Under the pieces are notes generated by a model, which searched no databases, was not told the DNA's origin, and worked only from the letters and a program-made list of their open reading frames with translations. The position numbers were made by a program, and so were the translations under genes. A stretch of 64,000 bases of DNA from Nocardia wallacei (lineage in GTDB: Bacteria > Actinomycetota > Actinomycetes > Mycobacteriales > Mycobacteriaceae): the NCBI RefSeq assembly GCF_014466955.1, contig NZ_AP023396.1, forward strand, positions 2,852,001 to 2,916,000. The letters run 5' to 3'. Below, one piece after another: positions 1 through 64,000 of this stretch (within the stretch, counting starts at the first letter, position 1; the number at the start of each line of letters is the position of its first letter).

Positions 1-2670
1 GCGACGCCGACCAGGAGCGGTGGATTCGTGCGGGCGGTGGCGTCACTGTCGGATTTCCCGGAGTTGCGGGATATCGCGGGTCGTCTGGCGCGCGACCGGC
101 TCGTCGTGGTGGGCCGCCGGCCCGACGGTACGGAAACCGCCGAACTGGCACATCAGGCGCTGGTCGACAACTGGCCGCGACTGCGCGAGCGGCTCGAGCG
201 GGACCGCGACTTCCGTTCCTGGCAGCGGCATCTCGAAGACGAGCGACTGAAATGGGAAGCGGGACAGCGTGACAGCGGCGCATTGCTGCGTGGCAGTGCC
301 CTGTCCACCGCCGAGGAGTGGCTCGCCGCCCGCACCGCGGACATTCCACAGGCCGACCGCCGGTACCTCGAGGCGAGCCGTCGGCTGCGGCGGCGGGAGG
401 TGCGGCGCTTGCGCGCCGGTATCGCCGTGGTGGCGGTGCTGGCGCTGGTGGCCGCGACGACAGCCGTCGTGGCCTACCGCAGCGGCCGGCAGCGCGCCGA
501 GCAGTTGCGGTTGTCGGCCGGGATCAGCTTGGCGCAGGAGTCGATCCGGATCGCCGATCGTGATCCGATCAAGGCGCTCCAGTACGCGCAAGCCGCGGAG
601 CGCAACGCGCCGGGCCGCCCGGAGAGCGAGGCGGCGTTGCTGCGGCAACAGGTCTCCTGGTCGGGGGTGGCGTCGGTGACGCCGATCCCCTGGGGCGACC
701 CCGACGTGTTCTCCACCGACCGTGCGGGAACGGTGTTCCTGCTGGTCGGGAAGGATCGTTCGGCGACGATCTGGACCGACGTGCTGACCGGTGATCCGCG
801 GCCCTGGTCACTGCCGATTCCCGCATCGACGACCATCACGGCCGGTGCGGTCAGTGCCGACGGCAGCCGGGTCGCGCTGATCACCGGCTCCGGTGAGATC
901 ACCATGTGGTTGCCGCACAGCCGCCGGGGGCCCATTGCGGTCCGAGCCCCGGACGGTGCGACCAGTGCCTTCTCCACGATGGGGAAATTCTCGGCGGACG
1001 GGTCCCGGCTGGTGGTCACCTACGACCCCGATCGCGCCGAGAATTCACGGGCGAATCGGCCCGACCGGATCGAGGTATACGACACATCCGGCCCGCAACC
1101 GTCCCGTCTCGCGGCGTACTCCTCGCAAACGCCGACCGACTGGATACCCCGGTATGTCGACCGTTCGACCGTATGGTTCCGGGAACAGTCGCTGGCGTCC
1201 GGGGCCTCTAATGTCGTGCGCGACATAGCGACCGGCGCTGTCGTGCGCTCGTTGCCCAGCGGCAAACCCGGTTCGTCCGACGCGGTCTTCGGGTGCACGG
1301 TCGAACCCGCCGCCGACACCGCCGCCGACTTCGTGGTGTCGGACCCGGTGAGCGGTGAGGAGCGCACTCGACTTCGGGTGCCGTCCACTGTCTGCGACAC
1401 CGTCGGCGCCGACCGGTCCGGTCGCTACGCCGTCATGACCGATCTGGAGGCGGGCGACGCATTCGGTCTGAGCTATGTGATCGACCTCCGATCCGGCGAA
1501 GTGTTCCGGTTCCAGCAGTTGCCGGCCACATCGAAGGACGGGTACTTCATCCGGCCCACCCCGGAGGGAGTCGAGGTCGACGTCATCTATCCCACCGGGC
1601 TGCTGCGATACCGGCCGATAGCCCGGGTCGACGACCTGAGTCAATTCCGGGAGCCGATCCCCACCAACATCATCTGGGCGCCCGGCGGCCACACCGCCCT
1701 GGCGCTGTATCCGATGGCGGCGGGCAAACGACGACTCGACGTGATACAGCTGCGGCCGGATCAGACCCGCAAGTCCCGCGCGGTGATCGGCACCGGGCCG
1801 GGCGAACTCGATCTGGGGGACGGGGACATCGCTTTCGCGTTCAGCCGCGACGGCCGCTACCTGTTCGCGGTGGGGCAGACCGACGAGTTGCGGGTGTACG
1901 AGACACAGGATCTCCGGCTGGTCCGCACCATGGCGTTGCCGGTGCCCGCCGAACTCGGCGCGGACGTGCCCCGAACGGGCAAGGACCTCATGGTGAACGA
2001 CACCGACCCCGACGAGGTGGTGGCGTTTCATGCCGGGATCGTCACCCGGTGGCGGCCCAGTGACGGTGTGCTGCTGGGGAATCCGATACGAGTGTTCGAG
2101 GATGCCGGTGAGCTGCGTATGCTGGCCGAGATCGGCAAGGCGGTCCGGCGCTCCGACCGGACCGATCAGGTCGTCGTCACATCGCCTGAGGGCCTTGCGG
2201 TCTGGGATCTGCGCGATGGCCGCAGACTGCGGAGGTGGCGCCGGGACGCGATAACCCCGGTGCAGTCGTTGCTGTTCCCGGCCGGGAAGCCGGAGGTTTA
2301 TCTCGGCGGGCGGCTCTGGAACATGGACACCGGGGAGATATCGACCCCGACCCATCCGGTCCCCAATATGGCCACGGCGCGGGGTGCCACGGTGGACGGA
2401 CTGATAGTGGCGGTGAAATCGGATTCCATCGAGCTGTGGGACGCCGGGCGAGGGCGGCTGTTCGAGTTCCATCCGCCCGGCCCCGGACTACGGGTCGGGG
2501 TAACCGCGGACACCGTGTTGATGATGACGCAGGACGGACCGGCCACCATCGCCCTGCATCGGGAGAACGCATTCGCTCGCCTGTGTGCGATCAGCGACCG
2601 CGACTTCACCCGGGCCGAACTCGACGACCTGCCGATCGGCGCCGACAGCGCCACACCGTGCCGAGGCTGA
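1..2670 (+). CDS. STAND-type NTPase/beta-propeller protein, C-terminal part (5' end outside window)
   Basis: The frame is open from base 1, so the gene starts upstream and the GTG at 28 is probably internal. The visible 880+ residues begin with the tail of an nSTAND1-like helical region (HQALVDNWPRLRERLERD, near residue 42 from the GTG). One transmembrane helix follows at about residues 128-150 (AGIAVVAVLALVAATTAVVA). The rest is a long beta-rich stretch with blade-like units such as FSADGSRLVV and FSRDGRYLFAV, consistent with a degenerate WD40 propeller. Proteins of this type carry an N-terminal P-loop STAND ATPase, not visible here, and often a further N-terminal effector. They are thought to be signal sensors, in some cases in anti-phage defence or programmed death. 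The effector and ligand cannot be read from this fragment. Confidence 0.75.
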   Translation, partial: ATPTRSGGFVRAVASLSDFPELRDIAGRLARDRLVVVGRRPDGTETAELAHQALVDNWPRLRERLERDRDFRSWQRHLEDERLKWEAGQRDSGALLRGSALSTAEEWLAARTADIPQADRRYLEASRRLRRREVRRLRAGIAVVAVLALVAATTAVVAYRSGRQRAEQLRLSAGISLAQESIRIADRDPIKALQYAQAAERNAPGRPESEAALLRQQVSWSGVASVTPIPWGDPDVFSTDRAGTVFLLVGKDRSATIWTDVLTGDPRPWSLPIPASTTITAGAVSADGSRVALITGSGEITMWLPHSRRGPIAVRAPDGATSAFSTMGKFSADGSRLVVTYDPDRAENSRANRPDRIEVYDTSGPQPSRLAAYSSQTPTDWIPRYVDRSTVWFREQSLASGASNVVRDIATGAVVRSLPSGKPGSSDAVFGCTVEPAADTAADFVVSDPVSGEERTRLRVPSTVCDTVGADRSGRYAVMTDLEAGDAFGLSYVIDLRSGEVFRFQQLPATSKDGYFIRPTPEGVEVDVIYPTGLLRYRPIARVDDLSQFREPIPTNIIWAPGGHTALALYPMAAGKRRLDVIQLRPDQTRKSRAVIGTGPGELDLGDGDIAFAFSRDGRYLFAVGQTDELRVYETQDLRLVRTMALPVPAELGADVPRTGKDLMVNDTDPDEVVAFHAGIVTRWRPSDGVLLGNPIRVFEDAGELRMLAEIGKAVRRSDRTDQVVVTSPEGLAVWDLRDGRRLRRWRRDAITPVQSLLFPAGKPEVYLGGRLWNMDTGEISTPTHPVPNMATARGATVDGLIVAVKSDSIELWDAGRGRLFEFHPPGPGLRVGVTADTVLMMTQDGPATIALHRENAFARLCAISDRDFTRAELDDLPIGADSATPCRG

Positions 2671-2734
2671 CCCGACTCGACCGCCGAGTTTCGGCCCGCC
2701 GCATTATGATCATGCCAACTCTCGAGAGGAAATC

Positions 2735-3049
2735 ATGATCAAGTCGACGTCCTTCGCCGCTGCGCTCTGTGCTGCCGCCGCGCTGCTCTTCCTGCCGGCC
2801 GGCCCCGCGCAGGCCCAGTCCCCGCACTGCGCCAAGGCCATCGAGCTGATCAACGTCGCGATCGACACCAGCGGCGGCACGATGGACGCGGAGACGGCGA
2901 CGGCCTTGTCGGGCAGGCTGAACGGGCTGGCCGAGATGGCGGAGGGTGCGGAGAAGGACGCCATTTCCGCCTACGCCGCCGCGCTGGTGGACGACTCGGT
3001 CACCGATCTCGACCCGTACACCACGGAGCTGAATATCGCCTGCGCGTGA
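2735..3049 (+). CDS. small secreted protein, function unknown
   Basis: A 104-residue protein. The ATG at 2735 is chosen because of the GAGAGGA ribosome site just upstream and because it starts a clean signal peptide: MIKSTS, then an alanine/leucine core, with likely cleavage after PAQA near residue 28. The mature part is about 76 residues and mostly helical. It has two cysteines (HCAKA and the C-terminal IACA) that could form one disulfide. Small helical secreted proteins like this are common in nocardiae and mycobacteria, but I recognise no family. It lies 64 bp downstream of the STAND gene on the same strand and probably has its own promoter. Confidence 0.7.
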   Translation: MIKSTSFAAALCAAAALLFLPAGPAQAQSPHCAKAIELINVAIDTSGGTMDAETATALSGRLNGLAEMAEGAEKDAISAYAAALVDDSVTDLDPYTTELNIACA

Positions 3050-3411
3050 CCGCGGCCGGGGTCGCCGGGCCGTCGGTGCCGATTCGGGTGAACCCCGCCG
3101 TGTGACGACGGGGACCCGAGACGGTTTCACCCTGACGGTGTGACGAGCTGCGGCCCCTACGCCCATAACCTCTCGCCCATGGGCACAGCCATCGGTGAAC
3201 CGCCGGCGCCAGCGGTGTCCGCGGTGACTACGCCGAATCCCCGTGCCGCGAGCATGCCGGTATCCCCCCGATCCCGCCACGCGCCGCCGGGCGGGTGCGT
3301 ACCCGGTCGCAGCACGGTGGCGGTGTGGCGTCGGCCATCGCGCCACCGGGCCCGGCGGTGTTCGGCACGGACTTCGGCGGCGGGTGCGGCGTCGGGCGGG
3401 TGGCGGATTCG
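3050..3411. other. intergenic stretch, no gene supported
   Basis: About 360 bp between the small secreted gene and the permease remnant. Apart from the stem-loop at 3093-3113 I see nothing. The one open frame (3140-3415) is arginine/serine-rich, has no ribosome site and looks like a GC-driven chance frame. Confidence 0.6.
3093..3113. terminator. possible stem-loop terminator
   Basis: CCCCGCCGT (3093-3101) and ACGACGGGG (3105-3113) form a nine-pair stem with one mismatch and a three-base loop, 44 bp after the stop of the small secreted gene. There is no T run, as is usual for actinomycete hairpins. It could end transcription of that gene. Confidence 0.4.
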
Positions 3412-5096
3412 ATGACGACCTCCTGGCCGATCTTCCCCTCGCTACGCGGCTATCGGCGTGGCTGGTTGCGCCCCGATGTCCTTGCGGGGCTGACGGTGTG
3501 GGCGGTACTGGTGCCGGAAGCGCTGGCCTACGCCTCGATCGCCGGGGTGCCGCCGGTCACCGGGCTCTACGCGGCCGTCCCGGCGCTGGTCCTGTACGCG
3601 CTGGCGGGCAGTTCGCGGCACCTGGTGGTGGGGCCGATGTCGGCCACAGCGGCACTCTCGGCGGCGATCGTGACACCACTGGCCGGTGCCGACGGCGGCC
3701 GCTACCTCGCCCTGTCGACCGTGCTCGCGCTGGCGACCGGAGTGGTCGGGTTGCTGGCCGGACTGGCCCGGCTCGGTTTCGTGGCCGCGTTCATCTCCGA
3801 ACCGGTGCTCAAAGGTTTCATCGTCGGGCTGGCGTTCACCATCATCATCGGACAGATACCCAAGCTGCTCGGCATCGATAAACATGCGGGCAACTTCTTC
3901 GAGCAAGCCTGGGGCATGCTGTCGGATCTGGGCCGAACACAATGGCGCACAGCCGTTCTCGGCGGGTTGAGCCTGGCGGTGGTGCTGGGGCTGAAACGGT
4001 GGCTGCCCCTGGTGCCCGGTTCGCTGCTGGCGGTGCTGCTGGGCATCGCGGCGGTCGGGGTGTTCGGGCTGGACGACAAGGGCGTCGACATCGTCGGGCA
4101 CATCGATGCGGGCTGCCCTCGGTCGGCCTGCCCGGTGGCGTCGGCTTCCACGACTGTCTCGAACTCCTCGGCCCGGCCGTCGGCGTGCTGCTGATCGGAT
4201 TCGCCGAGGGCCTGGGCGCGGCGAAAACCTATGCGGCCAAGGCGGGTTACCACGTGGACGCCAATCGGGAACTGCTCGGGCTCGGCGCCGCCAACCTCGG
4301 GTCCGGACTGGCCTCCGGCATGGTTGTCAACGGTAGCCTGTCCAAGACCGCCGTCAACGGCTCGGCAGGAGCCAAGACCCAGGTCAGCGGCCTGGTCGTG
4401 GCGGCGTTGACGGTGCTGACCCTGCTGCTGCTCACCGGGCTGTTCGAGCAGCTGCCCGAGGCGACGCTCGCGGGTGTGGTCATCGCCGCGGTCATCGAAC
4501 TGGTCGACATCGGCGCGCTGCGGCGGCTGTACCGGGTGTGGACCGAGCGGCTGGGCGCCATCTACGGGCGGTCGGCACGCGCCGATTTCCTGGCCGCGCT
4601 GGCGGCCATGGCCGGTGTGCTGCTGTTCGACACCCTGCCGGGTCTGCTGATCGGCATCGGCATCTCGATGCTGCTGCTGGTCTATCGCACCTCCCGGCCG
4701 CACGTCGCCCCGCTGGTGAAACAGGGCACGCTGTGGCTGGACGCCGACCGGCACCCGGACCTGCGGCAACGTCCCGACCTGCTCGTGGTCCGCGTCGAGT
4801 CCGGGCTGTACTTCGCCAACGCCGACCACGTCCGCGACCGCATCGAGCACCTGTGTACCGCGCGCACCGCGCTGGTCGTCCTCGATGCCGAGACCTCGCC
4901 GACCATCGACGTCACCGCCGCGGCCGTGCTCGCCGATCTGCGCGACACCCTCGCCCGCGGCGGCATCGAATTCCGAATCGCCCGCTCCATCGGCCAATTC
5001 GGCGACGCACTGGGAGCGGCGCAGGACGGCACGCCGATCGGCGTCTACCCGACCGTCGCCGCGGCCGTCGCCGACCTGCCGGGGGAGGGCAGCTGA
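3412..5096 (+). pseudogene. SulP family anion permease, frameshifted
   Basis: Two overlapping frames together encode one SulP (sulfate permease/SLC26-type) transporter. The first frame (from ATG 3412) has the N-terminal membrane half, including LRPDVLAGLTVWAVLVPEAL and GPMSATAALSAAI. It runs off frame after DIVGHIDAG near 4111 and stops at 4194. The other frame carries on directly with LPSVGLPGGVGFHDCLELL, the remaining helices (GFAEGLGAAKTYAAK, GSLSKTAVNGSAGAKTQ) and a C-terminal STAS domain (LVVRVESGLYFANADHVRDR; TSPTIDVTAAAVL). A single missing base at about 4111-4113 explains the break, so this is either a recent frameshift or a sequencing error. The intact product would be about 560 residues, a normal SulP length. 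The neighbouring gene is also damaged, which favours real decay. The ion carried (sulfate, bicarbonate or other) cannot be read. Confidence 0.85.
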
Positions 5097-5127
5097 GCAG
5101 CCGGGTACTGCGATACGAGGAGTCGAC

Positions 5128-5614
5128 ATGGGTGCGTTGTTCGTGCAATTGCTGCCGGAAATGGCCGGGCTGGTGATCACGCCGGGCGCGATCGCCGGTT
5201 GCATTCTGCTGCTCCATTCGGCGCGCCCGGTGCGCAATCCCGTCGCATTCGGCAGTGCGTTTCTGCTGACCTACACCCTGATCGCGGGGTCGGCGCTGCT
5301 CGGCGGCGCTTCCGCGCCCGGCTCCGCGTCGAAACACACCTCCTCCGCCGCGGGGCTGGCCGTGGGACTGCTGTTTCTGGCCGCCGGAGCCTGGTTGGCG
5401 ACCCGATCCCGCAACACCACCCCCGGCAGCCCCAAGTGGCTGCGCGAACTCCGGACGGCCGGTCCGGCAAAGTCTTTCGTCGTCGGACTGGCATTCGCGG
5501 TGCTCAACCCACGCCGAAGCCTGGATGATCCGCAACAATCGCGGCGTGTCGATGGCTGTGCTGTTCGGATTCGGCGCGCTGTTCACCCTGCGCGGCCTCC
5601 TCCACCTGACCTGA
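5128..5614 (+). pseudogene. Sap/GAP family membrane protein, internally deleted
   Basis: ATG 5128 follows a GAGGAG site. The product begins MGALFVQLLPEMAGLVITPG and keeps the first three helices of the LysE-like Sap (sulfolipid-addressing)/GAP family up to VVGLAFAVLNP (about 5510). Family members continue with two or three more helices. Here the reading frame breaks, and a different frame from about 5513 encodes the family's expected C-terminus: AEAWMIRNNRGVSMAVLFGF, then GALFTLRGLLHL and a stop at 5614. The central 60 or so residues are missing, so a deletion has joined the two ends out of frame. The N-terminal frame reads on into unrelated sequence. Family members are thought to help move lipids or small molecules across the envelope. 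This copy should not be functional. Confidence 0.75.
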
Positions 5615-5624
5615 CCCGCCCCGG

Positions 5625-5849
5625 TCAGCGCCGCACGCGCCGAACCAGCATGCCCGCGAGCCAGCCCACCGCGAACATCACCAGCAACACCAACCACATC
5701 GGCGACCGAATCGTGATCAACAGAAACTCGATCTCGACCCGATTCCGATTCTCGACGATGAACACCACCGCCAGCACCGTCAACACGACGGCCAGCCACT
5801 GCCCCGCCGACATACGCGAAGCAACCGAGGGTTTCGCCGTCCTGTCCAT
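5625..5849 (-). CDS. LapA-domain small membrane protein
   Basis: A 74-residue protein with a good ribosome site (GGAAGG) ahead of ATG 5849. It has two transmembrane helices: QWLAVVLTVLAVVFIVENR, and MWLVLLVMFAVGWLAGMLV ending in RRVRR. The ENRNRVEIEFLLITIRSPMW segment between them is the typical LapA (DUF1049) pattern. The domain is widespread; in enterobacteria it is linked to LPS assembly, while in actinomycetes the role is unknown. The gene converges on the deleted Sap gene with only 10 bp between the stops. Confidence 0.75.
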   Translation of the reverse strand: MDRTAKPSVASRMSAGQWLAVVLTVLAVVFIVENRNRVEIEFLLITIRSPMWLVLLVMFAVGWLAGMLVRRVRR

Positions 5850-5963
5850 CGCGATCCTTCCGTGCCGAGGCGAGCCGAACAGGTGGCAGTCTGCGCAGTC
5901 ACAGCGAACGCGTCATCACCCACCCGGGATGAGGTTCGGCGGCTGTATCCGGGAGCGGCATGG

Positions 5964-6842
5964 TCAGCGTGTCAGGAACGGGCGTAATGCGGTGACCAGT
6001 GCGGCGGGGTTGTCCTCCTGGACGTTGTGGCCCGCGTTCGCAATCATCACGAGTTTCCCGGCCGGAAGCTGCTCGACCAGGCGTGCGGCGGCGGCGTGGG
6101 TCAAGACCTTGCTGCGCCCACCGCGGATCAGCAGTACCTGCGTTCCGGTGAGCTGCACCGGCAGCCGGTCCATGGCGGCGAGGATGGCGGGGAAGCGGGG
6201 TGGGGCCGGGTCGGCCTTCGGTGCCCAGAAGCCCGGTGGCGCAGGCCGGAACAGCGTGCTCACGCGGTAGGCGACCGTCGCGCGGTGGGCGCGTGGATTG
6301 ACCCGCAGCGCGGCCTGCACCACCGTCTCGAGGTCCCGCACCGGGGCGAGCCCGGCGATGAATTCCCGCATGCGCCGGGTGCTTTCGAAGTCCACGCCGG
6401 GTGCGACATCGATGAGCGCCAGCCGCTCCACGCGGTCCGGCCGGTTCTCGGCGACGCGGGCCGCGACCACGCCGCCGAGCGACATTCCGACCAGCCCGAA
6501 CCGATCCAGGCGCAGATGGTCGGCCGCGGCGACGACGTCGGCGGCCATGGCGTCGATGCGATAGTCGTCGGACCAATCGCTGTCACCGTGTCCGCGTAGG
6601 TCCAATGCGATGGACCGGACGGCGTCGCGCAGGCCGAGACAGACGAAATCCCAAGTGTGCGCGGTCAATCCGCCACCGTGGAGCATGAGTACGGGGGGAC
6701 CTGTTCCGCCCCAGTCGTATCCGCGCAGGCAGCAGCCCGCGCGGCGGTAGCCGATCGCGCGCGGGGGCGACGGGTCGTGGATTGCGACGCCCAGCGCCGC
6801 CGCCAGATCCGCCATCGCCGGAGCCGTGGCTTGTCCGTACAC
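5964..6842 (-). CDS. alpha/beta-fold hydrolase
   Basis: A 292-residue hydrolase. GTG 6842 is preceded by a strong AAGGAGG site. Landmarks are the oxyanion region PVLMLHGGGLTAHTWD, the strand DLRGHGDSD, the nucleophile elbow GMSLGG (Ser), and the C-terminal NAGHNVQEDNP holding the catalytic His. This is the usual layout of epoxide-hydrolase/haloperoxidase-like hydrolases. The substrate cannot be predicted. It is divergent from a TetR gene (6913) across a 70-bp region with two copies of a palindromic site, so the TetR protein very likely controls both genes. Confidence 0.85.
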   Translation of the reverse strand: MYGQATAPAMADLAAALGVAIHDPSPPRAIGYRRAGCCLRGYDWGGTGPPVLMLHGGGLTAHTWDFVCLGLRDAVRSIALDLRGHGDSDWSDDYRIDAMAADVVAAADHLRLDRFGLVGMSLGGVVAARVAENRPDRVERLALIDVAPGVDFESTRRMREFIAGLAPVRDLETVVQAALRVNPRAHRATVAYRVSTLFRPAPPGFWAPKADPAPPRFPAILAAMDRLPVQLTGTQVLLIRGGRSKVLTHAAAARLVEQLPAGKLVMIANAGHNVQEDNPAALVTALRPFLTR

Positions 6843-6854
6843 GACACACCTCCT

Positions 6855-6902
6855 TTACCTTGAGCAACCAAGGTAAGGCCGCTACTTTGATCAGTCAAGG
6901 TA
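6855..6902. promoter_or_regulatory. two palindromic TetR-type operators (TACCTTGA family)
   Basis: Box 1 is TTACCTTG (6855-6862) N6 CAAGGTAA (6869-6876), a perfect inverted repeat. Box 2 is TACTTTGA (6883-6890) N4 TCAAGGTA (6895-6902), with one mismatch and the same TACCTTGA core. They lie between the divergent hydrolase and TetR genes. Box 2 runs into the TATAAT element, so a bound repressor would block the TetR gene's own promoter; box 1 is next to the hydrolase ribosome site. Confidence 0.7.
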
Positions 6903-6906
6903 TAAT
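6901..6906 (+). promoter_or_regulatory. -10 element of the TetR gene, leaderless layout
   Basis: A perfect TATAAT lies six bases before the GTG start at 6913, with no ribosome site between. Transcription would begin at or next to the start codon, giving a leaderless mRNA. I see no convincing -35 hexamer. Confidence 0.65.
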
Positions 6907-6912
6907 TTCCCG

Positions 6913-7548
6913 GTGGCTACCCGAATTCGGCGCAAACCCGATGACGCCAAGCGGCTGATCCTGGAAGCGGCGAGCAGGCTGCTCGCGGCCGGCGGTCCCG
7001 CCGCCGTGCAGGTGCGCGCCGTCGCCGCCGAGGTCGGGGTGTCCGATGCCGCGATCAACCATCACTTCGGCACTCGTGAGCAGCTGCTGGAGGCGTTGCT
7101 GCGATTCGGCGGGGCAACGTTGCAGGCCGAACTGCACGCCGTGGTGAGCAGATGGCCCGACCGTCCGATCGATCCCGCCGAACTGGTGCACGCGTTGCAC
7201 GCCCTCTACGCCGGCGGATACGCCGAACTGGCACTGGCATTGCACCGGTCCGGATGGCGAGACACCGGCGGCGGGCTACTCGATGAGGTCGTGGACCGGT
7301 TACAGGCTCAGGCCGAGCGGTACAGCGCGGTTACCGGGCGCACGCCGCCGGACCGTTCGGCCGTTCAGCTGACACTGGCCGCCTTGCACCAGGCCGTCGC
7401 GATGGAGCCGTTGTTCGGCGACGAATTCCGGCGCAGCGTCGGGCTGGATGCCGCCGCGCGCGATCGCACGCTCGAGTGGTGGATCGAGACCCTGCGCACC
7501 ACAATCGCCGGTCGGGACGTGCCGTCGCCGCGGGACGACACGGAGTGA
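6913..7548 (+). CDS. TetR family transcriptional regulator
   Basis: A 211-residue repressor. The N-terminal helix-turn-helix is clear: residues 13-60 include AKRLILEAASRLLAAGG, VRAVAAEVGVSDAAINHHFG and TREQLLEALL. The C-terminal ligand domain is unremarkable. GTG 6913 is taken as the start because TATAAT lies just six bases upstream. The most likely targets are the two operators at 6855-6902, through which it would repress itself and the divergent alpha/beta hydrolase, whose substrate or product may be the inducer. Confidence 0.9.
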   Translation: MATRIRRKPDDAKRLILEAASRLLAAGGPAAVQVRAVAAEVGVSDAAINHHFGTREQLLEALLRFGGATLQAELHAVVSRWPDRPIDPAELVHALHALYAGGYAELALALHRSGWRDTGGGLLDEVVDRLQAQAERYSAVTGRTPPDRSAVQLTLAALHQAVAMEPLFGDEFRRSVGLDAAARDRTLEWWIETLRTTIAGRDVPSPRDDTE

Positions 7549-7592
7549 TTCTCCGGAAGCCGCTGTGCCGGAACCGATTCGACGAGCCCCGA

Positions 7593-7736
7593 CTATTCGA
7601 TGAGTTTGTCGGCCAGGAGGAGGAGGGCGACGACGCCTCCGGCTATGAGGATTCCGTAATGGCCCGCGGACTGGCTGTAATCGAGGGTCGACAGGGCGAT
7701 GATGATGGCCATCAGCAGGAACAACAGGCGCTTCAT
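7593..7736 (-). CDS. small two-helix membrane protein
   Basis: A 47-residue protein starting MKRLLFLLMAIIIALSTLDY, with a second helix GILIAGGVVALLLLADKL. ATG 7736 is chosen over an in-frame start 20 codons upstream because GGGAG lies seven bases before it and the membrane helix begins at once. No family is recognised. It converges on the TetR gene. Confidence 0.6.
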   Translation of the reverse strand: MKRLLFLLMAIIIALSTLDYSQSAGHYGILIAGGVVALLLLADKLIE

Positions 7737-7964
7737 CGGCAACTCCCTCGGACTCGGTTCTCCAGCGTATGAGGTGTGGGTTCGGTTGCGCCACACGGGA
7801 ATAGAGCATTGGCGGCGCAGGGGCGGCGGCGGGGCAGCGGGCGCCTCGGCGTGCTGCCGGGCGGCACGGCACTGCGAGTGTGGGAGAGTGAGGGCATGCT
7901 TGTCTCATGACCTCACCCGGCGTGCGTCGCCGGGTACGCGACCGACGAGGAGAAGGTGACTGCG

Positions 7965-9044
7965 ATGCCGAAGATCGTGGTGTTCGGCGCTACCGGGTAC
8001 ACCGGACGCCTGATCGCGCGCGAACTGGTCCGGCGCGGGACCGCGCCCGTGCTGGCGGCGCGCAACGCCGCGACGGTGGCGAAACTGGCCGCGGAGATCG
8101 GTGGTGCGGAGACCGCGGTGGCCGACGTCGCCGACCCGGCCTCGGTGCGGGCGCTGCTGAGCCGGGGCGACGTGCTGGTGACGACGGTCGGGCCCTTCCT
8201 GCGCTACGGCGGCCCCGCCCTGGCGGCGGCACTGGACGCGGGCGCGCACTACTTCGACTCCACGGGGGAAGGCCCCTTCATCCGCACGGTGTTCGACCAC
8301 GACGACGCGGCGCGCCGGGCGGGCGTGGCGCTGCTGTCGGCCTTCGGATTCGATTACGTGCCAGGGAATTTGGCCGCCGGGCTGGCGCTGCGGCAGGCCC
8401 CGGACGCGGTCCGCGCGGACATCGGCTACTTCGTCGCCGGTCCGGGCACCAGCGGCGGCACGCGGGCGTCCATCGCGGGCATGCTGTTCGAATCCGGCTT
8501 CGCCCTGCGCGACGGCCGCATCGTGCCCGACCGGTCGAGTGCGCGCACCCGGACCTTCGACGTCGCCGGACGGCCTCGCACGGGTGTGTCGTTGCCGGGC
8601 TCGGAACACCTGGCGCTGCCGCGGGCCTATCCGCGGTTGCGCGAGGTCGACGTCTACCTCGGGCTGCCCGCGGTGGCGGCGCGCGGCCTGCAGCTCACCT
8701 CGCTGCTCGCCGGCGCCGCCGCACGGGTGGAACCGGTGCGGCGGCTGGCCGAGGGGGTGTTGAGCCGAGTCGTCAAGGGCTCGACCGGTGGACCGGGGCC
8801 GGAGTCGCGCGCCCGCACCCGATCATGGATGGTCGCCGACGTCTCCGACGCGGCCGGCCGCGTACTGGCCTCGGTCACCCTGACCGGCGGCGACCCCTAC
8901 GACTTCACCGCCGCGATCCTCGCGTGGGGCGCCCGGACCGCGCTCGACGGCGGCCTGCGGTCCGCGGGTGCGCTGGGCCCGGTCGACGCCTTCGGTCTCG
9001 ACACCCTCGGCTCCGGCGCCGCCGACGCGGGATTGACCTGGTGA
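7965..9044 (+). CDS. saccharopine dehydrogenase-like NAD(P)-binding protein
   Basis: About 359 residues. The Rossmann motif KIVVFGATGYTGRLIAREL is at the extreme N-terminus. Further family landmarks are GPFLRYGGPALAAALDAG, YFDSTGE and GFDYVPGNLAAGLAL. This is the saccharopine-dehydrogenase-like/trans-acting enoyl reductase group, abundant in mycolata. Members act on CoA- or ACP-linked or polyketide lipids, and others are uncharacterised. ATG 7965 fits GAGGAGAAGG best; an in-frame GTG at 7956 is possible. The reaction is not predictable from sequence alone. It converges on the CocE gene with six bases between. Confidence 0.8.
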   Translation: MPKIVVFGATGYTGRLIARELVRRGTAPVLAARNAATVAKLAAEIGGAETAVADVADPASVRALLSRGDVLVTTVGPFLRYGGPALAAALDAGAHYFDSTGEGPFIRTVFDHDDAARRAGVALLSAFGFDYVPGNLAAGLALRQAPDAVRADIGYFVAGPGTSGGTRASIAGMLFESGFALRDGRIVPDRSSARTRTFDVAGRPRTGVSLPGSEHLALPRAYPRLREVDVYLGLPAVAARGLQLTSLLAGAAARVEPVRRLAEGVLSRVVKGSTGGPGPESRARTRSWMVADVSDAAGRVLASVTLTGGDPYDFTAAILAWGARTALDGGLRSAGALGPVDAFGLDTLGSGAADAGLTW

Positions 9045-9050
9045 ACCCCG

Positions 9051-10727
9051 TCAGCGGGTCCACACCGGCAGGATGATGCGCGAAGCGTGCGGGCCCTCGT
9101 GGGAGATCTCCTGACGGGCGGGTGTCGTGGTGGCGGCCGTGAACGCGGGCTCGCCGGTGCCCGGATTGCGGGCGTAGCGCGGGTGCGCCCCGGAACTCAC
9201 CTGGACGCCGACGCGGTGACCGGCGGCGAAGCGATGGAACGTGGGCCACAGTGCCACCTCGACCACTCGGAATCCGTCGTCGTCGGGTGGCGGATCGGTG
9301 GCGGCGGTGCCGATCGAGCCGACGCGGCGGATGCCGTCGCAGACCGTGATCGAACGGCCGTCGGGATGGACGTCGGTGAGGCGGACGAAGACGTCGTAAC
9401 TCGGAGCGGACGAGCGAATTCGTATGGCGGCGACCGGTTCTCCGGCCACGTCGAGTGGTTCGCCGAGCGGTTCGGAGCGGAAGACCGCGACGTCCGCCCG
9501 GCGCTCGTGCGCGGCGTTGTCCATCGGCAAGGTGTGCGGCGTCAGGCTCGGCCCGCCCACCGCCGGTGTGGGGTCGGCGGGGTCGTAGGTGTAGCGGGTG
9601 ACACCGGCCGGGCCGACGGCGGTAGCCAGCCCGCCGCCGGTGTGCAGCAGCCACTCTCGGGCCGCGGAACCCGCCGGAGGCCACACCTCGAGGTCGTGCC
9701 ATCTCCGCGCGCCGGTCTGGTAAGCGCGCACCGGCGTCGCGCGCCCGGCGTCGGAACCGGTGCACACCTCCTTCAGGAAGGCGACCGAATCACGATGCGC
9801 GGGAGCGGTTTTGCCGCGGGACAGATGTCCCCACGGACCGATGGTCAACCGCGGCGGGTTCCCCGCCTCGACGAGCCGGCGATAGGTGCGCAGCTGCCAG
9901 GGGGTGAAGATGTCGTACCAGCCGGTGATCATCAGCACCGGCACGGTGACGTCGGGTACCGAGTCGGTGTGGGATTGCCCGGTCCAGTAGTCGTCGGTGA
10001 GCCGCTCGTGGCGGACCCAGTCCTGATACCAGTGGATCGGATGCCCGACCGCCGCGCTGTCGCCCGCGCTCAACGGCAGCACGTCGAACGCCTTGCGCAG
10101 CGCGCGATTCGCGAACGGGAGGGTGACCAGACCGCGCGGGCCACGGCCCATGCGGTCCATGAGATTGCTCCAGCCGAGGGCGTTGCGCAGCGCGAACGCT
10201 CCGTTGTCCCAGGTGATTTCGCCGAAATCGGGCATCGTGATCTGCAGGATCAGCGCCTCGGGCGCGTTGGCGGGGTCCGCGCGGCACATCGTTCCGGCGA
10301 CGGCCCACTGCGTGTAGCCCATGTAGCTCTCGCCGAAGGTAGCCAGCCGCCCGGTGAACCAGGACTGACGGCGGACCCAGCGCAGGGTGGCGATGCCGTC
10401 GCGCTGCTCGTCGAGCTGCGGGATGAATCTGCCGCCCGAACCCCAGGTGCCGCGGCAACTCTGGAAGAACACCGTGAAACCGTCGTAGGCGAGGGCGCGG
10501 GCGGTCCCGCCGATAATGCCGCGGCGGCCGTACGGACCGCGGATGACGACGGTCGGCAGCGTGCCGTCGGCGCCGACGGGGCGGTAGAGATCGCCGAGCA
10601 GCTCCACACCGTCGTCCATGGGTGCGCGCAGGTCCCGGTCGACGGTCACGGGATACGGCCCGAGTGCGGTGCTCCCGCGAGTGCGGGCGTCGAGCGCGCG
10701 GGTCAGCCGCTGCCGCAGTGTGGTCAT
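9051..10727 (-). CDS. CocE/NonD family serine hydrolase
   Basis: A 558-residue protein of the cocaine-esterase/X-Pro dipeptidyl-peptidase family. The N-terminal part has DDGVELLGDLYRP and VVIRGPYGRRG. The nucleophile motif is ATFGESYMGYTQW (Ser in G-x-S-Y-x-G). GWYDIFTPWQLRTYRRL lies before the acid and GPWGHLSRG carries the catalytic His. A C-terminal jelly-roll domain is present (GEPVAAIRIRSSAPSYDVFV; FHRFAAGHRVGVQVSSG). Members hydrolyse esters or amides; the natural substrate is unknown. The ATG (with GAGGAGG upstream) overlaps the stop of the MarR gene as ATGA, so the two are translationally coupled and the MarR protein probably controls this enzyme. Confidence 0.85.
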   Translation of the reverse strand: MTTLRQRLTRALDARTRGSTALGPYPVTVDRDLRAPMDDGVELLGDLYRPVGADGTLPTVVIRGPYGRRGIIGGTARALAYDGFTVFFQSCRGTWGSGGRFIPQLDEQRDGIATLRWVRRQSWFTGRLATFGESYMGYTQWAVAGTMCRADPANAPEALILQITMPDFGEITWDNGAFALRNALGWSNLMDRMGRGPRGLVTLPFANRALRKAFDVLPLSAGDSAAVGHPIHWYQDWVRHERLTDDYWTGQSHTDSVPDVTVPVLMITGWYDIFTPWQLRTYRRLVEAGNPPRLTIGPWGHLSRGKTAPAHRDSVAFLKEVCTGSDAGRATPVRAYQTGARRWHDLEVWPPAGSAAREWLLHTGGGLATAVGPAGVTRYTYDPADPTPAVGGPSLTPHTLPMDNAAHERRADVAVFRSEPLGEPLDVAGEPVAAIRIRSSAPSYDVFVRLTDVHPDGRSITVCDGIRRVGSIGTAATDPPPDDDGFRVVEVALWPTFHRFAAGHRVGVQVSSGAHPRYARNPGTGEPAFTAATTTPARQEISHEGPHASRIILPVWTR

Positions 10728-11221
10728 CGCGCCTCCTCGCGGGACTGGGCCAGGTGCTTGCCCCCGGACCGCCGCCGGGCGTCGAGAATGTCGCGCAGCT
10801 GCTCGAGCACGGGCAGGGCGGCGGCGAGCCGGGCGCGCTCGGCGGGGGCGAGTTCGGTTGCGGCCGAGTCCAACAGCGTCGCGCTGGCGGCGTCGAACCG
10901 TTCGAACAGGGCGAGCGCGCGCTCCGTCGCGGCGACCTCGACGCGGCGCTGGTCGTGCGCGCTGGAGCGGCGGGTCACCAGGTCGCGGTCGGCCATGACG
11001 GTGAGCAGGTTGCTGACGGTGGAGCGGCCGAGGCCGAGCAGTTCGGCGAGTTCGCCGGGGGAGCGGACCACGCCGCGCGGCAGCGCGCGCACGATCTCGA
11101 TCTGCGCGTCCGGAATGTCGGGCAGGTGCGCGACCGCGCGGGTGGTCGACAGCAGGATCCGGCGCAGCGGCGAGATGACGGCGGCGAGCCGCGCCGGATC
11201 GAATTCGGTCGTCTCGGCCAT
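10724..11221 (-). CDS. MarR family transcriptional regulator
   Basis: About 165 residues from ATG 11221 (MAETTEF); an ATG at 11245 is possible. Winged helix: SPGELAELLGLGRSTVSNLL for the recognition part, then MADRDLVTRRSS and DQRRVEVAATERALAL for the wing. I prefer the shorter start because a palindrome typical of MarR operators (11228-11246) overlaps the longer one. First gene of a two-gene operon with the CocE esterase. Confidence 0.85.
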   Translation of the reverse strand: MAETTEFDPARLAAVISPLRRILLSTTRAVAHLPDIPDAQIEIVRALPRGVVRSPGELAELLGLGRSTVSNLLTVMADRDLVTRRSSAHDQRRVEVAATERALALFERFDAASATLLDSAATELAPAERARLAAALPVLEQLRDILDARRRSGGKHLAQSREEAR

Positions 11222-11227
11222 GCGAGA

Positions 11228-11246
11228 TAGTTTTGTCACAAACATA
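11228..11246. promoter_or_regulatory. candidate MarR operator
   Basis: TAGTTTTGT (11228-11236), one base, ACAAACATA (11238-11246). The core TTTGT-N-ACAAA is a perfect inverted repeat and the outer bases match partly. It sits immediately upstream of the MarR gene, so autoregulation is likely. Confidence 0.5.
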
Positions 11247-11449
11247 CCTCGTGGTCAAGGCCCGGCATGGGCCGGACGGGATCGTGACCATCCGGTGATC
11301 GGCGGCGGCACCGAGTTCGCTTGTCCCCCAGTATGGTTTGGGGTGGGCATCGGCGCCCGAATTCTTGCTGACCCTCGGGGAGCGAGGGGGCGACCGCACC
11401 ACGTGTGGTGAGCCCGCGATCGCGCAATGGGTTGGAAAGGTCGGGAAGA

Positions 11450-11803
11450 ATGCTTCGATACACCTTGGTCAAGGCGAGTTGTGTGGTGTCGGTCGTGGCC
11501 GCGCCGTTGGTCGGGGCGGCCGTGTTCGCCGGCGGCGCCGCCGCCGACACCGGCCGGGCCGCCGGTCCCGTCGCCGGGATTCCGCTGCAGAGCGAGGATG
11601 TCGCGACCAATCCCGACGCCATGATCCCCGATCCGGTGCTGAACGGCGCCTCCGCGGGCGGCTCCATCGGTTCGGCCGTCGGATCGGCGGTCGGCCTGGC
11701 GACCGGCTCGGTGACCGGGTCCGCCGGGTCCCTCATCGGCACTGTCATCGGTGCCCTGGTCGGCGCGACGAACCCGGGCGTTGTTCCACAAGTGCTGCCC
11801 TGA
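11450..11803 (+). CDS. secreted glycine-rich (glycine-zipper-like) protein
   Basis: A 117-residue protein starting MLRYTLVKASCVVSVVAAPL, with a signal peptide probably cleaved after GGAAA. The second half is a run of small residues with a GxxxG/A rhythm (NGASAGGSIGSAVGSAVGLA; IGTVIGALVGA), as in proteins that insert into membranes or self-associate. Proteins like this are common in Nocardia. Function unknown. A GGAAAGG site lies about 12 bases before the ATG. Confidence 0.65.
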   Translation: MLRYTLVKASCVVSVVAAPLVGAAVFAGGAAADTGRAAGPVAGIPLQSEDVATNPDAMIPDPVLNGASAGGSIGSAVGSAVGLATGSVTGSAGSLIGTVIGALVGATNPGVVPQVLP

Positions 11804-11833
11804 ACCCGATTACCCTGACGCCGATTACAGGGC
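11797..11833. terminator. weak hairpin between convergent genes
   Basis: GCCCTG (11797-11802) pairs with CAGGGC (11828-11833) around a long 25-base loop. It spans the stops of the convergent secreted-protein and isomerase-like genes. A short stem; marginal. Confidence 0.25.
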
Positions 11834-13474
11834 GGTATCCCCGCAGAGGTGCACCTCGACGCCCAGCCGGTCGAACATCGCCGCCTTCGCCAGCAGGGCG
11901 TCGTCGGCGGTGGCGGCGTCCGGGGCGTAGGCGATCTGGACGTGATTGGCCTTGTGGCGGGCCATGAACTGATCACGGGTGATGCCGTGCAGGACGACGT
12001 GGGCGATGGGCCATTCCGGGTTCGTCGCGGCACGGCGGCGCGCGGTCTCCTCGGCGGGCAGCGAGACCACGGTCGCCCGCCCGATATCCAGATGTAGTGC
12101 GGCACCGGCGATATAGAGCCGCGACCACACGATCTCACCGGGCTTCGACACCCCGGACAGCGTGCCGCCACCGGCGGGGAAGAACACCGGGCCCTGGCGC
12201 AGGCTGGTCGCCCCCGCGTACCCGCCGTCGAGGTGCGAGGCGGGCACCGAGCCGGAGATCTCGTACACCCACACGAATTGCTCGCGGCCGTCCACGATGT
12301 AGGTGTCGCCCCAGCGTACGTCGTGCAGGGTCGTCGCCGGGTCCAGGTTCATCGCCGTCCAGATCCGGTTGGTGACCAGCGCGTCGACCGCGACGCCCTC
12401 GTCGGCCTCGTTGAAATGCGGCAGCGGCGCACCGGCGTACAGTTCGCGGCTGCCGTCGCGGCTGCGCACCGGCGGGCGCACGACATTGTTGAGCAGGCCC
12501 TCGGCGAGATCGGAGGCCGGGGTGAGGTCCTTGAGGCCCTGCTGGTACTGGATTCCTATTGCGGCACAGCCGAAGTCGTCGGCGATGCGCAGCGCGGCGA
12601 TGTACATCTTCAGCTGCTCGTGCACCTGGTGTTCGGTCAGTTCGGTGGCCTCGTCGGCGCCGAACTCGAAGCGCAGGCCCGCGTCGTCGAGCCAGCGGCG
12701 CACGGCCGCGGCCTCGGCGTCGGGCACCCGCAGCATCTCGGCGTACAGCGCGCTCTGCGACAACCGTTCCTTGTACACACCCAGCGGATTGAGCAGTTCG
12801 TCGTCGATGATCGCGTTGTACATGCCCATGCAGCCCTCGTCGAACACGCCGATGACGGCCTGCTCGGTGCGCAACTGATCCGCCAGCGCCACACCGAGAT
12901 CGCGGGCGGGGCCGGCGGGCAGGGGCGGCAGCGGGCGCACGTGCGAGTCGTCGTGGGTGATCGTGCCCGTCTCGACCCAGCTCCGGATGCCGCCGAGGAA
13001 GAACTCGTCGGTGAACTCCGCGGACCAGAGCGTCGAGTACGCCCGCCCCATCTTCGTCAGCCCGGCATTGAGACCGAGCAGACCCACCAGGCCGGGCCAG
13101 GTGCCGTCGAAGTTCGCGACGGTGAGGACGGGGCCGCGGTGCGCTCGCAACCCGGCCAGCACGTGATGGCTGTACTGCCACACCGCCTCCGCCACGACGA
13201 CGGGCGCGTCTTTGGGCACCGAACGGAACACCTCGATGCCGTAGCTCTGACTGTCGATGAACCCGTGTCCCTTCACCGCATCCACCTCGTGCGCGCGCAC
13301 CAGCGTCCACCCGAGCCCGGTGAACGCGTCGTGCAGCGACTTCTCCAGCAGCTGCTGGGTCGGCCAGCCCGCGAGGTTGGCGGAGGGACGCAGGTCACCG
13401 CTCGCCACGAGATACGCCGTCTGTGGGGGCGCGACGGGTTCGGCGGCGAGGGTCGGGATTCGGTACTCGGTCAT
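11825..13474 (-). CDS. L-fucose/L-arabinose isomerase-like protein
   Basis: A 549-residue cytosolic protein. It has the general layout of the fucose isomerase family: a long N-terminal alpha/beta part that meets AHRGPVLTVANFDGTWPG and MGRAYSTLWSAEFTDEFF, then GVFDEGCMGMYNAI, GCAAIGIQYQQGLKDL and RHKANHVQIAY near the end. The acidic residue in the FDEGCMGMYN region fits the family's metal-binding Glu/Asp. Members isomerise ketoses and aldoses with Mn2+. Many actinomycete homologues are uncharacterised, so the sugar is unknown. It follows the 1341-aa gene on the same strand, but a strong hairpin separates them, so it probably has its own promoter. Confidence 0.7.
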   Translation of the reverse strand: MTEYRIPTLAAEPVAPPQTAYLVASGDLRPSANLAGWPTQQLLEKSLHDAFTGLGWTLVRAHEVDAVKGHGFIDSQSYGIEVFRSVPKDAPVVVAEAVWQYSHHVLAGLRAHRGPVLTVANFDGTWPGLVGLLGLNAGLTKMGRAYSTLWSAEFTDEFFLGGIRSWVETGTITHDDSHVRPLPPLPAGPARDLGVALADQLRTEQAVIGVFDEGCMGMYNAIIDDELLNPLGVYKERLSQSALYAEMLRVPDAEAAAVRRWLDDAGLRFEFGADEATELTEHQVHEQLKMYIAALRIADDFGCAAIGIQYQQGLKDLTPASDLAEGLLNNVVRPPVRSRDGSRELYAGAPLPHFNEADEGVAVDALVTNRIWTAMNLDPATTLHDVRWGDTYIVDGREQFVWVYEISGSVPASHLDGGYAGATSLRQGPVFFPAGGGTLSGVSKPGEIVWSRLYIAGAALHLDIGRATVVSLPAEETARRRAATNPEWPIAHVVLHGITRDQFMARHKANHVQIAYAPDAATADDALLAKAAMFDRLGVEVHLCGDTAL

Positions 13475-13575
13475 GTCGGCTCCAGTACGTCGTCGGGCAG
13501 CGGTGCGGCGGGACGAGTTTCAGGATGAGGCATGCGAGCGCCGACGCGGCCCGTTTCGGGTCGGTGGCATCGGTG

Positions 13576-13608
13576 CGCCCATCCCGCACCGGGGTGGCGG
13601 GATGGGCG
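13576..13608 (-). terminator. strong stem-loop terminator
   Basis: CGCCCATCCCGC (13576-13587) and GCGGGATGGGCG (13597-13608) form a perfect 12-bp stem with a nine-base loop. It starts 16 bp after the stop of the large gene at 13625 and should end its transcript. There is no U run. Confidence 0.65.
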
Positions 13609-13624
13609 TCCGATCGCGATGGCG

Positions 13625-16600
13625 CTACAGCTCTATCGTGCCGCCGCCCAGGGGTGGCATCGGGGTGCGCCACAGGGTGCCGATGAACTCCAGCATCCGA
13701 TTGCGCACGTCGTTGCCGTACGACGGATTGTTACCGGCGATCGCGACGGCCACGAAATACGCCGAGCCCCGGGCGGTTCCGCGCAGCACGGCCGGACTGC
13801 TCGACATGGGCAGGTAGTGCTTGCCGGGGATGTTGTTGTGGCCCCGGATGGCGACTGCCTGGATGGTGACGGACTTGAACAGCTCGTTCCAGTCGGCGTT
13901 GGTGGACGCGGTGGCGAAATCGTCGTCGGTGGTGAGATCGACTCCCTGTGCGGCGAGGGTGGTCGCCAGCGACTGCCACCGCTGCTTGACCGTGGTGATG
14001 TGGCTGTCGTCGCCGGTGTAGGCCCGCACGAACTGCACGATCGGCAGATAGGCCACCCGGCCGGTGGACTGGATCGCGCCACGTCCGCGGAACTTGTAGA
14101 AGTCGGCCTCCTGCAGGAACGCGGTCGCCGCGCCCTCCGGGTCGGTCGGCACCCCGGCCGGCCAGGTGGTGCCCTTCCATTCGTTGCGATCGCGCACGGC
14201 CTGCGCGGTCGGCGCGAGGGTGCCGAACGCGGCCAGATAGATCGGGTCGTGGAAGCAGGTGAAGGCGGTGTGGTTGCCGCTCAGCGTGTTGTATGAGCCC
14301 TTGGTGAACGGGTTCTCACCGGGCCGCTGGATGACGAACGAGTCGAACGCGTACGACAGGCCCGGATGGCCGTAGCCGCCCACGCCCTCCGCGCCGCGGA
14401 ATTCCAGCCGCCCGCCGGTTTCGTGCAGGAATTTCGCCATCAGCGTGGCGAATTCGGGCAGCGAGATGCCGGGCAGGCCCGCGCCGCGATCGGTGCCCAG
14501 GATCGGCGGGAAGGCGTTCCAGGTCTCGGCGAACCGGATCAGGGTGTCGGTGTCCATGGACATCGACAGCGGGCCCCAGCTGCCGCGCCCGGCCAGCGTC
14601 GCGCTGAACCAGCCCGCGAAGGTCTTGCCGGTGACGTCGAGGAAGTAGTTGTCGACGTCGGTGGCGTTGAAGAACTCCACGGCGGCGGCCTGCGACAGCT
14701 GGGCGTCGGTGGCCGGGGTGACCGCCACCGTTGTTCCGCCGGGCCGCTGCGTGCCGACCCGGACGAACTCGGGATCGTAGGCGCCCTGCAGGGCCTTGGT
14801 GTAGGCCGACTTCGCGTCCTCCGGCGAGATCAGGTTCTTGGCCTGCGCGTTGCCCAGCACATGCTGCAGGTCCTGCAGATCCTGGTTGGTGGTGGACGAG
14901 CGATCGCTGGGCGAGGTGCGGCCCGAACCCAGCCCGGTGGCCGGGGTGGACGCTCCGGTACCGCCGCTCGGGCTCGCCGAGCCGCCGTACTTGGCTTGGA
15001 TCTCGCGGGCCTTGGTGGCGGCCTCGGCGATCGAAATGGTGTTGTCCGACAGCTTCTTCAGCAGATCGGCGACCTCGGCGCGGCCGGACATGTCGCGGAA
15101 GATGTTCGGCGTGCCGAGCAACTGCAGCGCGGCGGCCAGGCCCGCGGGATCGGGTGCGGCACTGGGTGATACGACATTGACCAGCGATTGCGGGAACGCC
15201 GTCGGCGTCGGGGTGGTCGGGGTCGGATTCGGGGTGGTCGGGGTGGTGGGCGCGATCTCCGGCGCCTGAATCGGGATGGGATGCTCCTCCCACTTCCAGA
15301 ACCGGGTGTTGTCGATCTCCTCGGCGACATTGCAGTGGCCCAGCTTGCCCTCGGCGAACACGCCGCGGGTGGGCATGGTGATCAGCCGCTCGGTCTGCGC
15401 CTCCGGCGGCGGATCGCCCGCTGCCACACCGGCTCCCGTGAGCGGGTACGCGACGTGATTGCCGAACACCTCGAGCGGGGTCGGCATCGCGACATCGGCC
15501 AGCACCTTGCCGTCGGCCCACGCCATCGTCTCGAAGGCGACGCTGATGTCGGCGGTCCGGGTGGCCAGCATGATCGCCCGGTTGTAGTACGCCTTGTTGC
15601 TGTTGACATGGTCGATCAGGCGCTGCGCGGCCTGGTACTCCTCGGGCGCGAGCGATTTCGCGGGCGACCAGGTCGGCGGGAGATCGGCCGGGCGCGGACC
15701 CGGCTTGCGGATGAAGGTGACGGTGTTCGAGGCGCCGTTCAGCGGGAAGTAGTAGTCGACGTCGGTGTCGTCGAGCAGGGCCACCGCGCCTCCGGCATGG
15801 AAGCCGCGGATGGCCAGGCGGTCCATCCGCCACTCGTCGTCGTCGTGCAGGACGAATTCGAAGCCGACCAGGTCACGCCAGGCGACCGGGCCGACCGGCG
15901 CCTTCGGCTTGGCGATGAACCAGCCCATCGCCGTATCGTTGAAACGCTCACCCACGTCGGCGTTCTCGGTCTCGGCGCCCTTCTCCCATTCCACCAGCAG
16001 CGGACGGGTGATGGTCGAGTTCCCGTCCACCACAATGAGATTGATCATGACCAGCTCGTCGGTCTTGTCGCGCAGGCCCTCTGCGGTCTTGATGCCGAAC
16101 TCGAACAGCGCGAAGCGGAGGTCGCCCTCCCAGAACTGTGGGGTCGGCTTGTCCAGGGCACTGGCCGGGATGCCGTGCAGCGCTTGATTCTTGGCGACCT
16201 GGTCCTGTTCGGCCAGGGCCGCGAAGCCGGGGGCGAGGGCCGGGTCGAGCAGGACCGGCTCCAGTACCGCGCGGTGGCGCAGCAGTTCGGTCACATCGAA
16301 CGTGGTGATCGGCCGCGGGTACTGCACCAGCACCGCGGGGCGGCGGCGGATGAACTGCACCGTGACCCGGTAGTGCCGCAGCACCTCGTAGTACAGGATG
16401 GTCAGCGTGTGCGCGTGGTTGTAGTTGGAGAAGGTGCGGGTCTGGATGGCCTCCTTCTCCTCCTGCCGCGCCTGGATGACGACGGTCGAATTCAGCTCGC
16501 GCGCGGCGGAACTCGCCTGACTGAAGCTGTCGCTGAGTACCTGTACGTTCTCCGCGGTGAGATCGCGGCTGCCGTCGCTGGTCGCGGTGGACCCGCCCAT

Positions 16601-17650
16601 GCTCCAGGCGTTGCCGACCGCGGCCCCGAGTCCGACCACGCCGACGTTGCCGCTGCCGCTGCCGCCCGCGGAGGACGCCACGCCGCCCATGAAGGTGGAG
16701 CCGTGCTGCATCTCGCGCAGCCCCGCCTGCACGGTTTCGGTGATGGTGCGGTCGCGGTGGGTCTGATGCAGGATCTCCTCGGTGAGCTTGGTGTTCTCCT
16801 CGCGCTTGACCAGGCTGTCCCAGGACCAGTCGAGCACTGCCAGCTTCACCGACTCGCCCGGTGCCAGCGGCAGGCTGTAGAGGACCTCGCCGAGCGAATG
16901 CCCCAGCGCGCTCCAGGTGACCTTGTACTCGTCGATGTAGGCGGGCCGGTACGGCGTGGGGATCGGGGGCCCGGGCGGGTTGTCGCTGAGCCGGACGACC
17001 TGCCGGGTGACGAATTCGTGCAGGGAAAGTGTTGCCGGATAGAGGTTCTCGCAACCGTCCTCGCCGACCAGCTGCGTCGGATTGGTGGCGAACGACGACG
17101 GCGACAGCTGCCAGTCGGTGAGGCTGGGGTTCTGCATCGAGGCCATACCCGCCTCGTAGTGCGGCGGGTGTACATCCGGTCGCGGCACGACGAGCCGCCC
17201 GACCACCGCGCCGTCGGTGAAGCGGGCCTGCGCCAGCACATCGGTCCAGGAGGCGGCGCCGTAGGGCAGGGCGCGGATGGTGATGCGCTCCGGCGAGCCG
17301 CCGTCGCCCTCGTCGCCGTCCTCGGCCGCGCGGCGGACCGCCTGTCCGAACCGGCGCACCGCGACCTCGGTGTCGAGCCGGTGGCTCACGGGCGTGGGCA
17401 CGCGGGTCAGGTCGTAGGAGATATAGCCGACGTGATCGGTCCAGAGCACGCCGAGCGGCGCGGCCCACTTCACCGATCGCTCGCAGTCCGCCGGGGTGTC
17501 GTCACCGCCGTCTCGTTCCCCGTTCTGCTCGCAGCCGGGGTCGTAGTGGACGACCACCTCGGCGAAGACCGGGTGCCGGACGATCGGTCCGCCGGTGTCC
17601 TTGTCGATCAGATAGAGGCCGAGGTGGGTGAAGGAGTCGATGGCGTCCAT
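13625..17650 (-). CDS. 1341-residue multidomain protein with GH19 (chitinase/lysozyme-like) C-terminus
   Basis: No signal peptide. The N-terminal ~270 residues are beta-rich (MDAIDSFTHLGLYLIDKDTG). Next come a conserved-looking segment with LPLAPGESVKLAVLDWSWDS and a charged helical stretch (REENTKLTEEILHQTHRDRT) at about 270-320, then a glycine/serine-rich region at 320-365. More alpha/beta sequence follows to about 795, and a Pro/Thr linker at about 798-825 (TTPTTPNPTPTTPTPT). The last ~280 residues look like glycoside hydrolase family 19. KFLHETGGRLE places the general-acid Glu at 1077, and FRGRGAIQSTGR (from F1187) matches the family's YYGRGPIQLTGR signature. GH19 enzymes cleave chitin or, in phage and bacterial versions, peptidoglycan. 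I recognise no family for residues 1-795. Absence of a signal peptide with a wall-hydrolase domain suggests release by lysis, an injection-type machine or intracellular use; this is inference. Confidence 0.75.
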   Translation of the reverse strand: MDAIDSFTHLGLYLIDKDTGGPIVRHPVFAEVVVHYDPGCEQNGERDGGDDTPADCERSVKWAAPLGVLWTDHVGYISYDLTRVPTPVSHRLDTEVAVRRFGQAVRRAAEDGDEGDGGSPERITIRALPYGAASWTDVLAQARFTDGAVVGRLVVPRPDVHPPHYEAGMASMQNPSLTDWQLSPSSFATNPTQLVGEDGCENLYPATLSLHEFVTRQVVRLSDNPPGPPIPTPYRPAYIDEYKVTWSALGHSLGEVLYSLPLAPGESVKLAVLDWSWDSLVKREENTKLTEEILHQTHRDRTITETVQAGLREMQHGSTFMGGVASSAGGSGSGNVGVVGLGAAVGNAWSMGGSTATSDGSRDLTAENVQVLSDSFSQASSAARELNSTVVIQARQEEKEAIQTRTFSNYNHAHTLTILYYEVLRHYRVTVQFIRRRPAVLVQYPRPITTFDVTELLRHRAVLEPVLLDPALAPGFAALAEQDQVAKNQALHGIPASALDKPTPQFWEGDLRFALFEFGIKTAEGLRDKTDELVMINLIVVDGNSTITRPLLVEWEKGAETENADVGERFNDTAMGWFIAKPKAPVGPVAWRDLVGFEFVLHDDDEWRMDRLAIRGFHAGGAVALLDDTDVDYYFPLNGASNTVTFIRKPGPRPADLPPTWSPAKSLAPEEYQAAQRLIDHVNSNKAYYNRAIMLATRTADISVAFETMAWADGKVLADVAMPTPLEVFGNHVAYPLTGAGVAAGDPPPEAQTERLITMPTRGVFAEGKLGHCNVAEEIDNTRFWKWEEHPIPIQAPEIAPTTPTTPNPTPTTPTPTAFPQSLVNVVSPSAAPDPAGLAAALQLLGTPNIFRDMSGRAEVADLLKKLSDNTISIAEAATKAREIQAKYGGSASPSGGTGASTPATGLGSGRTSPSDRSSTTNQDLQDLQHVLGNAQAKNLISPEDAKSAYTKALQGAYDPEFVRVGTQRPGGTTVAVTPATDAQLSQAAAVEFFNATDVDNYFLDVTGKTFAGWFSATLAGRGSWGPLSMSMDTDTLIRFAETWNAFPPILGTDRGAGLPGISLPEFATLMAKFLHETGGRLEFRGAEGVGGYGHPGLSYAFDSFVIQRPGENPFTKGSYNTLSGNHTAFTCFHDPIYLAAFGTLAPTAQAVRDRNEWKGTTWPAGVPTDPEGAATAFLQEADFYKFRGRGAIQSTGRVAYLPIVQFVRAYTGDDSHITTVKQRWQSLATTLAAQGVDLTTDDDFATASTNADWNELFKSVTIQAVAIRGHNNIPGKHYLPMSSSPAVLRGTARGSAYFVAVAIAGNNPSYGNDVRNRMLEFIGTLWRTPMPPLGGGTIEL

Positions 17651-17831
17651 GGTCGGTGTCCGTTCGCGTGGCGATGGGATTTCGAACGGTAGCCGCCTGC
17701 TATATCCGCACGCCCGCGTAGTGCGCTACCCGAAACTCGGGCCGCGGGCCACGCTGTGCGGGCCGCGCCACTCGTGCCCGGCGCCGTCGGCTGTTGCCGA
17801 ACCCCGGCGGTTTTGCGAGACTCGACCCCAT

Positions 17832-17848
17832 TGAGAGAGCCACTCTCA
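17832..17848. promoter_or_regulatory. TetR-type operator TGAGAG-N5-CTCTCA
   Basis: A perfect 6+6 inverted repeat 28 bp before the start of the reductase gene at 17876. The downstream gene at 18927 encodes a TetR protein overlapping the reductase, so autoregulation of this two-gene operon is the simplest reading. Confidence 0.6.
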
Positions 17849-17875
17849 CTTGTGCAGTCTCTTCGAGGAGGGCCC

Positions 17876-18934
17876 ATGTTGCGGGTTGTCCAGTGGGCCA
17901 CCGGCGGGGTCGGCAAGGCCGCGATCCAGGCGGTGCGGTCGCATCCCGACCTCGAGTTGGTGGGGTGCTACGTGCACTCGGAAGCCAAGCGGGGCAAGGA
18001 CGTCGGTGACATTCTCGGGTCGGAGAAGCTGGGTGTGACCGCGACCGACGATGTCGAGGAGATTCTCGCGCTGCCCGCGGACGCGGTGGTGTACGCGCCG
18101 CTGATCCCGAATTCCGGTGAGGTGGAACGCATTCTGCGGTCGGGTAAGAATGTGGTCACCCCGGTCGGCTGGTTCTATCCGGGCGAGCGCGATGCCGCCG
18201 TGGCGCGCGCCTGCCTCGACGGCGGCGTCACCCTGCACGGCATCGGCATAAACCCCGGCGGGACAACCGATGTGCATCCGCTGGTGCTCTCGGCGATGAC
18301 CTCGGCGGTCACCTTCGTGCGCACCGAGGAATTCTCCGATATGCGGACCTACGACGCGCCCGACGTGCTGCGCTGGGTGATGGGATTCGGCGGCACTCCC
18401 GAACAGGCCCGCAAGTCCCCGATGCTCGGCATGCTGACCGGCGGTTTCACGCAATCCGCGCGAATGTGCTTGGACACATTGGGTTTCGCCGACGCCCGGA
18501 TGCACACCACGCACGACATCGCGGTCGCGACCGCGCCGATCGAGTCGCCGATGGGGATCATCGAGCCGGGGCAGGTGGCCGGCCAGCGCTTCGTGTGGGA
18601 CGCGGTGGTGGGCGAGCGGCCCGTGGTCCGCATCGCGGTCAATTGGCTGATGGGAGAACAGCATCTGGCACCGGCGTGGGAATTCGGGCCCGAGGGGGAA
18701 CGCTACGAGATCGAGATCAAGGGCGATCCCGACACCTTCGTGGTCATCCGGGGCTGGCAACCGGCGACCATCGCGGAGGGACTGAAACGCAATCCCGGCA
18801 TCGTGGCGACCGCGAACCACTGCGTCAATTCCGTGCCGTACGTGTGCGCGGCCGCGCCCGGCATCAAATCCGCCGTCGACCTGCCGGTCGTCGCCGGGCG
18901 CGCGCATCCGGATCTGGGGGCCGCGGGTGGCTGA
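17876..18934 (+). CDS. dihydrodipicolinate-reductase-like NAD(P)-dependent oxidoreductase
   Basis: A 352-residue protein from ATG 17876, preceded by GAGGAGGG. Rossmann start MLRVVQWATGGVGKAAIQAV, then LVGCYVHSEAKRGKDVGD, AVVYAPLIPN and the glycine-rich GIGINPGGTTDVHPL. These are landmarks of the DapB-like amine/2,4-diaminopentanoate dehydrogenase group found in many copies in mycolata. The substrates in these genera are mostly unknown and DapB activity itself is unlikely. The 3' end overlaps the TetR gene by 8 bp, so they form one operon under the palindrome at 17832. Confidence 0.8.
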   Translation: MLRVVQWATGGVGKAAIQAVRSHPDLELVGCYVHSEAKRGKDVGDILGSEKLGVTATDDVEEILALPADAVVYAPLIPNSGEVERILRSGKNVVTPVGWFYPGERDAAVARACLDGGVTLHGIGINPGGTTDVHPLVLSAMTSAVTFVRTEEFSDMRTYDAPDVLRWVMGFGGTPEQARKSPMLGMLTGGFTQSARMCLDTLGFADARMHTTHDIAVATAPIESPMGIIEPGQVAGQRFVWDAVVGERPVVRIAVNWLMGEQHLAPAWEFGPEGERYEIEIKGDPDTFVVIRGWQPATIAEGLKRNPGIVATANHCVNSVPYVCAAAPGIKSAVDLPVVAGRAHPDLGAAGG

Positions 18935-19523
18935 GTCGCTGCGGGATCGGCAGAAGGCGCTGGTCCGCCGAGAGATCCAGCGAGCCGCGCTGCGGCTGTT
19001 CGCCGAGCGCGGGTTCGACGCGGTCACGACCGAGGAGATCGCGGCCGCGGCGGGCATCGGCCACAGCACCTACTTCCGCTACGTGGCCGCCAAGGAGGAT
19101 CTGCTGCTCGGCACGCTGCGCAGGGCAGGTGCGGCCATTGTCGAGAACCTGCGGGCACGGCCCGGCGACGAGTCGGCCGAAACCGCCCTCTGCCGGGCGA
19201 GCCTGCGGTGGAGCCGTGCCTTCCGCGCCGACGAGGAGGCACTCGGCAACTGGCGCACCGCGATTCGGGCGGCGCCGCACGTGCTCGACCGGGTCGCCCT
19301 GATCGGTCCGGACGACCGGGCGCGGCTGGTCGAACTGCTGGCCGACCGGATGGGTGCGCGGGCCGACGACGACATTCGGCCCGGCCTGCTCGTCCACACG
19401 GTGATGGCGGCCGCCGAGTTCGCCTTCCTGCGCTGGCTGGCATGCGACGATCCGAACGGTCCCACGCTGCATCAGCTCACCGAGCAAGCCTTCGAGGGCA
19501 CGCGCGCTCAATGCTGGAGGTAG
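18927..19523 (+). CDS. TetR family transcriptional regulator
   Basis: A 198-residue repressor starting at GTG 18927, inside the end of the reductase gene. Helix-turn-helix: QRAALRLFAERGFDAVTTEE, IAAAAGIGHSTYFRYVAAKE. The C-terminal domain includes LVHTVMAAAEFAFLRWLACD. Overlap with the reductase shows translational coupling. Its probable site is TGAGAG-N5-CTCTCA at 17832. The ligand is unknown. Confidence 0.88.
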   Translation: MAESLRDRQKALVRREIQRAALRLFAERGFDAVTTEEIAAAAGIGHSTYFRYVAAKEDLLLGTLRRAGAAIVENLRARPGDESAETALCRASLRWSRAFRADEEALGNWRTAIRAAPHVLDRVALIGPDDRARLVELLADRMGARADDDIRPGLLVHTVMAAAEFAFLRWLACDDPNGPTLHQLTEQAFEGTRAQCWR

Positions 19524-19574
19524 CCGACGCCGTGTGGTCTGGCCCGGACCGTGGAGCCGAAGCCCTACCCAAAG

Positions 19575-19593
19575 TAGAACGTGTTCCTATAAC
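19575..19593 (+). promoter_or_regulatory. KstR-like site overlapping a -10 element
   Basis: TAGAACGTGTTCCT (19575-19588) has the GAAC-GT-GTTC core of the KstR (cholesterol regulon) consensus TnnAACnnGTTnnA, missing only the last A. TATAAC (19588-19593) is a good -10 for the DUF35 gene, so a repressor here would block it. Transcription would start only a few bases before GTG 19603. Established knowledge: KstR controls sterol catabolism genes in mycobacteria and rhodococci. That this is a KstR site is inference. Confidence 0.5.
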
Positions 19594-19602
19594 GTCGGGC
19601 GT

Positions 19603-20049
19603 GTGCAGAAAGAACAACGCCCCGCCGTGGCCGACTGGTTCACTGTGGACGACGGCACGGTGCGTCTGAAGGGAAGCCGCTGTAGCGCCTGCGGTACGCC
19701 GTACTTCCCGCGCAACACGCTGGCCTGCCGCAATCCGCAGTGCGCCGCCCCGAAGGACGGCTCCGAACTGGCCGAGTACCTGTTTTCCACGCGCGGCCGG
19801 ATCTGGTCCTACGCGGACGCACGCTACAAACCGCCCCCGCCCTATGTCTCGCCCGACCCGTTCGAGCCGTACGTGGTCGCGGCGGTGGAGCTCGAGGTCG
19901 AGCAGATGGTGATTCTCGGGCAGGTGGTGCGCGGGCTGACCGTGGACGACCTGGCCGTCGGCATGCCGGTCGAACTGACCGTCGGCGTGCTGTACGAGGA
20001 CGAGGACGCGGAGCACACGGTGTGGATGTGGAGGCCGGTCGATGCCTGA
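19603..20049 (+). CDS. DUF35 Zn-ribbon/OB-fold acyl-CoA-binding protein
   Basis: A 148-residue protein. The N-terminal rubredoxin-like zinc ribbon is CSACGTPYFPRN...CRNPQC, with four cysteines in two CxxC-type pairs. An OB-fold follows (GRIWSYADARYKPPPPY; VAAVELEVEQMVILGQVV). DUF35 proteins of this type (as ChsH2) pair with thiolase-fold or MaoC-like partners acting on acyl-CoA, including sterol side-chain enzymes. The next gene, overlapping by 8 bp, is such a thiolase, so the two products very likely form a complex. The start is GTG 19603, close behind TATAAC with no ribosome site. Confidence 0.85.
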   Translation: MQKEQRPAVADWFTVDDGTVRLKGSRCSACGTPYFPRNTLACRNPQCAAPKDGSELAEYLFSTRGRIWSYADARYKPPPPYVSPDPFEPYVVAAVELEVEQMVILGQVVRGLTVDDLAVGMPVELTVGVLYEDEDAEHTVWMWRPVDA

Positions 20050-21244
20050 CACCAACGAGCGCGATATCGCCGTCCTCGGCGCGGGCATGCACCAGTGGGG
20101 CAAATGGGGACGCAATTTCGTCGAATACGGACTGGTGGCGGCGCGTGCGGCGCTGGCCGATGCCGGGGTGGACCAGCGCGATGTCGGTTACATCGCCGGT
20201 GCGGACACCATCCGCAACGGCTATCCCGGATTCGTCTCGGGCGCCACATTCGCCCAAGCGCTGGGCTGGTCGGGGGCGCGGATCTCGAGCAGCTACGCCG
20301 CCTGCGCCTCGGGCGCCCAGGCCATCGCCAACGCGCGGGCGCAGATCCTGGCCGGGCTGACCGATGTGGCGCTGGTGGTCGGCGCGGACGCCGCCCCGAA
20401 GGGCTTCTTCCAGCCGGTCGGCGGGGAACGCCGCGACGATCCGGACTGGCTGCGGTTCCATCTGCTCGGCGCGACCAATCCCATCTATTTCGCGTTGTAC
20501 GCTCGCCGCCGGATGGCGCTGCACGGGGCCACACTGGACGACTTCGCCGCGGTGAAGGTGAAGAACGCCAGGCACGGGCTGAACAACCCGTACGCGCGGT
20601 ATCGCAAGGAGGTGTCGGCCGAGGAGGTCGCGGCGTCGGCGGTCGTCTCGGATCCGCTGCGGCTGCTGGACATCTGCGCGACCAGTGACGGCGGCGCCGC
20701 GCTGGTGCTGACGTCGATGGAGTACGCGCGCCGGCACGGCAGCACCGAACCGGTCCGGATCCGGGCGCTGTCCACGGTGACGCCGACGTTCCCGAAGACG
20801 GTGCTCGACCTGCCGGATTTCGCGACCGACTCCGCCGTGGCCGTGTCGCCGCCGTCGCGCACGTTCCGTTCCGCCATCGCGCACGCCGCCTACGAGGAGG
20901 CCGGGATCGGTCCCGCCGACCTGTCCTTCGCGGAGGTCTACGATCTGTCCACCGCGCTCGAGCTGGACTGGTACGAGGACATCGGCCTCTGTGAGATCGG
21001 CGGCGCCGAGGAGCTGTTGCGCAGTGGCGCAACGACTCTGGGTGGGCGTGTGCCGGTGAATCCGAGCGGTGGGCTGGCCTGCTTCGGTGAGGCGATCCCC
21101 GCGCAGGCGATCGCCCAGGTCTGCGAGCTGACGTGGCAGTTGCGGGGTCGAGCCGAGGGTCGGCAGGTGGACGACCCGCACGCCGGGATCGCGGTGAACC
21201 AGGGCTTGTTCGGGCACGGCTCGGCGATCATCGCCACCCGCTGA
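20042..21244 (+). CDS. thiolase-fold lipid-transfer protein (Ltp-like)
   Basis: A 400-residue thiolase superfamily protein. It has the first-half landmark SYAACASGAQAIANARAQIL, with the cysteine at the usual nucleophile position. Others are ICATSDGGAALVLTSMEYA, SFAEVYDLSTALELDWYEDI, VNPSGGLACFGEAIPAQAIA and the C-terminal NQGLFGHGSAIIA. It resembles the Ltp3/Ltp4-type proteins encoded beside DUF35 proteins in mycobacterial sterol clusters, some of which are retro-aldolases. The upstream DUF35 gene overlaps by 8 bp. The 3' end overlaps the end of the convergent MFS gene by 17 bp. Role in steroid or acyl-CoA side-chain cleavage is inference. Confidence 0.85.
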   Translation: MPDTNERDIAVLGAGMHQWGKWGRNFVEYGLVAARAALADAGVDQRDVGYIAGADTIRNGYPGFVSGATFAQALGWSGARISSSYAACASGAQAIANARAQILAGLTDVALVVGADAAPKGFFQPVGGERRDDPDWLRFHLLGATNPIYFALYARRRMALHGATLDDFAAVKVKNARHGLNNPYARYRKEVSAEEVAASAVVSDPLRLLDICATSDGGAALVLTSMEYARRHGSTEPVRIRALSTVTPTFPKTVLDLPDFATDSAVAVSPPSRTFRSAIAHAAYEEAGIGPADLSFAEVYDLSTALELDWYEDIGLCEIGGAEELLRSGATTLGGRVPVNPSGGLACFGEAIPAQAIAQVCELTWQLRGRAEGRQVDDPHAGIAVNQGLFGHGSAIIATR

Positions 21245-22787
21245 CCCCGCACCGGCTTCCGGACGGCCCGCTCCTGAGTACCGTCGCTCCGGCGACGGCC
21301 TGAATCACGCACGCCGCCAGCAATATCCAGATGATCGGCCCCCAGTCGTCGGAGTGCACGCGCAGCGTGCTGAGCGCGGCGACACCGCCACCCGCCACCG
21401 CGTATCCCGCGCCGTGCGTCACCGCCGACAGCGTGGTGGCGGGTCGCGGCCCGGGCGCGCTGAGCGGTATCAGTGTGAGGATCAACGACAGCCCGCCCAG
21501 TCCGACGCCGACCCCGATCGCCCACAGCCAGGGCACGACCGCGGGCGCCCACCACAACCCGAGCAGACCCACGGCCGGAAGCCCGGTGACCGCCAGGATC
21601 GGGATGTCGCGCCCCGGGCCGCCCCAAGCCCGCCGCACCCAGCCGGGCAGCACCACGGCGACCGGAATACCTGCGGCAGCGGCGAGCCCGAGCAGCACCC
21701 CCGCCCACGTCCCGTCCACACCGGCGTCGCGATAAATCGAAGGCAGCCAGCTCATCACGGCGAACGCGCCCACCGCCCACCCCCCGAACAACACCGCCAT
21801 CGCCCACGCCAACCTGCTACCCCATATTCGACCTCGCAGCGAGACCACACCACCACCCCGCAACCCCCGATCGTGCTCGGCTCGGTCCTCCGAAGTCCGG
21901 GTGCCCTGCGCGGCGTCGCCACCGGCCCGCGACCCCCGGTCGTGCCCGTCGGAAGTCCGGGTGCCGTGCGCGGCGTCGTCGGCGGTCCGCGAACGGTGAT
22001 CGTGCCTGTCGGAGGTCCGGGTGCCGTGGGCGGCGTCGTCGGCGGTCTGCGAACGGTGATCGTGCCTGTCGGAGGTTCGGGTGCTCTGCGCGGCGTCGTC
22101 ACCGGTCCATGAACCGCGATCGTGGCCGTCGGAAGTCCGGGTGCTCTGCGTGGCGTCGGTCCGTGCGGGTGGGCTGGGGGCGGGGGTATTCGGCTGCCAT
22201 CGGGCGCGGAGCCAGAGGGCCAGGGCTACGGCGCACAGTGGGGCCCACAGGGCCAGGCCCCAGCGCCAGGAGGAGGCCGCGCTGATCGGGGCGGTGGCGA
22301 AAGCTCCTGCGGCGCTGCCTATGCCGATGGCGGGGGCGTAGATCGCGGTGAGGCGGGGCATCAGGGCGCCGGAGCGGGCCGCGAGGACGGGGAGGAGGGT
22401 GGCGAGTACCGCGGTAGCCAGCGCCGTGATGGTGGTGCCCGCCAGCAGGGCTACCGCACCGCCCGTGACTCGGAGCAGCTGTCCGGCGGTCATGACGGCG
22501 AGTGCGGCGGTCACGGTGCGGGCCGTACCCCAGCGCGCCGCCGCGCGCGGGGTCAGGACGCCGCCCAGCGCGTAGCACCACAGCGGCACGGTGACGACCC
22601 AGCCGAGCACGGCCGGATCGAATTCCGCTGTCTCCGGGACGAATCCGAGCGCCGCACCCAGGGCGGTAATGGGTGGGCGCAGGCTGAAACCGGCGGCGGC
22701 CATGGCGATCGCGAGCGGTAGCCACGGCGGTGCGCCGGAGTCGTCGCGCGCCGGGTCCGCCGTCGTCTCGCTGGTGCTGCCGGTCAT
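21228..22787 (-). CDS. MFS transporter (CynX/NimT-like) with tandem-repeat cytoplasmic loop
   Basis: A 519-residue, 12-helix major facilitator. The N-half starts LPLAIAMAAAGFSLRPPITA and has VPLWCYALGGVLTPRAAARW. The C-half includes WLPSIYRDAGVDGTWAGVLL and TLSAVTHGAGYAVAGGGVAA. The loop between helices 6 and 7 (about residues 205-305) is expanded by a 20-residue tandem repeat rich in D, H, R, T and S. The upstream decarboxylase-like gene ends 10 bp before the start. With the PKS gene beyond it, this looks like a three-gene operon in which this protein exports the product. The alternative is an unrelated drug or cyanate-type transporter. Confidence 0.8.
   Translation of the reverse strand: MTGSTSETTADPARDDSGAPPWLPLAIAMAAAGFSLRPPITALGAALGFVPETAEFDPAVLGWVVTVPLWCYALGGVLTPRAAARWGTARTVTAALAVMTAGQLLRVTGGAVALLAGTTITALATAVLATLLPVLAARSGALMPRLTAIYAPAIGIGSAAGAFATAPISAASSWRWGLALWAPLCAVALALWLRARWQPNTPAPSPPARTDATQSTRTSDGHDRGSWTGDDAAQSTRTSDRHDHRSQTADDAAHGTRTSDRHDHRSRTADDAAHGTRTSDGHDRGSRAGGDAAQGTRTSEDRAEHDRGLRGGGVVSLRGRIWGSRLAWAMAVLFGGWAVGAFAVMSWLPSIYRDAGVDGTWAGVLLGLAAAAGIPVAVVLPGWVRRAWGGPGRDIPILAVTGLPAVGLLGLWWAPAVVPWLWAIGVGVGLGGLSLILTLIPLSAPGPRPATTLSAVTHGAGYAVAGGGVAALSTLRVHSDDWGPIIWILLAACVIQAVAGATVLRSGPSGSRCGVSGWR
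21866..22160 (-). repeat. 60-bp tandem repeat inside the MFS gene
   Basis: About four and a half copies with an exact 60-bp period; units begin at 21901, 21961, 22021, 22081 and 22141. The units at 21961 and 22021 are nearly identical. Each encodes a 20-residue unit of the type TRTSDxHDxxSxTxDDAAxx in the central cytoplasmic loop. Confidence 0.9.
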
Positions 22788-22797
22788 GGCGCCGCCT

Positions 22798-23862
22798 TCA
22801 GTGCGGAATCGGTTGTGCGCGGGGGCCGTTGGTGTCCAGCGGCAGCCCGAGCAATCGGCTCACATTGCGCCACGCGACGTCCTCGACCAGTTCGTCGTCG
22901 GCGGCGATACCCAGGCTCTCGACCCGCCACCGGCTGCGCAGGGCGGCCGACTGCGGACCCATCTCCTCCATCGGATAGTCCTGCGCGAACCCGACCCGGC
23001 CCGCTCCGGCCGCCTCGACCGCGGCCCAGAACGCCAGCGGGTCGGTCACCCCGGAGGTCGTCACGAACAGGTTGGTGCGCAGGTAATGGGAGGGCAGCTC
23101 CCGCAGGCGATACCCATGCCGCTCGGCATTGGCCACCTGCCACCGCGAGTCCAATCGCGACGGCGCGGCCAGCAGCCCCTCGCCCGCGTGCCCGAGGATC
23201 ACTGTCAGGCCGTCGGTCGGCGTGCGATCGAAGACCCCCGCGAACAGCAACCGCAGGAAGTGTGCCGCCGTCTCCACTCCCCATCCGAACAGCGGCCCGC
23301 GCAACTGCGGGTGACCCTCTGCCCACGCGGCGCCGCCCGGCGAGTTCGCCGGATGCAGGTACAGCGGCACGCGCAGTTCGGCCACGGTCGCCAGGAAGTC
23401 CCGGTACTGCGGCTCGTCCAGGTAGGAACCGCAGGTGTGCCCGTTGACCAGCACCCCGACCATGCCGAGTTCCAGTACGGCCCGGCGCATCTCGCGCACC
23501 GCGGCCGCCGGATCCTGCAGCGCCACGGTGGCGAATCCGGCGAAGCGGCCGGGCGCGTCGGCCACCGCCGCGGCGATCAGGTCGTTGGTGCGCGCGGCGA
23601 GCAGGGTGGCCTTGGCGGCGTCGGGTTCGATCTGGATGCCGGGCGCGGTGGGGGAGAGCACCTGCATCGTCACGCCCTGGGAATCCATGTCGGCGAGCCG
23701 TTCCGCCCCGACATCGCGTAGTTTCGCCTCCGCCCGCGCCCAGTACGCGGCGTCGAGATTGGCGCGCGCCCCGCTGAGGTACTCGGCGAGGAAATCCGGG
23801 AGCATGTGCTCCTCGATGGTGACGATCCGGCCGGGTGTCCCCGGTTCGGGCGATGACGGCAT
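22798..23862 (-). CDS. amidohydrolase-2 family decarboxylase-like protein (gamma-resorcylate decarboxylase type)
   Basis: A 354-residue metal-dependent amidohydrolase from ATG 23862 (GAAGGGA upstream; an in-frame ATG 11 codons earlier lacks a site). The N-terminal TIEEHMLPDFLAEYL matches the EEH metal-binding start of gamma-resorcylate decarboxylases, and VPLYLHPANSPGG holds the next His. VILGHAGEGLL and LFVTTSGVTDPLAFWAAVEA, then GRVGFAQDYPMEEM, match the conserved C-terminal part. Family members remove CO2 from phenolic acids or cleave aromatic rings' carboxylates. Between a type III PKS and an exporter, a role in decarboxylating a resorcylic or similar polyketide acid is attractive, but is inference. 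Confidence 0.75.
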   Translation of the reverse strand: MPSSPEPGTPGRIVTIEEHMLPDFLAEYLSGARANLDAAYWARAEAKLRDVGAERLADMDSQGVTMQVLSPTAPGIQIEPDAAKATLLAARTNDLIAAAVADAPGRFAGFATVALQDPAAAVREMRRAVLELGMVGVLVNGHTCGSYLDEPQYRDFLATVAELRVPLYLHPANSPGGAAWAEGHPQLRGPLFGWGVETAAHFLRLLFAGVFDRTPTDGLTVILGHAGEGLLAAPSRLDSRWQVANAERHGYRLRELPSHYLRTNLFVTTSGVTDPLAFWAAVEAAGAGRVGFAQDYPMEEMGPQSAALRSRWRVESLGIAADDELVEDVAWRNVSRLLGLPLDTNGPRAQPIPH

Positions 23863-23901
23863 CGGTTTCCCTTCTGTTCCGATCAATTTCGGCACGTGCG
23901 G

Positions 23902-25041
23902 TCAGCCGACCGCGATCTCGCTGCGATGTGCGTCCGAGTGGTCCGCCGCGCTCGGCGCCTCGGGCAGCAGGGCGCGCCCGGCGAAGGCGTCCATGCCGAA
24001 ACCCGGGCCGAACCCCGCGCCGAGCAGCGGCGCGCCCCACCCGGGACGCAGCTCGGGCCGGTCGGCGATCAGGGCCAGCGCGTCGAGCACCGCCGTGGAC
24101 ATGAGATTGCCGCGGCGCAACGACAGCCACGCGGGAGCGACCTGGTGCGCGCTGAGCCCGAGCGCCCGCGCGGCGTCGCGGATGATGGTGTTGCCGCCCG
24201 AGTGCAGCGCGCAGATGCCGAGATCCGTTGCGGCCCAACCCTGCCGGTCCAGCAGGCCGCGCAGCGCCGGGCCGAGCGCCGAGATCGACCGCACCGCATC
24301 GGTCGTGAGGCGGAAGCGCAGGCCCTGGTCCGTGGCGGTCCAGGCGATCGCGTCCGGCGTCCCGGGGACCTCGTACCGCGTGACGTCGGCTATCTCGAAG
24401 CCCGTATCGAGCGAACAGGACACGACGGCGGCCGCGGCGGCGTCGGAGAACAGCGTGCTGGACACGATGCTGCCCACCAGACCGACCTCGTCCAAGCCGG
24501 TTTCGAGGTGGAAGTGCGGCGAGGCGAAATCGGCGGTGACGATCAGCACGGTGTCGTCGGGATGGGCGCGCAACCAGGTGGCCGCCATCGTGATGGCGTG
24601 CGCCCCGCCCCGGCAACCCATGCCGAACACCGGCATCGCCGCGCAGTCCGGGCGCAATCGCAGCGCCTGCGCCACCGCGCTCACCGGCGACGGCATCGCG
24701 ATCAGCGTCGATGTCTCGAGGATCACCACATCCACGTCCGGACCGGACCGCCCGGCCGACCGCAACGCGGCACGAGCGGCCGGAATCGCATAGGCGTGCA
24801 AGGCTTCCCAGGCATGCCGGTTGCGGTCGGCGAGGCCGTGGTCGGCGAGGATTCGCTCGATCGGCAGGTGCAGCGGGTGGGTGTCGATCGCGAGCCGTCC
24901 GGCCATGTCGAGCGCGCGCCGCACCGCCGCGGCCCGGGCGCTGCCGGCCGGGAAGACGCCGTCGTACTGCTGTCCCACGGCGGCGACCATGGCGGCGTGG
25001 GTGACCTCGTGCGGCGGCACCGCCACCACCGGAACCGACAT
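23902..25041 (-). CDS. type III polyketide synthase (chalcone/stilbene synthase family)
   Basis: A 379-residue thiolase-fold enzyme with the full type III PKS triad: Cys143 in VFGMGCRGGAHAI, His280 in LHSGGNTII and Asn312 in RRGNLMSTAVLD. The spacings match plant chalcone synthase closely. The C-terminal GAGFGPGFGMDAF is the family's GFGPG loop. These enzymes condense malonyl-CoA onto an acyl-CoA starter to make pyrones, resorcinols, resorcylic acids or phloroglucinol-type products; the starter is not predictable here. ATG 25041 lacks a clear ribosome site, so a GTG ten codons upstream is possible. It is divergent from a LAL regulator across a palindrome and heads an apparent operon with a decarboxylase-like enzyme and an MFS exporter. 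Confidence 0.9.
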   Translation of the reverse strand: MSVPVVAVPPHEVTHAAMVAAVGQQYDGVFPAGSARAAAVRRALDMAGRLAIDTHPLHLPIERILADHGLADRNRHAWEALHAYAIPAARAALRSAGRSGPDVDVVILETSTLIAMPSPVSAVAQALRLRPDCAAMPVFGMGCRGGAHAITMAATWLRAHPDDTVLIVTADFASPHFHLETGLDEVGLVGSIVSSTLFSDAAAAAVVSCSLDTGFEIADVTRYEVPGTPDAIAWTATDQGLRFRLTTDAVRSISALGPALRGLLDRQGWAATDLGICALHSGGNTIIRDAARALGLSAHQVAPAWLSLRRGNLMSTAVLDALALIADRPELRPGWGAPLLGAGFGPGFGMDAFAGRALLPEAPSAADHSDAHRSEIAVG

Positions 25042-25168
25042 TCTGGGAGGTAACGCGGGTGAGTTCACAGGTCCGTGCTGTCCAATCTCTCTGCGCTCGG
25101 CCCCCGTACGCGACAGTGAGCGGGTGACGGCGCGCAATCAGAATCGGACGTCCGCTACGCGGGCGACA

Positions 25169-25184
25169 GTAGGGATATCCCTAC
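25169..25184. promoter_or_regulatory. perfect 16-bp palindrome, LAL/PimM-type operator candidate
   Basis: GTAGGGATATCCCTAC is self-complementary over all 16 bases. Its 14-base core matches the published operator of PimM-type LuxR activators (CTVGGGAWWTCCCBAG); only the outermost pair differs. It sits in the 263-bp divergent region, about 127 bp before the PKS ATG and 120 bp before the LAL GTG, and could serve both. Confidence 0.65.
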
Positions 25185-25217
25185 ATCTGCCCCGTCCCGG
25201 CATTGCGAACGATTCGC

Positions 25218-25247
25218 TGCGACAACAGGTCCGCGGCTGGCTAGTAT
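25218..25247 (+). promoter_or_regulatory. probable promoter of the LAL regulator gene
   Basis: TGCGAC (25218-25223), an 18-bp spacer and TAGTAT (25242-25247) form a plausible sigma-70-type promoter 57 bp before GTG 25305. The 16-bp palindrome lies 34 bp upstream of the -35. Confidence 0.4.
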
Positions 25248-25304
25248 CCACGCGGCAAAGCCCGGAAGATTCGATGGCCGGGCTCGCGATCACCTGGAGG
25301 TGAC

Positions 25305-28238
25305 GTGTCGGTGGTATCACCGGGACGAGGTGTCCGGCCACTGGTAGGGCGTGAGGCGCCGCTGCGCGTATTGGAGTCGGGGTTGATGACCGTGCGAACC
25401 GGGGCGTCCGCGGCGATCTCGGTGATCGGCGAACCCGGCATCGGCAAGACCCGGCTGCTGCGGGAGGCGGTGTCGCGCGCCGAGATCCTCGGCTTCCGGG
25501 TGCTCGGCGCTCGCGGCACCGAACTGGAACACGAGATTCCCTTCGGCGTCGTGATCGACGCGCTCGACCAGCCCGTGGGCGCGCTGCGCCCCGACGAAGT
25601 GCGGGACCTCGACGCCGACGCGCTGGCGGAGCTGGCGCGCCTGCTTCCGGCACTGGCCCGGTGGGCCTCCCCGCTGGCGACGCCGTTGCAGATCGAGCGG
25701 CACCGCTGCCACCGCGCGCTCCGTATCGCCTTGCGGCAGCTGACTTCTCGGCAACCGGTACTGCTCGTGCTGGACGACGTGCACTGGGCCGACCACGCCT
25801 CGGTGGAATTCATCGCGTACCTGCTGCGGCACCGAGTGCCGAGGTTGGCCCTGCTGCTCGCCCATCGTGCCCGGCAGCTCCCGGACGCCTACGCCTCGGT
25901 GCTCGCGCCCGCCGTGTACGACGGGACACTCACCCCGCTCGAGCTCGGGCCGCTGACCGTGGCGGAGGCCGCCGAACTACTCCCGGAATACCCGCTGACC
26001 TGCACGGAACTGGCCGAGCTGCATGCCGAATGCGGCGGCAACCCCTTCTACCTCCTCGAACTCGCCCGCGCGCGGCTCCGTTCCGGCGCCTCCGCTCCAC
26101 CCGGCATGCTCACCCCCGACGAGTCGGGGGTGCCGCCCGCCATCGCGGCGGCACTGGAGCAGGAAGTACGGGCGCTCACCCCGCCCGCGCGGCTGCTGCT
26201 GCAGGCCGCGGCCGTCACCGGCGGCGTATTCGACATGGAGCTGGCCCTCGCGGTCTCCGACCTGACCGAGGACGAATCACGCGGCGCGGTGGACGAATTG
26301 GTGCGGTCCGGGATCGTGCAGGAAACCCGGGCGCCCGGCCGCCTCGGATTCCGCCATCCCATCGTGCGACTCGCCATCTATCAGCGCGCCGGATACGGCT
26401 GGCGGCGGCGCGCGCATCGCCGGGCCGCGGCGGCGCTGGCCCGTCGCGGCGCGGCGTTGCCGGTGCGCGCTCATCACATCGAGTACTGCGCCGAGGTCGG
26501 TGACGAGCAGGCGATCGAACTGCTGACCGAGGCGGGCGTCTCCGCCGCACCACGCGCTCCCGCCGCGGCGGCACGGTGGTTCCGCGCGGCCCTGCGCCTG
26601 CTGCCCGACGCCGCGGCGGCGCAGCGACGGCTGTCGCTGTCGATGGCACTCGCCGACGCGCTCAGCGTGACCGGTCACCTCGGTGAATGCAGCGCGGTGC
26701 TGCGCGAGGCGCTGGCGCTGCTCCCGGCCGGCGAACTCACCGACCGGGTGGCGGTCATGGCTCGCATCGCCCTGACCGAGCAGCGGCTGGGCAATGCCGC
26801 GGAGGGACGGCGGCTGCTCACCGCCGCCCTGTCGCTGACCACTCCCGGCAGTCTCGAGGCCGCCGGGCTGCGGCTCGAACTGGCCAAGAACCATCTGATG
26901 ATGCGTGATTGGCAGGAGGCCGCCGCGGTCACCAAGGCGGTCCAGCGCAGCGCGGGAGTGCGCGGCGACCGGCGGCTGTACCTGGTCGCCACGGCGGCCA
27001 GCGCGTACATGAGTTCCATGCACCTCGGCCAGTCGCTGGTCGACGGCCTGACCTATCTGGACGAGGCGGCCTCGGCACTGGACGGCCTGACCGACACCGA
27101 GGTCGCGCCCGCTCTGCTCGACGGGCTCACCGACGTCGCCTACACCGAGGTGGCGCTGGAACGCTGGGAGAACGCCGTGACGCACTCGGAACGGGGCATC
27201 CGGCTGTGCCGCGACACCGGACACGGGCGGCATCTGGTCGAACTCCAGCATCTGCAGGCCCTCGGACTGATGATGCAGGGGCGGCTCGAGAGCGGTCTGT
27301 CGGCGGCGGCAACGGCCGTGGAAACCGCTCTGCTGCTGGACAATTCGCCTATCGTAGCGCTCACCGAGGCGACCCGCTGCTGGCTGCTGATGCTGCTGGG
27401 CCGCACCACCGACGCGCTGGCCTCCGGTGCGCTCGCGATGCGAGTCAACGCGCGGATGCCGAGCGCGATGAACGCCTGGCACGCCCCGCTGGTCTACGGT
27501 TGCGCGCTCGTCGAGGCGGGCCGCCACCGCCAGGGGCGGCAGGAACTGGTGCGGGTCGCGGGCGGCGAACTGCACGACGCGATGTTCCCGACCACCATGC
27601 CGCACTTCTACCGATTCCTCGTCGACGCCGAACTGGCACTCGGCCTGGTGGAAGCGGCCGAGCGGACCACGCGGCACGTCGAGGAGATCGTCGCGGCCAT
27701 GCCCGCCATGCACATGCGCCGCGGCGACGCGCGGTACTGCCGGGCGCGGGTGCAGTCGGTCCGCGAGGAGACCCGCGCGGCCGCCGCCAGCGCGGAGCAG
27801 GCGGTGCTGGCCTACGACGCCGCCCGCACGCCCGTCGACGCCGCTCGCTCGCGCGTCCTGTTCGGCCACGTGCTGGCCGACCTGGACGATTTCGCCTCGG
27901 CGCGACGGGAATTCGACAGCGCGCTGGCGGCGGCCGAACTGTGCGGGGCCGGACGGGTCGTCGAACGGGCGCGCGCGGGGCTGCGCCGGATAGGGGAGCG
28001 CCACTCCGACCGATCCGGCGGTGCGGTGACACGCCTGGGCGGGCTCACCGAGCGGCAATCGGAGATCGTCAACCGGGTGGTCCTCGGCCGGACCAACCGG
28101 CAGATCTCGCAGGAACTCTACGTCAGCGAGAAGACGGTCGAGGCGCACCTCACCCGCTTGTACACCAAGTTCGGCATCTCCTCCCGCGCCGAACTGGCCG
28201 CGCTGGCGGCCAGCGAGCGGATCCGGCCGCACACCTGA
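25305..28238 (+). CDS. LAL-type LuxR regulator (large ATP-binding)
   Basis: A 977-residue regulator with the standard LAL layout. An N-terminal AAA ATPase has Walker A GEPGIGKT (residues ~45-52) and Walker B LLVLDDVHWAD (~160-170). A long TPR-like helical middle follows, and the C-terminal LuxR helix-turn-helix is LTERQSEIVNRVVLGRTNRQ, ISQELYVSEKTVEAHL. GTG 25305 follows CTGGAGG. LAL proteins usually activate secondary-metabolite or catabolic genes. Its position opposite the type III PKS operon, with a PimM-like palindrome between, makes it the likely cluster-specific activator. Confidence 0.9.
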   Translation: MSVVSPGRGVRPLVGREAPLRVLESGLMTVRTGASAAISVIGEPGIGKTRLLREAVSRAEILGFRVLGARGTELEHEIPFGVVIDALDQPVGALRPDEVRDLDADALAELARLLPALARWASPLATPLQIERHRCHRALRIALRQLTSRQPVLLVLDDVHWADHASVEFIAYLLRHRVPRLALLLAHRARQLPDAYASVLAPAVYDGTLTPLELGPLTVAEAAELLPEYPLTCTELAELHAECGGNPFYLLELARARLRSGASAPPGMLTPDESGVPPAIAAALEQEVRALTPPARLLLQAAAVTGGVFDMELALAVSDLTEDESRGAVDELVRSGIVQETRAPGRLGFRHPIVRLAIYQRAGYGWRRRAHRRAAAALARRGAALPVRAHHIEYCAEVGDEQAIELLTEAGVSAAPRAPAAAARWFRAALRLLPDAAAAQRRLSLSMALADALSVTGHLGECSAVLREALALLPAGELTDRVAVMARIALTEQRLGNAAEGRRLLTAALSLTTPGSLEAAGLRLELAKNHLMMRDWQEAAAVTKAVQRSAGVRGDRRLYLVATAASAYMSSMHLGQSLVDGLTYLDEAASALDGLTDTEVAPALLDGLTDVAYTEVALERWENAVTHSERGIRLCRDTGHGRHLVELQHLQALGLMMQGRLESGLSAAATAVETALLLDNSPIVALTEATRCWLLMLLGRTTDALASGALAMRVNARMPSAMNAWHAPLVYGCALVEAGRHRQGRQELVRVAGGELHDAMFPTTMPHFYRFLVDAELALGLVEAAERTTRHVEEIVAAMPAMHMRRGDARYCRARVQSVREETRAAAASAEQAVLAYDAARTPVDAARSRVLFGHVLADLDDFASARREFDSALAAAELCGAGRVVERARAGLRRIGERHSDRSGGAVTRLGGLTERQSEIVNRVVLGRTNRQISQELYVSEKTVEAHLTRLYTKFGISSRAELAALAASERIRPHT

Positions 28239-28335
28239 ATTCCCGGAGCCACGGCGCGCGGAAGCCGGTAGCGGCACGGCCGCATTGGTAGAGTCGGGAC
28301 GCTGATCGGGTCGGCAAGACATGAGGAGACTAGGG

Positions 28336-28674
28336 ATGGCTGAGGTCGTGGTCGCCGAGGTTCGGTCGGATAGCCAGCCCAGGTCCGGGCAGAAGGGCCG
28401 ATCGAGCGCGAACTTCTCGCTCGCCGATGTTCCCGACGGTGCCCGGGAACTGGTGTGGCGCACCGAACCCGACCACGCGGCGATCAGATTCAGTGTGCTG
28501 GCGGACGTCCGGGCCAATTACGACAAGCCGGTGCTGTCGAACATCGTCTCCGGCTCGCGGACGCCCGTCCCGCGGGAGCGACAGTCGTTGTCGCGCCGGG
28601 GTTTCTACATCGCCCACCCGTCCGGCTCGCCGGACGGCGGCTTCGTGGTTCGGGTCTACGCCCTGCTGCCCTGA
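28336..28674 (+). CDS. hypothetical protein
   Basis: A 112-residue soluble protein from ATG 28336, just after GAGGAGACTAGGG; TAGAGT at 28289-28294 is a plausible -10. It has no signal peptide or membrane helix. The N-terminus is polar and probably disordered (RSDSQPRSGQKGRSSANFS), the C-terminal part more ordered (RRGFYIAHPSGSPDGGFVVR, then VYALLP). No family recognised. Its last 19 bp overlap the end of the convergent thioesterase gene. Confidence 0.6.
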   Translation: MAEVVVAEVRSDSQPRSGQKGRSSANFSLADVPDGARELVWRTEPDHAAIRFSVLADVRANYDKPVLSNIVSGSRTPVPRERQSLSRRGFYIAHPSGSPDGGFVVRVYALLP

Positions 28675-29450
28675 GCCACCGGCTCGATGCGCGCCAATGT
28701 CCGTGCACTGCCGTCGACTTCGAGTTGCACGTGCAGCGCGGCGTCGTCCTGCCAGGCGCGGATCGACACCTCGTCGCCCGCCATCACGGCACCGGCGTGC
28801 TCGAGGATCACCCGGTGCGGCAGCGCGGCCGCGGCGGGAAACCGCGCCAGCGCCTCCTCGACCGCTTCCCAGTGCACGGCATTGTTGACGTGCCCGTAGC
28901 GGTCGACGTCGGTGACGCGCAACGGGAACGGCCACACCTCGGCCTCGGGATCGGTCCACTCGTGCAGCGCGGCGCGCCACCGCAGCCGATGCTCCGTGGT
29001 CGCCGCGAGCATCGGTGCCATGAAACGGTCGCTCATCCGCGCCGGCCGCGCGCCCTCGATGTCCACGTGGATGAGGAACATCTCCGTCTCGATCAGGCCG
29101 CCGTGCTCGCTGCGCACCTGAATACGCATGTTGCACCAGCGATTCGACAGCGCCGACGGCCAGCGGCGCAGGTGCACGCGATCGCCGAACTCGATCGGCC
29201 GCAGGACGTCGATCACGGTGCGGCGCACGATCCAGCCCGGATGCAGGTCGCCCTCCTCGACCACCTGCAGATGGTCGTACCCGATGTCCTGCAGATACCG
29301 GGCCACCGCATCGAGCCGCAGTCGCTCGTCGCCGCCGGTGTCGCCGAGCCGCACCGGCCATTCCTCGTGGAAGGCCCGGCTCTCGTCCGGGCACGGCGGC
29401 AGCGGAAACGCGATCTGTGCCGAACGGTCGGCGGTGCTGACGGCGCCCAT
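28656..29450 (-). CDS. acyl-ACP thioesterase (FatA/FatB-like)
   Basis: A 264-residue protein with two tandem hotdog domains. Domain 1 contains DAVARYLQDIGYDHLQVVEE and GWIVRRTVIDVLRPIEFGD. Domain 2 contains PLRVTDVDRYGHVNNAVHWE, which matches the catalytic D-x-N-x-H-V-N-N pattern. Such enzymes release fatty acids from acyl carrier protein and are common in mycolata. ATG 29450 is supported by GAAAGGAG just upstream. It converges on the hypothetical gene at 28336. Confidence 0.8.
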   Translation of the reverse strand: MGAVSTADRSAQIAFPLPPCPDESRAFHEEWPVRLGDTGGDERLRLDAVARYLQDIGYDHLQVVEEGDLHPGWIVRRTVIDVLRPIEFGDRVHLRRWPSALSNRWCNMRIQVRSEHGGLIETEMFLIHVDIEGARPARMSDRFMAPMLAATTEHRLRWRAALHEWTDPEAEVWPFPLRVTDVDRYGHVNNAVHWEAVEEALARFPAAAALPHRVILEHAGAVMAGDEVSIRAWQDDAALHVQLEVDGSARTLARIEPVAQGSRA

Positions 29451-29811
29451 GCACGCTCCTTTCGCAGGTTCCGCGCGAGCCTACCCACCGGAGCTCCCCG
29501 CCATCCGATCCGACACGGCGCGCGTGACCGCGATCCGGTCGGAGCGGTGAACGTCAGCCGGGGCGAGACGGTCCACGCGGTCGGTGAGCACGTCCGGCCG
29601 GGCCGAAGGTGTGCGCGGAATGCGGGTGAGTACGGTGCTCGGCCGCGTGCTCGTGTGCCGTGACCCGCGCAGTCGGCGGGCAACCGGTTGTCGTGGCGGC
29701 ACGGTGCGGAGCCCCGGGGCGCGGGGCTTCGATGTAGCGAGCCGGAATTCTCGTGCTCTCCGTCGGCGCGGATGCGGCGGGGATGTCGGTGGTCGTCGTT
29801 AGGCTGCGGAC
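29451..29811. other. intergenic stretch, no gene supported
   Basis: About 360 bp holding the upstream regions of the divergent thioesterase and hypothetical genes. TAGGCT at 29800-29805 is the likely -10 of the gene at 29812. The open frames here are short, arginine-rich and lack ribosome sites. Confidence 0.55.
29800..29805 (+). promoter_or_regulatory. -10 element, leaderless layout
   Basis: TAGGCT six bases before ATG 29812, with no ribosome site between. Same geometry as at 6901, 30526, 31363 and 46714. Confidence 0.45.
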
Positions 29812-30516
29812 ATGGTGAGGTCCGATACGGCGGTACGCCGCTTGCTGCGTGAGATGGGAAAGTTGCTGCAGCCGTACGGGTTCGAGGGCACGGAGCCGAC
29901 ATGGGTGCGGGTCGCGGCGGGCGGCGTCGCGTCGGTGGGCCGCACCCGGGTGTCACGGTCATGGTCCGGCGGGCGGCAGGAGATCGCGTTCGGGCTGGCG
30001 GTGAACGCGACGCCCACCGCGTGGTGGGAGTTCTGCAACTGGCGCAACGCGCAGCTCGGTGTGCCGACCGTGCCGCTCGCGGCGGCGAGTGGCCCCGGCC
30101 TGCTCGGCGCGGAGGCATTGCCGGACGAGCTGACCAGGATGTGGACGCTGCGCTCGGACGCGCGACAACCGGGTCAGCATGTCCTGCAAGACGATATCGA
30201 GGCCGTCCGCGCCGAGCTGCCGCGTCGGGTGCACGCCTACGCGCGCCGGGCACTGCGGCTGCTCGAGCCGGACCGTTATCTCGACGAGTTGTCGGCCCGG
30301 CCCGTGGCGGGCGGCCGATACCGGGAGGCGATGGTCGTCCTGCTCGCCGAGCGCGGCCCCGGCGCGCGCTTGGACGCCGAATGCGAGGAACTGCGCCGAT
30401 GTTTCGCGGTCGGCGACGCCCGCGCCTACGCGGAGCAGGTCATCGGCTATGCCCGCGCCCGCGCCGACGGTCTGATGCGCGCACCGACCGGTGATTTCGC
30501 CGATACGCCGTCGTAG
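29812..30516 (+). CDS. hypothetical protein, possibly DUF4304-like
   Basis: A 234-residue cytosolic protein. The N-terminus MVRSDTAVRRLLREMGKLLQ, then PYGFEGTEPTWVRV, has the helix-then-GF pattern of DUF4304 proteins (KPLGF followed by a beta-rich part). AFGLAVNATPTAWWEFCNWR fits the expected strand region. Function of that family is unknown. The C-terminal half is helical. The ATG follows TAGGCT by six bases, suggesting a leaderless mRNA. The DUF4328-like gene starts 23 bp after it with its own apparent -10. Confidence 0.6.
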   Translation: MVRSDTAVRRLLREMGKLLQPYGFEGTEPTWVRVAAGGVASVGRTRVSRSWSGGRQEIAFGLAVNATPTAWWEFCNWRNAQLGVPTVPLAAASGPGLLGAEALPDELTRMWTLRSDARQPGQHVLQDDIEAVRAELPRRVHAYARRALRLLEPDRYLDELSARPVAGGRYREAMVVLLAERGPGARLDAECEELRRCFAVGDARAYAEQVIGYARARADGLMRAPTGDFADTPS

Positions 30517-30525
30517 TCCGGCCCA

Positions 30526-30531
30526 TACAGT
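30526..30531 (+). promoter_or_regulatory. -10 element, leaderless layout
   Basis: TACAGT seven bases before GTG 30539, no ribosome site between. Confidence 0.4.
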
Positions 30532-30538
30532 GGTCCGG

Positions 30539-31279
30539 GTGATGCGACAACGGCACTCCGGCATCCGCCCCGATCCGAATCTCGCGGGACCGCCGAGGGG
30601 GAGTCCGCCGCGGCTGCGGTCGCTGCGCGGACCGGCGTACGCCATCCTTGTCGCCGTCGCCGTCGTTCTGGTCTTCCGGCTCGTCGAGTGGGGTATCCAC
30701 GTGCGCAACTACCTGTTGCACGCGGATTTCGAGAACGGGGAGCTGGAACGCGCGCAGTACCTGACGGATCTGGAAGCCGCCCGGTCGTGGCTCGGGATCA
30801 CCACCGTGACGATGCTCGCCCAAGCGGTCGCGGGCGTGCTGTTCGTCGTCTGGTTGTACCGAGCGCGGAGCAACGCCGACGCGCTTTCCCCTGCGCGGCA
30901 CCGTCTTCCGCGGGTCTGGGCGGTGCTCGGCTTCCTGCCGTTGCTGAACTTCGCGCTGCCGCCGATCGTGCTGGACGACGTGCAGCGCGCCGTGCACCCC
31001 GATACACCCCTTGCGGCGGTGCGCCCGCGTGGCAACTCGACGACGGCCGTGGTCACCCTCTGGTGGCTGTCGTTCGTCCTCGGTTCGCTACTGCTCGCGA
31101 TCCTGTCCCTGGCCATGTCGATGGTCGGCACCCAGCCCGCCGACGCCGGGCGCTTCGGCGGCGCCGTCCTGGTCTTCCTCGCCGGTGTCGCACTCATCGG
31201 CACAGCCGCCGTCCTGCTGGCCGTGCTGCTGCGGCGAGTGGAGCGCTGGCAATCCGCGCGCGCCGCCCTGCACCGGTGA
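30539..31279 (+). CDS. DUF4328-like integral membrane protein
   Basis: About 246 residues. Cytoplasmic N-terminus, then helices at YAILVAVAVVLVFRLVEWGI, ITTVTMLAQAVAGVLFVVWL, a short one at VLGFLPLLNFALPPIVLDDV, and two near the C-terminus (LWWLSFVLGSLLLAILSLAM; AVLVFLAGVALIGTAAVLLA). YRARSNADAL after the second helix and the LPLLNFALPP segment are typical of DUF4328 proteins, which are common and uncharacterised in actinomycetes. The start is GTG 30539 (or ATG 30542 next to it), placed by TACAGT seven bases upstream. Confidence 0.7.
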   Translation: MMRQRHSGIRPDPNLAGPPRGSPPRLRSLRGPAYAILVAVAVVLVFRLVEWGIHVRNYLLHADFENGELERAQYLTDLEAARSWLGITTVTMLAQAVAGVLFVVWLYRARSNADALSPARHRLPRVWAVLGFLPLLNFALPPIVLDDVQRAVHPDTPLAAVRPRGNSTTAVVTLWWLSFVLGSLLLAILSLAMSMVGTQPADAGRFGGAVLVFLAGVALIGTAAVLLAVLLRRVERWQSARAALHR

Positions 31280-31362
31280 GCGGGTCGCCACGCGCCCGGC
31301 CCCGAGAACCGTACGAAACGGACACCTGGTCGAGTGTGGCGCCGTGGCGGCACAGCGAAGGT

Positions 31363-31368
31363 TAGGGT
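31363..31368 (+). promoter_or_regulatory. -10 element, leaderless layout
   Basis: TAGGGT seven bases before ATG 31376, no ribosome site between. Confidence 0.4.
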
Positions 31369-31375
31369 TGTCGGC

Positions 31376-33913
31376 ATGTCAGCGGGGTATTCCGGGACAG
31401 CCGAGAGTGCTGAGCGGGCGGACGATTTCGTCGGGCGCGACCGGGAACTGGACGCCCTCGTCGCGCTACTCGCGCGCGGTACCCGGCTGGTGACACTGAT
31501 CGGTCCCGGCGGCATCGGCAAGACCCGGCTGGCGGCGCAGGCGTGCCGACGCCTGGAACGGTCCCGCCGCACCGGCGTGCACTGGTGCCGCCTGGCCCGC
31601 GTTCCCGCGGGCAGCCCGGTGGCGGTCCTCGACGAGGAGATCGCCAGATCTGTTGTGTCGGCGGACTATTCGGGCCGCTCGGCGTGGGAGGCCGCGGTCA
31701 GCGCACTGTCCGGTGCGACGGCCCGGCCGGTGCTGGTGATGGACAATTGCGAGCACGTGCTGGCGAGCGCGGGGGCGGTGATCGCACGGCTGCTCGAGGC
31801 GGTCCCGGCGCTGTGTGTGGTGGCGACCAGCCGCGAGGCCGTCGGCTGGGTGGACGAGTACCGGTTCATCGTGCCGCCGCTGTCGCAGGAGCAGGCGCTG
31901 GCGTTGTTCCGCCGGCGCGCCGAGATGGCCGGGCACCCGATCGTCGGCGCGGACCAGGCGGCCGTCGCGGAAGAGATCTGCCGCCACATGGACGGGCACC
32001 CGCTGTTCGTGCGCCTGGCCGCCGGCTGCCTGGTCCGCCGGCCGCTGGCGACGATCCTCGAGCAGTTGGCGGACGACCCGGAGAGCGATCGCCGCCTGGA
32101 CTGGCCGGGCCCGGCGCTCGGTGGCGAGCCCCGGCACCGCACCATCGGCGAGGTCATCGGCTGGTCCTACGGCCTGTGCGGGGAGCAGGAGAAGCTGCTC
32201 TTCGATCGGTTGTCGGTGTTCGCCGGTGGCTACGACACCGGCCCGCCCGCCGGGCCCGCCGCGGTCGGGGCCGAGCCGGAAGCGATCCGAGCCGTCTGCG
32301 CCGACCCGGACGACGAACCCGCCGTGGCGCGAAAACCCCTCGCCCGCAACGAGATCGAGCCACTGCTGGAACGCCTGGCCGAGCAGTCGCTGGTGACCCG
32401 GCACATCAGCACCACCGCCGTGCGCTACTCACTGTCGGAGAATCTGCGCGTCTTCGCCCGGCAGCGACTGAGCGAGCGGAGTACAAGCGGCACGGACGAG
32501 CCCGCGCGGCTGGCCGCCCGCCACCGCGACTACTACCGTGACCAGGTGCTGTCCGCGGCGACCGGATGCTTCGGCCCGGCCGAGCGCGATCTGATGGCCT
32601 GGGCCGCCGGCTCGTGGAACGACATCGTGACCGCGATAGAACGTAGTCTCGCCGTGGGCGACGGCGGCACCCACGGACTGGAAATCTGTGTCGGGCTGCT
32701 GACCCTGCGCCTGCCGTTCTTCCAGGGTTCGCTGCGTGAGATGCGCGCGTGGACCGAACGCGCGCTCGCGGTCACCGGCACGGCGGCGCCGGACGAACTG
32801 CGGGTCACCGCCCGGGCGCTGTTGATCTGGATCACCCTGTGCCAGGGTGAGATTCGCCATGCCGAACGCATGCTCGACGACTGTGTCGAGGACTGCGCGC
32901 CCGGCCTCGGATCCGGCTGGCGGGAGGACCCCCGGACGGATGCCGGGTTGCCCGCGGCCGTCGATTTCGCATGGGGCGTCGAACTCATGCTGGCCCGCCG
33001 GGATCCGGTGTCGGTCACCGTCCTCGAACGCGCCCGGGACAAATTCGACCGGGCCGGGAACATCTCGGGCTCGATTCCCAGTGAACAGTTCGCGGCACTC
33101 GCGTCGGCGTTGCTCGGCCCGCCGGAGCAAGCCCGGCGCCTGGCCCAGCGCTACCTGGACCGCACGGCCGCCGCGGGCATGTCGTGGACGCGGTCGTGGG
33201 CGCAACTGACCTGGTCGATCGCATTGACCAGACTGGGTGAGCCGGTCGAGGCGCTGGCCGTGCAGCGCGCCGTGCTCCAGGCGCTGACGCCGTCGCGTGA
33301 GCAGTGGGGTGCGTTGTGGGCGGTCGAATTCCGGACCTGGTCGCTGGCGCGGCTGCTCGTCGACCCGCCGTCCGGCCGAGCGGGGGAGCGGCGCGCACCG
33401 GCCGCGCTGGCGACCGAGATCGCGCTGTTGGCAGGCGGCACCCGGCGCATGCGTGACCGGCTGGGTGTCGACATCGAGCAACTGGGTCCCTTCGCCGATT
33501 ACAGTCGCGACGCGGTGCGTGCGGCCGAAAAGGTGCTCGGCGCACGGGCTTTCGACGCGGCCGTGGCCCGCGGCGCGGAACTGCGGCCCGAGTCGAGCGA
33601 GGTGCAGCGGCTGGCGATGGGCACGCTCAGCCTCGCCGAGCGGCCGGCCCCGGCCCGGCGCGGCGGCGAGCCAGCGCCGCGCTGGCACACCCTCACGGCC
33701 GCCGAACAGGAGGTCGCCGGGCTGGCCGCGGCCGGTTGGACCAACGCCGAAATCGCCGCGCGCCGAGGACGTTCGCGCCGCACCGTCGACGCCCAGGTAG
33801 CGGCGATCCTGCAGAAACTTCAGATCACCTCCCGCTCCGCCATAACCCGCTTCGTCCCCGCCGCCTTCCCCGGCCCGGAATCACCCGGCGGCCCCACATC
33901 CGCGCCCCACTAG
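31376..33913 (+). CDS. ATP-binding LuxR family regulator (NB-ARC/AfsR-like ATPase)
   Basis: An 845-residue regulator from ATG 31376. N-terminal P-loop domain: DDFVGRDRELDALVALLARG, Walker A IGPGGIGKTRL (~45-52), Walker B PVLVMDNCEHV (~120-130), sensor VVATSREAVG and the GHPLFVRLAAG motif of NB-ARC/AP-ATPases. A long helical repeat region follows. The C-terminal LuxR-type DNA-binding domain is LTAAEQEVAGLAAAGWTNAE, IAARRGRSRRTVDAQV. This class (as Rv0386/Rv1358 types) couples ATP or ligand sensing to transcription; the target is unknown. The nearest downstream genes (34110-37647) are candidates. The proline-rich tail past residue ~830 is unstructured. Confidence 0.85.
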   Translation: MSAGYSGTAESAERADDFVGRDRELDALVALLARGTRLVTLIGPGGIGKTRLAAQACRRLERSRRTGVHWCRLARVPAGSPVAVLDEEIARSVVSADYSGRSAWEAAVSALSGATARPVLVMDNCEHVLASAGAVIARLLEAVPALCVVATSREAVGWVDEYRFIVPPLSQEQALALFRRRAEMAGHPIVGADQAAVAEEICRHMDGHPLFVRLAAGCLVRRPLATILEQLADDPESDRRLDWPGPALGGEPRHRTIGEVIGWSYGLCGEQEKLLFDRLSVFAGGYDTGPPAGPAAVGAEPEAIRAVCADPDDEPAVARKPLARNEIEPLLERLAEQSLVTRHISTTAVRYSLSENLRVFARQRLSERSTSGTDEPARLAARHRDYYRDQVLSAATGCFGPAERDLMAWAAGSWNDIVTAIERSLAVGDGGTHGLEICVGLLTLRLPFFQGSLREMRAWTERALAVTGTAAPDELRVTARALLIWITLCQGEIRHAERMLDDCVEDCAPGLGSGWREDPRTDAGLPAAVDFAWGVELMLARRDPVSVTVLERARDKFDRAGNISGSIPSEQFAALASALLGPPEQARRLAQRYLDRTAAAGMSWTRSWAQLTWSIALTRLGEPVEALAVQRAVLQALTPSREQWGALWAVEFRTWSLARLLVDPPSGRAGERRAPAALATEIALLAGGTRRMRDRLGVDIEQLGPFADYSRDAVRAAEKVLGARAFDAAVARGAELRPESSEVQRLAMGTLSLAERPAPARRGGEPAPRWHTLTAAEQEVAGLAAAGWTNAEIAARRGRSRRTVDAQVAAILQKLQITSRSAITRFVPAAFPGPESPGGPTSAPH

Positions 33914-34109
33914 CCCGCGACCGTCCGGCAGCTCAGCGCCCCGCCACCTCATGCACGGTGCTCCGGCAGCTGCGCCCCCTGGCTCGCATACCGATCCTGG
34001 CACCGATGCCGAAACCCTTACCTAGGTAGTCATCCTGGGCTCCGCGGCTGCTCGCGGTGGGCGGCCGCGTCGGCCGAGTGGCGAGCCAGTGGGAGGTGTG
34101 AGCGCGGTG

Positions 34110-34277
34110 ATGTGCTGTGTGGTGCTCGGTGGTCTGATGCTGTTCGGCCCGCGGATGGTGTGGCTGTGGCGATCGCTGCGAGCGCGGAACGGCGTGGCCG
34201 CGAGTACGGCCGTGCTCGGTGAGGTCGCCACCTCCCGGCATCTGGTGGTGTCCACTCGAGTCGGGCGGGCCCGATGA
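34110..34277 (+). CDS. small membrane protein upstream of LDI-like gene
   Basis: About 55 residues: one clear helix MCCVVLGGLMLFGPRMVWLW, then a basic tail (RSLRARNGVAASTAVLGE). GGGAGGTG lies 9-12 bases before the GTG/ATG starts at 34107/34110. Its stop overlaps the next start as ATGA, good evidence that it is translated and coupled to the LDI-like protein. No family recognised. Confidence 0.5.
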   Translation: MCCVVLGGLMLFGPRMVWLWRSLRARNGVAASTAVLGEVATSRHLVVSTRVGRAR

Positions 34278-36439
34278 CCGCGGTGGCCGGTGCTGTTCCG
34301 GCCCACCGGATGCGGGGGCCGATGACCGCGCGGTGGTTCGCCCGGACGGCGGCCGTCGTACTCGTGGTGTGGGTGGTCGCGGGGGCCGGACCCGCACTCG
34401 CCGGGCTGTCGCTGCCGTGGCGGGCGTTCGGCGCCGGATTGATCGTTCCCGGTGCGGGACTCGTCGTGGCGGTGCCGCCGCTGCACCATCCCTTCGACAC
34501 GGCCATGGTCGTCGGCCACGCGGTGATCGTCGCCGCCGAGGCGGCCGTACTCGGCTGGGCGCTGCGCAGATTCCGCGTCGGTGTGGCGGTCGCGGGCGTG
34601 GTCGTACCGGTCGCGCTGATCATCGGAGTCCTGGTCGCTCCGGGCGCGGTGGTGGTGACCGGCCATATCGCGGGGTTCGCCGGTGTCCTCGCCGCGTCCG
34701 GCTGGGCCTTCGCCTTCCGGTGTATCGCCCGTTCGGACTATGTGACGCTGCCGGTCATCGTGCTCGCCGCGGCCACGGCCGGCGCGGGTCTGGCGGCGTA
34801 TCACGGCGCCATGCCCGGACCGTTCACCTGGTTCTCCTGGGCCGCGCTCGGCGTGGCGGTGACCGGCGCCGGGGCCGCCATGACACGCGACCTGATCCGG
34901 CACCGCGCCGCGGTGGCGCTCGGGGCCGAGCGCGCCCGATATCTCGCCGAGCGCCGGGTGGCAGCCCGCACCAATCCCGTCCCGCTGCAACGCTCCACAA
35001 CGACCCCGCCGGTGACCGAGGCGAGCACCGACCAGCTCGCACTGCTGCGCCATCTGCTGCGCATCGCCCTGCGTCCGCCCGGTGACTGGAGCGGATTCGA
35101 CGGCGAGGGCCCGGGTCCGTTGCAGCAGTACCGATATCAGGTCAACGCACTCGGCTGGGCGTTGTCGATGTACGCCTACTCGCACACCCCCGCGCTGCGG
35201 GGCCCGGTGCACGCCGCGCAGTCGATGCTGCTCGACCGGCTCCGGGATCCCGCCGTCTGGCGGTACTGGTACTGGGAGAACCTGCTGGGCAACTGGGACT
35301 TTCGCCGGCGCCGGACGGACCCGATCGATGTGCGGCAGAACATCATGTTCACCGGATACCTGAACCTGCAGCTGGGCATGTTCGAACAGGCGACCGGTGA
35401 TACCCGCTTCCGCGTCCCGGGCGCACTCGAATTTCCTTCGCCGTCAGGTTTTTCCGCGGCCTACGACCACGACGCGATCAACGCGATCGTGGTCCGCAAT
35501 TTCGACAGCGACCTGTGCCTGTGGCCGTGCGAGCCGCTGCCGATCGGACGGTCGCGCACCCGGGGCCTGGTATTCCCCTACTGCAACGCCGTGAGCGTCG
35601 CGGGCGTCGCCGTCGCCGACGCACTGCGCGGTTCCGCCGCGGCCGCCGAGATCGCGCCGCGGCTGCGCCAGGCACTGGAGACCGAATTCACCGCCGCCGA
35701 CGGCGATCTGGTGACCTTCCTCGCCTCCGGCCTCGGTCTCACCGCCCGTGGCTTCCGCGGCCCGACGACTACGGCGGGCATCGTCGCGTTCCTCGCCCCA
35801 CTGCTCCCCGAGACCGCCTGGCGCGCTTGGGAAGTCCTGCGCCGGGAATGGCTGGAATCCGGACAGTACCTGCTCCCCGGCACGGGTGGGTCGGAATCGC
35901 CCACCGCCGCCGACTGGGGATCGCAGGCGGCGACCAACGCCGAACCGCTGGCGGCGGCCATGCTGCTCGCACAGGAAACCGATGCGCGGGACTGGCATTC
36001 GTCGCTGTGGCGCGCGGCCACCGATCAACTGCGGTTCGGTGACCGTGAGAATCCGGCGGGCGCACGAGGTTTCATGGAGGCATCGGTACACGCCAATGGG
36101 ATGCTGGGTCTCGGCAGCCTGGGCCGGCCGCGCGCACTCACCGACATGATGTCGCGGCCACGGCCGGCCGCCTGGGACCACGGCCCGCGCATCGCCGAAC
36201 TACCGCACCCGGATGTGCTGGTGGCCAGGGCGGTAGGCGACGGCATCGGGCTGGACGCCGTCTTCCGGGCGGGCGTGGCGCCGGGACGCTACGCCGTGGT
36301 GCTCGATCGGCTCCGGCCCGCACGGCCCTATTACGCACACGGTGCCACCGAATCCGTCATCCACGCCGACGCGCACGGCGCCGCCCGCATCACCATCGAC
36401 CTGCACGATCGCACCGTGATCGAACTGAGGCCCGCATGA
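34274..36439 (+). CDS. membrane protein with C-terminal linalool dehydratase/isomerase-like domain
   Basis: A 721-residue fusion. Residues 1-210 are hydrophobic with about six membrane helices (from ARTAAVVLVVWVVAGAG to FTWFSWAALGVAVTGAGAAM). From about 250 it is a soluble alpha/alpha-barrel-like domain. WRYWYWENLLGNWDFRRRRT, DPIDVRQNIMFTGYLNLQLG and YDHDAINAIVVRNFDSDLCL, together with ACEP-like WPCEPLP, match the linalool dehydratase/isomerase (LDI) family. The Castellaniella enzyme interconverts geraniol, linalool and myrcene and has only a signal peptide, so the multi-helix N-terminus is unusual. ATGA overlaps join it to the small membrane gene before and the P450 after, so the three are one operon. 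A terpene-alcohol substrate is inference. Confidence 0.7.
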   Translation: MTAVAGAVPAHRMRGPMTARWFARTAAVVLVVWVVAGAGPALAGLSLPWRAFGAGLIVPGAGLVVAVPPLHHPFDTAMVVGHAVIVAAEAAVLGWALRRFRVGVAVAGVVVPVALIIGVLVAPGAVVVTGHIAGFAGVLAASGWAFAFRCIARSDYVTLPVIVLAAATAGAGLAAYHGAMPGPFTWFSWAALGVAVTGAGAAMTRDLIRHRAAVALGAERARYLAERRVAARTNPVPLQRSTTTPPVTEASTDQLALLRHLLRIALRPPGDWSGFDGEGPGPLQQYRYQVNALGWALSMYAYSHTPALRGPVHAAQSMLLDRLRDPAVWRYWYWENLLGNWDFRRRRTDPIDVRQNIMFTGYLNLQLGMFEQATGDTRFRVPGALEFPSPSGFSAAYDHDAINAIVVRNFDSDLCLWPCEPLPIGRSRTRGLVFPYCNAVSVAGVAVADALRGSAAAAEIAPRLRQALETEFTAADGDLVTFLASGLGLTARGFRGPTTTAGIVAFLAPLLPETAWRAWEVLRREWLESGQYLLPGTGGSESPTAADWGSQAATNAEPLAAAMLLAQETDARDWHSSLWRAATDQLRFGDRENPAGARGFMEASVHANGMLGLGSLGRPRALTDMMSRPRPAAWDHGPRIAELPHPDVLVARAVGDGIGLDAVFRAGVAPGRYAVVLDRLRPARPYYAHGATESVIHADAHGAARITIDLHDRTVIELRPA

Positions 36440-37647
36440 CCAGCTCACCGATCGACGCCGACGGCCCCCGGGTCGCCCTGTACGCGCCGGAGTTCGCCAC
36501 CGAACCGCACCGTGCCTACCGCCGGATGCGGGAGCGCTACGGCTCGATGGTGCCCGTCGAACTCGCTCCCGGCGTCCCCGCCACCCTGGTGATCGGCTAC
36601 CGGACCGCCGTCCGCATCCTGCACGATCCCGACCACTTCCCCGCCGATCCGCGCGGCTGGCAACAGCACATCCCCGCGGAGTGCCCGGTGAAACCGATGC
36701 TGGAGTGGCGGCCCAACGCGATCCGCTCGGCCGGTGCGGAGCACGCGCGGTACCGGGAGGCGAACGTCGCGGCGATCACCGCGGTCGACCTGCACGGCCT
36801 GCACAGCATCGTGGAGCGGATCGCCGTGCCGCTGATCAACGGCTTCTGCGAAACCGGGTCGGCCGACCTGATCGCCCGGTACGCGACCCCGCTCGCGTTC
36901 GAGGCCATCAACGCCATGCTCGGCTGCCCGCCGGACATCGGGCGCCGGGTCGCCGCGGGGATCATGGCGATGTTCGAGGGAAACGATGCGGCACAAGGCA
37001 ATTCGATGCTCCTCGAGGCGCTGACCGAACTGGTCGCGCAGAAGCACGCCGACCCCGGCGACGACATCACGACACGGCTGTTGCGGCATGGGGCCGGGCT
37101 GAGTGATCAGGAGGTCGTCGAACAGCTGGTCCCGCTGTACGGCGCCGGGGTCGAGCCGGTGCTGAACCTGATCGCCAACACCATGCTGTCGGTTCTCACC
37201 AGTGAGGGATTCGCCGGTGACGTCCTCGGCGGCAGCCTGCAGACCCGAGACGCACTGGACGAGGTGCTCTTCCACGATCCGCCGATGGCGAACTTCTGCA
37301 TGAGTTATCCGCGGCACCCCATCCTGATCGACGGTGTCTGGTTACCGGCCCACCAGCCGGTGGTGATCAGCATCGCGGCATGCAACAACGATCCGATCGT
37401 CGGCGCGGGCGACCACACGGGCAATCGCTCGCACCTGGCGTGGGGCGCGGGCCCGCACGCCTGTCCCGCCCAGCAGGCGGCCTACCTGATCGCGCAGGAC
37501 GGGGTCGACCAGCTCCTCGACGCTCTGCCGGATATGCGACTGGCCGTGCGCCCCGAGGCACTCACGTGGCGCCCCGGCCCCTTCCACCGCGCCCTGGCCG
37601 CCCTGCCGGTCACCTTCCCGCCGTCACCCCCGTTCGACATCGCGTGA
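36436..37647 (+). CDS. cytochrome P450, atypical (no ExxR arginine; CYP157-like)
   Basis: A 403-residue soluble P450, start overlapping the LDI-like stop (ATGA). The haem loop HLAWGAGPHACPAQQAAYLI supplies the Cys ligand, with WGAGPHACPA in place of FGxGxHxCxG. The K-helix motif reads DEVLFHDPP, so the invariant ExxR arginine is Phe. The I-helix has LVPLYGAGVEPVLNLIANTM, with no AGxxT threonine. These three deviations together resemble the CYP157 group of streptomycetes, in which ExxR is also lost. A partner ferredoxin is not encoded nearby. Coupling to the LDI-like protein suggests both act on one substrate, or that the P450 has a non-oxidative or regulatory role. Confidence 0.85.
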   Translation: MTSSPIDADGPRVALYAPEFATEPHRAYRRMRERYGSMVPVELAPGVPATLVIGYRTAVRILHDPDHFPADPRGWQQHIPAECPVKPMLEWRPNAIRSAGAEHARYREANVAAITAVDLHGLHSIVERIAVPLINGFCETGSADLIARYATPLAFEAINAMLGCPPDIGRRVAAGIMAMFEGNDAAQGNSMLLEALTELVAQKHADPGDDITTRLLRHGAGLSDQEVVEQLVPLYGAGVEPVLNLIANTMLSVLTSEGFAGDVLGGSLQTRDALDEVLFHDPPMANFCMSYPRHPILIDGVWLPAHQPVVISIAACNNDPIVGAGDHTGNRSHLAWGAGPHACPAQQAAYLIAQDGVDQLLDALPDMRLAVRPEALTWRPGPFHRALAALPVTFPPSPPFDIA

Positions 37648-37648
37648 C

Positions 37649-37679
37649 CACGGCCCCGCGCAACCACCGCGGGGCCGTG
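37649..37679. terminator. strong bidirectional stem-loop terminator
   Basis: CACGGCCCCGCG (37649-37660) and CGCGGGGCCGTG (37668-37679) form a perfect 12-bp stem with a seven-base loop between the convergent P450 and repeat-protein stops. It should terminate both. Confidence 0.75.
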
Positions 37680-37690
37680 AGCGGGCCGCG

Positions 37691-38272
37691 TCAGTGCACG
37701 CTGCGAGGCTGCGGCTGGTCGGCATTCGGCTCGGACCGGTCACTCTGGGACGACCCCGAGGTGACCCGCGATTGCCCGGTCTGCGCGGAGTTGGCTCCCG
37801 GCTGTGACTCGCCGTTCTGGACGGAGTTGGCTCCCGGCTGTGACTCGTTGTTCTGGACGGAGTTCGCTCCTGGCCGCGACTCGTCGTTCTGGACGGAGTT
37901 GGCTCCCGGCTGCGACTCGTCGTTCTGGACGGAGTTGGCTCCCGGCTGTGACTCGTTGTTCTGGACGGAGTTGGCCCCTGGCCGCGACTGGTCGTTCTGC
38001 ACGGAGTTCGACGAGTTCTGCGAGTCCCCGTTCGGCACGGGCGGGGAGGGTTGCCCGCGGTTGACGAAGCCCTCGCCACCCGCCTCGTTGTCGTCGTCCT
38101 GGGCCTGAACCGCGCGGCCCGACGCGGCCTCCTCGTCCTCGCCCGTGTCGTCGTCCTGCACTTGGACGAACGGGATCGCGGCCGGTGCGGCCACGGCGGG
38201 CGCGGCGACCGCCAGCCCGGCGGGCACGGCGAGTGCGGCCAGTGACGCGGCCGCGGTGATGCGGATCCTCAT
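37691..38272 (-). CDS. secreted acidic tandem-repeat protein
   Basis: A 193-residue protein with AAGGGG before ATG 38272. The signal peptide MRIRITAAASLAALAVPAGL is probably cleaved near AVAAPA (~residue 30). The mature part is disordered: an acidic stretch (QVQDDDTGEDEEAASG), then six copies of the 12-residue unit NSVQNxESxPGA and a degenerate seventh, ending in a Ser/Gln/Pro-rich tail. No catalytic domain, anchor or cysteine. Repeat proteins of this type can be adhesins, wall spacers or sponge-like extracellular matrix proteins; no specific family is recognised. Copy number should vary between strains. Confidence 0.75.
   Translation of the reverse strand: MRIRITAAASLAALAVPAGLAVAAPAVAAPAAIPFVQVQDDDTGEDEEAASGRAVQAQDDDNEAGGEGFVNRGQPSPPVPNGDSQNSSNSVQNDQSRPGANSVQNNESQPGANSVQNDESQPGANSVQNDESRPGANSVQNNESQPGANSVQNGESQPGANSAQTGQSRVTSGSSQSDRSEPNADQPQPRSVH
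37787..38002 (-). repeat. 36-bp tandem repeat (six copies) in the secreted protein gene
   Basis: Units begin at 37787, 37823, 37859, 37895, 37931 and 37967, all 36 bp. Differences fall mostly at a few alternating positions (gctgtgactcg versus gccgcgactcg), giving the N/D/G and Q/R variation in the protein. Confidence 0.9.
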
Positions 38273-38484
38273 GTGTAACCCCTTCTGTCGATGGGAAGTG
38301 GTAACCGTTCAGATCGAGCAGACCGGACTCTAAGGCCGGAGCGGGGTGGTGGTGGGAGGCTCGGTCGATTCGGCGATTGCCCGTTATGTCCGCTCCCGGC
38401 CTCGATGGATACGGCGGTCATTCGCCGATACGACCGCCGGGCCGCAGTGGCGAGGACTCTGGCCCGAGCCCCTCGGACGTCGCC

Positions 38485-39360
38485 CTAGCGCAGTTCCTCG
38501 ATCACCTTCGCCAGGGCCGTCATTCGCGGCTCGGGGACGGAGTAGTGGGTGATCCCGTAGGCGTCGCGATAGTGCCGGAGCGTATCGGCGATCTCGCGGG
38601 CGGATCCGTGCAGGAAGCCGGGGAGGTAGCGCAGTTGCGCATCCGACAGGGTCTGGTTGAACATGCGGGCCATCGACAGATCGGGCTCGCCGAAACCGCG
38701 CACGTCCACCCCCTGCACGGTGAGCCCCAGCTCCAGCCCGCCGAAGCGGTCCCCGGCGGCGGCGCGGACGAAATCGACGCGGCGGGCGAGCGCGGCGGTC
38801 CCGGCATCCTCGGAATCGATGTCGTCACCCACGGGCACCCCGGCCAGCGCCACGATATCGGCGAGTTCGGCCGCCACCCGCACCAGACGGTCCCCGCGCC
38901 CGGCGACCAGCACCGGGATGCCCGGACGAACCGGCGGCTGATGGTCGTTCGCGAACAGGCCGCGGATCTCATTGATGGTCGCGCGCAGGTTGTCGATGCG
39001 CTGCCGCCCGCCCGGGAACGGCAGTCCGGCCACCTCGAACTCGGGTTTCGCGAAATCCGGCCCAGCGCCGATCCCGAAATCGAATCGCCCATCGGTGAGC
39101 TGGTCCACGGTGGCGACGTCGCGGGCCAGCAGTGCCGGCCGATAGAAACCGGCGTTGAGCACCATGGTGCCGACCCGCACCCGGGTCGTCGCCTCGGCCA
39201 TGGCGACCAGCGTCGGGAACGGCGAGGTCATCCCCAGATGGTCGGGCACCTGGACCACGTCGAAGCCCAAATCCTCTGCCCGCTGTGCCTTCTCGCGCCA
39301 TTCGGCCCGCGACCCGGCGGCGGAGAAGCCGACGGCGAACCGAAAAGGACGCGCTGTCAT
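38485..39360 (-). CDS. LLM class F420-dependent oxidoreductase
   Basis: A 291-residue TIM-barrel protein of the luciferase-like superfamily. Start MTARPFRFAVGFSAAG, then AEDLGFDVVQVPDHLGMTSP, TRVRVGTMVLNAGFYRPALL and DQLTDGRFDFGIGAGPDFAK, which are all hallmarks of the F420-dependent (not FMN-dependent) branch. The TIGR03621 subgroup, large in mycolata, has no known substrate. ATG 39360 was chosen by homology of the first strand; longer in-frame starts are possible. Confidence 0.85.
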   Translation of the reverse strand: MTARPFRFAVGFSAAGSRAEWREKAQRAEDLGFDVVQVPDHLGMTSPFPTLVAMAEATTRVRVGTMVLNAGFYRPALLARDVATVDQLTDGRFDFGIGAGPDFAKPEFEVAGLPFPGGRQRIDNLRATINEIRGLFANDHQPPVRPGIPVLVAGRGDRLVRVAAELADIVALAGVPVGDDIDSEDAGTAALARRVDFVRAAAGDRFGGLELGLTVQGVDVRGFGEPDLSMARMFNQTLSDAQLRYLPGFLHGSAREIADTLRHYRDAYGITHYSVPEPRMTALAKVIEELR

Positions 39361-39578
39361 GTCATTTCGATCATGCTCCACTCTGGCACGGTAGCCGATT
39401 CGCGGCCGGACCGTCGCGGGCTCCCTCGGTGAGCGAACCACGCGGACGAGTCGAATCTCACAATGCCTCGCGAAGGAGGGTGAGATCACATGGGCGGCAA
39501 GGGGACCGGGGCCGCGTTTCTGTTACGGTAAATAACCGGAGAGACGCTCCGTTTCAACTGGTGGAGGACCCCTGTCTC

Positions 39579-41879
39579 ATGGCGCGTGTGAAGTCTCGCC
39601 CGCACTACAACGTCGTCTTCGCGGTACTGCTGCTCGGGATCTCCGCGTACGCGCTGCTGCAGTCGATGGTCGTGCCGGTGCTCTCGGTGCTGATTCCCGC
39701 CCTGCACACCACGCAGAGCACGGCGACCTGGCTGATGACCGGCTATCTGCTGTCGGCGTCGGTCGCGACGCCGATCCTCGGGCGGATCGGCGACAAGGTC
39801 GGCAAGGAGCGCATGCTCGTCGTCACGCTGGTCGCCCTGACGATCGGTTCGCTGATCGCCGCGCTGACCGACTCCATCGGCGTGATGATCGTGGCGCGGG
39901 TGATCCAGGGCCTCGGCGGCGGCGTGATTCCCTTGGCGTTCGGCATCATTCGCGACGAGTTCCCCGCGCGCAAGCTGCACGGCGCGGTCGGTATCGCCTC
40001 GTCGCTGATCGCCGTGGGCTCCGGGGTGGGCCTGGTGCTGGCCGGGCCGATCGTCGATCATCTGGATTATCACTGGCTGTTCTGGGTGCCGATGATCATC
40101 ACCGCGGTGGCCGCCGTCGCGGCGGTGCTGTTCGTGCCCGAATCTCCGGTGCGCAGTCCGGGCCGGATCAATTGGGGTGCGGCGCTGCTGCTTTCGGCGT
40201 GGCTGGTGGCGCTGCTGCTGGCCGTCAGCAAGGGACCGGCGTGGGGCTGGGGGTCGGGCCTGACGCTCGGGCTGTTCGCGTCGGCGGTGGTGGCGGCGGC
40301 CGCGTGGATCGTCGTCGAGCTGAAATCGCGGACACCGCTGATCGATATGCGGACCATGCGCATCCCGGCGGTATGGACCACCAACCTAGTGGCGGTGCTG
40401 ACCGGTGCGGGCATGTACGCGATGATGACCTTCCTGCCGCAACTGCTGCAGACGCCGAAAGCCGTTGCGGGATACGGTCTGAGCGCGAGCATCACCCAGT
40501 CGGGAATCTATCTGCTGCCGCTGTCGGCGGCCATGTTCGTCATCGGCCTCACCATCGGGCCGCTGTCGGCGCGGATCAGTCCGAAGTTCATCGTGCTGAT
40601 CGGCAGTCTCATCACCGTCCCGGCCTTCGTGATGCTGGCGATCGGCCATGATCACAGCTGGCAGATCTATGCCGCGGGGGCTCTGCTCGGCGTCGGCATC
40701 GGACTGGCGTTCTCCTCGATGCCCGCCATCATCGTCGCGGCGGTGCCGCCCGCCCAGACCGGCGCGGCCACCGGCATGAACGCCAACGTGCGCACCGTCG
40801 GCGGCGCGATCGGCAGCGCGATAGCCTCGGTCATCCTGACCTCGGGTGCGCAGACCGCGCACGGCCTGCCCGCCGATTCGGGCTATGCCAACGTCTTCTG
40901 GTTCCTGGCCGGCGTCTCGGTGCTGGCGGCGGGCGCGGCGGTGATCGTCCCGTCGGTCCGGGCGCACGAACCGCACAGCCCGCGCACGAGCAGCGAGGCG
41001 TCCCCGTCCGCGGCGGCCGACCGGATTCCCGACGAGACGCTGATCGCGGCCGCGAGGTCGGCGCCGGAGCCCGCCGTCTCGGCGGCGGTGGTGTCCGGTC
41101 TGGACAGCGAGGCCCGGTCCATCGCCGGGCACGTGCGCCGCGAGAACGGCGAGCCGGTGGCGGGCGTGGCGCTGACCCTGATAGATCAACGCGGGCATCA
41201 GGTTTCGCGGACGACGGGCGGTCCGGACGGCGGTTACCACCTCGAGGTCCCGCAGGCGGGCGCCTATGTCCTGATCGGTGCCGCGAACGGGCACCGGCCG
41301 GTGGCGGTCAATGTCGTCGTCGCCGCGCGGCCGCTGCCGGTCGATCTGACCCTGCCGAGTTCCGGCGAGCTGTCGGGCACCGTGCGCCGGGCCGATTCCG
41401 GTGAACCGGTGGCCGGGGCGGCCGTGACACTCACCGACACCCGGGGCGAGGTCGTCGGTGCGGCCGTTACCGGCGCGGACGGCGGCTACCGCTGCCGCGG
41501 CGTGCCGTCGGGCACTCACACGGTGGTCGTGGTCGCACCCGGTACGCGTCCGCACGCGGCGACACTGGCCGTGCCCGAGAGCGGACTGCTCCGCTACGAC
41601 GCCGAACTGGCTCCGATCGTCACGCTGGCCGGTGCCGTGCGCGCCGGGGACCGTACTGTCCCCGACGCCCAGGTGACCGTCCTCGACGCCAACGGCCGGC
41701 CGATCGCCACCGCCCGAACCGACGACGAGGGCCGCTACCGAGTCACCGACCTCCCCGCCGGCGACTACGCCGTCATCACCCGCGGTTACCCCTCGGTGAT
41801 CAGCAACGTCACAGTGACAGGCCGAAGCACCCACGACGTCGAACTGAGCTACGACCACGAACAGCTACCTGTGCGGTAG
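39579..41879 (+). CDS. DHA2-type MFS transporter fused to three carboxypeptidase-regulatory-like domains
   Basis: A 766-residue fusion. Residues 1-470 are a 14-helix drug:H+ antiporter-2 type MFS protein: motif A-like GRIGDKVGKERMLVVTLVAL, motif C-like GVGLVLAGPIVD. The rest is three repeated beta-sandwich units of about 80 residues, each opening with a G-x-V-R pattern and PVAGxxxTLxDxxG (RRENGEPVAGVALTLIDQRG; RRADSGEPVAGAAVTLTDTR; RAGDRTVPDAQVTVLDANGR) and closing GxYxxxxxPxGxYxV. These are CarboxypepD_reg/CnaB-like domains. Such tails are known on some actinomycete exporters, with unknown role. GGAGG lies 11 bases before ATG 39579. CGGT-N5-ACCG at 39526-39538 may be an operator. Confidence 0.85.
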   Translation: MARVKSRPHYNVVFAVLLLGISAYALLQSMVVPVLSVLIPALHTTQSTATWLMTGYLLSASVATPILGRIGDKVGKERMLVVTLVALTIGSLIAALTDSIGVMIVARVIQGLGGGVIPLAFGIIRDEFPARKLHGAVGIASSLIAVGSGVGLVLAGPIVDHLDYHWLFWVPMIITAVAAVAAVLFVPESPVRSPGRINWGAALLLSAWLVALLLAVSKGPAWGWGSGLTLGLFASAVVAAAAWIVVELKSRTPLIDMRTMRIPAVWTTNLVAVLTGAGMYAMMTFLPQLLQTPKAVAGYGLSASITQSGIYLLPLSAAMFVIGLTIGPLSARISPKFIVLIGSLITVPAFVMLAIGHDHSWQIYAAGALLGVGIGLAFSSMPAIIVAAVPPAQTGAATGMNANVRTVGGAIGSAIASVILTSGAQTAHGLPADSGYANVFWFLAGVSVLAAGAAVIVPSVRAHEPHSPRTSSEASPSAAADRIPDETLIAAARSAPEPAVSAAVVSGLDSEARSIAGHVRRENGEPVAGVALTLIDQRGHQVSRTTGGPDGGYHLEVPQAGAYVLIGAANGHRPVAVNVVVAARPLPVDLTLPSSGELSGTVRRADSGEPVAGAAVTLTDTRGEVVGAAVTGADGGYRCRGVPSGTHTVVVVAPGTRPHAATLAVPESGLLRYDAELAPIVTLAGAVRAGDRTVPDAQVTVLDANGRPIATARTDDEGRYRVTDLPAGDYAVITRGYPSVISNVTVTGRSTHDVELSYDHEQLPVR

Positions 41880-42079
41880 GGATCGAGTCCCGCCCGTGTT
41901 CGTGCGGCGCGGGCGCGTGCACTCTGTGGTCGGCTCGCCGTTCTCGCGGCGCGAGGTCCCGTGGCTTCTGCCCCGCGAGGTTGCGCTGCGGTGCTTGCGG
42001 CGGCCCACCACACTTCCTGTCGAACCCACGCGGCGGTGGGAACCGGTTGTGAGCCCGTGGGCTCGGGGCAGGACGGGAG

Positions 42080-43111
42080 TCAGTGGTGTGTGGTCGGTGG
42101 GGTTATCGCGTGTAGTGCGGTGACCAGGTCGGAGATGTCGGCGTGGTCGGGGTCGTAGCCGGGGAAGTAGCAGCAGAGGTCGGATGCGTGGGTGCCGTAG
42201 CGTTCTCGCAGTTGTTCGGCACATTCCTCGGGGGTGCCGACGGCGGCGAGCGTGCGCACCATCGGCTCGGTGATCAGGGACCGCATCTCGGTGTACCGGC
42301 CCTGTTTGGACAAACCGTTCAGCTCGGGTTGCAAATCTTCCCAGCCCTCGGCGGCGAGGGTGGGGCGATACGGCGGCGTCGATCCGTAGAAGGCGATCAG
42401 GCGGGCGACGCCGTCGACGGCCGCGGCCAGCGCCGCCTCGGTGCGGCCGACCGCCACCATGGCCTGGGCGATCACCTCGAATTCGGCGAGGGTCCGGTTC
42501 GACCGCCGCAGGCCCTCCTCGATCGCGGGCACGGTGTGCTCGGTGAAGTGCCGGGTGCTGTTGAACGGCATGACCAGCAGGCCGTCGGCGACCTCGGCGG
42601 CCGTGCGGGTCATGATCGGCCCGAGCGCGCCCATGAGCACCGGTGGCGGGCCGAACGGGTTGGGACCCGGGTCGAAGGTGGGCGGCATCAGGGTGTGGGT
42701 GAAGAATTCGCCGCGAAAGTCCAACGGCGCCTGACCTTCCCATGCGGCGAAGATGGCTCGCACCGCCGCCACCGATTCCGCCGTGCGCCGGGCCGGTCGA
42801 CCCCACTGACTGCCGTAGCGCTTCTCGATGTGCACGCGCACCTGTGAACCCAGGCCCAGCCGGAAGCGGCCCCGGCTGTACATCTGCAGATCGTAGGCGG
42901 CGTGGGCGAGATGCAGTGGGCTGCGCGGACCGGCGATCGCCACATTGGTCATCAGTTCCAGATCGGTCTCGCCCGCGGCGACCACCAGCGGGAAGAAGAT
43001 GTCATGCGGCCCTTCGAAGGAGAAGATTCCGTCTGCCCCCGCCGCGGCGATGGCCCTGGCGCTGTCACGCACCTCGGCCGGGGACCCCTCGATCTGGAGA
43101 TGCACTTTCAC
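42080..43111 (-). CDS. LLM class F420-dependent oxidoreductase (TIGR03617-like)
   Basis: A 343-residue luciferase-like TIM-barrel protein. MKVHLQIEGSPAEVRDSARA at the start, then DGIFSFEGPHDIFFPLVVAA, NVAIAGPRSPLHLAHAAYDL and SRGRFRLGLGSQVRVHIEKR, which match the TIGR03617 subgroup. FGPPPVLMGALGPIMTRTAA is typical of the substrate-side loop. GTG 43111 is preceded by GAGGACATCGT. Function in the cell unknown. It is not close in sequence to the LLM protein at 38485, which is from another subgroup. Confidence 0.85.
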   Translation of the reverse strand: MKVHLQIEGSPAEVRDSARAIAAAGADGIFSFEGPHDIFFPLVVAAGETDLELMTNVAIAGPRSPLHLAHAAYDLQMYSRGRFRLGLGSQVRVHIEKRYGSQWGRPARRTAESVAAVRAIFAAWEGQAPLDFRGEFFTHTLMPPTFDPGPNPFGPPPVLMGALGPIMTRTAAEVADGLLVMPFNSTRHFTEHTVPAIEEGLRRSNRTLAEFEVIAQAMVAVGRTEAALAAAVDGVARLIAFYGSTPPYRPTLAAEGWEDLQPELNGLSKQGRYTEMRSLITEPMVRTLAAVGTPEECAEQLRERYGTHASDLCCYFPGYDPDHADISDLVTALHAITPPTTHH

Positions 43112-43165
43112 ACGATGTCCTCACGGTCCGGCAGGCAACTGCTGTAGCAGTATGACGCCGGGTGC

Positions 43166-44692
43166 TCACGGACGCGGACCACACGTCCCGGGCTGCGGCA
43201 GATCCTCGCAGGGCGTGTCGCCGCGTGAGCGTACGATGTCCTTGCCCGCGCGGTCGGTGAGGAAGCGGAGAAAGGCCGCCGCCAGGGAGTCATAGGGGAG
43301 TTCGCCCTTGCTGTAGGCGTATTCGACACCCCAGAAGGGATAGTCGCCAGTGGCGGCCTCTTCGCGGCCGGGGCGGTGCCCGTCCAGCGCGACCGGGACG
43401 ACGCCCGGCGCGGCCGCGGCCTCGGCATGGGAGGCGTAGCCGATCGCGCCGGGCGTCCGGGCCACGGCCTCGAGCATGTCGCGGGTGAGCGGCACCTCGC
43501 AAGCGGCCGCCCCGGGCGGATCGGTGACCTGGACCGCGCGGCAGCCGGACTGCGGCAGTGGGACCGGACCGCCCGCGAGCAGCCGCTGCTGAAAGGTCTC
43601 CCGCGACCCGGAGCCGAGGGCCCGATTGATCAGGCGCACAGGCTGATCCGGCCCGCCGAGTTGCCGCCAATTGTCGATCCGCCCCCGATACAGCTCGCGG
43701 ATCTGCTCGGTGGTCAGGTCGGGCACGCCGAGCCCACCGTGCACGATGACCGCGAACACGGCCATCGCCAACGGACGCGGCACCAGGTCGGGATAGCCGA
43801 CGCCCTTCGGTCCGTCGGTGACCGCGAGCAACCCGGGATTCCCGCGGCCCTCCTCGTCCACCCGGGCCAGCCCGCGCTCGCTGCCGTCGAAGGCGAACGT
43901 GAAACGCGCTGTGGGACAACCCTTGTGGTACGCGGCGGCGGCGTCGCGGACGACCGGCTCGAACGCCGACGAGCCGACCAGCGTGAGCGAGCCCGAAACA
44001 CAGTCCGGCGCGGGCGGATCGTCGCCGAGCAGGGCCACGGTGAACTGCACCACGATCACCGCGACCAGGAATGTCATGAACCCCAGCACCGTCCGGGAAA
44101 GCCCGGTGCGGCTGCGGGTTTCAGCGACCCGGCCGCCGGTGAGCTTGCCGTGCAGCACCGGTGCCGGGGATTCGCCCTCGCCCGCCGTGCGCTGCAGGAT
44201 CGCGAAGATCTTGTAGTGGTCGTGCCGGTTCATCGGCACCTTGGGCAGGTCGATGATGCCCATCTCCTGACCAGCGTCCACCCGGGCGCCGATGCCGCGG
44301 CCGGGTTCGAGGTGATCGCCGAGCGTCGGCTCGCTCAGTTCGGTGACCGCCATGCCGACCACCCGGCGCTGCGGAAAGTGCAGGTGCAGGCCGACCGGCC
44401 CGTCGGGCATCGCGTAGTCGGTCCGATCGATGTCGGTGACGCCGTTGTTCTCGATGCGGATCAGCACGACCGACAGATCCTTGAGCCCCGCCTCGGCCCG
44501 GCCGTCCTCCGGCCGTATCTGGGTGAGTACGCCCGGATAGACCGATTCGATCTCACCGGTCACCGGCGTGTCCATCTGCACGCGGTAGCCGAGCTGTTTG
44601 CGGCGAATGACCACGAATTCCCACAGAAAGGCGGCCATCGATACCGCGAGCGCGACGAGCGGTAGTCCGATCTGGACCAGATAGTTGTCCAC
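43166..44692 (-). CDS. membrane-tethered PstS-like substrate-binding protein
   Basis: A 508-residue protein. GTG 44692 follows GGGGGAA and begins VDNYLVQIGLPLVALAVSMA, the first membrane helix. A cytoplasmic, OB/beta-rich part (~35-195) follows, with a second helix TVLGFMTFLVAVIVVQFTVA at about 205-225. The C-terminal ~270 residues resemble a type II phosphate-binding protein: LTLVGSSAFEPVVRDAAAAY, FAFDGSERGLARV, GSGSRETFQQRL and GAIGYASHAEAAA are the PstS signature regions. No ABC permease or ATPase is encoded nearby, so it is probably a sensor or a ligand-binding partner, not a classical importer component. The N-terminal cytoplasmic domain is not recognised. Confidence 0.75.
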   Translation of the reverse strand: MDNYLVQIGLPLVALAVSMAAFLWEFVVIRRKQLGYRVQMDTPVTGEIESVYPGVLTQIRPEDGRAEAGLKDLSVVLIRIENNGVTDIDRTDYAMPDGPVGLHLHFPQRRVVGMAVTELSEPTLGDHLEPGRGIGARVDAGQEMGIIDLPKVPMNRHDHYKIFAILQRTAGEGESPAPVLHGKLTGGRVAETRSRTGLSRTVLGFMTFLVAVIVVQFTVALLGDDPPAPDCVSGSLTLVGSSAFEPVVRDAAAAYHKGCPTARFTFAFDGSERGLARVDEEGRGNPGLLAVTDGPKGVGYPDLVPRPLAMAVFAVIVHGGLGVPDLTTEQIRELYRGRIDNWRQLGGPDQPVRLINRALGSGSRETFQQRLLAGGPVPLPQSGCRAVQVTDPPGAAACEVPLTRDMLEAVARTPGAIGYASHAEAAAAPGVVPVALDGHRPGREEAATGDYPFWGVEYAYSKGELPYDSLAAAFLRFLTDRAGKDIVRSRGDTPCEDLPQPGTCGPRP

Positions 44693-44846
44693 CTGGCGGT
44701 ATTCCCCCCGAATGCGTTGGTGGCAACCATATTCGGCCCGCCCACGCCCACGGGCCAGATCCGGCATCCGATGTTGGGCAACATTTCACCGGTTCGACAG
44801 ACGGCGTCCGCTGCTCACGTCAGCGAATCCCTGGTGGAACCGTTCG

Positions 44847-44990
44847 TCAGCGTCGCGGTCGGCCGTCCCGGGTGGCCGCTCGCCGACCACCCGTGAATTC
44901 CGCCTCCAGCCCGAGTTCCTCGTATGCCTCGCGCCGTGCCGCGGCCAAGGGATGCTCACCCGGTTCGGCCTGCTGCATGGTTCGAACCAT
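44847..44990 (-). pseudogene. Nudix hydrolase remnant
   Basis: A 47-codon frame carrying PGEHPLAAARREAYEELGLE, the core of a Nudix box (GxxxxxE...REUxEExGU). The family's catalytic domain needs about 130 residues, with several strands before this box, and none are present. Sequence further upstream in the same frame is not Nudix-like. I take it as a leftover fragment. Position between a PstS-like gene and a lipoprotein gene gives no function. Confidence 0.5.
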
Positions 44991-45075
44991 AGCGGCGGGC
45001 ACCGACAGGCTCCGCTCCCTCGATAGGGCGCTCTTTTCCGGGTATGCCGTGGAGGTGAGTTCCGGAGGAAAGCCC

Positions 45076-45480
45076 ATGCGCCACATCTCGATTGCCCTGC
45101 TCGCCTGCGCGGCGGCGCTGCTGCCGACGGCCTGCGACCGCACCACCGAGGACCTGAACCCCGCGCCCGACACGACCAGCGCGACACCGGTGGCGCCGGG
45201 CGCCACCACCCCGAATGCCATACTGCCGCCGCAAAATTCCCGCTCCGTATCGGTGCCCGCGGCCAGCGCTCCCGGCCAGATCCGGCACCGCACCTGCGAA
45301 GAACTCGCACCGCGCGTGGAACGCGCCCGCAGCACATCCGGCCAGGCGGGAGTCGACCAGACCGTCGCCGAGGCCATCGCGAATCTCCCCGGCACCCCGG
45401 ACTGGCAGGTCTTCACCCCAGACCAACGACAGGCCGCGATCGCCGGCGCACACGACGCAGCCACCGGCCACTGCCCTTGA
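45076..45480 (+). CDS. small putative lipoprotein
   Basis: A 134-residue protein from ATG 45076, preceded by GGAGGAA. The N-terminus MRHISIALLACAAALLPTAC is a lipoprotein signal with Cys20 as the modified residue; Pro at -3 departs from the usual lipobox. A threonine/alanine/proline-rich spacer follows, then a mostly helical domain (CEELAPRVERARSTSGQAGV, PDWQVFTPDQRQAAIAGAHD) with two further cysteines. No family recognised. Likely anchored in the outer leaflet of the plasma membrane. Confidence 0.65.
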   Translation: MRHISIALLACAAALLPTACDRTTEDLNPAPDTTSATPVAPGATTPNAILPPQNSRSVSVPAASAPGQIRHRTCEELAPRVERARSTSGQAGVDQTVAEAIANLPGTPDWQVFTPDQRQAAIAGAHDAATGHCP

Positions 45481-45509
45481 GCCCACAACACACGGATCGC
45501 CGACGCTGG

Positions 45510-45792
45510 TTATGGGGTGGCGGTGTGGGCGTTCGGGTCGAAGCCGCCGGGGATCTCGTAGATGGTGCCGGTGAAGGTGGCGGCGAAGAGGCGGCCGGTG
45601 GCGAAGCCGGTGGTGCTGCGGCCGTAGCTGAGGACGCTGGTTTGCGGGCTTCCGGTGCCGAGCAGGCAGTAGCGGCCCGGTGCGTCGACGCGGACGATCT
45701 GCCCGGAGGGATTGAAGGGGACGATCGGACGGTCCAGCGAGTCCAGGGTCAGGCCGTCCGGGGCGGCGAGGGTGTCGGGACCGTCGAAGCGC
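45510..45792 (-). pseudogene. C-terminal remnant of a six-bladed propeller (SMP-30/NHL-like) protein
   Basis: A frame ending at 45510 reads FDGPDTLAAPDGLTLDSLDR, later GRLFAATFTGTIYEIPGGFD. These are blade-like pieces of an SMP-30/NHL propeller. It is open only from about 45790 and overlaps the end of the DAPG-hydrolase-like gene in another frame just upstream, with no start codon or room for the N-terminal 200 or more residues. Probably a truncated remainder; alternatively the annotated neighbour has displaced it. Confidence 0.4.
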
Positions 45793-45795
45793 GGT

Positions 45796-46707
45796 TCAAG
45801 CGAATTGGGCGTACAGCTCCGGGAGGAACTGGGCGAGGTGATTCATCTCCTGCCCGCAGTGCAACAGCAGGTCGCGGGCCAGCGGGAGGTCCGGGACCAG
45901 GTCGCGGGGGTCGAGGGCGGCGCCGCGTTGGACGGCGTTCGCGGCCTGCTCGGCATCGGGGATGTGCAGTCCGTACATGTCGAGGTAGAAGCGGCTGCGC
46001 ATCTCACTGCCGCCGGGGACCGGGCGGACCTGGTGCGCCAGCCAGCCGAGATCGATCGGTGCGACCGCGCTGCCCACGCGGGCGAAGACGATGGTGTGGT
46101 CGTCGGGCACGTCGAGCCCGTGTGCGCGCGGGTCCTGGAACGCGATGGCCAGCTGCCGCAGCTCGGGCCCGATGTACTCGTCGACATAGGACACCGTCCC
46201 GATGTACGGCGGGCGGCCCGGAATCCGGTCGGCGGCGTTGCCGACCGTCGTCGCGGCGAACATGTGCGCGTCGGGGTGCCAGAGCTTGTAGCGGGCCGAC
46301 TCGATGCTGTGCCAGCCGAACCACCAGTCCCACATGGCCGCGGTGACCCGTGGCATCGGCGTGTGGACGGCCACCCACAACGCGCCGGAACGTGTTCGCC
46401 CGTACCCGGTTTCGACAGCGGAGTAGCCGGACGTGGCGAGATCGTCGGCGAGGCGCGGGAATTCGGGGATCAGATCCGCGGGTGTCGGCGGGCCGTCGTG
46501 GGCGGTGGTGACGGGGGTCGGCGCCGGGAGGGTGCGCTCGGTCATGAAACGCGAGTACGGCTGCGACCAGTCGGCCGGGGAGTAGCCGGGGTAGCGGACG
46601 GTTCCGGTGTCGGCGCGCCCCTGTGCGGCGTTTGCCAGGATCAGCGCTCCCGCACCGGCGGCGGCCGAGACGAACGCCCGGCGTGACAGCGCACCATCTC
46701 TCACCAT
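45796..46707 (-). CDS. Tat-exported DAPG hydrolase (PhlG)-like protein
   Basis: A 303-residue protein. The N-terminus SRRAFVSAAAGAGALILANA is a twin-arginine signal peptide, cleaved probably near residue 33. The mature part carries PRVTAAMWDWWFGWHSIESA, RYKLWHPDAH and VSYVDEYIGPELRQLAIAFQ, typical of the 2,4-diacetylphloroglucinol hydrolase (PhlG) fold family. WHPDAH and the downstream Glu and His residues fit the zinc ligands. PhlG cleaves a C-C bond to remove an acetyl group; many homologues have unknown substrates. Tat export implies folding with its metal in the cytoplasm and action outside. ATG 46707 follows TAATCT by six bases (leaderless). Confidence 0.7.
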   Translation of the reverse strand: MVRDGALSRRAFVSAAAGAGALILANAAQGRADTGTVRYPGYSPADWSQPYSRFMTERTLPAPTPVTTAHDGPPTPADLIPEFPRLADDLATSGYSAVETGYGRTRSGALWVAVHTPMPRVTAAMWDWWFGWHSIESARYKLWHPDAHMFAATTVGNAADRIPGRPPYIGTVSYVDEYIGPELRQLAIAFQDPRAHGLDVPDDHTIVFARVGSAVAPIDLGWLAHQVRPVPGGSEMRSRFYLDMYGLHIPDAEQAANAVQRGAALDPRDLVPDLPLARDLLLHCGQEMNHLAQFLPELYAQFA

Positions 46708-46713
46708 GCGATG

Positions 46714-46719
46714 AGATTA
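46714..46719 (-). promoter_or_regulatory. -10 element, leaderless layout
   Basis: On the minus strand TAATCT lies six bases before ATG 46707, with no ribosome site between. Confidence 0.5.
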
Positions 46720-46778
46720 TGATCCGGCGTGCGGGAACGACCGGATGTCACGGGTTTCTGTGACAACGCACAAGCATG

Positions 46779-47699
46779 TTATCCGTCCGCGGGGCCGTCG
46801 TCTCCGGTCCATACCCGCACCGCTCGATGCACCTCGAGCGATGTGGGTCGCGGCTCGGTGGAATAGCCGAGGGCACGGGCGATTTCGGGGTCCATGGTGG
46901 TCGGGATCAGTTCGGCCGGGCCGACGCGTTGCATCAGGACATCGTCCAGCTCGGGGCCGAAGTCGGCGCGGGGATCGATATCGCCCTCGTACAGAATCAC
47001 CATCTTGCCGGGGGCGTCGGGGGAGATGCAGCGGAACAGGGTGCCGCCGTCATCCGTGATCGGGACGAGCCGATTCTCCGGAATGAAGTCCTCGCCGCCA
47101 CCCCAGGCTTCCTCCCACCAGGGAAGTCCCTCGGGTTCGCCGATGTAGGCGCCGAACGTGTCCAGGTACCGCGGCGCGAGCAGACCGCAGGCGCCGGGCC
47201 GATCGGGTCGGCTGAAACCGGCGTGCACAGTGCGCAGGAATTCCCGCACCGGCGCGGGGAAGGCATCCCACAGTGGCGGCTCGGTCTCGCCGAACGTCGC
47301 GGGATCCCAACCGGCCCAGAGCGCGTAGGGTTCGCCCACACCCGGGGCCAGGACATACAGCAGCACCCAGACATCGTCCAGCTTGCAGACCCGTACGTCG
47401 GCGAGCTGGTCGCGCAGCGCGGCGGCGAAGCGCGGTACGAGGTCGAGGAAGGGCCGATTCCACAGCGCCAGCGCCGCCATACACCGTTGCTGAGGTAATG
47501 CCGAGACGGCGATCGGCCGCCACGGTGCGGGCAGATCCGGCGGCGGTGTCACACCGGGCGCGACGAACAGCGCAGTCGACTCGCCGAGTCCGGGATCGAT
47601 TGCCTCCAGCGATATCTCGTCCAACCCCGCTCCGATCGACACCTTCGCATCACATCGAACAGCAAGTCTCCCGCCGAGTCCATCCTCCGACGCCGGCAC
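46779..47699 (-). CDS. hypothetical protein
   Basis: Up to 306 residues; an internal GTG at 47642 (VSIGAGLDEISLEAIDPGLG) is an equally good start. A soluble alpha/beta protein with no signal or membrane segment. LWNRPFLDLVPRFAAALRDQ, DDVWVLLYVLAPGVGEPYAL, GLPWWEEAWGGGEDFIPENR and the Asp/Glu-rich C-terminal half are landmarks, but I recognise no family. It resembles the general build of SMI1/KNR4-like immunity-type proteins only weakly. It is followed by a TetR gene on the same strand, 117 bp upstream in transcription order. Confidence 0.55.
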   Translation of the reverse strand: MPASEDGLGGRLAVRCDAKVSIGAGLDEISLEAIDPGLGESTALFVAPGVTPPPDLPAPWRPIAVSALPQQRCMAALALWNRPFLDLVPRFAAALRDQLADVRVCKLDDVWVLLYVLAPGVGEPYALWAGWDPATFGETEPPLWDAFPAPVREFLRTVHAGFSRPDRPGACGLLAPRYLDTFGAYIGEPEGLPWWEEAWGGGEDFIPENRLVPITDDGGTLFRCISPDAPGKMVILYEGDIDPRADFGPELDDVLMQRVGPAELIPTTMDPEIARALGYSTEPRPTSLEVHRAVRVWTGDDGPADG

Positions 47700-47815
47700 C
47701 CGCGGGGCGCGCCCGGAACGTCGACCGCGGCCATGAGGTGCGTGCCGGGCGCACGATGAGCGACGTCATGGCGCTGCCTCCCGGACGGATTCGTATTCGG
47801 GTGTCGTCGTTCGGA

Positions 47816-48460
47816 CTATCGCGTCCGGTCCGACAATGCCGCCAGCCAGAGGCGAAGGGTGGGCCGGAGATCGTCGGTGGCGTTGCCGGGCAGGGAGCGG
47901 GCGCCGTGGAGGCGGTCGAACAGGAGTCCCTCGAGCAGACTGACGAGATCTCTTGCGGCGCGGTCGGAGTCGGCCGCGCCGAGTGAAGCCATCAACTGTT
48001 CGGCGGCGGGAGTGGAGAACAGGCACGCCGCGAGCGCCGCCCGCAGGCCCTCGTTCCCGGCCGTGTCCGGCACCAGGGCGTAGCGAGCCAGCGCGTCGCG
48101 GCGACGGTCACCCAGCAACCGATCCAGTTGCCCGGCAACGAGTTCGGTGGCGTGGTCGAGTGGATCGGTGAGGGCCGAGACGGTGCGTCCGGGCAGGTCC
48201 GTGCGTTCGGCACTGTCGCCCGCATTCTCCAGGGCGGTGTGAAAGGCCGCGCGGGACGCCTCGGCCAGATGCCGGATCGCGGCCTCCAGAAGGTCCTGCC
48301 GGGTGCGGTAGTAGTAGGACGTCGAGCCGCGGGCGATGCCGAGGCGGCGGTCGACGGCGTGGTGGGTGACCGCCCGATTGCCGCCGGCGGCGGCGAGGTC
48401 GAGCGCCGCCTCGCAGATCGCCCGGCGTCGGGAGGAACCCTGACGGCCGCCGCTATCCAT
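47816..48460 (-). CDS. TetR family transcriptional regulator
   Basis: A 214-residue repressor: RRRAICEAALDLAAAGGNRA, VTHHAVDRRLGIARGSTSYY then YRTRQDLLEAAIRHLAE give a clear N-terminal helix-turn-helix. The C-terminal domain is of the TetR_C type (ELVAGQLDRLLGDRRRDALA; LFDRLHGARSLP). Divergent from an MHS-type transporter at 48632, so it probably represses that transporter; CTGTG-N4-CACAG between them may be the operator. Confidence 0.88.
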   Translation of the reverse strand: MDSGGRQGSSRRRAICEAALDLAAAGGNRAVTHHAVDRRLGIARGSTSYYYRTRQDLLEAAIRHLAEASRAAFHTALENAGDSAERTDLPGRTVSALTDPLDHATELVAGQLDRLLGDRRRDALARYALVPDTAGNEGLRAALAACLFSTPAAEQLMASLGAADSDRAARDLVSLLEGLLFDRLHGARSLPGNATDDLRPTLRLWLAALSDRTR

Positions 48461-48488
48461 GACGACAATGACGACGCACCTTCCTCTG

Positions 48489-48502
48489 CTGTGTCACCAC
48501 AG
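48489..48502. promoter_or_regulatory. candidate TetR operator
   Basis: CTGTG (48489-48493) TCAC CACAG (48498-48502), a perfect 5+5 inverted repeat in the 171-bp divergent region between the TetR and MHS transporter genes. Confidence 0.35.
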
Positions 48503-48631
48503 TCTGACCGAGCGCACACGCGCCGATGGTGACGGGGTCCCGGACTGGAATCGTGCTGAGTCGAACCCTTCTCCGGCGAGGGCCCCGGCCCTACGCTCGC
48601 TCGGCGAGTCGACGCCGAAGGAAGGGGCAAC

Positions 48632-49978
48632 ATGTCGTTGCTGGATATCGCATCGGCGGACGAGCGCCGGGCGCGACGCGAACCGGAACAGCCGCTCGCA
48701 GCCTCGGACACGCGCACGGCGATCGTGGCGAGCCTGATCGGCACGACTGTGGAGTGGTACGACTTCTTCCTCTACTCCACCGCGGCGGGCATCGTCTTCG
48801 ACAAGCTGTTCTTTCCCAACACCAGCGCCTTCGTCGGCACCATGCTGTCGTTCGCGACCTTCGCGGTGGGTTTCGTGATGCGTCCGGTCGGCGGTCTGGT
48901 CTTCGGGCACGTCGGCGACCGCATCGGCCGCAAGCGCACCCTCGCGCTGACCATGGCGATCATGGGCGGCTCCACGGCGCTGATGGGTGTGCTGCCCACC
49001 AGCGCCGCCATCGGCATCGCCGCGCCGATCCTGTTGCTGGCGTTGCGGATGCTGCAGGGCTTCGCCCTCGGCGGTGAGTGGGCCGGTGCGGTGCTGCTGG
49101 CCGTCGAGTACAGCCCGCGCCGCAAGGTCGGGCTGTTCGGCAGTTATCCGCAGGTGGGGCTGGCGCTGGGCCTGGCCCTGGGCACGGGCGTCTTCGCGCT
49201 GCTGCGGACGGTGCTGAGCGAATCGGCGTTCCTCGATTACGGCTGGCGAATCGCCTTCGGTGCCAGCGTGGTGCTCGTCGTGATCGGGCTGGTCGTCCGG
49301 TTGAAGATCGACGAGACGCCCGCGTTCCGCGAGATCGACCGGCTCAACCGGATCTCGAAAGTGCCCGTGGTCGAGTTGTTGTTCCGCAACCTGCGGACCC
49401 GGCGCAACACCGTGCTGGGGTTGCTGTCGCGGTGGGGTGAGGGCGCGGCGTTCAACACCTGGGGCGTCTTCGCCATCGGTTTCGCCACCGGGCATCTCGG
49501 GTTCCGGCAGGTACCGGTGCTGACCGCGGTCACCATCGCCGCGTTGGTGATGGCAGCGCTCATTCCGGTGTCGGGGCGGCTGACCGACCGCTACGGTCCG
49601 CGCCGCGTCTACACCGTCGGGATCGCCGCGTACGGGCTGCTGGTCTTTCCGGTGTTCGCGCTGTTCGAAGTCGGCGACATCGTGGTCTTCACCCTCGCGA
49701 TCATCGCGGTGTTCGGGGTGGCGCACGCGCTGTTCTACGGTGCGCAGGGCACGCTGTACGCGGGTCTGTACCCGCCCGAAGTGCGTTACACCGGACTGTC
49801 TTTCGTCTATCAGGTGTCGGGCATCTACGCCTCGGGCATCACGCCGATGATCGTCACCGCGCTGATCGCGGCAGCGGGCGGAACACCGTGGCTGGCATGC
49901 GGCTACCTGGTCGCGACAGCGGTCGTCAGCGTCATCGCCACCCTGTTCATCAGCGAGGACGACCGCCTCACCGCCTGA
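48632..49978 (+). CDS. MFS metabolite:H+ symporter (MHS family)
   Basis: A 448-residue, 12-helix transporter of the shikimate/ProP/KgtP family. Signature stretches: SLIGTTVEWYDFFLYSTAAG in helix 1, FGHVGDRIGRKRTLALTMAI (motif A), GGEWAGAVLLAVEY and GLFGSYPQVGLALGLALG. Family members import organic acids, betaines or aromatic acids with protons. GAAGGAAGGGGCAAC precedes ATG 48632. Likely regulated by the divergent TetR at 47816. The substrate is not predictable. Confidence 0.88.
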   Translation: MSLLDIASADERRARREPEQPLAASDTRTAIVASLIGTTVEWYDFFLYSTAAGIVFDKLFFPNTSAFVGTMLSFATFAVGFVMRPVGGLVFGHVGDRIGRKRTLALTMAIMGGSTALMGVLPTSAAIGIAAPILLLALRMLQGFALGGEWAGAVLLAVEYSPRRKVGLFGSYPQVGLALGLALGTGVFALLRTVLSESAFLDYGWRIAFGASVVLVVIGLVVRLKIDETPAFREIDRLNRISKVPVVELLFRNLRTRRNTVLGLLSRWGEGAAFNTWGVFAIGFATGHLGFRQVPVLTAVTIAALVMAALIPVSGRLTDRYGPRRVYTVGIAAYGLLVFPVFALFEVGDIVVFTLAIIAVFGVAHALFYGAQGTLYAGLYPPEVRYTGLSFVYQVSGIYASGITPMIVTALIAAAGGTPWLACGYLVATAVVSVIATLFISEDDRLTA

Positions 49979-50042
49979 TGCCGGAGTCCGCCGCGTCCGG
50001 GTCGAACGAGTGACCGTTGAACCGGACTCGGTCAGCACAGCA

Positions 50043-51392
50043 CTACCGCCTCGAATAGCGCCTACTCGTCGGAATGCAGAAATATGATGTCGGTAGCTCC
50101 CCGAACAAGTGCTGAACTACCTCGCGGGTGGGCTTTATCGCGGCGAAGGGAGATCCGGGAACTGCGGTGCACATACGCGCATGTATCGACTGCTGCAGCT
50201 CTATCTGCTCATCTTCGAAAGCGACAGACCGCGATACCAGCGTCGTCAATTGCGTGACTTCGGCGGCTGTCGGTGCGAGCGCACGGATGCCGCTGGTGTA
50301 CAGGAATTCCATCGCGTAGTCGTTCCGATCTGAGTCCTCGATCGTGTACGAAGGATCGAGTAGCCGGTCCGTCATGCGCGCTCTCAGATCAGCACTGACC
50401 AGCGCGACAGCTCCGCGCAGCATGAGCTCGCCGGAGCTGCCGTCGAGGAGCCGCAGCTGTGGTTGCGATTTCATGCCGAAGCCGTTGTCGCCGTGGCGCT
50501 CGAAATGTTGCTCGATCAGACGAGTTGACGGCCGCGGCATCCTGTTCAGGGGGCCGGCGGCGAGAATCGAATGCAATCGCCGACCTAGTTCGCGTCCTCT
50601 GATTGCGCAGGCGATCGTCGTGAGATTGAAGTCGGCGACAGCCCGGGCGTAGGCCGAGAAGGCGGGCCAGTCGATCGGAGGCAAAGCGGTCTGCTCCGAT
50701 TCGTCACCCGGCGGCCCTGGGTGGGCCATGAGTCGATGCACAACCTCATCGATCAGTTTCGGTGGTCCCGCGCAGACTTCGGTGCCGCTTCTACCGACCA
50801 GAAGGCCGTGCTGTTCGGCGTAGTCCACGAACTGTCGGGGAGTCACCACAACCTTGTCGAACACTCCGCCGCGGCCGACCGCATCGAGAAGCATCGTCTT
50901 GGCGGTTCCGAATACGCCGGCCAGCATCTTGTGCAGCGCCGCCAAACTCGGTGGTACTGCGTGGTTTTCGACATCGGCACGGGAATGCGCGTAGTACGCG
51001 GGCAACTGTTGGCCGAAGTAGGAGATCCGGGCTACATCGAGAAGTGTGGATTCCTGTTCGGGGCCGGCGTCGCGGTAGTACGCCGCGCGGAGAAGCTGCA
51101 CCAGGCGGCGTACTTCTGCCCAGTTCGCGGTGAGACCACGTAATGCACTGACATTCATCGGCAGTCCGGAGTGGACCCTACTGCCCGGATAGCGACAGGT
51201 TTCGTACCGGGTGTGTACCTGGCACCGTGTGTCAGAACCGGAACGGATCTCGCCGACCGGCCGTCCTTGTGTATCGAGCCAGTCATCGACTTCACCGGTG
51301 AGGAACGACCGATAGCCGTCGAGGTCGCACAGGGGGCCGGGTGCGGAGGGCACCTGGTGTTTGCGGATCGGTCGATCCTCTTCGATGGTCAT
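50043..51392 (-). CDS. 449-residue protein of unknown family
   Basis: A soluble, mainly helical protein with no signal peptide or membrane segment. Recognisable stretches: NWAEVRRLVQLLRAAYYRDA, PPSLAALHKMLAGVFGTAKT, DKVVVTPRQFVDYAEQHGLL and GRSGTEVCAGPPKLIDEVVH. A basic N-terminal part (~50-80) carries cysteines (RCQVHTRYETCRYPGSRVHS). I recognise no family or catalytic motif. It lies 12 bp after the double-cupin gene, clearly in one operon with it, and in AT-richer sequence than the flanks. Codon use is less GC-biased than its neighbours, suggesting acquisition by transfer. ATG 51392 has only a weak ribosome site, which fits coupling to the gene before it. Confidence 0.7.
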   Translation of the reverse strand: MTIEEDRPIRKHQVPSAPGPLCDLDGYRSFLTGEVDDWLDTQGRPVGEIRSGSDTRCQVHTRYETCRYPGSRVHSGLPMNVSALRGLTANWAEVRRLVQLLRAAYYRDAGPEQESTLLDVARISYFGQQLPAYYAHSRADVENHAVPPSLAALHKMLAGVFGTAKTMLLDAVGRGGVFDKVVVTPRQFVDYAEQHGLLVGRSGTEVCAGPPKLIDEVVHRLMAHPGPPGDESEQTALPPIDWPAFSAYARAVADFNLTTIACAIRGRELGRRLHSILAAGPLNRMPRPSTRLIEQHFERHGDNGFGMKSQPQLRLLDGSSGELMLRGAVALVSADLRARMTDRLLDPSYTIEDSDRNDYAMEFLYTSGIRALAPTAAEVTQLTTLVSRSVAFEDEQIELQQSIHARMCTAVPGSPFAAIKPTREVVQHLFGELPTSYFCIPTSRRYSRR

Positions 51393-51404
51393 CAGCGGGC
51401 CGGG

Positions 51405-52727
51405 TTATCGTTGGAGCAACTCGGATCCACCGCCGTCGGCGTGGATCTTGCGGAGCGCGACCTTGACCGTTCGTCCGTCATCGTCGGACACGAACATCGT
51501 TGCGGGCGTGGAGCTGACCGCTGGGGCATTCGCCAGATACCGGCGCTGTCGATCGGCAAGGGTCCGATAAAAAGCGAACTCGAAATCCGCCGGACTGATC
51601 TCGAATGTGGGAGCCGGTCTTTTCGACAGTGGCCAGTCGATGACGTCGTTACCCGGTTCGAACACGGTCGGATCGCCAGCGCATCGTCGTGGCCGGTTGA
51701 CCGTGAAGACGTTCTCCATACCTGCTGGTGCGTGCGCAACACCCGCGGGTATGACCATTGCCCGCAGAGGGGAAGGCTTGAACGTGTACACCAACTCGGC
51801 GTGGTAGGTCGGCGAATCTCGACGGCAGTCGATAAATCGCATCTCGACGGACTGGTCCAACGGGCCGAGGAAGGTCAGGCGGTCCTCCCACTCCAAATGT
51901 ATTCCGTATGCGTCGGTCGCGTAGGGCGATGTACCGTGATCGATCACCTGGACAGGAGCGGGATCGGTCAGGGCAACGTAACCCGCATCGTCGCCCGACC
52001 AGACCGCCAAGTGCCGACTCCACCCGAGGCCATGTATACCGTCGATCTGCTCCCATTCCGGTACCCGCTGCTGATGCGTCAACCTCTTCCTGATCATGAG
52101 CGTCGACACTGTTCCGTCGGGGAGGGTCACTTCTTCTGTGAACGGATATTCATGATCCACCGACCCGAGCGTTTCGGACTGCATCCTGCTCAACAGCTCG
52201 TAAAACCTCGGGGAAGCAGGATAGGGATTCGGATCGGCGATCGGGAGTTCCTCGTCCGCGCTGTCGAGTGGGAAGTTGAGAATGTCGGCCCCCGTTGCCC
52301 ACGGGTTCTTATCGGTCATCAAAACGTCCGGCGGCGGAAGATAAGCACGGAAGGTGTTCAGAGTGAAAACGCCATCCAAGTCGTCGAAGCAGTGCCCGAC
52401 GCCGCACGGTATACGTAGCGTTCGCGAAACGCTCGGATGAAACGTCAGGTCGACTTTTCGGTGAAACGTCGGAGAGTCACGTCGACAGTCCACGAAGTGA
52501 CCGGTCGCGGTCTTCTCGCGCGAGCCGAGAAAGGTGAGACGGTCTTCCAATCCGAGATGGAACCCATAATGCCCGTGGGAGAAGGGTTGCTCACCGTGAA
52601 ATACGATATGCACCAGGTCCGAGGTCGGAAACGGGACGACAACGGACTCGCGACCGTTTTCGAGAGTATGGGTATCAAGCCATTCGAGGCCATCGATACC
52701 TGTCGGCACAGCTCGAGGTGAAGTCAC
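51405..52727 (-). CDS. internally duplicated RmlC-like cupin protein
   Basis: A 440-residue protein made of two homologous units of about 210 residues. Paired landmarks: YGFHLGLEDRLTFLG / YGIHLEWEDRLTFLG, FVDCRRDSPTFH / FIDCRRDSPTYH, LRIPCGVGHCF / MVIPAGVAHAP, FYELLSRMQ / FYRTLADRQ and STLMIRKRL / KVALRKI. The DxRRxSPT-to-IPxGxxH stretch matches dTDP-4-keto-6-deoxyhexose 3,5-epimerase (RmlC)-like cupins, but the usual GLHxQ catalytic His motif is not evident. Each unit also has a ~90-residue C-terminal extension. The function may be a sugar epimerase, a metal-dependent enzyme or a binding protein. GTG 52727 follows GGAGGTTGACAA. Middle gene of a three-gene operon. Confidence 0.75.
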   Translation of the reverse strand: MTSPRAVPTGIDGLEWLDTHTLENGRESVVVPFPTSDLVHIVFHGEQPFSHGHYGFHLGLEDRLTFLGSREKTATGHFVDCRRDSPTFHRKVDLTFHPSVSRTLRIPCGVGHCFDDLDGVFTLNTFRAYLPPPDVLMTDKNPWATGADILNFPLDSADEELPIADPNPYPASPRFYELLSRMQSETLGSVDHEYPFTEEVTLPDGTVSTLMIRKRLTHQQRVPEWEQIDGIHGLGWSRHLAVWSGDDAGYVALTDPAPVQVIDHGTSPYATDAYGIHLEWEDRLTFLGPLDQSVEMRFIDCRRDSPTYHAELVYTFKPSPLRAMVIPAGVAHAPAGMENVFTVNRPRRCAGDPTVFEPGNDVIDWPLSKRPAPTFEISPADFEFAFYRTLADRQRRYLANAPAVSSTPATMFVSDDDGRTVKVALRKIHADGGGSELLQR

Positions 52728-52768
52728 TTGTCAACCTCCGCGAAGGTGGGCGTAGGGGCCGCATCGGC

Positions 52769-52797
52769 CCGCCGCCCCCTGGAACGGGGTGCGGCGG
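52769..52797 (-). terminator. hairpin between first and second genes of the three-gene cassette
   Basis: CCGCCGC-CCCC (52769-52779) pairs with GGGG-T-GCGGCGG (52786-52797), 11 pairs with one bulge and a short loop, starting 24 bp after the stop of the 135-aa gene. No U run follows, so it may be a partial terminator or mRNA-stability element that gives more of the first product than of the next two. Confidence 0.5.
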
Positions 52798-52820
52798 ACC
52801 AATATCCGATATCCGACAGA

Positions 52821-53228
52821 TTATCGACCGACCACGGTACGTGGCAGTGATTTCGCGTCGCCGGGATCCAGCACGTCGACCTGATAGCCCTGGGCCCTGG
52901 CCGACTCGATCAGGTCGTTCAAATTCTGTTCCGGGAACAGCTCAGTGAATTTTGCCACCACTTCCGACTTGATATTCATCAGCGCGGCCGCCGTCAATGC
53001 GGTCTTGGCTCCGGAATCCACCTCGGGTGTGGTCATCACATGATTCAGCATCAGCACCCCGAGTGCTTTGTCGCCGGCCGCGACATCCTTACCAGCGACC
53101 GCGCCGGGCGCGCTGACGCGCGCGACCAATCGGATCGCGGCACCTTCGAATGCGCCGAGATCCGGGGCCACGGATTCGTCATAGAGCGACCCGAAGAACC
53201 GCTTCGCTTGTTCGACTTCCAGGGACAT
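52821..53228 (-). CDS. 135-residue helical protein, first gene of the three-gene cassette
   Basis: ATG 53228 is set by a strong GGAGGG site 8 bases upstream; a longer frame to 53261 lacks one. Start MSLEVEQAKRFFGSLYDESV. The protein is helical and soluble throughout with no cysteine. The C-terminal part NLNDLIESARAQGYQVDVLD has a loose likeness to Nif11-type leader peptides (helix, then A-x-GY and an acidic turn), but this is weak. No family recognised. A hairpin after its stop and the separate ribosome site of the next gene suggest that it is made in excess over the two downstream proteins, as expected for a substrate, carrier or structural component. Inference only. Confidence 0.65.
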   Translation of the reverse strand: MSLEVEQAKRFFGSLYDESVAPDLGAFEGAAIRLVARVSAPGAVAGKDVAAGDKALGVLMLNHVMTTPEVDSGAKTALTAAALMNIKSEVVAKFTELFPEQNLNDLIESARAQGYQVDVLDPGDAKSLPRTVVGR

Positions 53229-53531
53229 GTTTTTCCGCCCTCCGTGAAAAGGAATCAGCATTGCTTACTTGCCCTAAACAGAGACCGGCTACTCGGTACG
53301 AACTGACACTATCTCGGGCGACAAGCCCAGGCGCGCAGCCCTTCTCCATGTCGGCACCATCTACCAAGAACTTCTCATTGGACGCGTCCGAGACCAGTAT
53401 CGCACAAGAATCGCCCGGTATGGCAACAACAATCTGCATTCTTTGCGGAGTCGAAAAAGACCTTGTTTCTCGTGGATGTAATAGTCGGTCGTCCGTGTGG
53501 AACCGAGGTCGGCCTGTGGCGGCAGTGAGGG
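53229..53531. other. upstream region of the three-gene cassette, no gene supported
   Basis: About 300 AT-richer bases between the cassette and the protein mannosyltransferase gene. It must hold the cassette promoter, but I cannot fix a -35/-10 pair. A minus-strand frame from ATG 53439 to 53179 exists but has no ribosome site and overlaps the well-supported 53228 start. Confidence 0.45.
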
Positions 53532-55130
53532 TCAGCGCCAGCTGGGGAGCCAGAGGTGGTCGAGCCAGGCGGCGGGGGTGATGGGGTAGGCGGTGAGGAT
53601 GGGCCATAGCCAGATGAAATCGGCTACCACTATGCCGAGGTAGAGGGAGATGGCCAGGAGGGTGAGGGTACGTCTTTCGGTGCGGGGCAGGGTTGTTCGG
53701 CCGTCGGGGGTGCGGGTGGTGGGGGCGGGGCCGAGGATGTCGGCGAGGGTCAGGGCCAGGCCCATGGCCAGGAAGGGGGCCAGGGGGACGGCGTAGAAGT
53801 AGTACATCTGGCGGTCGAGGTTCAGCAACCACGGGAGGATTCCGGCGCAGTAGCCGACGAGGACGGCGGCGTAGCGCCAGTCGCGGCGAGTCGTGCTGCG
53901 CCACAACGCCCACGACAGCATGGGTAGCGACAGCCACCACAGGGCGGGCGTGCCGATCAGCATCACGGCCTTGACGCACGCGGGTTCGCCGCAGTTGCCG
54001 GTCGCGCTGTCGGAATAGTGGAACAGCATGGGGCGCAAGCTCATCGGCCACGACCACGGTTTGGATTCCCAGGCGTGATGATTGCCCGCCGAATTCGTCA
54101 GGCTCGCATGGAAATTCAGTGATTCTCCGTGGTTGTGCCACAGCGAACGCAGCGCGTCCGGCAGCCACGACCAGCTGCCGCCGACACCGATCGTGCCCTT
54201 CCCGGCGGCGGGATTGCCGACCGAATACCGGTCGTAGCCGTCCTCGCTCGCGAACCACGCGCCATAGCTCGCGAGGTAGACCAGCAGCGGAACGACAACG
54301 AGCGCGTACAACGCGGGACCGACATCGCGCACGGCGGTACCCGCCCACGGCCGCGGCACCCCGTAGGCGCGGCGCGCGGCGACATCGAAGCACACCGACA
54401 GCAGGCCGAACGCCGCGACGAAATACAGCCCGGACCATTTCGTCCCGCACGCCAACCCGAGCAGCACCCCACCGCCGAACCGCCACCACCGCACACCGAG
54501 CCGTGGACCGAACCCGCTCACCGCGATGCGCCCTTCGGCGTCGGCGCGCGCCAACCGGCACCGGACCTCGTCGCGATCCACGACCAGGCAGCCGAACGCG
54601 GCCGTGACGAACACCGCCTGGAAGATGTCGAGCATGCCGATGCGCGAGGCGACGAAGCTGGTGCCGTCGCAGATCAGCAGCAGGCCCGCGATCGCGCCGA
54701 TCATCGTGGAGCGCGTCAGCCGCCGCGTGATGCGAATTACCAGCAGTACCAACACCGTTCCGAAGACCGCCGCGGTGAACCGCCAGCCCCACGGCGTGTA
54801 GCCGAACACGATCTCACCCAGTGCGATCAGCTGCTTGCCGACCGGCGGGTGCACGATCACCCCGTAGGCCGGGTTGTCCTCGACGCCGCTGCCGGTGAGC
54901 ATCTCCCACGCTTGGTGGGCATAGTATTTCTCGTCGAAGGTCGGGGTGCCGCCGTCGGTGGGATAACCCAGGTTCAGCAGCCGGGTGACCGCCGCCATCG
55001 TGGTGAGGACCACGGTGACCAGCCAGCCGCGCAGGCTGTCGGCAGGACCGAAATCGGGAGTGGGCCGTAGCGGCGCCGGACTGGACGGCGCCGGGCCGAT
55101 GGCCGCTCGCGCGTCGGTCAGCTGGGGCAC
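53532..55130 (-). CDS. pmt: protein O-mannosyltransferase (Pmt, GT39)
   Basis: A 532-residue, multi-helix glycosyltransferase. The first extracytoplasmic loop carries GGTPTFDEKYYAHQAWEMLT, with the catalytic DE pair; VIVHPPVGKQLIALGEIVFG and FVASRIGMLDIFQAVF follow. The C-half has the FNFHASLTNSAGNHHAWESK-like loop (here SLNFHASLTNSAGNHHAWES) and LDRQMYYFYAVPLAPFLAMG. Homologue of mycobacterial Rv1002c, which transfers mannose from polyprenyl-phosphate-mannose to secreted proteins. In mycobacteria the gene lies next to rsmI; here it is divergent from an ArnT-like glycosyltransferase, with 119 bp between starts. Confidence 0.88.
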   Translation of the reverse strand: MPQLTDARAAIGPAPSSPAPLRPTPDFGPADSLRGWLVTVVLTTMAAVTRLLNLGYPTDGGTPTFDEKYYAHQAWEMLTGSGVEDNPAYGVIVHPPVGKQLIALGEIVFGYTPWGWRFTAAVFGTVLVLLVIRITRRLTRSTMIGAIAGLLLICDGTSFVASRIGMLDIFQAVFVTAAFGCLVVDRDEVRCRLARADAEGRIAVSGFGPRLGVRWWRFGGGVLLGLACGTKWSGLYFVAAFGLLSVCFDVAARRAYGVPRPWAGTAVRDVGPALYALVVVPLLVYLASYGAWFASEDGYDRYSVGNPAAGKGTIGVGGSWSWLPDALRSLWHNHGESLNFHASLTNSAGNHHAWESKPWSWPMSLRPMLFHYSDSATGNCGEPACVKAVMLIGTPALWWLSLPMLSWALWRSTTRRDWRYAAVLVGYCAGILPWLLNLDRQMYYFYAVPLAPFLAMGLALTLADILGPAPTTRTPDGRTTLPRTERRTLTLLAISLYLGIVVADFIWLWPILTAYPITPAAWLDHLWLPSWR

Positions 55131-55249
55131 CGACCGATCGTATGCGGTCGTCAGCGCGTCGGCGGACTCACAGCGAATCCCCAGGCAGCGTCGACCCGAT
55201 CCCCAGCCCGCTGCCGGAACATGGGTGCGACACGCGCGAGAGGACTGCT

Positions 55250-57307
55250 ATGACGACGACCGAAGCGCCCGCCGATCGGGCCGAGTCCACCGCCCCGCGA
55301 GAGTCGCCGCCGTGGCGACCGCGTGGGAAACGCCTGCTGTTCGGGCCGCCCGAGCAGCCGCGGTGGGCTCGTCCGGCGCTGTGGGCGCTGCTGGTGGCGA
55401 CACTGGTGTGCTATCTGTGGGGTCTGAGCGCGCTCGGCTGGGCCAACGAGTACTACGCGGCCGCGGTGCAGGCGGGGACGCAGAGCTGGAAGGCGCTGCT
55501 GTTCGGGTCGCTGGACGCCGGGAACGCGATCACCGTCGACAAGCCGCCCGCCGCGCTGTGGGTGATGGGGTTGTCGGGGCGGCTGCTGGGATTCGGCACG
55601 TTCTCGATGCTGCTGCCGCAGGCGCTGATGGCGGTCGGGTCGGTCGCGCTGCTCTACGCGGCCGTGCGGCGGTGGAGTGGACCGGCGGCCGGGTTGCTCG
55701 CCGGTGGTGTGCTGGCGTTGACGCCGGTGGCGGTCACCATGTTCCGGGACAACAATCCGGACGCCCTGCTGGTGTTGCTTCTGGTGGTCGCGGCCTACTG
55801 TGTGGTGCGCGCGATCGAGCGCGGCAGTGGATGGTGGCTGGCGGGTGCCGGTGTCGCGGTCGGGTTCGGGTTTCTGACGAAGCTGCTGCAGGCGTTCGTG
55901 GTGCTGCCCGCCCTCGCGGCGGCCTTCTTGATCGCGGCACCCATCGGGTTGTGGGCGCGGATCTGGAAACTGCTGGGAGCCGCTGTGGCCGTGGTGGTTT
56001 CGGCCGGGTGGTTCCTGGTGCTGGGGACGGTGTGGCCGGCGGACTCGCGGCCCTACATCGGCGGCTCCACGAACAACAGTCTGTTGCAGCTGGCGCTGGG
56101 GTACAACGGGCTGGGGCGGGTCTTCGGCGGTGAGGGGAACGGCGGGCCCGGTGGCGGTCCGGGCGGTGGCGGTCCGGGTGGTCGCCCGGGTGCGATGTTC
56201 GGCGGAGATACCGGGATCATCCGGCTGTTCCGCGACGCGATGGGCACCGAGATCTCCTGGCTGCTGCCGGCGGCGCTGATCGGGCTGGTAGCGCTGCTGT
56301 GGCGCACGCGAGCCACGCCGCGCACCGGGCGCACCCGGGCCGCGCTCGTGCTGTGGGGTGGCTGGCTGCTGGTCACCGGTCTCGTCTTCAGCTTCATGAA
56401 GGGGATCATCCATCCCTACTACACGGTGGCGCTGGCTCCCGCCGTCGCCGCGCTGATCGCCGTGTCCGTCGTCGAATTGTGGCGTGCCAGAGCATCTTTC
56501 ACTTCGCGGGTGATCTTGGCCCTGATGTCGGCCGTGACGGGTGTGTGGGCCTTCGTCCTGCTCGGCCGCACACCCGACTGGTTCCCGGCGCTGCGCTGGG
56601 TCGTGCTGATCGGATGTGTCGTGGTCGCGGTCGTGATCGTGGCGGGCGCACACCGGCTGGGGAAGTGGACCGCCGTGCTCGCGGTCAGCGGCCTCCTCAC
56701 CGGTCTCGGTGGTCCGGCCGCCTTCGCGATAAACAATGTGGCGGTAAACGATTCGCACACCGGCGGCATGCCGACCTCGGGCCCGAAGACCGACCGCGGT
56801 GGTTGGGGTGGCCCACGCCCGGCCGGTGACGACGATGGGAACGGCGCGCCCGGCGGTGGCACCGGAACCCCGGGTGGGGACGGTGGTCCCGGCGCCCCGG
56901 GCACCGAAACGCCTTCGGGCGCAATCGGAAACGGCGACGATGCCTTCCGTCGCACCGGTCCGGGTGCTTCGCCGAGCAATGCCGCGCTGAACAAGCTGCT
57001 GGAGGAGACCGACAACCGCTGGGCCGCGGCCGCGCTGGGATCGCACGAGGTCAGCAGCCTCGAGCTGGCCACCGGGAAATCCTTGCTGGCCATCGGCGGA
57101 TTCAGCGGCGGCGACCCCTACCCGGCCCTCGCCCGGTTCCAGAAGTACGTCGGCGACGGCGAAATCCGCTATTTCATCGGTGGCGAGCAGCGCGCCCCCG
57201 GCCGTTCCGGCCCCGGCGCCGACATCGTGGCATGGGTGAAGGCACACTTCACCGCCATCGACGTCGGTTGCACCACGGTCTACGACTTGACCACCCCGGT
57301 GTCGTAG
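55250..57307 (+). CDS. ArnT/YkcB-like membrane glycosyltransferase (GT39/83 type)
   Basis: A 685-residue protein from ATG 55250, preceded by GAGAGGA. It has about 11 helices. First-loop landmark WANEYYAAAVQAGTQSWKAL, then NAITVDKPPAALWVMGLS and YNDNPDAL-like RDNNPDALLVLLLVVAAYCV. IIHPYYTVALAPAVAALIAV is the typical C-half motif. Two low-complexity Gly/Pro segments occur, at about 290-320 and 510-575. The C-terminal extracytoplasmic domain (GSHEVSSLELATGKSLLAIG; FIGGEQRAPGR) is the family's usual cap. Members transfer sugars from polyprenyl-phosphate donors to wall polymers or proteins in actinomycetes. Paralogous to the gene at 60409. Confidence 0.85.
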   Translation: MTTTEAPADRAESTAPRESPPWRPRGKRLLFGPPEQPRWARPALWALLVATLVCYLWGLSALGWANEYYAAAVQAGTQSWKALLFGSLDAGNAITVDKPPAALWVMGLSGRLLGFGTFSMLLPQALMAVGSVALLYAAVRRWSGPAAGLLAGGVLALTPVAVTMFRDNNPDALLVLLLVVAAYCVVRAIERGSGWWLAGAGVAVGFGFLTKLLQAFVVLPALAAAFLIAAPIGLWARIWKLLGAAVAVVVSAGWFLVLGTVWPADSRPYIGGSTNNSLLQLALGYNGLGRVFGGEGNGGPGGGPGGGGPGGRPGAMFGGDTGIIRLFRDAMGTEISWLLPAALIGLVALLWRTRATPRTGRTRAALVLWGGWLLVTGLVFSFMKGIIHPYYTVALAPAVAALIAVSVVELWRARASFTSRVILALMSAVTGVWAFVLLGRTPDWFPALRWVVLIGCVVVAVVIVAGAHRLGKWTAVLAVSGLLTGLGGPAAFAINNVAVNDSHTGGMPTSGPKTDRGGWGGPRPAGDDDGNGAPGGGTGTPGGDGGPGAPGTETPSGAIGNGDDAFRRTGPGASPSNAALNKLLEETDNRWAAAALGSHEVSSLELATGKSLLAIGGFSGGDPYPALARFQKYVGDGEIRYFIGGEQRAPGRSGPGADIVAWVKAHFTAIDVGCTTVYDLTTPVS

Positions 57308-57342
57308 CCCCGACACCCGGCCCGATCCCGGCGACCGGATGG

Positions 57343-57681
57343 TCAGGCAGGCAGGGCGTCGCCGGGGAAGCCGTGGCAGGGGTGTACCTCGCAGCGCATC
57401 ATCCCGGCTCGCACGCAAGGATCTCCCGCCATGATCTCGGTGGCTTCCTCCGGCGGCACGGTCATGATCGCCACGCCTGCGATGGCGTCGGAGACGACCG
57501 GACAGAGGACCGCGATCACCCCGTCGGCACGAAGCGACACCATGCGGCGCTGATGCTCGAGCTCTATGGCGTCCGCGCCGTTCATGGTGCGCTCCGGTGT
57601 CCATTGCAGGAGCGCCAGGCTGAAGGGCCTCGCCGTCGAGGCCAGAGCCTGGATCTGTGCGTCGGTCACCGTCGTGCTCAC
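57343..57681 (-). CDS. YCII-related domain protein
   Basis: A 112-residue protein. GTG 57681 follows GAAGGAG. FSLALLQWTPERTMNGADAI, EHQRRMVSLRADGVIAVLCP and SDAIAGVAIMTVPPEEATEI fit the ferredoxin-like YCII/dimeric alpha-beta barrel fold, with the conserved H in EHQRRM and the D/P-rich MAGDPCVRAGMM. Role unknown; it may be a small dehydrochlorinase-like or structural subunit. Converges with the glycosyltransferase gene. Confidence 0.65.
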   Translation of the reverse strand: MSTTVTDAQIQALASTARPFSLALLQWTPERTMNGADAIELEHQRRMVSLRADGVIAVLCPVVSDAIAGVAIMTVPPEEATEIMAGDPCVRAGMMRCEVHPCHGFPGDALPA

Positions 57682-57756
57682 GGTGTCTCCTTCGTTCGGG
57701 ATGTGCTCGGCCACCGTGACGATAATCCCCTCGCGGCCGCGGAGGTGGCTGATCGG

Positions 57757-58458
57757 CTACCGCGCGGCGGCTCGGCCGATCAGGTCGGCGACTTCGGCCG
57801 GGCGCGATACCGCCACCGCGTGGGACGCCGGCGTTTCGATGCTGATCGCGTCCGCGCGGTCGGCCATGTATCGCTGCGCCTCGATCGGGATGTTCTTGTC
57901 GCCGGTGGTGAGCAGGGCGTAGGTGGGAAGCGTCCGCCAGGCCGCCGCGGTGGCGGGCTGCTGCAAGGCGGCGAGAGCCACCGGGCGCTGGGTGGCTGCC
58001 ATCAGCTGCGCGGTGGCCGGGTCGACATCGGCGGCGAACTGGCCGGGGAACTCGTCCTGACGGATGTAGAGCTCGGTTCCGGTGGTGCCGTCGGCCAGCG
58101 GATACTCGGCGGGCCGGGTGGTCGGGCCGAGGGTCGAGCCGGGAAACTTGTCGGTCAGTTCGAGGGCGCTCTCGCCGATGTCGGGGATGAACGCCGCGAT
58201 GTAGACCAGGGCGCTGACATTCGGCTTGCCTTGTGCCGCAACGGTGATCACGCTGCCGCCATAGGAATGCCCGGCCAGTACGCACCGATCGGCCACGGTG
58301 TCGAGGACCGAGGCGACATAGGCGGCATCGGAGTCCAGCCCGCGCAGCGGATTGGCGGCGGCGAGCACCGAATGCCCTTGGGCGGTAAGGCGTTCCACGA
58401 CGCCGTTCCAGCTGGAGGAATCGGCGAAGGCGCCGTGGACGAGGACTACGGTGGTCAT
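57757..58458 (-). CDS. alpha/beta hydrolase (paralogue 1 of a tandem pair)
   Basis: A 233-residue hydrolase. MTTVVLVHGAFADSSSWNGV, nucleophile elbow CVLAGHSYGGSVITVAAQGK (Ser in GHSYGG) and a C-terminal His in IETPASHAVAVSRPAEVADL. Close in layout to the next gene upstream (58499), so the two are a tandem duplication. These proteins resemble salicylic-acid-binding-protein/haloalkane-esterase-like small hydrolases; substrates unknown. Confidence 0.85.
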   Translation of the reverse strand: MTTVVLVHGAFADSSSWNGVVERLTAQGHSVLAAANPLRGLDSDAAYVASVLDTVADRCVLAGHSYGGSVITVAAQGKPNVSALVYIAAFIPDIGESALELTDKFPGSTLGPTTRPAEYPLADGTTGTELYIRQDEFPGQFAADVDPATAQLMAATQRPVALAALQQPATAAAWRTLPTYALLTTGDKNIPIEAQRYMADRADAISIETPASHAVAVSRPAEVADLIGRAAAR

Positions 58459-58498
58459 GACGAGGTGGCCCTTTCTCGGACGCCGGAAACGAAGCGGT

Positions 58499-59209
58499 TC
58501 AGGACAACTCGGTGACGGCGGCGGTGAGCACGGCGGTCACTTCGTCGGGGTGGGTCTGCATGATCAGGTGCGGGCCGTCGATCTCGGTGACCGAGCGCAG
58601 CCCGGCGCGCCGGTAGCCGAATCGCTCCACGTCGGGGTTGATGGTGCGGTCAGCGGTGGAGACGATGCCCCAGCCCGGCTTGGTCTTCCAGGCCGCGGCG
58701 GTGGCGGGCTCGGCGAAGGCGGCGGCGGCCAGCGGGCGCTGCGAGACGGCCAGCACCGCGGCGCGCCCGCGGTCCAGACCGGCCGCGAAGATCTCGGGGA
58801 AGGCGTCGACCTCGACCGAGACATCGGTGCCGGGCTCGCCGTCGGCGGGGTAGGGCGAGTAGACCAGGTGGGCGGCGAGTTCGGAATCGGGAAATCCGCC
58901 TTGCAACTGCCCGAGGCTCTCGCCTTCGTCGAGGGCGTATCCGGAGACGTACACCAGTCCGGCGACGTTCTCGGCGAGGCCCGCGACGGTGATGACCGCG
59001 CCGCCGTACGAGTGCCCGGCCAAGAGCACCGGGCCGTCGATCTGTTCGGCGAAGGACCGGATGTACGCGGCGTCGGCGGACAGGCTCCGGTTGAACACCG
59101 ATGGCGCGGCGACGGACAGGCCCTTGGCGAGTAGCCGCTCGACAACCGGAGACCAGCTGGAGGCGTCGGCGAACGCGCCGTGCACGAGAACGATGGTGGG
59201 GGAGGACAT
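58499..59209 (-). CDS. alpha/beta hydrolase (paralogue 2 of a tandem pair)
   Basis: A 236-residue hydrolase, MSSPTIVLVHGAFADASSWS, VLLAGHSYGGAVITVAGLAE, and a C-terminal region with GPHLIMQTHPDEVTAVLTAA, where the catalytic His lies. Same order of motifs and near-identical N-terminus to the protein at 57757, with a 40-bp gap between the genes, so they are probably co-transcribed paralogues with divided substrate ranges. Confidence 0.85.
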   Translation of the reverse strand: MSSPTIVLVHGAFADASSWSPVVERLLAKGLSVAAPSVFNRSLSADAAYIRSFAEQIDGPVLLAGHSYGGAVITVAGLAENVAGLVYVSGYALDEGESLGQLQGGFPDSELAAHLVYSPYPADGEPGTDVSVEVDAFPEIFAAGLDRGRAAVLAVSQRPLAAAAFAEPATAAAWKTKPGWGIVSTADRTINPDVERFGYRRAGLRSVTEIDGPHLIMQTHPDEVTAVLTAAVTELS

Positions 59210-59362
59210 GGCGGCCTTTCATCGATGCGCTGAAACACCGTCAGTATCGAGCCGGGACGGTCGTGCGCACCCCGCCTGATCGGCCGTCAAACCCCCTTAT
59301 CAGGACAGCTGCGGCGCGGACATGGTCGCTTCGGTCCATGTCCGCGCCGAACCGGCGTGTGG

Positions 59363-59842
59363 TCAGCTGATATCGATCGTTCCGTCGAACACCATCGGGG
59401 TGGGCCCCGGCTGGCGGTCGCGGAACGAGTTGACCGGCATCGGGATCCCGTATCCGATCATGTTGGGCGCGCCGCCTCGACCCTTCGTCAGAGTCACCTG
59501 AATGGCCATCGAATCGGGCGCGAAGACCATCACCGGCTGGGCGGTGGAGATCGGGTACACCAGCGAGACCGTGTCACCCGCGACTCGCAGGCAGGTGACC
59601 GGCCCGGTGACCTTGACCGGCAGTGGCATGTTCCCGAATCGTCCGGTTGCGGTGTACGTCCCGGCGGCCGGTCCGTCGCCGGTGCCCGCGGCATCGACGT
59701 GCAGGATGCTCAAGCCCAATACCTGCATGTTCCCATCGATCGAGACGGTGGCCGGTGCTGCTGCGGCCTGACCGGCGCCCGCGGTCGCGACCGCGGTGGC
59801 CATCGCCGCCCCGATGCCGAGGCGTGTGAGCCAAGTCTTCAT
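59363..59842 (-). CDS. secreted protein, function unknown
   Basis: A 159-residue protein with GGAGG before ATG 59842. Signal peptide MKTWLTRLGIGAAMATAVAT, cleavage probably after AAAA (~29). The mature part is beta-rich (GNMQVLGLSILHVDAAGTGD, GTYTATGRFGNMPLPVKVTG) and includes one cysteine in VTCLRVAGDTVSLVYPI. A family of such small secreted beta proteins is common in Nocardia and Mycobacterium. No function known to me. Confidence 0.65.
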   Translation of the reverse strand: MKTWLTRLGIGAAMATAVATAGAGQAAAAPATVSIDGNMQVLGLSILHVDAAGTGDGPAAGTYTATGRFGNMPLPVKVTGPVTCLRVAGDTVSLVYPISTAQPVMVFAPDSMAIQVTLTKGRGGAPNMIGYGIPMPVNSFRDRQPGPTPMVFDGTIDIS

Positions 59843-59918
59843 AACGAAACCTCCAATCGTGAGTTATGCGCGCCGTATACCCGGCTCACGCGCACCCAAC
59901 CCACGGCGGCATCAAGCC

Positions 59919-60275
59919 TCAGAGCCCGCCCGGATGCGCCAGGTCGTAGGCGCGGGAGAGTTTCCGGGGGACGACCATGCGCCAGGCGTCGACGACGAGT
60001 TCCCGGGCTTCGGCCGGGTCCAGGGCCGCGAGGTCGGCGTGGATCCAGTTGAAACGCATGTCCGATGCCGACGGCAGCTGGAACTTGTGCGGCTCGTTCG
60101 CGACGAACGCCGCTCGCTCCTCCTTGGGGAACGCGAAACCCATCACGGTCTCGTCCAGGGAGAACGCCACGTAGACGATCTGCTTGACACGAAACTTCAA
60201 CCTGCCGTGGACATAGACCCGGTACGAGCGCTCCAACTCGGCCCCCAGCGGGCTGACATCCTCGATTACCGCCAT
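59919..60275 (-). CDS. MmcQ/YjbR family protein
   Basis: A 118-residue protein with AGGAG before ATG 60275. RSYRVYVHGRLKFRVKQIVY, VAFSLDETVMGFAFPKEERA and the C-terminal ELVVDAWRMVVPRKLSRAYD are MmcQ/YjbR (CyaY-like fold) landmarks. Despite the family's name, DNA binding is unproven for most members. Divergent from the second ArnT-like gene. Confidence 0.7.
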   Translation of the reverse strand: MAVIEDVSPLGAELERSYRVYVHGRLKFRVKQIVYVAFSLDETVMGFAFPKEERAAFVANEPHKFQLPSASDMRFNWIHADLAALDPAEARELVVDAWRMVVPRKLSRAYDLAHPGGL

Positions 60276-60408
60276 GGTCCGACTCCTGTCTGCCGATCTG
60301 TACAGAAGCTTCGACTACAGAGCTACCCGGAATTCATCGCCGGGGCTCCCAGGAAATCCACAGCTCGGGCGCAGGCGGCGGCCACGATGGGTGAGCAGGA
60401 TCGGACCG

Positions 60409-62523
60409 GTGACTTCGACCGTGCTGGAATCTGTGGAAGTGCCCGCCGAGCGACCGCGGCCCGTGGACGCGCGCGCCCGCATGTGGCGGCGGCTGTCGCT
60501 GGCGGGTCTGCTGGCGGTGACCGCGGTGCTGTACTTGTGGGGCCTCGGGGCCGGTGGCTGGGCCAACCAGTTCTATGCCGCCGCGGTGCAGGCGGGCTCG
60601 ACCAGCTGGAAGGCGATGCTGTTCGGGTCCAGCGACGCCGCCAACGCGATCACCGTGGACAAGACTCCGGGCGCGCTGTGGGTGATGGATCTGTCGGCGC
60701 GGGTGTTCGGGTTCAACTCGTGGAGTCTGCTGGCGCCGCAGGCGCTGGAGGGGGTGGCCGCGGTCGGCGTGCTGTACGCGGCCGTGCGACGGGCCAGCGG
60801 GCACTGGCCGGGGATCCTGGCAGGGGCGGTGCTGGCGCTGACTCCGGTGGCGGCGTTGATGTTTCGCTACGACAACCCGGACGCGCTGCTGGTGCTGCTG
60901 CTGACCGCCGCGGCCTACTGTGTGCTGCGCTCGGTCGAAAAGGGCGCTGCCGCATGGTGGTTGCCGCTGGCGGGGGTGGCCGTCGGGTTCGGTTTCCTGG
61001 CCAAGATGATGCAGGCGTTCCTGGTGCTTCCCGCCTTCGCCGTGGTGTATCTGCTCGCGGCGCAGGTGCCGTGGCGGACCCGGATCGCCCGATCGGTGGC
61101 GGCCGTGCTCGCCATGGTGGTGTCGGCGGGGTGGTACCTGCTGCTGGTGGAGCTGTGGCCCGCGGGTTCCCGTCCGTACATCGGCGGATCGCAGGACAAC
61201 AGCATTATCGAATTGACCCTCGGGTACAACGGTTTCGGCCGGATCACCGGCAACGAGACCGGCGGCTTGGGCAACACCAACTTCGACGCCGGATGGGACC
61301 GGCTGTTCGCTTACCAGATGGGCGGCCAGGTGGCGTGGTTGCTGCCGGCGGCGGTGATCCTGGGCGTGGCCGGTCTGTGGCTGCGGCGGCGGGCGCCGCG
61401 CACGGACGCGGTACGGGCGGCGCTGCTGCTGTGGCTGGGCTGGCTGGTCGTGACCGGCGTGGTGTTCAGCTTCTCCAACGGCATCCTGCACCCGTATTAC
61501 ACGGTGGCCTTGGCTCCGGCCATCGGCGGCGCGGTGGGCGTGGGCGCGGCCTCGGTGTGGCGGCGGCGCAACGATCTTCGCGCGAACCTGGTCCTCGCGG
61601 GTGCGCTGGCGGCCACCGTCTGGCTCGCCTCCGTGCTACTGCGGCGCACCCCGGACTGGCTGCCGTGGCTGGCACCGGCGATCGTGGTCGCGGGCGTGCC
61701 GGGCACTGTGCTTCTGCTGGTGCGGCACCGGCTCCCGAACGTGGTCGCCGCCGGTTCGGTCACCCTTGCGCTGCTCGCCGCCGGAGCGGGACCGGCCGCG
61801 TATTCCCTTGCCACGGTTGCCGATACGCATTCGGGCGCCATGCCCTCCGCGGGCCCGGCGGGCGCGGGTCACTTCGGCCCGGGCGGCCCCCGCCCCGGCG
61901 GCGGAGACGGCCGGGCACCCGACGGCCGCACCACCACCGGTCCCTTCGCCCAACCGGACGGACGCCCCCAATCCGGCACCGGTCCGATGCCGAGCACCGG
62001 CGTCCGGTCCGGTGCTGGGGTCGTGCCGGGGGCCGGGGTGCAATCGGGTGCTGGGGTCGTGCCGGGGGCCGGGGTGCAGTCCGGTGCTGGGGCGGCAGGG
62101 GCGACTGTGGATGGTGGTGTGGGTGTGCGGACCGGTGGGATGGGGATGGGCGGGCCTTTCGGGGCGGTGAAGCCGGGGGCGAACATCGTGGCGGCGCTGC
62201 GGGCCGACGCGGGTGCTTACACCTGGGCGGCCGCGATGATCGGTTCCGACAACGCCGCCGCGTATCAGCTGGCCACCGGGGAGCCGGTGATGGCGATCGG
62301 CGGCTACAACGGCACCGACCCGGCGCCCACCCTGGCGCAGTTCCAGCAGTATGTGGCCCAGCACCGGATCCACTACTTCATCGACGGCTCGGTGATGTTC
62401 GGCATGCGCGGCGCGACCACCGGCAGCCAGGAGTCAGCTGCGATCGCCGCCTGGGTGAAGGCCCACTACCCGGCCCGGACCATCGACGGCGTAACCGTCT
62501 ACGACCTCACCACCACGGCCTGA
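60409..62523 (+). CDS. ArnT/YkcB-like membrane glycosyltransferase, second copy
   Basis: About 704 residues from GTG 60409 (AGCAGGA upstream). It is homologous to 55250 throughout: WANQFYAAAVQAGSTSWKAM, NAITVDKTPGALWVMDLSAR, FRYDNPDALLVLLLTAAAYC, ILHPYYTVALAPAIGGAVGV. The Gly/Pro insert comes late (about 505-600) and includes a 36-bp tandem repeat encoding SGAGVVPGAGVQ units. The C-terminal cap has FIDGSVMFGMRGATTGSQES. The two copies probably arose by duplication and now glycosylate different acceptors. Confidence 0.85.
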   Translation: MTSTVLESVEVPAERPRPVDARARMWRRLSLAGLLAVTAVLYLWGLGAGGWANQFYAAAVQAGSTSWKAMLFGSSDAANAITVDKTPGALWVMDLSARVFGFNSWSLLAPQALEGVAAVGVLYAAVRRASGHWPGILAGAVLALTPVAALMFRYDNPDALLVLLLTAAAYCVLRSVEKGAAAWWLPLAGVAVGFGFLAKMMQAFLVLPAFAVVYLLAAQVPWRTRIARSVAAVLAMVVSAGWYLLLVELWPAGSRPYIGGSQDNSIIELTLGYNGFGRITGNETGGLGNTNFDAGWDRLFAYQMGGQVAWLLPAAVILGVAGLWLRRRAPRTDAVRAALLLWLGWLVVTGVVFSFSNGILHPYYTVALAPAIGGAVGVGAASVWRRRNDLRANLVLAGALAATVWLASVLLRRTPDWLPWLAPAIVVAGVPGTVLLLVRHRLPNVVAAGSVTLALLAAGAGPAAYSLATVADTHSGAMPSAGPAGAGHFGPGGPRPGGGDGRAPDGRTTTGPFAQPDGRPQSGTGPMPSTGVRSGAGVVPGAGVQSGAGVVPGAGVQSGAGAAGATVDGGVGVRTGGMGMGGPFGAVKPGANIVAALRADAGAYTWAAAMIGSDNAAAYQLATGEPVMAIGGYNGTDPAPTLAQFQQYVAQHRIHYFIDGSVMFGMRGATTGSQESAAIAAWVKAHYPARTIDGVTVYDLTTTA
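62011..62092 (+). repeat. 36-bp tandem repeat in the second glycosyltransferase gene
   Basis: Two full copies (62011-62046, 62047-62082) and the start of a third (62083-62092), nearly identical, encoding SGAGVVPGAGVQ in the Gly/Pro-rich linker. Confidence 0.85.
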
Positions 62524-62640
62524 CCCGCCGAACCACGCCCGTCGACGAATTTTCGCAAAGCGATTACGCGGTTCGGTGCGGTGGGTAAACATCAATGGTC
62601 GGTGCCGGTTCGCCGGCGGGTCCCGGACAGGAGGCCTCTG

Positions 62641-62868
62641 ATGTGGCGAGATATCACGAGATCGGTGGTGTGGAAGCACCTGATGCGCGGCATCGTGCTG
62701 CTCGGCTCCGCGTCGTGCGGGGCGGCCGGGGTCTACGCCGAGTACCACCGTGCGCTGCAGGACGCCGCCGCGGCCCAGCCTGCCCTGTCGACGGAGCCGG
62801 ACTGGTCGATCCCGCACCGGTGGTACGAGCAGGCCCACCACTCGGGCCGCCCCGATCTGTCCTGGTGA
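62641..62868 (+). CDS. small single-pass membrane protein
   Basis: A 75-residue protein from ATG 62641, preceded by AGGAGG. The N-terminal part MWRDITRSVVWKHLMRGIVL leads into one helix (MRGIVLLGSASCGAAGVYAE), and a short polar C-terminus follows (TEPDWSIPHRWYEQAHHSGR). No family recognised. Confidence 0.6.
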   Translation: MWRDITRSVVWKHLMRGIVLLGSASCGAAGVYAEYHRALQDAAAAQPALSTEPDWSIPHRWYEQAHHSGRPDLSW

Positions 62869-62899
62869 GTGCCCGGCCGCGCCCGGGAACCCGAGTGGT

Positions 62900-63811
62900 T
62901 CAGCGAGCCCGCAGGATCTGCCTGGGCCACGACACCGGCACCGCGAGCAACCGCGCGTCGCGGGTGGGGCGCTGATCGGGCTCGAAGAGCGAAGGCGCGG
63001 TGCACAGGAACAGCGTTCGGCCGTCGGGACCGCCCAGAGCGCAGTCGAAAACCCCTGCGTCGACTCGTATTTCGTCGACCAGGCCGCCGCCCTCGCGGAC
63101 GCGGACGGCCCGGCCGTGCAGGCAGTCCGCGACCCAGACCGCGTCGTCGGCGTCCGCGCACAGGCCGCCCGGGGCCACCGCGGGCCGGGGCATCGGCCCG
63201 CCGCCCCACTCGACCTGGGTGGCCGGTCCGAAGGCCGCCCACGTCCGCCGATTGATCAGGCCGCCGTTCGGGGCGATGTCGAAGGCGGTGATCCGATCGT
63301 CGGCGGTCTCCGCCACCACCAGTACCTCCCGGGACAGAATCGCCATGCCGTTGGGAAACGCCAGATCCTCGGCCACCACGGTGACCGGACCGTCCGGGTC
63401 GACCCGGACCAGCCCGCTCGATCTGATCGGCTCACCCGCCGCCGGATCGAATCCGAAATTGCCCACATAGGCGCGCCCGCGCGCGTCCACCACCATCTCG
63501 TTGGCGTCGCCCGGCAGCACCGCGGACAGATCGGCGTACTCGGTGACCGCGCCCCGGTGGTCCCGCACCAGCAACCGGCGGTCCTTCATCGACACGATGA
63601 GCAGCCTGTCGTCCGGCAGGAAGCCGAGCCCGCCGGGCCGGCCGGGCACCTCGGCCACCACCTCCACGGCCCCGTGCCCGTCGGTCGCGAGCACCCGCCC
63701 GGTGCTGAAGTCCGACACCCACAGTCTGCCTCGATGCCACAGCGGCGACCCGAGATACGAGCAGTTGTCCAGGGCCGCACCCACCCGGCGAACCGGGCGC
63801 GCGGACCTCAC
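62900..63811 (-). CDS. SMP-30/gluconolactonase family protein
   Basis: A 303-residue six-bladed propeller from GTG 63811. NCSYLGSPLWHRGRLWVSDF holds the usual first-blade Glu/Ser region (E-to-S replacement in the LGESPLW consensus), then RPGGLGFLPDDRLLIVSMKD, GDANEMVVDARGRAYVGNFG (the metal-binding Asn and Asp), LAFPNGMAILSREVLVVAET and APGGLCADADDAVWVADCLH. Members are metal-dependent lactonases or esterases. The Glu normally in the first blade appears as Ser here (YLGSPLW), so its activity needs care. Confidence 0.8.
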   Translation of the reverse strand: MRSARPVRRVGAALDNCSYLGSPLWHRGRLWVSDFSTGRVLATDGHGAVEVVAEVPGRPGGLGFLPDDRLLIVSMKDRRLLVRDHRGAVTEYADLSAVLPGDANEMVVDARGRAYVGNFGFDPAAGEPIRSSGLVRVDPDGPVTVVAEDLAFPNGMAILSREVLVVAETADDRITAFDIAPNGGLINRRTWAAFGPATQVEWGGGPMPRPAVAPGGLCADADDAVWVADCLHGRAVRVREGGGLVDEIRVDAGVFDCALGGPDGRTLFLCTAPSLFEPDQRPTRDARLLAVPVSWPRQILRAR

Positions 63812-63891
63812 TGCCCCACTCCGCTACAGCACTTCATCGCGACCATCCATGGGTTCGATCGGGCGCCGCCCCGCCGACCGGACGGCTGTCG

Positions 63892-64000
63892 TCACCGCGC
63901 TGTGCCGACAGCGACGGGTATCGACAACGGACCGATGGTGAAGAAGGACGGTGAATAGGTGATGTCGTTCGGGTCGACCAGTACCGCGAGCTCTGGCAAT
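63892..64000 (-). CDS. C-terminal end of a gene running out of the window
   Basis: On the minus strand the frame ending at TGA 63892-63894 is open to the window edge and reads LPELAVLVDPNDITYSPSFF, later TIGPLSIPVAVGTAR. The beta-like alternation and the small C-terminus would fit a secreted or envelope protein, but the fragment is too short to identify. Confidence 0.4.
   Translation of the reverse strand, partial: LPELAVLVDPNDITYSPSFFTIGPLSIPVAVGTAR

Follow-up and report, generated by a model that had tools for sequence, protein, structure and literature searches.

A rare, apparently acquired gene cassette of Nocardia wallacei pairs a small protein with a tandem RmlC-like cupin: a possible peptide-modifying operon

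Proteusin-type RiPPs, with their Nif11 or NHLP leaders, resemble the locus analysed here in having a long helical leader-like protein beside would-be modifying enzymes, although the small protein of our locus, P0001, matches neither family and its proposed maturase is a tandem RmlC-like cupin. Among the 27 aligned small proteins of the set described below only one shows any likeness to Nif11 (PF07862), with 13.3 bits against a gathering cut-off of 23.8. The Frankia_peptide family PF14407 (Franean1_4349) shows a weak likeness to six of the 27, which for five lies in the C-terminal stretch, but the best score is 19.5 bits where the gathering cut-off is 48, and P0001 itself gives no match. RmlC, the dTDP-4-dehydrorhamnose 3,5-epimerase, has the region VDxRxxSPT...PxGxAHxF in common with the cupin P0002 of the locus (profile alignment with 2b9u, E 1.5e-8), but P0002 is a fused two-domain tandem, scores far below the equivalog cut-off and is constantly paired with a small protein. 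The RmlC-like cupin fold is known for sugar epimerisation. In the biphenomycin-like RiPP cluster pbs (PMC12257519), a cupin-fold enzyme modifies the peptide and an MFS gene is included; this cupin, PbsQ, is a JmjC-like hydroxylase unlike the cupin of our cassette, and MNIO, B12-rSAM and arginase have no recognised counterpart in it. Also near are sponge symbionts in which a cupin-4 accompanies NHLP (PMC9426513) and Synechococcus, for which a group of Nif11, cupin and epimerase has been predicted (PMC10783134), and the word cupin occurs nowhere in the main text of PMC12636437. Cupin-fold enzymes and MFS genes in RiPP clusters (PMC12257519, PMC9426513) provide a precedent for a RiPP-type reading of our locus, and no published description of the gene pair or trio was found in open-licence PMC text.

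The locus lies in the window, by which we mean the whole 64-kb stretch analysed from the 7.9-Mb, two-contig genome of Nocardia wallacei. The ORF listing of the window contains all three minus-strand ORFs of the cassette: gene 1 (52821..53228) encodes the 135-residue P0001, gene 2 (51405..52727) begins with GTG and encodes the 440-residue P0002, and gene 3 (50043..51392) encodes the 449-residue P0003, its ATG lying 12 bp behind the cupin stop codon. A ribosome-binding-site-like GGAGGGCGG (53235..53243, minus strand) stands ahead of the gene 1 start at 53228; an alternative start at 53261 is possible and would give 146 residues, and the relatives start at the equivalent of the 135-residue form. 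The initial annotation had read the three genes, the 12-bp gap, the ribosome site and a hairpin after the first stop codon from the letters, and all of them were found again; its two hand counts of G+C (33/60 and 45/60) are exact. The G+C content of the block is 0.610 versus 0.703 in the remainder of the window, and every non-overlapping stretch of the same length reaches at least 0.682, the baseline being the 64-kb window and not the whole chromosome. The GC3 values of genes 3, 2 and 1 are 0.707, 0.683 and 0.728 (0.714 for gene 1 with the longer start), compared with 0.863 on average over 40 other ORFs of the window (sd 0.032).

HMM searches against Pfam and NCBIfam, proposed in the same annotation, left P0001 and P0003 without any family up to E 10, while P0002 matched PF00908 (dTDP_sugar_isom) in two stretches with 37.5 bits, above the gathering cut-off of 27, in agreement with the duplicated RmlC-like cupin originally suggested. 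Its score for the RmlC equivalog TIGR01221 is 29 bits, and the cut-off of 155.75 is not reached. The cupin was all that these scans of P0001-P0003 yielded; enzymes of the known RiPP classes (LanM, YcaO, rSAM, MNIO, ATP-grasp and the like) and proteases were not recognised. Conserved residues were counted in 27 of the 30 cupin rows, leaving out the truncated L033 as well as L020 and L034, whose interrupted frames were otherwise used as they stand. In all 27 rows H57, D62, D80, R82, H112 and D148 of the first cupin half and H277, D282, D300, R302, H332 and D361 of the second are kept. RmlC catalysis relies on a His-Asp pair and a Tyr acid. The candidate catalytic His and Asp are invariant in the 27 rows, the PDB profile alignments stopping short of the first His, and we take the kept residues to be compatible with either RmlC-type acid-base chemistry or a two-His-one-carboxylate metal site.

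A plasmid search with P0002 gave nine records, in four of which (Pantoea, Chimaeribacter and two Proteus plasmids) the cupin match extended over 95% of the length in a single piece; in three of these four an 87-residue protein precedes the cupin and an MFS gene follows it. From the alignment of P0002 with the plasmid cupins two exact peptide patterns were derived and used for scanning 84,980 species genomes, where the duplicated cupin was found at at least 26 loci, a lower bound because only these exact patterns were used. The loci are spread over Enterobacterales, Pseudomonas, Pedobacter, a Methylocystis MAG and Janthinobacterium and, on the actinobacterial side, over Streptomyces, Streptacidiphilus, Actinomadura, a Pseudonocardiales MAG and Arthrobacter. 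Upstream DNA is available for 25 of the loci, L033 being truncated, and all 25 encode a related small helical protein directly upstream of the cupin, the weakest single tblastn link being L017 (E 0.081), which is plainly alignable with the other actinobacterial forms. Each of these 25 loci thus has a precursor-like gene beside the putative maturase, and from this arrangement we infer that the small protein may act as a precursor. An MFS gene lies within 0.7 kb after the cupin in 22 of the 26 loci (in L029 its frame is in two pieces, and in L016 it is of the EntS/drug-efflux kind), a member of the P0003 family takes the place of the MFS gene in two (L010 and L019), and the two Pedobacter loci have neither. 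Some of the actinobacterial sets contain separate regulators.

Judged from this gene order, genes 1 and 2 form the conserved unit, and gene 3 is a rare partner. The initial interpretation, in which gene 3 was paired with gene 2, must be corrected on this point, since gene 3 occupies the site where 22 of 26 relatives have the MFS gene. The refuting condition that it had set, a trio never seen together in other genomes, does not apply, since the three families stand in the same order in two distantly related bacteria, the Methylocystis MAG L010 and Janthinobacterium fluminis L019. P0001 is 61% identical to its counterparts in both, and the identities in L010 and L019 are 62 and 59% for the cupin and 28 and 35% for P0003. 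The system is rare. A cupin profile found one other genome among 394 of the class, with the distant relative L075/L077 (mostly four candidates per genome), and none among 298 other genomes of the phylum of L010 (up to six candidates per genome), while P0003 occurred in no other of the 394 class genomes (four candidates scored per genome) and its family in no other of 349 genomes of the order of L019 (mostly four); such absences carry less weight because few candidates were scored per genome. The distant cupins of L077 and the Streptomyces plasmids L007 and L008 are duplicated or paired and come with other small proteins, and the two plasmid sets include MFS genes.

P0003 has no membrane span by hydropathy, and its structure model is too poor for naming a fold. 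Residues invariant across the four relatives include Cys66, Arg72, Asn80, Ser82, Trp91, Glu193, Arg201 and Cys207. Of 21 genomes or records searched with a profile of the family (L003 and those of 20 of the 26 loci), three matched, namely L010, L019 and the Burkholderia arboris record L003, whose P0003 relative is 21% identical. This record has no recognisable P0001 or P0002, and its P0003 relative adjoins a Cupin_8 enzyme, a metallo-beta-lactamase-fold protein, an NRPS (C-A-T) and a thioesterase. The last 4 bp of gene 3 in L019 are shared with a TPR gene, and the whole cassette is flanked there by a thioesterase gene on one side and a PKS gene on the other, each encoded on the opposite strand. 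The presence of gene 3 coincides with a feature of the small protein: the last 15 residues of P0001, DPGDAKSLPRTVVGR (gene 1 codons 121-135, 52824..52868, minus strand), end in the conserved PR(S/T)V(V/I)GR, and a tail of the form xxxAxxxPR(S/T)V(V/I)GR is present in 3 of the 27 aligned small proteins (window, L010 and L019), absent from the other 24, and thereby restricted to exactly those whose cassettes include the P0003 family. Small proteins without the tail end at the conserved helical domain and have no obvious core. Any division of the small protein into leader and core has to be seen in the light of a tail in three of 27 sequences and of a poor structure model for P0001.

Between genes 1 and 2 the minus strand contains a hairpin (52762..52804), a possible attenuator or processing stem. 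The 103-nt stretch 52728-52830 folds with -52.3 kcal/mol (z -3.26), and none of 200 shuffled sequences was equally stable; since no T-run follows, the hairpin lacks the make-up of a textbook intrinsic terminator. For the family as a whole, stretches of 70 nt beginning at the small gene's stop codon were folded in 29 rows, in which two species are counted twice (L005/L023 and L006/L027), with z <= -2 as threshold. This threshold was reached in 22 of the 29 rows, as compared with none in the interior of the small gene, one in the interior of the cupin gene and seven upstream, and the difference from each of the three controls gave a Wilcoxon p < 1e-4, a value that is too good because the rows are related and two species appear twice. 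The rows below threshold were L006, L010, L016, L018, L019, L021 and L026; with longer stretches L016 and L018 pass, L017 drops out and L019 and L026 miss again. The hairpin sequences are unlike one another among the loci. The two closest relatives have the same cassette without the hairpin (z 0.47 in L010 and 1.40 in L019), and this, like the seven upstream controls, speaks against the RiPP-type reading. Intergenic stems of this kind often reduce the expression of downstream genes. If the stem acts in this way, an excess of the gene 1 product is probable and would suit a substrate, and the occurrence of the hairpin in most loci supports such a role, in which gene 1 would have to outnumber the enzymes.

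The suggestion in the initial annotation that the first protein is a substrate or carrier thus receives indirect support from the constant pairing with the cupin, the hairpin in most loci and the tail that accompanies gene 3. An excess of gene 1 product would suit an antitoxin as well, and the small proteins of L004 and L005 are publicly annotated as 'XRE family transcriptional regulator', in line with a weak HTH_37 likeness in two of the 27. The likeness in L015 has 13.9 bits against a cut-off of 27, PADLOC returned only one weak match (P0001, E 0.02), and some actinobacterial sets have regulators of their own, so that a DNA-binding regulator or antitoxin is highly improbable. P0001 is helical according to a low-confidence model; both structure models, of P0001 and P0003, are poor, and the likeness to RiPP leaders is far below the cut-offs.

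The conservation of the small protein raises a more serious question. Tyr16 and Lys87 are invariant in all 27 sequences, and between L004 and L035 the C-terminal half differs by 14 synonymous and no nonsynonymous codon changes, which indicates that this half is under strong purifying selection. Strict conservation of this kind would be expected of a fixed product, of a scaffold or of a partner subunit as much as of a RiPP and is the main difficulty for the substrate reading, and the fixed C-terminal half together with the absence of an obvious core elsewhere speaks against a classical RiPP. One alternative is that the small protein is a fixed partner (subunit, chaperone or scaffold) of a tandem cupin that makes a free, MFS-exported small molecule; the missing core in the MFS-type sets and the constant order of the pair, which suits a complex, agree with this, but the hairpin in 22 of 29 rows favours unequal expression and the tail varies along with gene 3, and we regard it as unlikely. 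In PQQ and mycofactocin biosynthesis a scaffold precursor has its modified residues excised. A small protein used in the same way, with one or a few residues modified and cut out to give a small-molecule product, would explain the invariant Tyr16 and Lys87, and its conserved sequence and the exporter would fit a fixed small product; however, the scans of the cassette recognised neither a radical SAM enzyme nor a peptidase (the flanks of the other loci being partly classified) and the sequences give no sign of excision, which makes this distinctly unlikely.

Concerning its origin, the block looks acquired and foreign from its composition and distribution, as had been proposed. In the genus, where 150 genomes were searched with P0001 and P0003, each of the two was found in the genome of the window and in none of the other 149; up to 11 candidates per genome were scored in one of the two queries, whose absences are weaker than those of the other. 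In a tree of 20 of the 30 cupin rows the window groups with Methylocystis (L010) and Janthinobacterium (L019) with a support of 100/100, and six actinobacterial cupins stand apart. The match of four related genomes to the window extends as far as the flanking MFS gene's stop codon, and their relatives of the flanking protein mannosyltransferase (PMT) gene lie on another contig than the MFS neighbour; repeats and tRNA genes that might mark an insertion were not found. This MFS gene (48632-49978) was rejected as a member of the cassette: six related genomes have it at 86-89% identity, all from the genus set in which P0001 and P0003 were found only in the window's genome, and its type is that of a metabolite/H+ symporter. 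The PMT gene adjoining the cassette, together with the PF00908 match above its cut-off, could be taken to mean that the cupin is a nucleotide-sugar epimerase in glycan synthesis. The low TIGR01221 score, a constant partner that is the small protein and then, in 22 of 26 loci, an MFS gene, and the separation of the PMT-like gene from the MFS neighbour in the four genomes make this very unlikely. In summary, an apparently acquired, co-occurring trio stands from the initial interpretation.

A substrate protein with its maturases is the simplest account of the invariable gene pair, the probably unequal expression, the exporters and the tail, and we suggest a horizontally acquired peptide-modifying operon of RiPP type with the small protein as substrate, a proposal whose chances we consider evenly balanced in view of the strictly conserved C-terminal half. 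The P0003 relatives next to an NRPS (L003) and, as part of the whole cassette, next to a PKS (L019) also speak for this reading, as do the regulators in actinobacterial sets. Gene 1 would provide a small helical substrate, probably in excess, whose body of about 120 residues would be recognised by the enzymes; the tandem RmlC-like cupin would be the core maturase, and gene 3 an optional second enzyme for which the 15-residue tail, with its end PR(S/T)V(V/I)GR, would be the site of action or docking. An MFS pump would export the released product in most relatives, the cassette in the window being without its own exporter. In other words, the cassette probably modifies its own first protein to give a peptide-derived product.

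A further-reaching and more tentative possibility is that the locus represents a new class of ribosomal peptide or protein modification, in which fused RmlC-like cupins act on a polypeptide, for example through proton-transfer chemistry such as backbone epimerisation, and in which P0003 is the first member of a further family of enzymes, one that modifies the tail. Such a class would span Actinomycetota, Pseudomonadota and Bacteroidota; relatives of the P0003 family are also situated beside NRPS and PKS genes. If this is true, a scattered and rare gene pair, currently annotated as 'XRE family transcriptional regulator' and 'dTDP-4-dehydrorhamnose 3,5-epimerase family protein', would be a system for peptide maturation whose maturase has a fold not previously linked to this chemistry, and the link between the tail and gene 3 would predict where the second enzyme acts.

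In Proteus the location of the set is conserved: it occupies approximately 7.6-10.5 kb in L006, L027 and L029-L031 (five records from four species), and the same neighbour families lie on both sides of it in all five records. Because of this constant placement, we take the set to have been resident there for a long time. Interrupted reading frames were found for the MFS gene of Proteus penneri (L029:9266-10442) and for the cupin genes of Arthrobacter sp. AZCC_0090 (L020:8013-9287) and an Erwinia MAG (cupin region of L034), reflecting either decay or sequencing error.

Distant cupins accompanied by 85-94 aa proteins and MFS genes are carried on Streptomyces plasmids (L007:4517-10265 and L008:7420-11883), with two such sets adjacent to each other in L007. 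Two further components recur in L007, L008, the locus L018, and L077 (a distant cupin relative from the class of the window's host): a second conserved protein, about 94 aa long, and a LuxR/TrmB-like regulator. A TPR protein gene lies less than 5 kb from the cupin in 7 of the 26 loci, all within L013-L019; six are actinobacterial and the seventh is L019 from Janthinobacterium fluminis.

The protein mannosyltransferase gene adjoining the cassette (window 53532-55130) has a second, 77% identical copy elsewhere in the genome (C1:1092193-1093767). In the Pantoea piersonii plasmid record, genes annotated as an HlyD family protein and a peptidase-domain ABC transporter (L004:14866-17248), of the type serving transport of double-glycine peptides, lie downstream of the set at a distance of about 5.5 kb.

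A relative of the 449-aa protein P0003 was observed within a small NRPS locus on a Burkholderia arboris plasmid record (L003:2024-10639), where its neighbours encode a metallo-beta-lactamase fold protein, a Cupin_8 protein, an NRPS with C-A-T domains and a thioesterase; neither the small protein nor the cupin of the cassette is recognisable there. The NRPS locus may point to the chemistry of the P0003 family.
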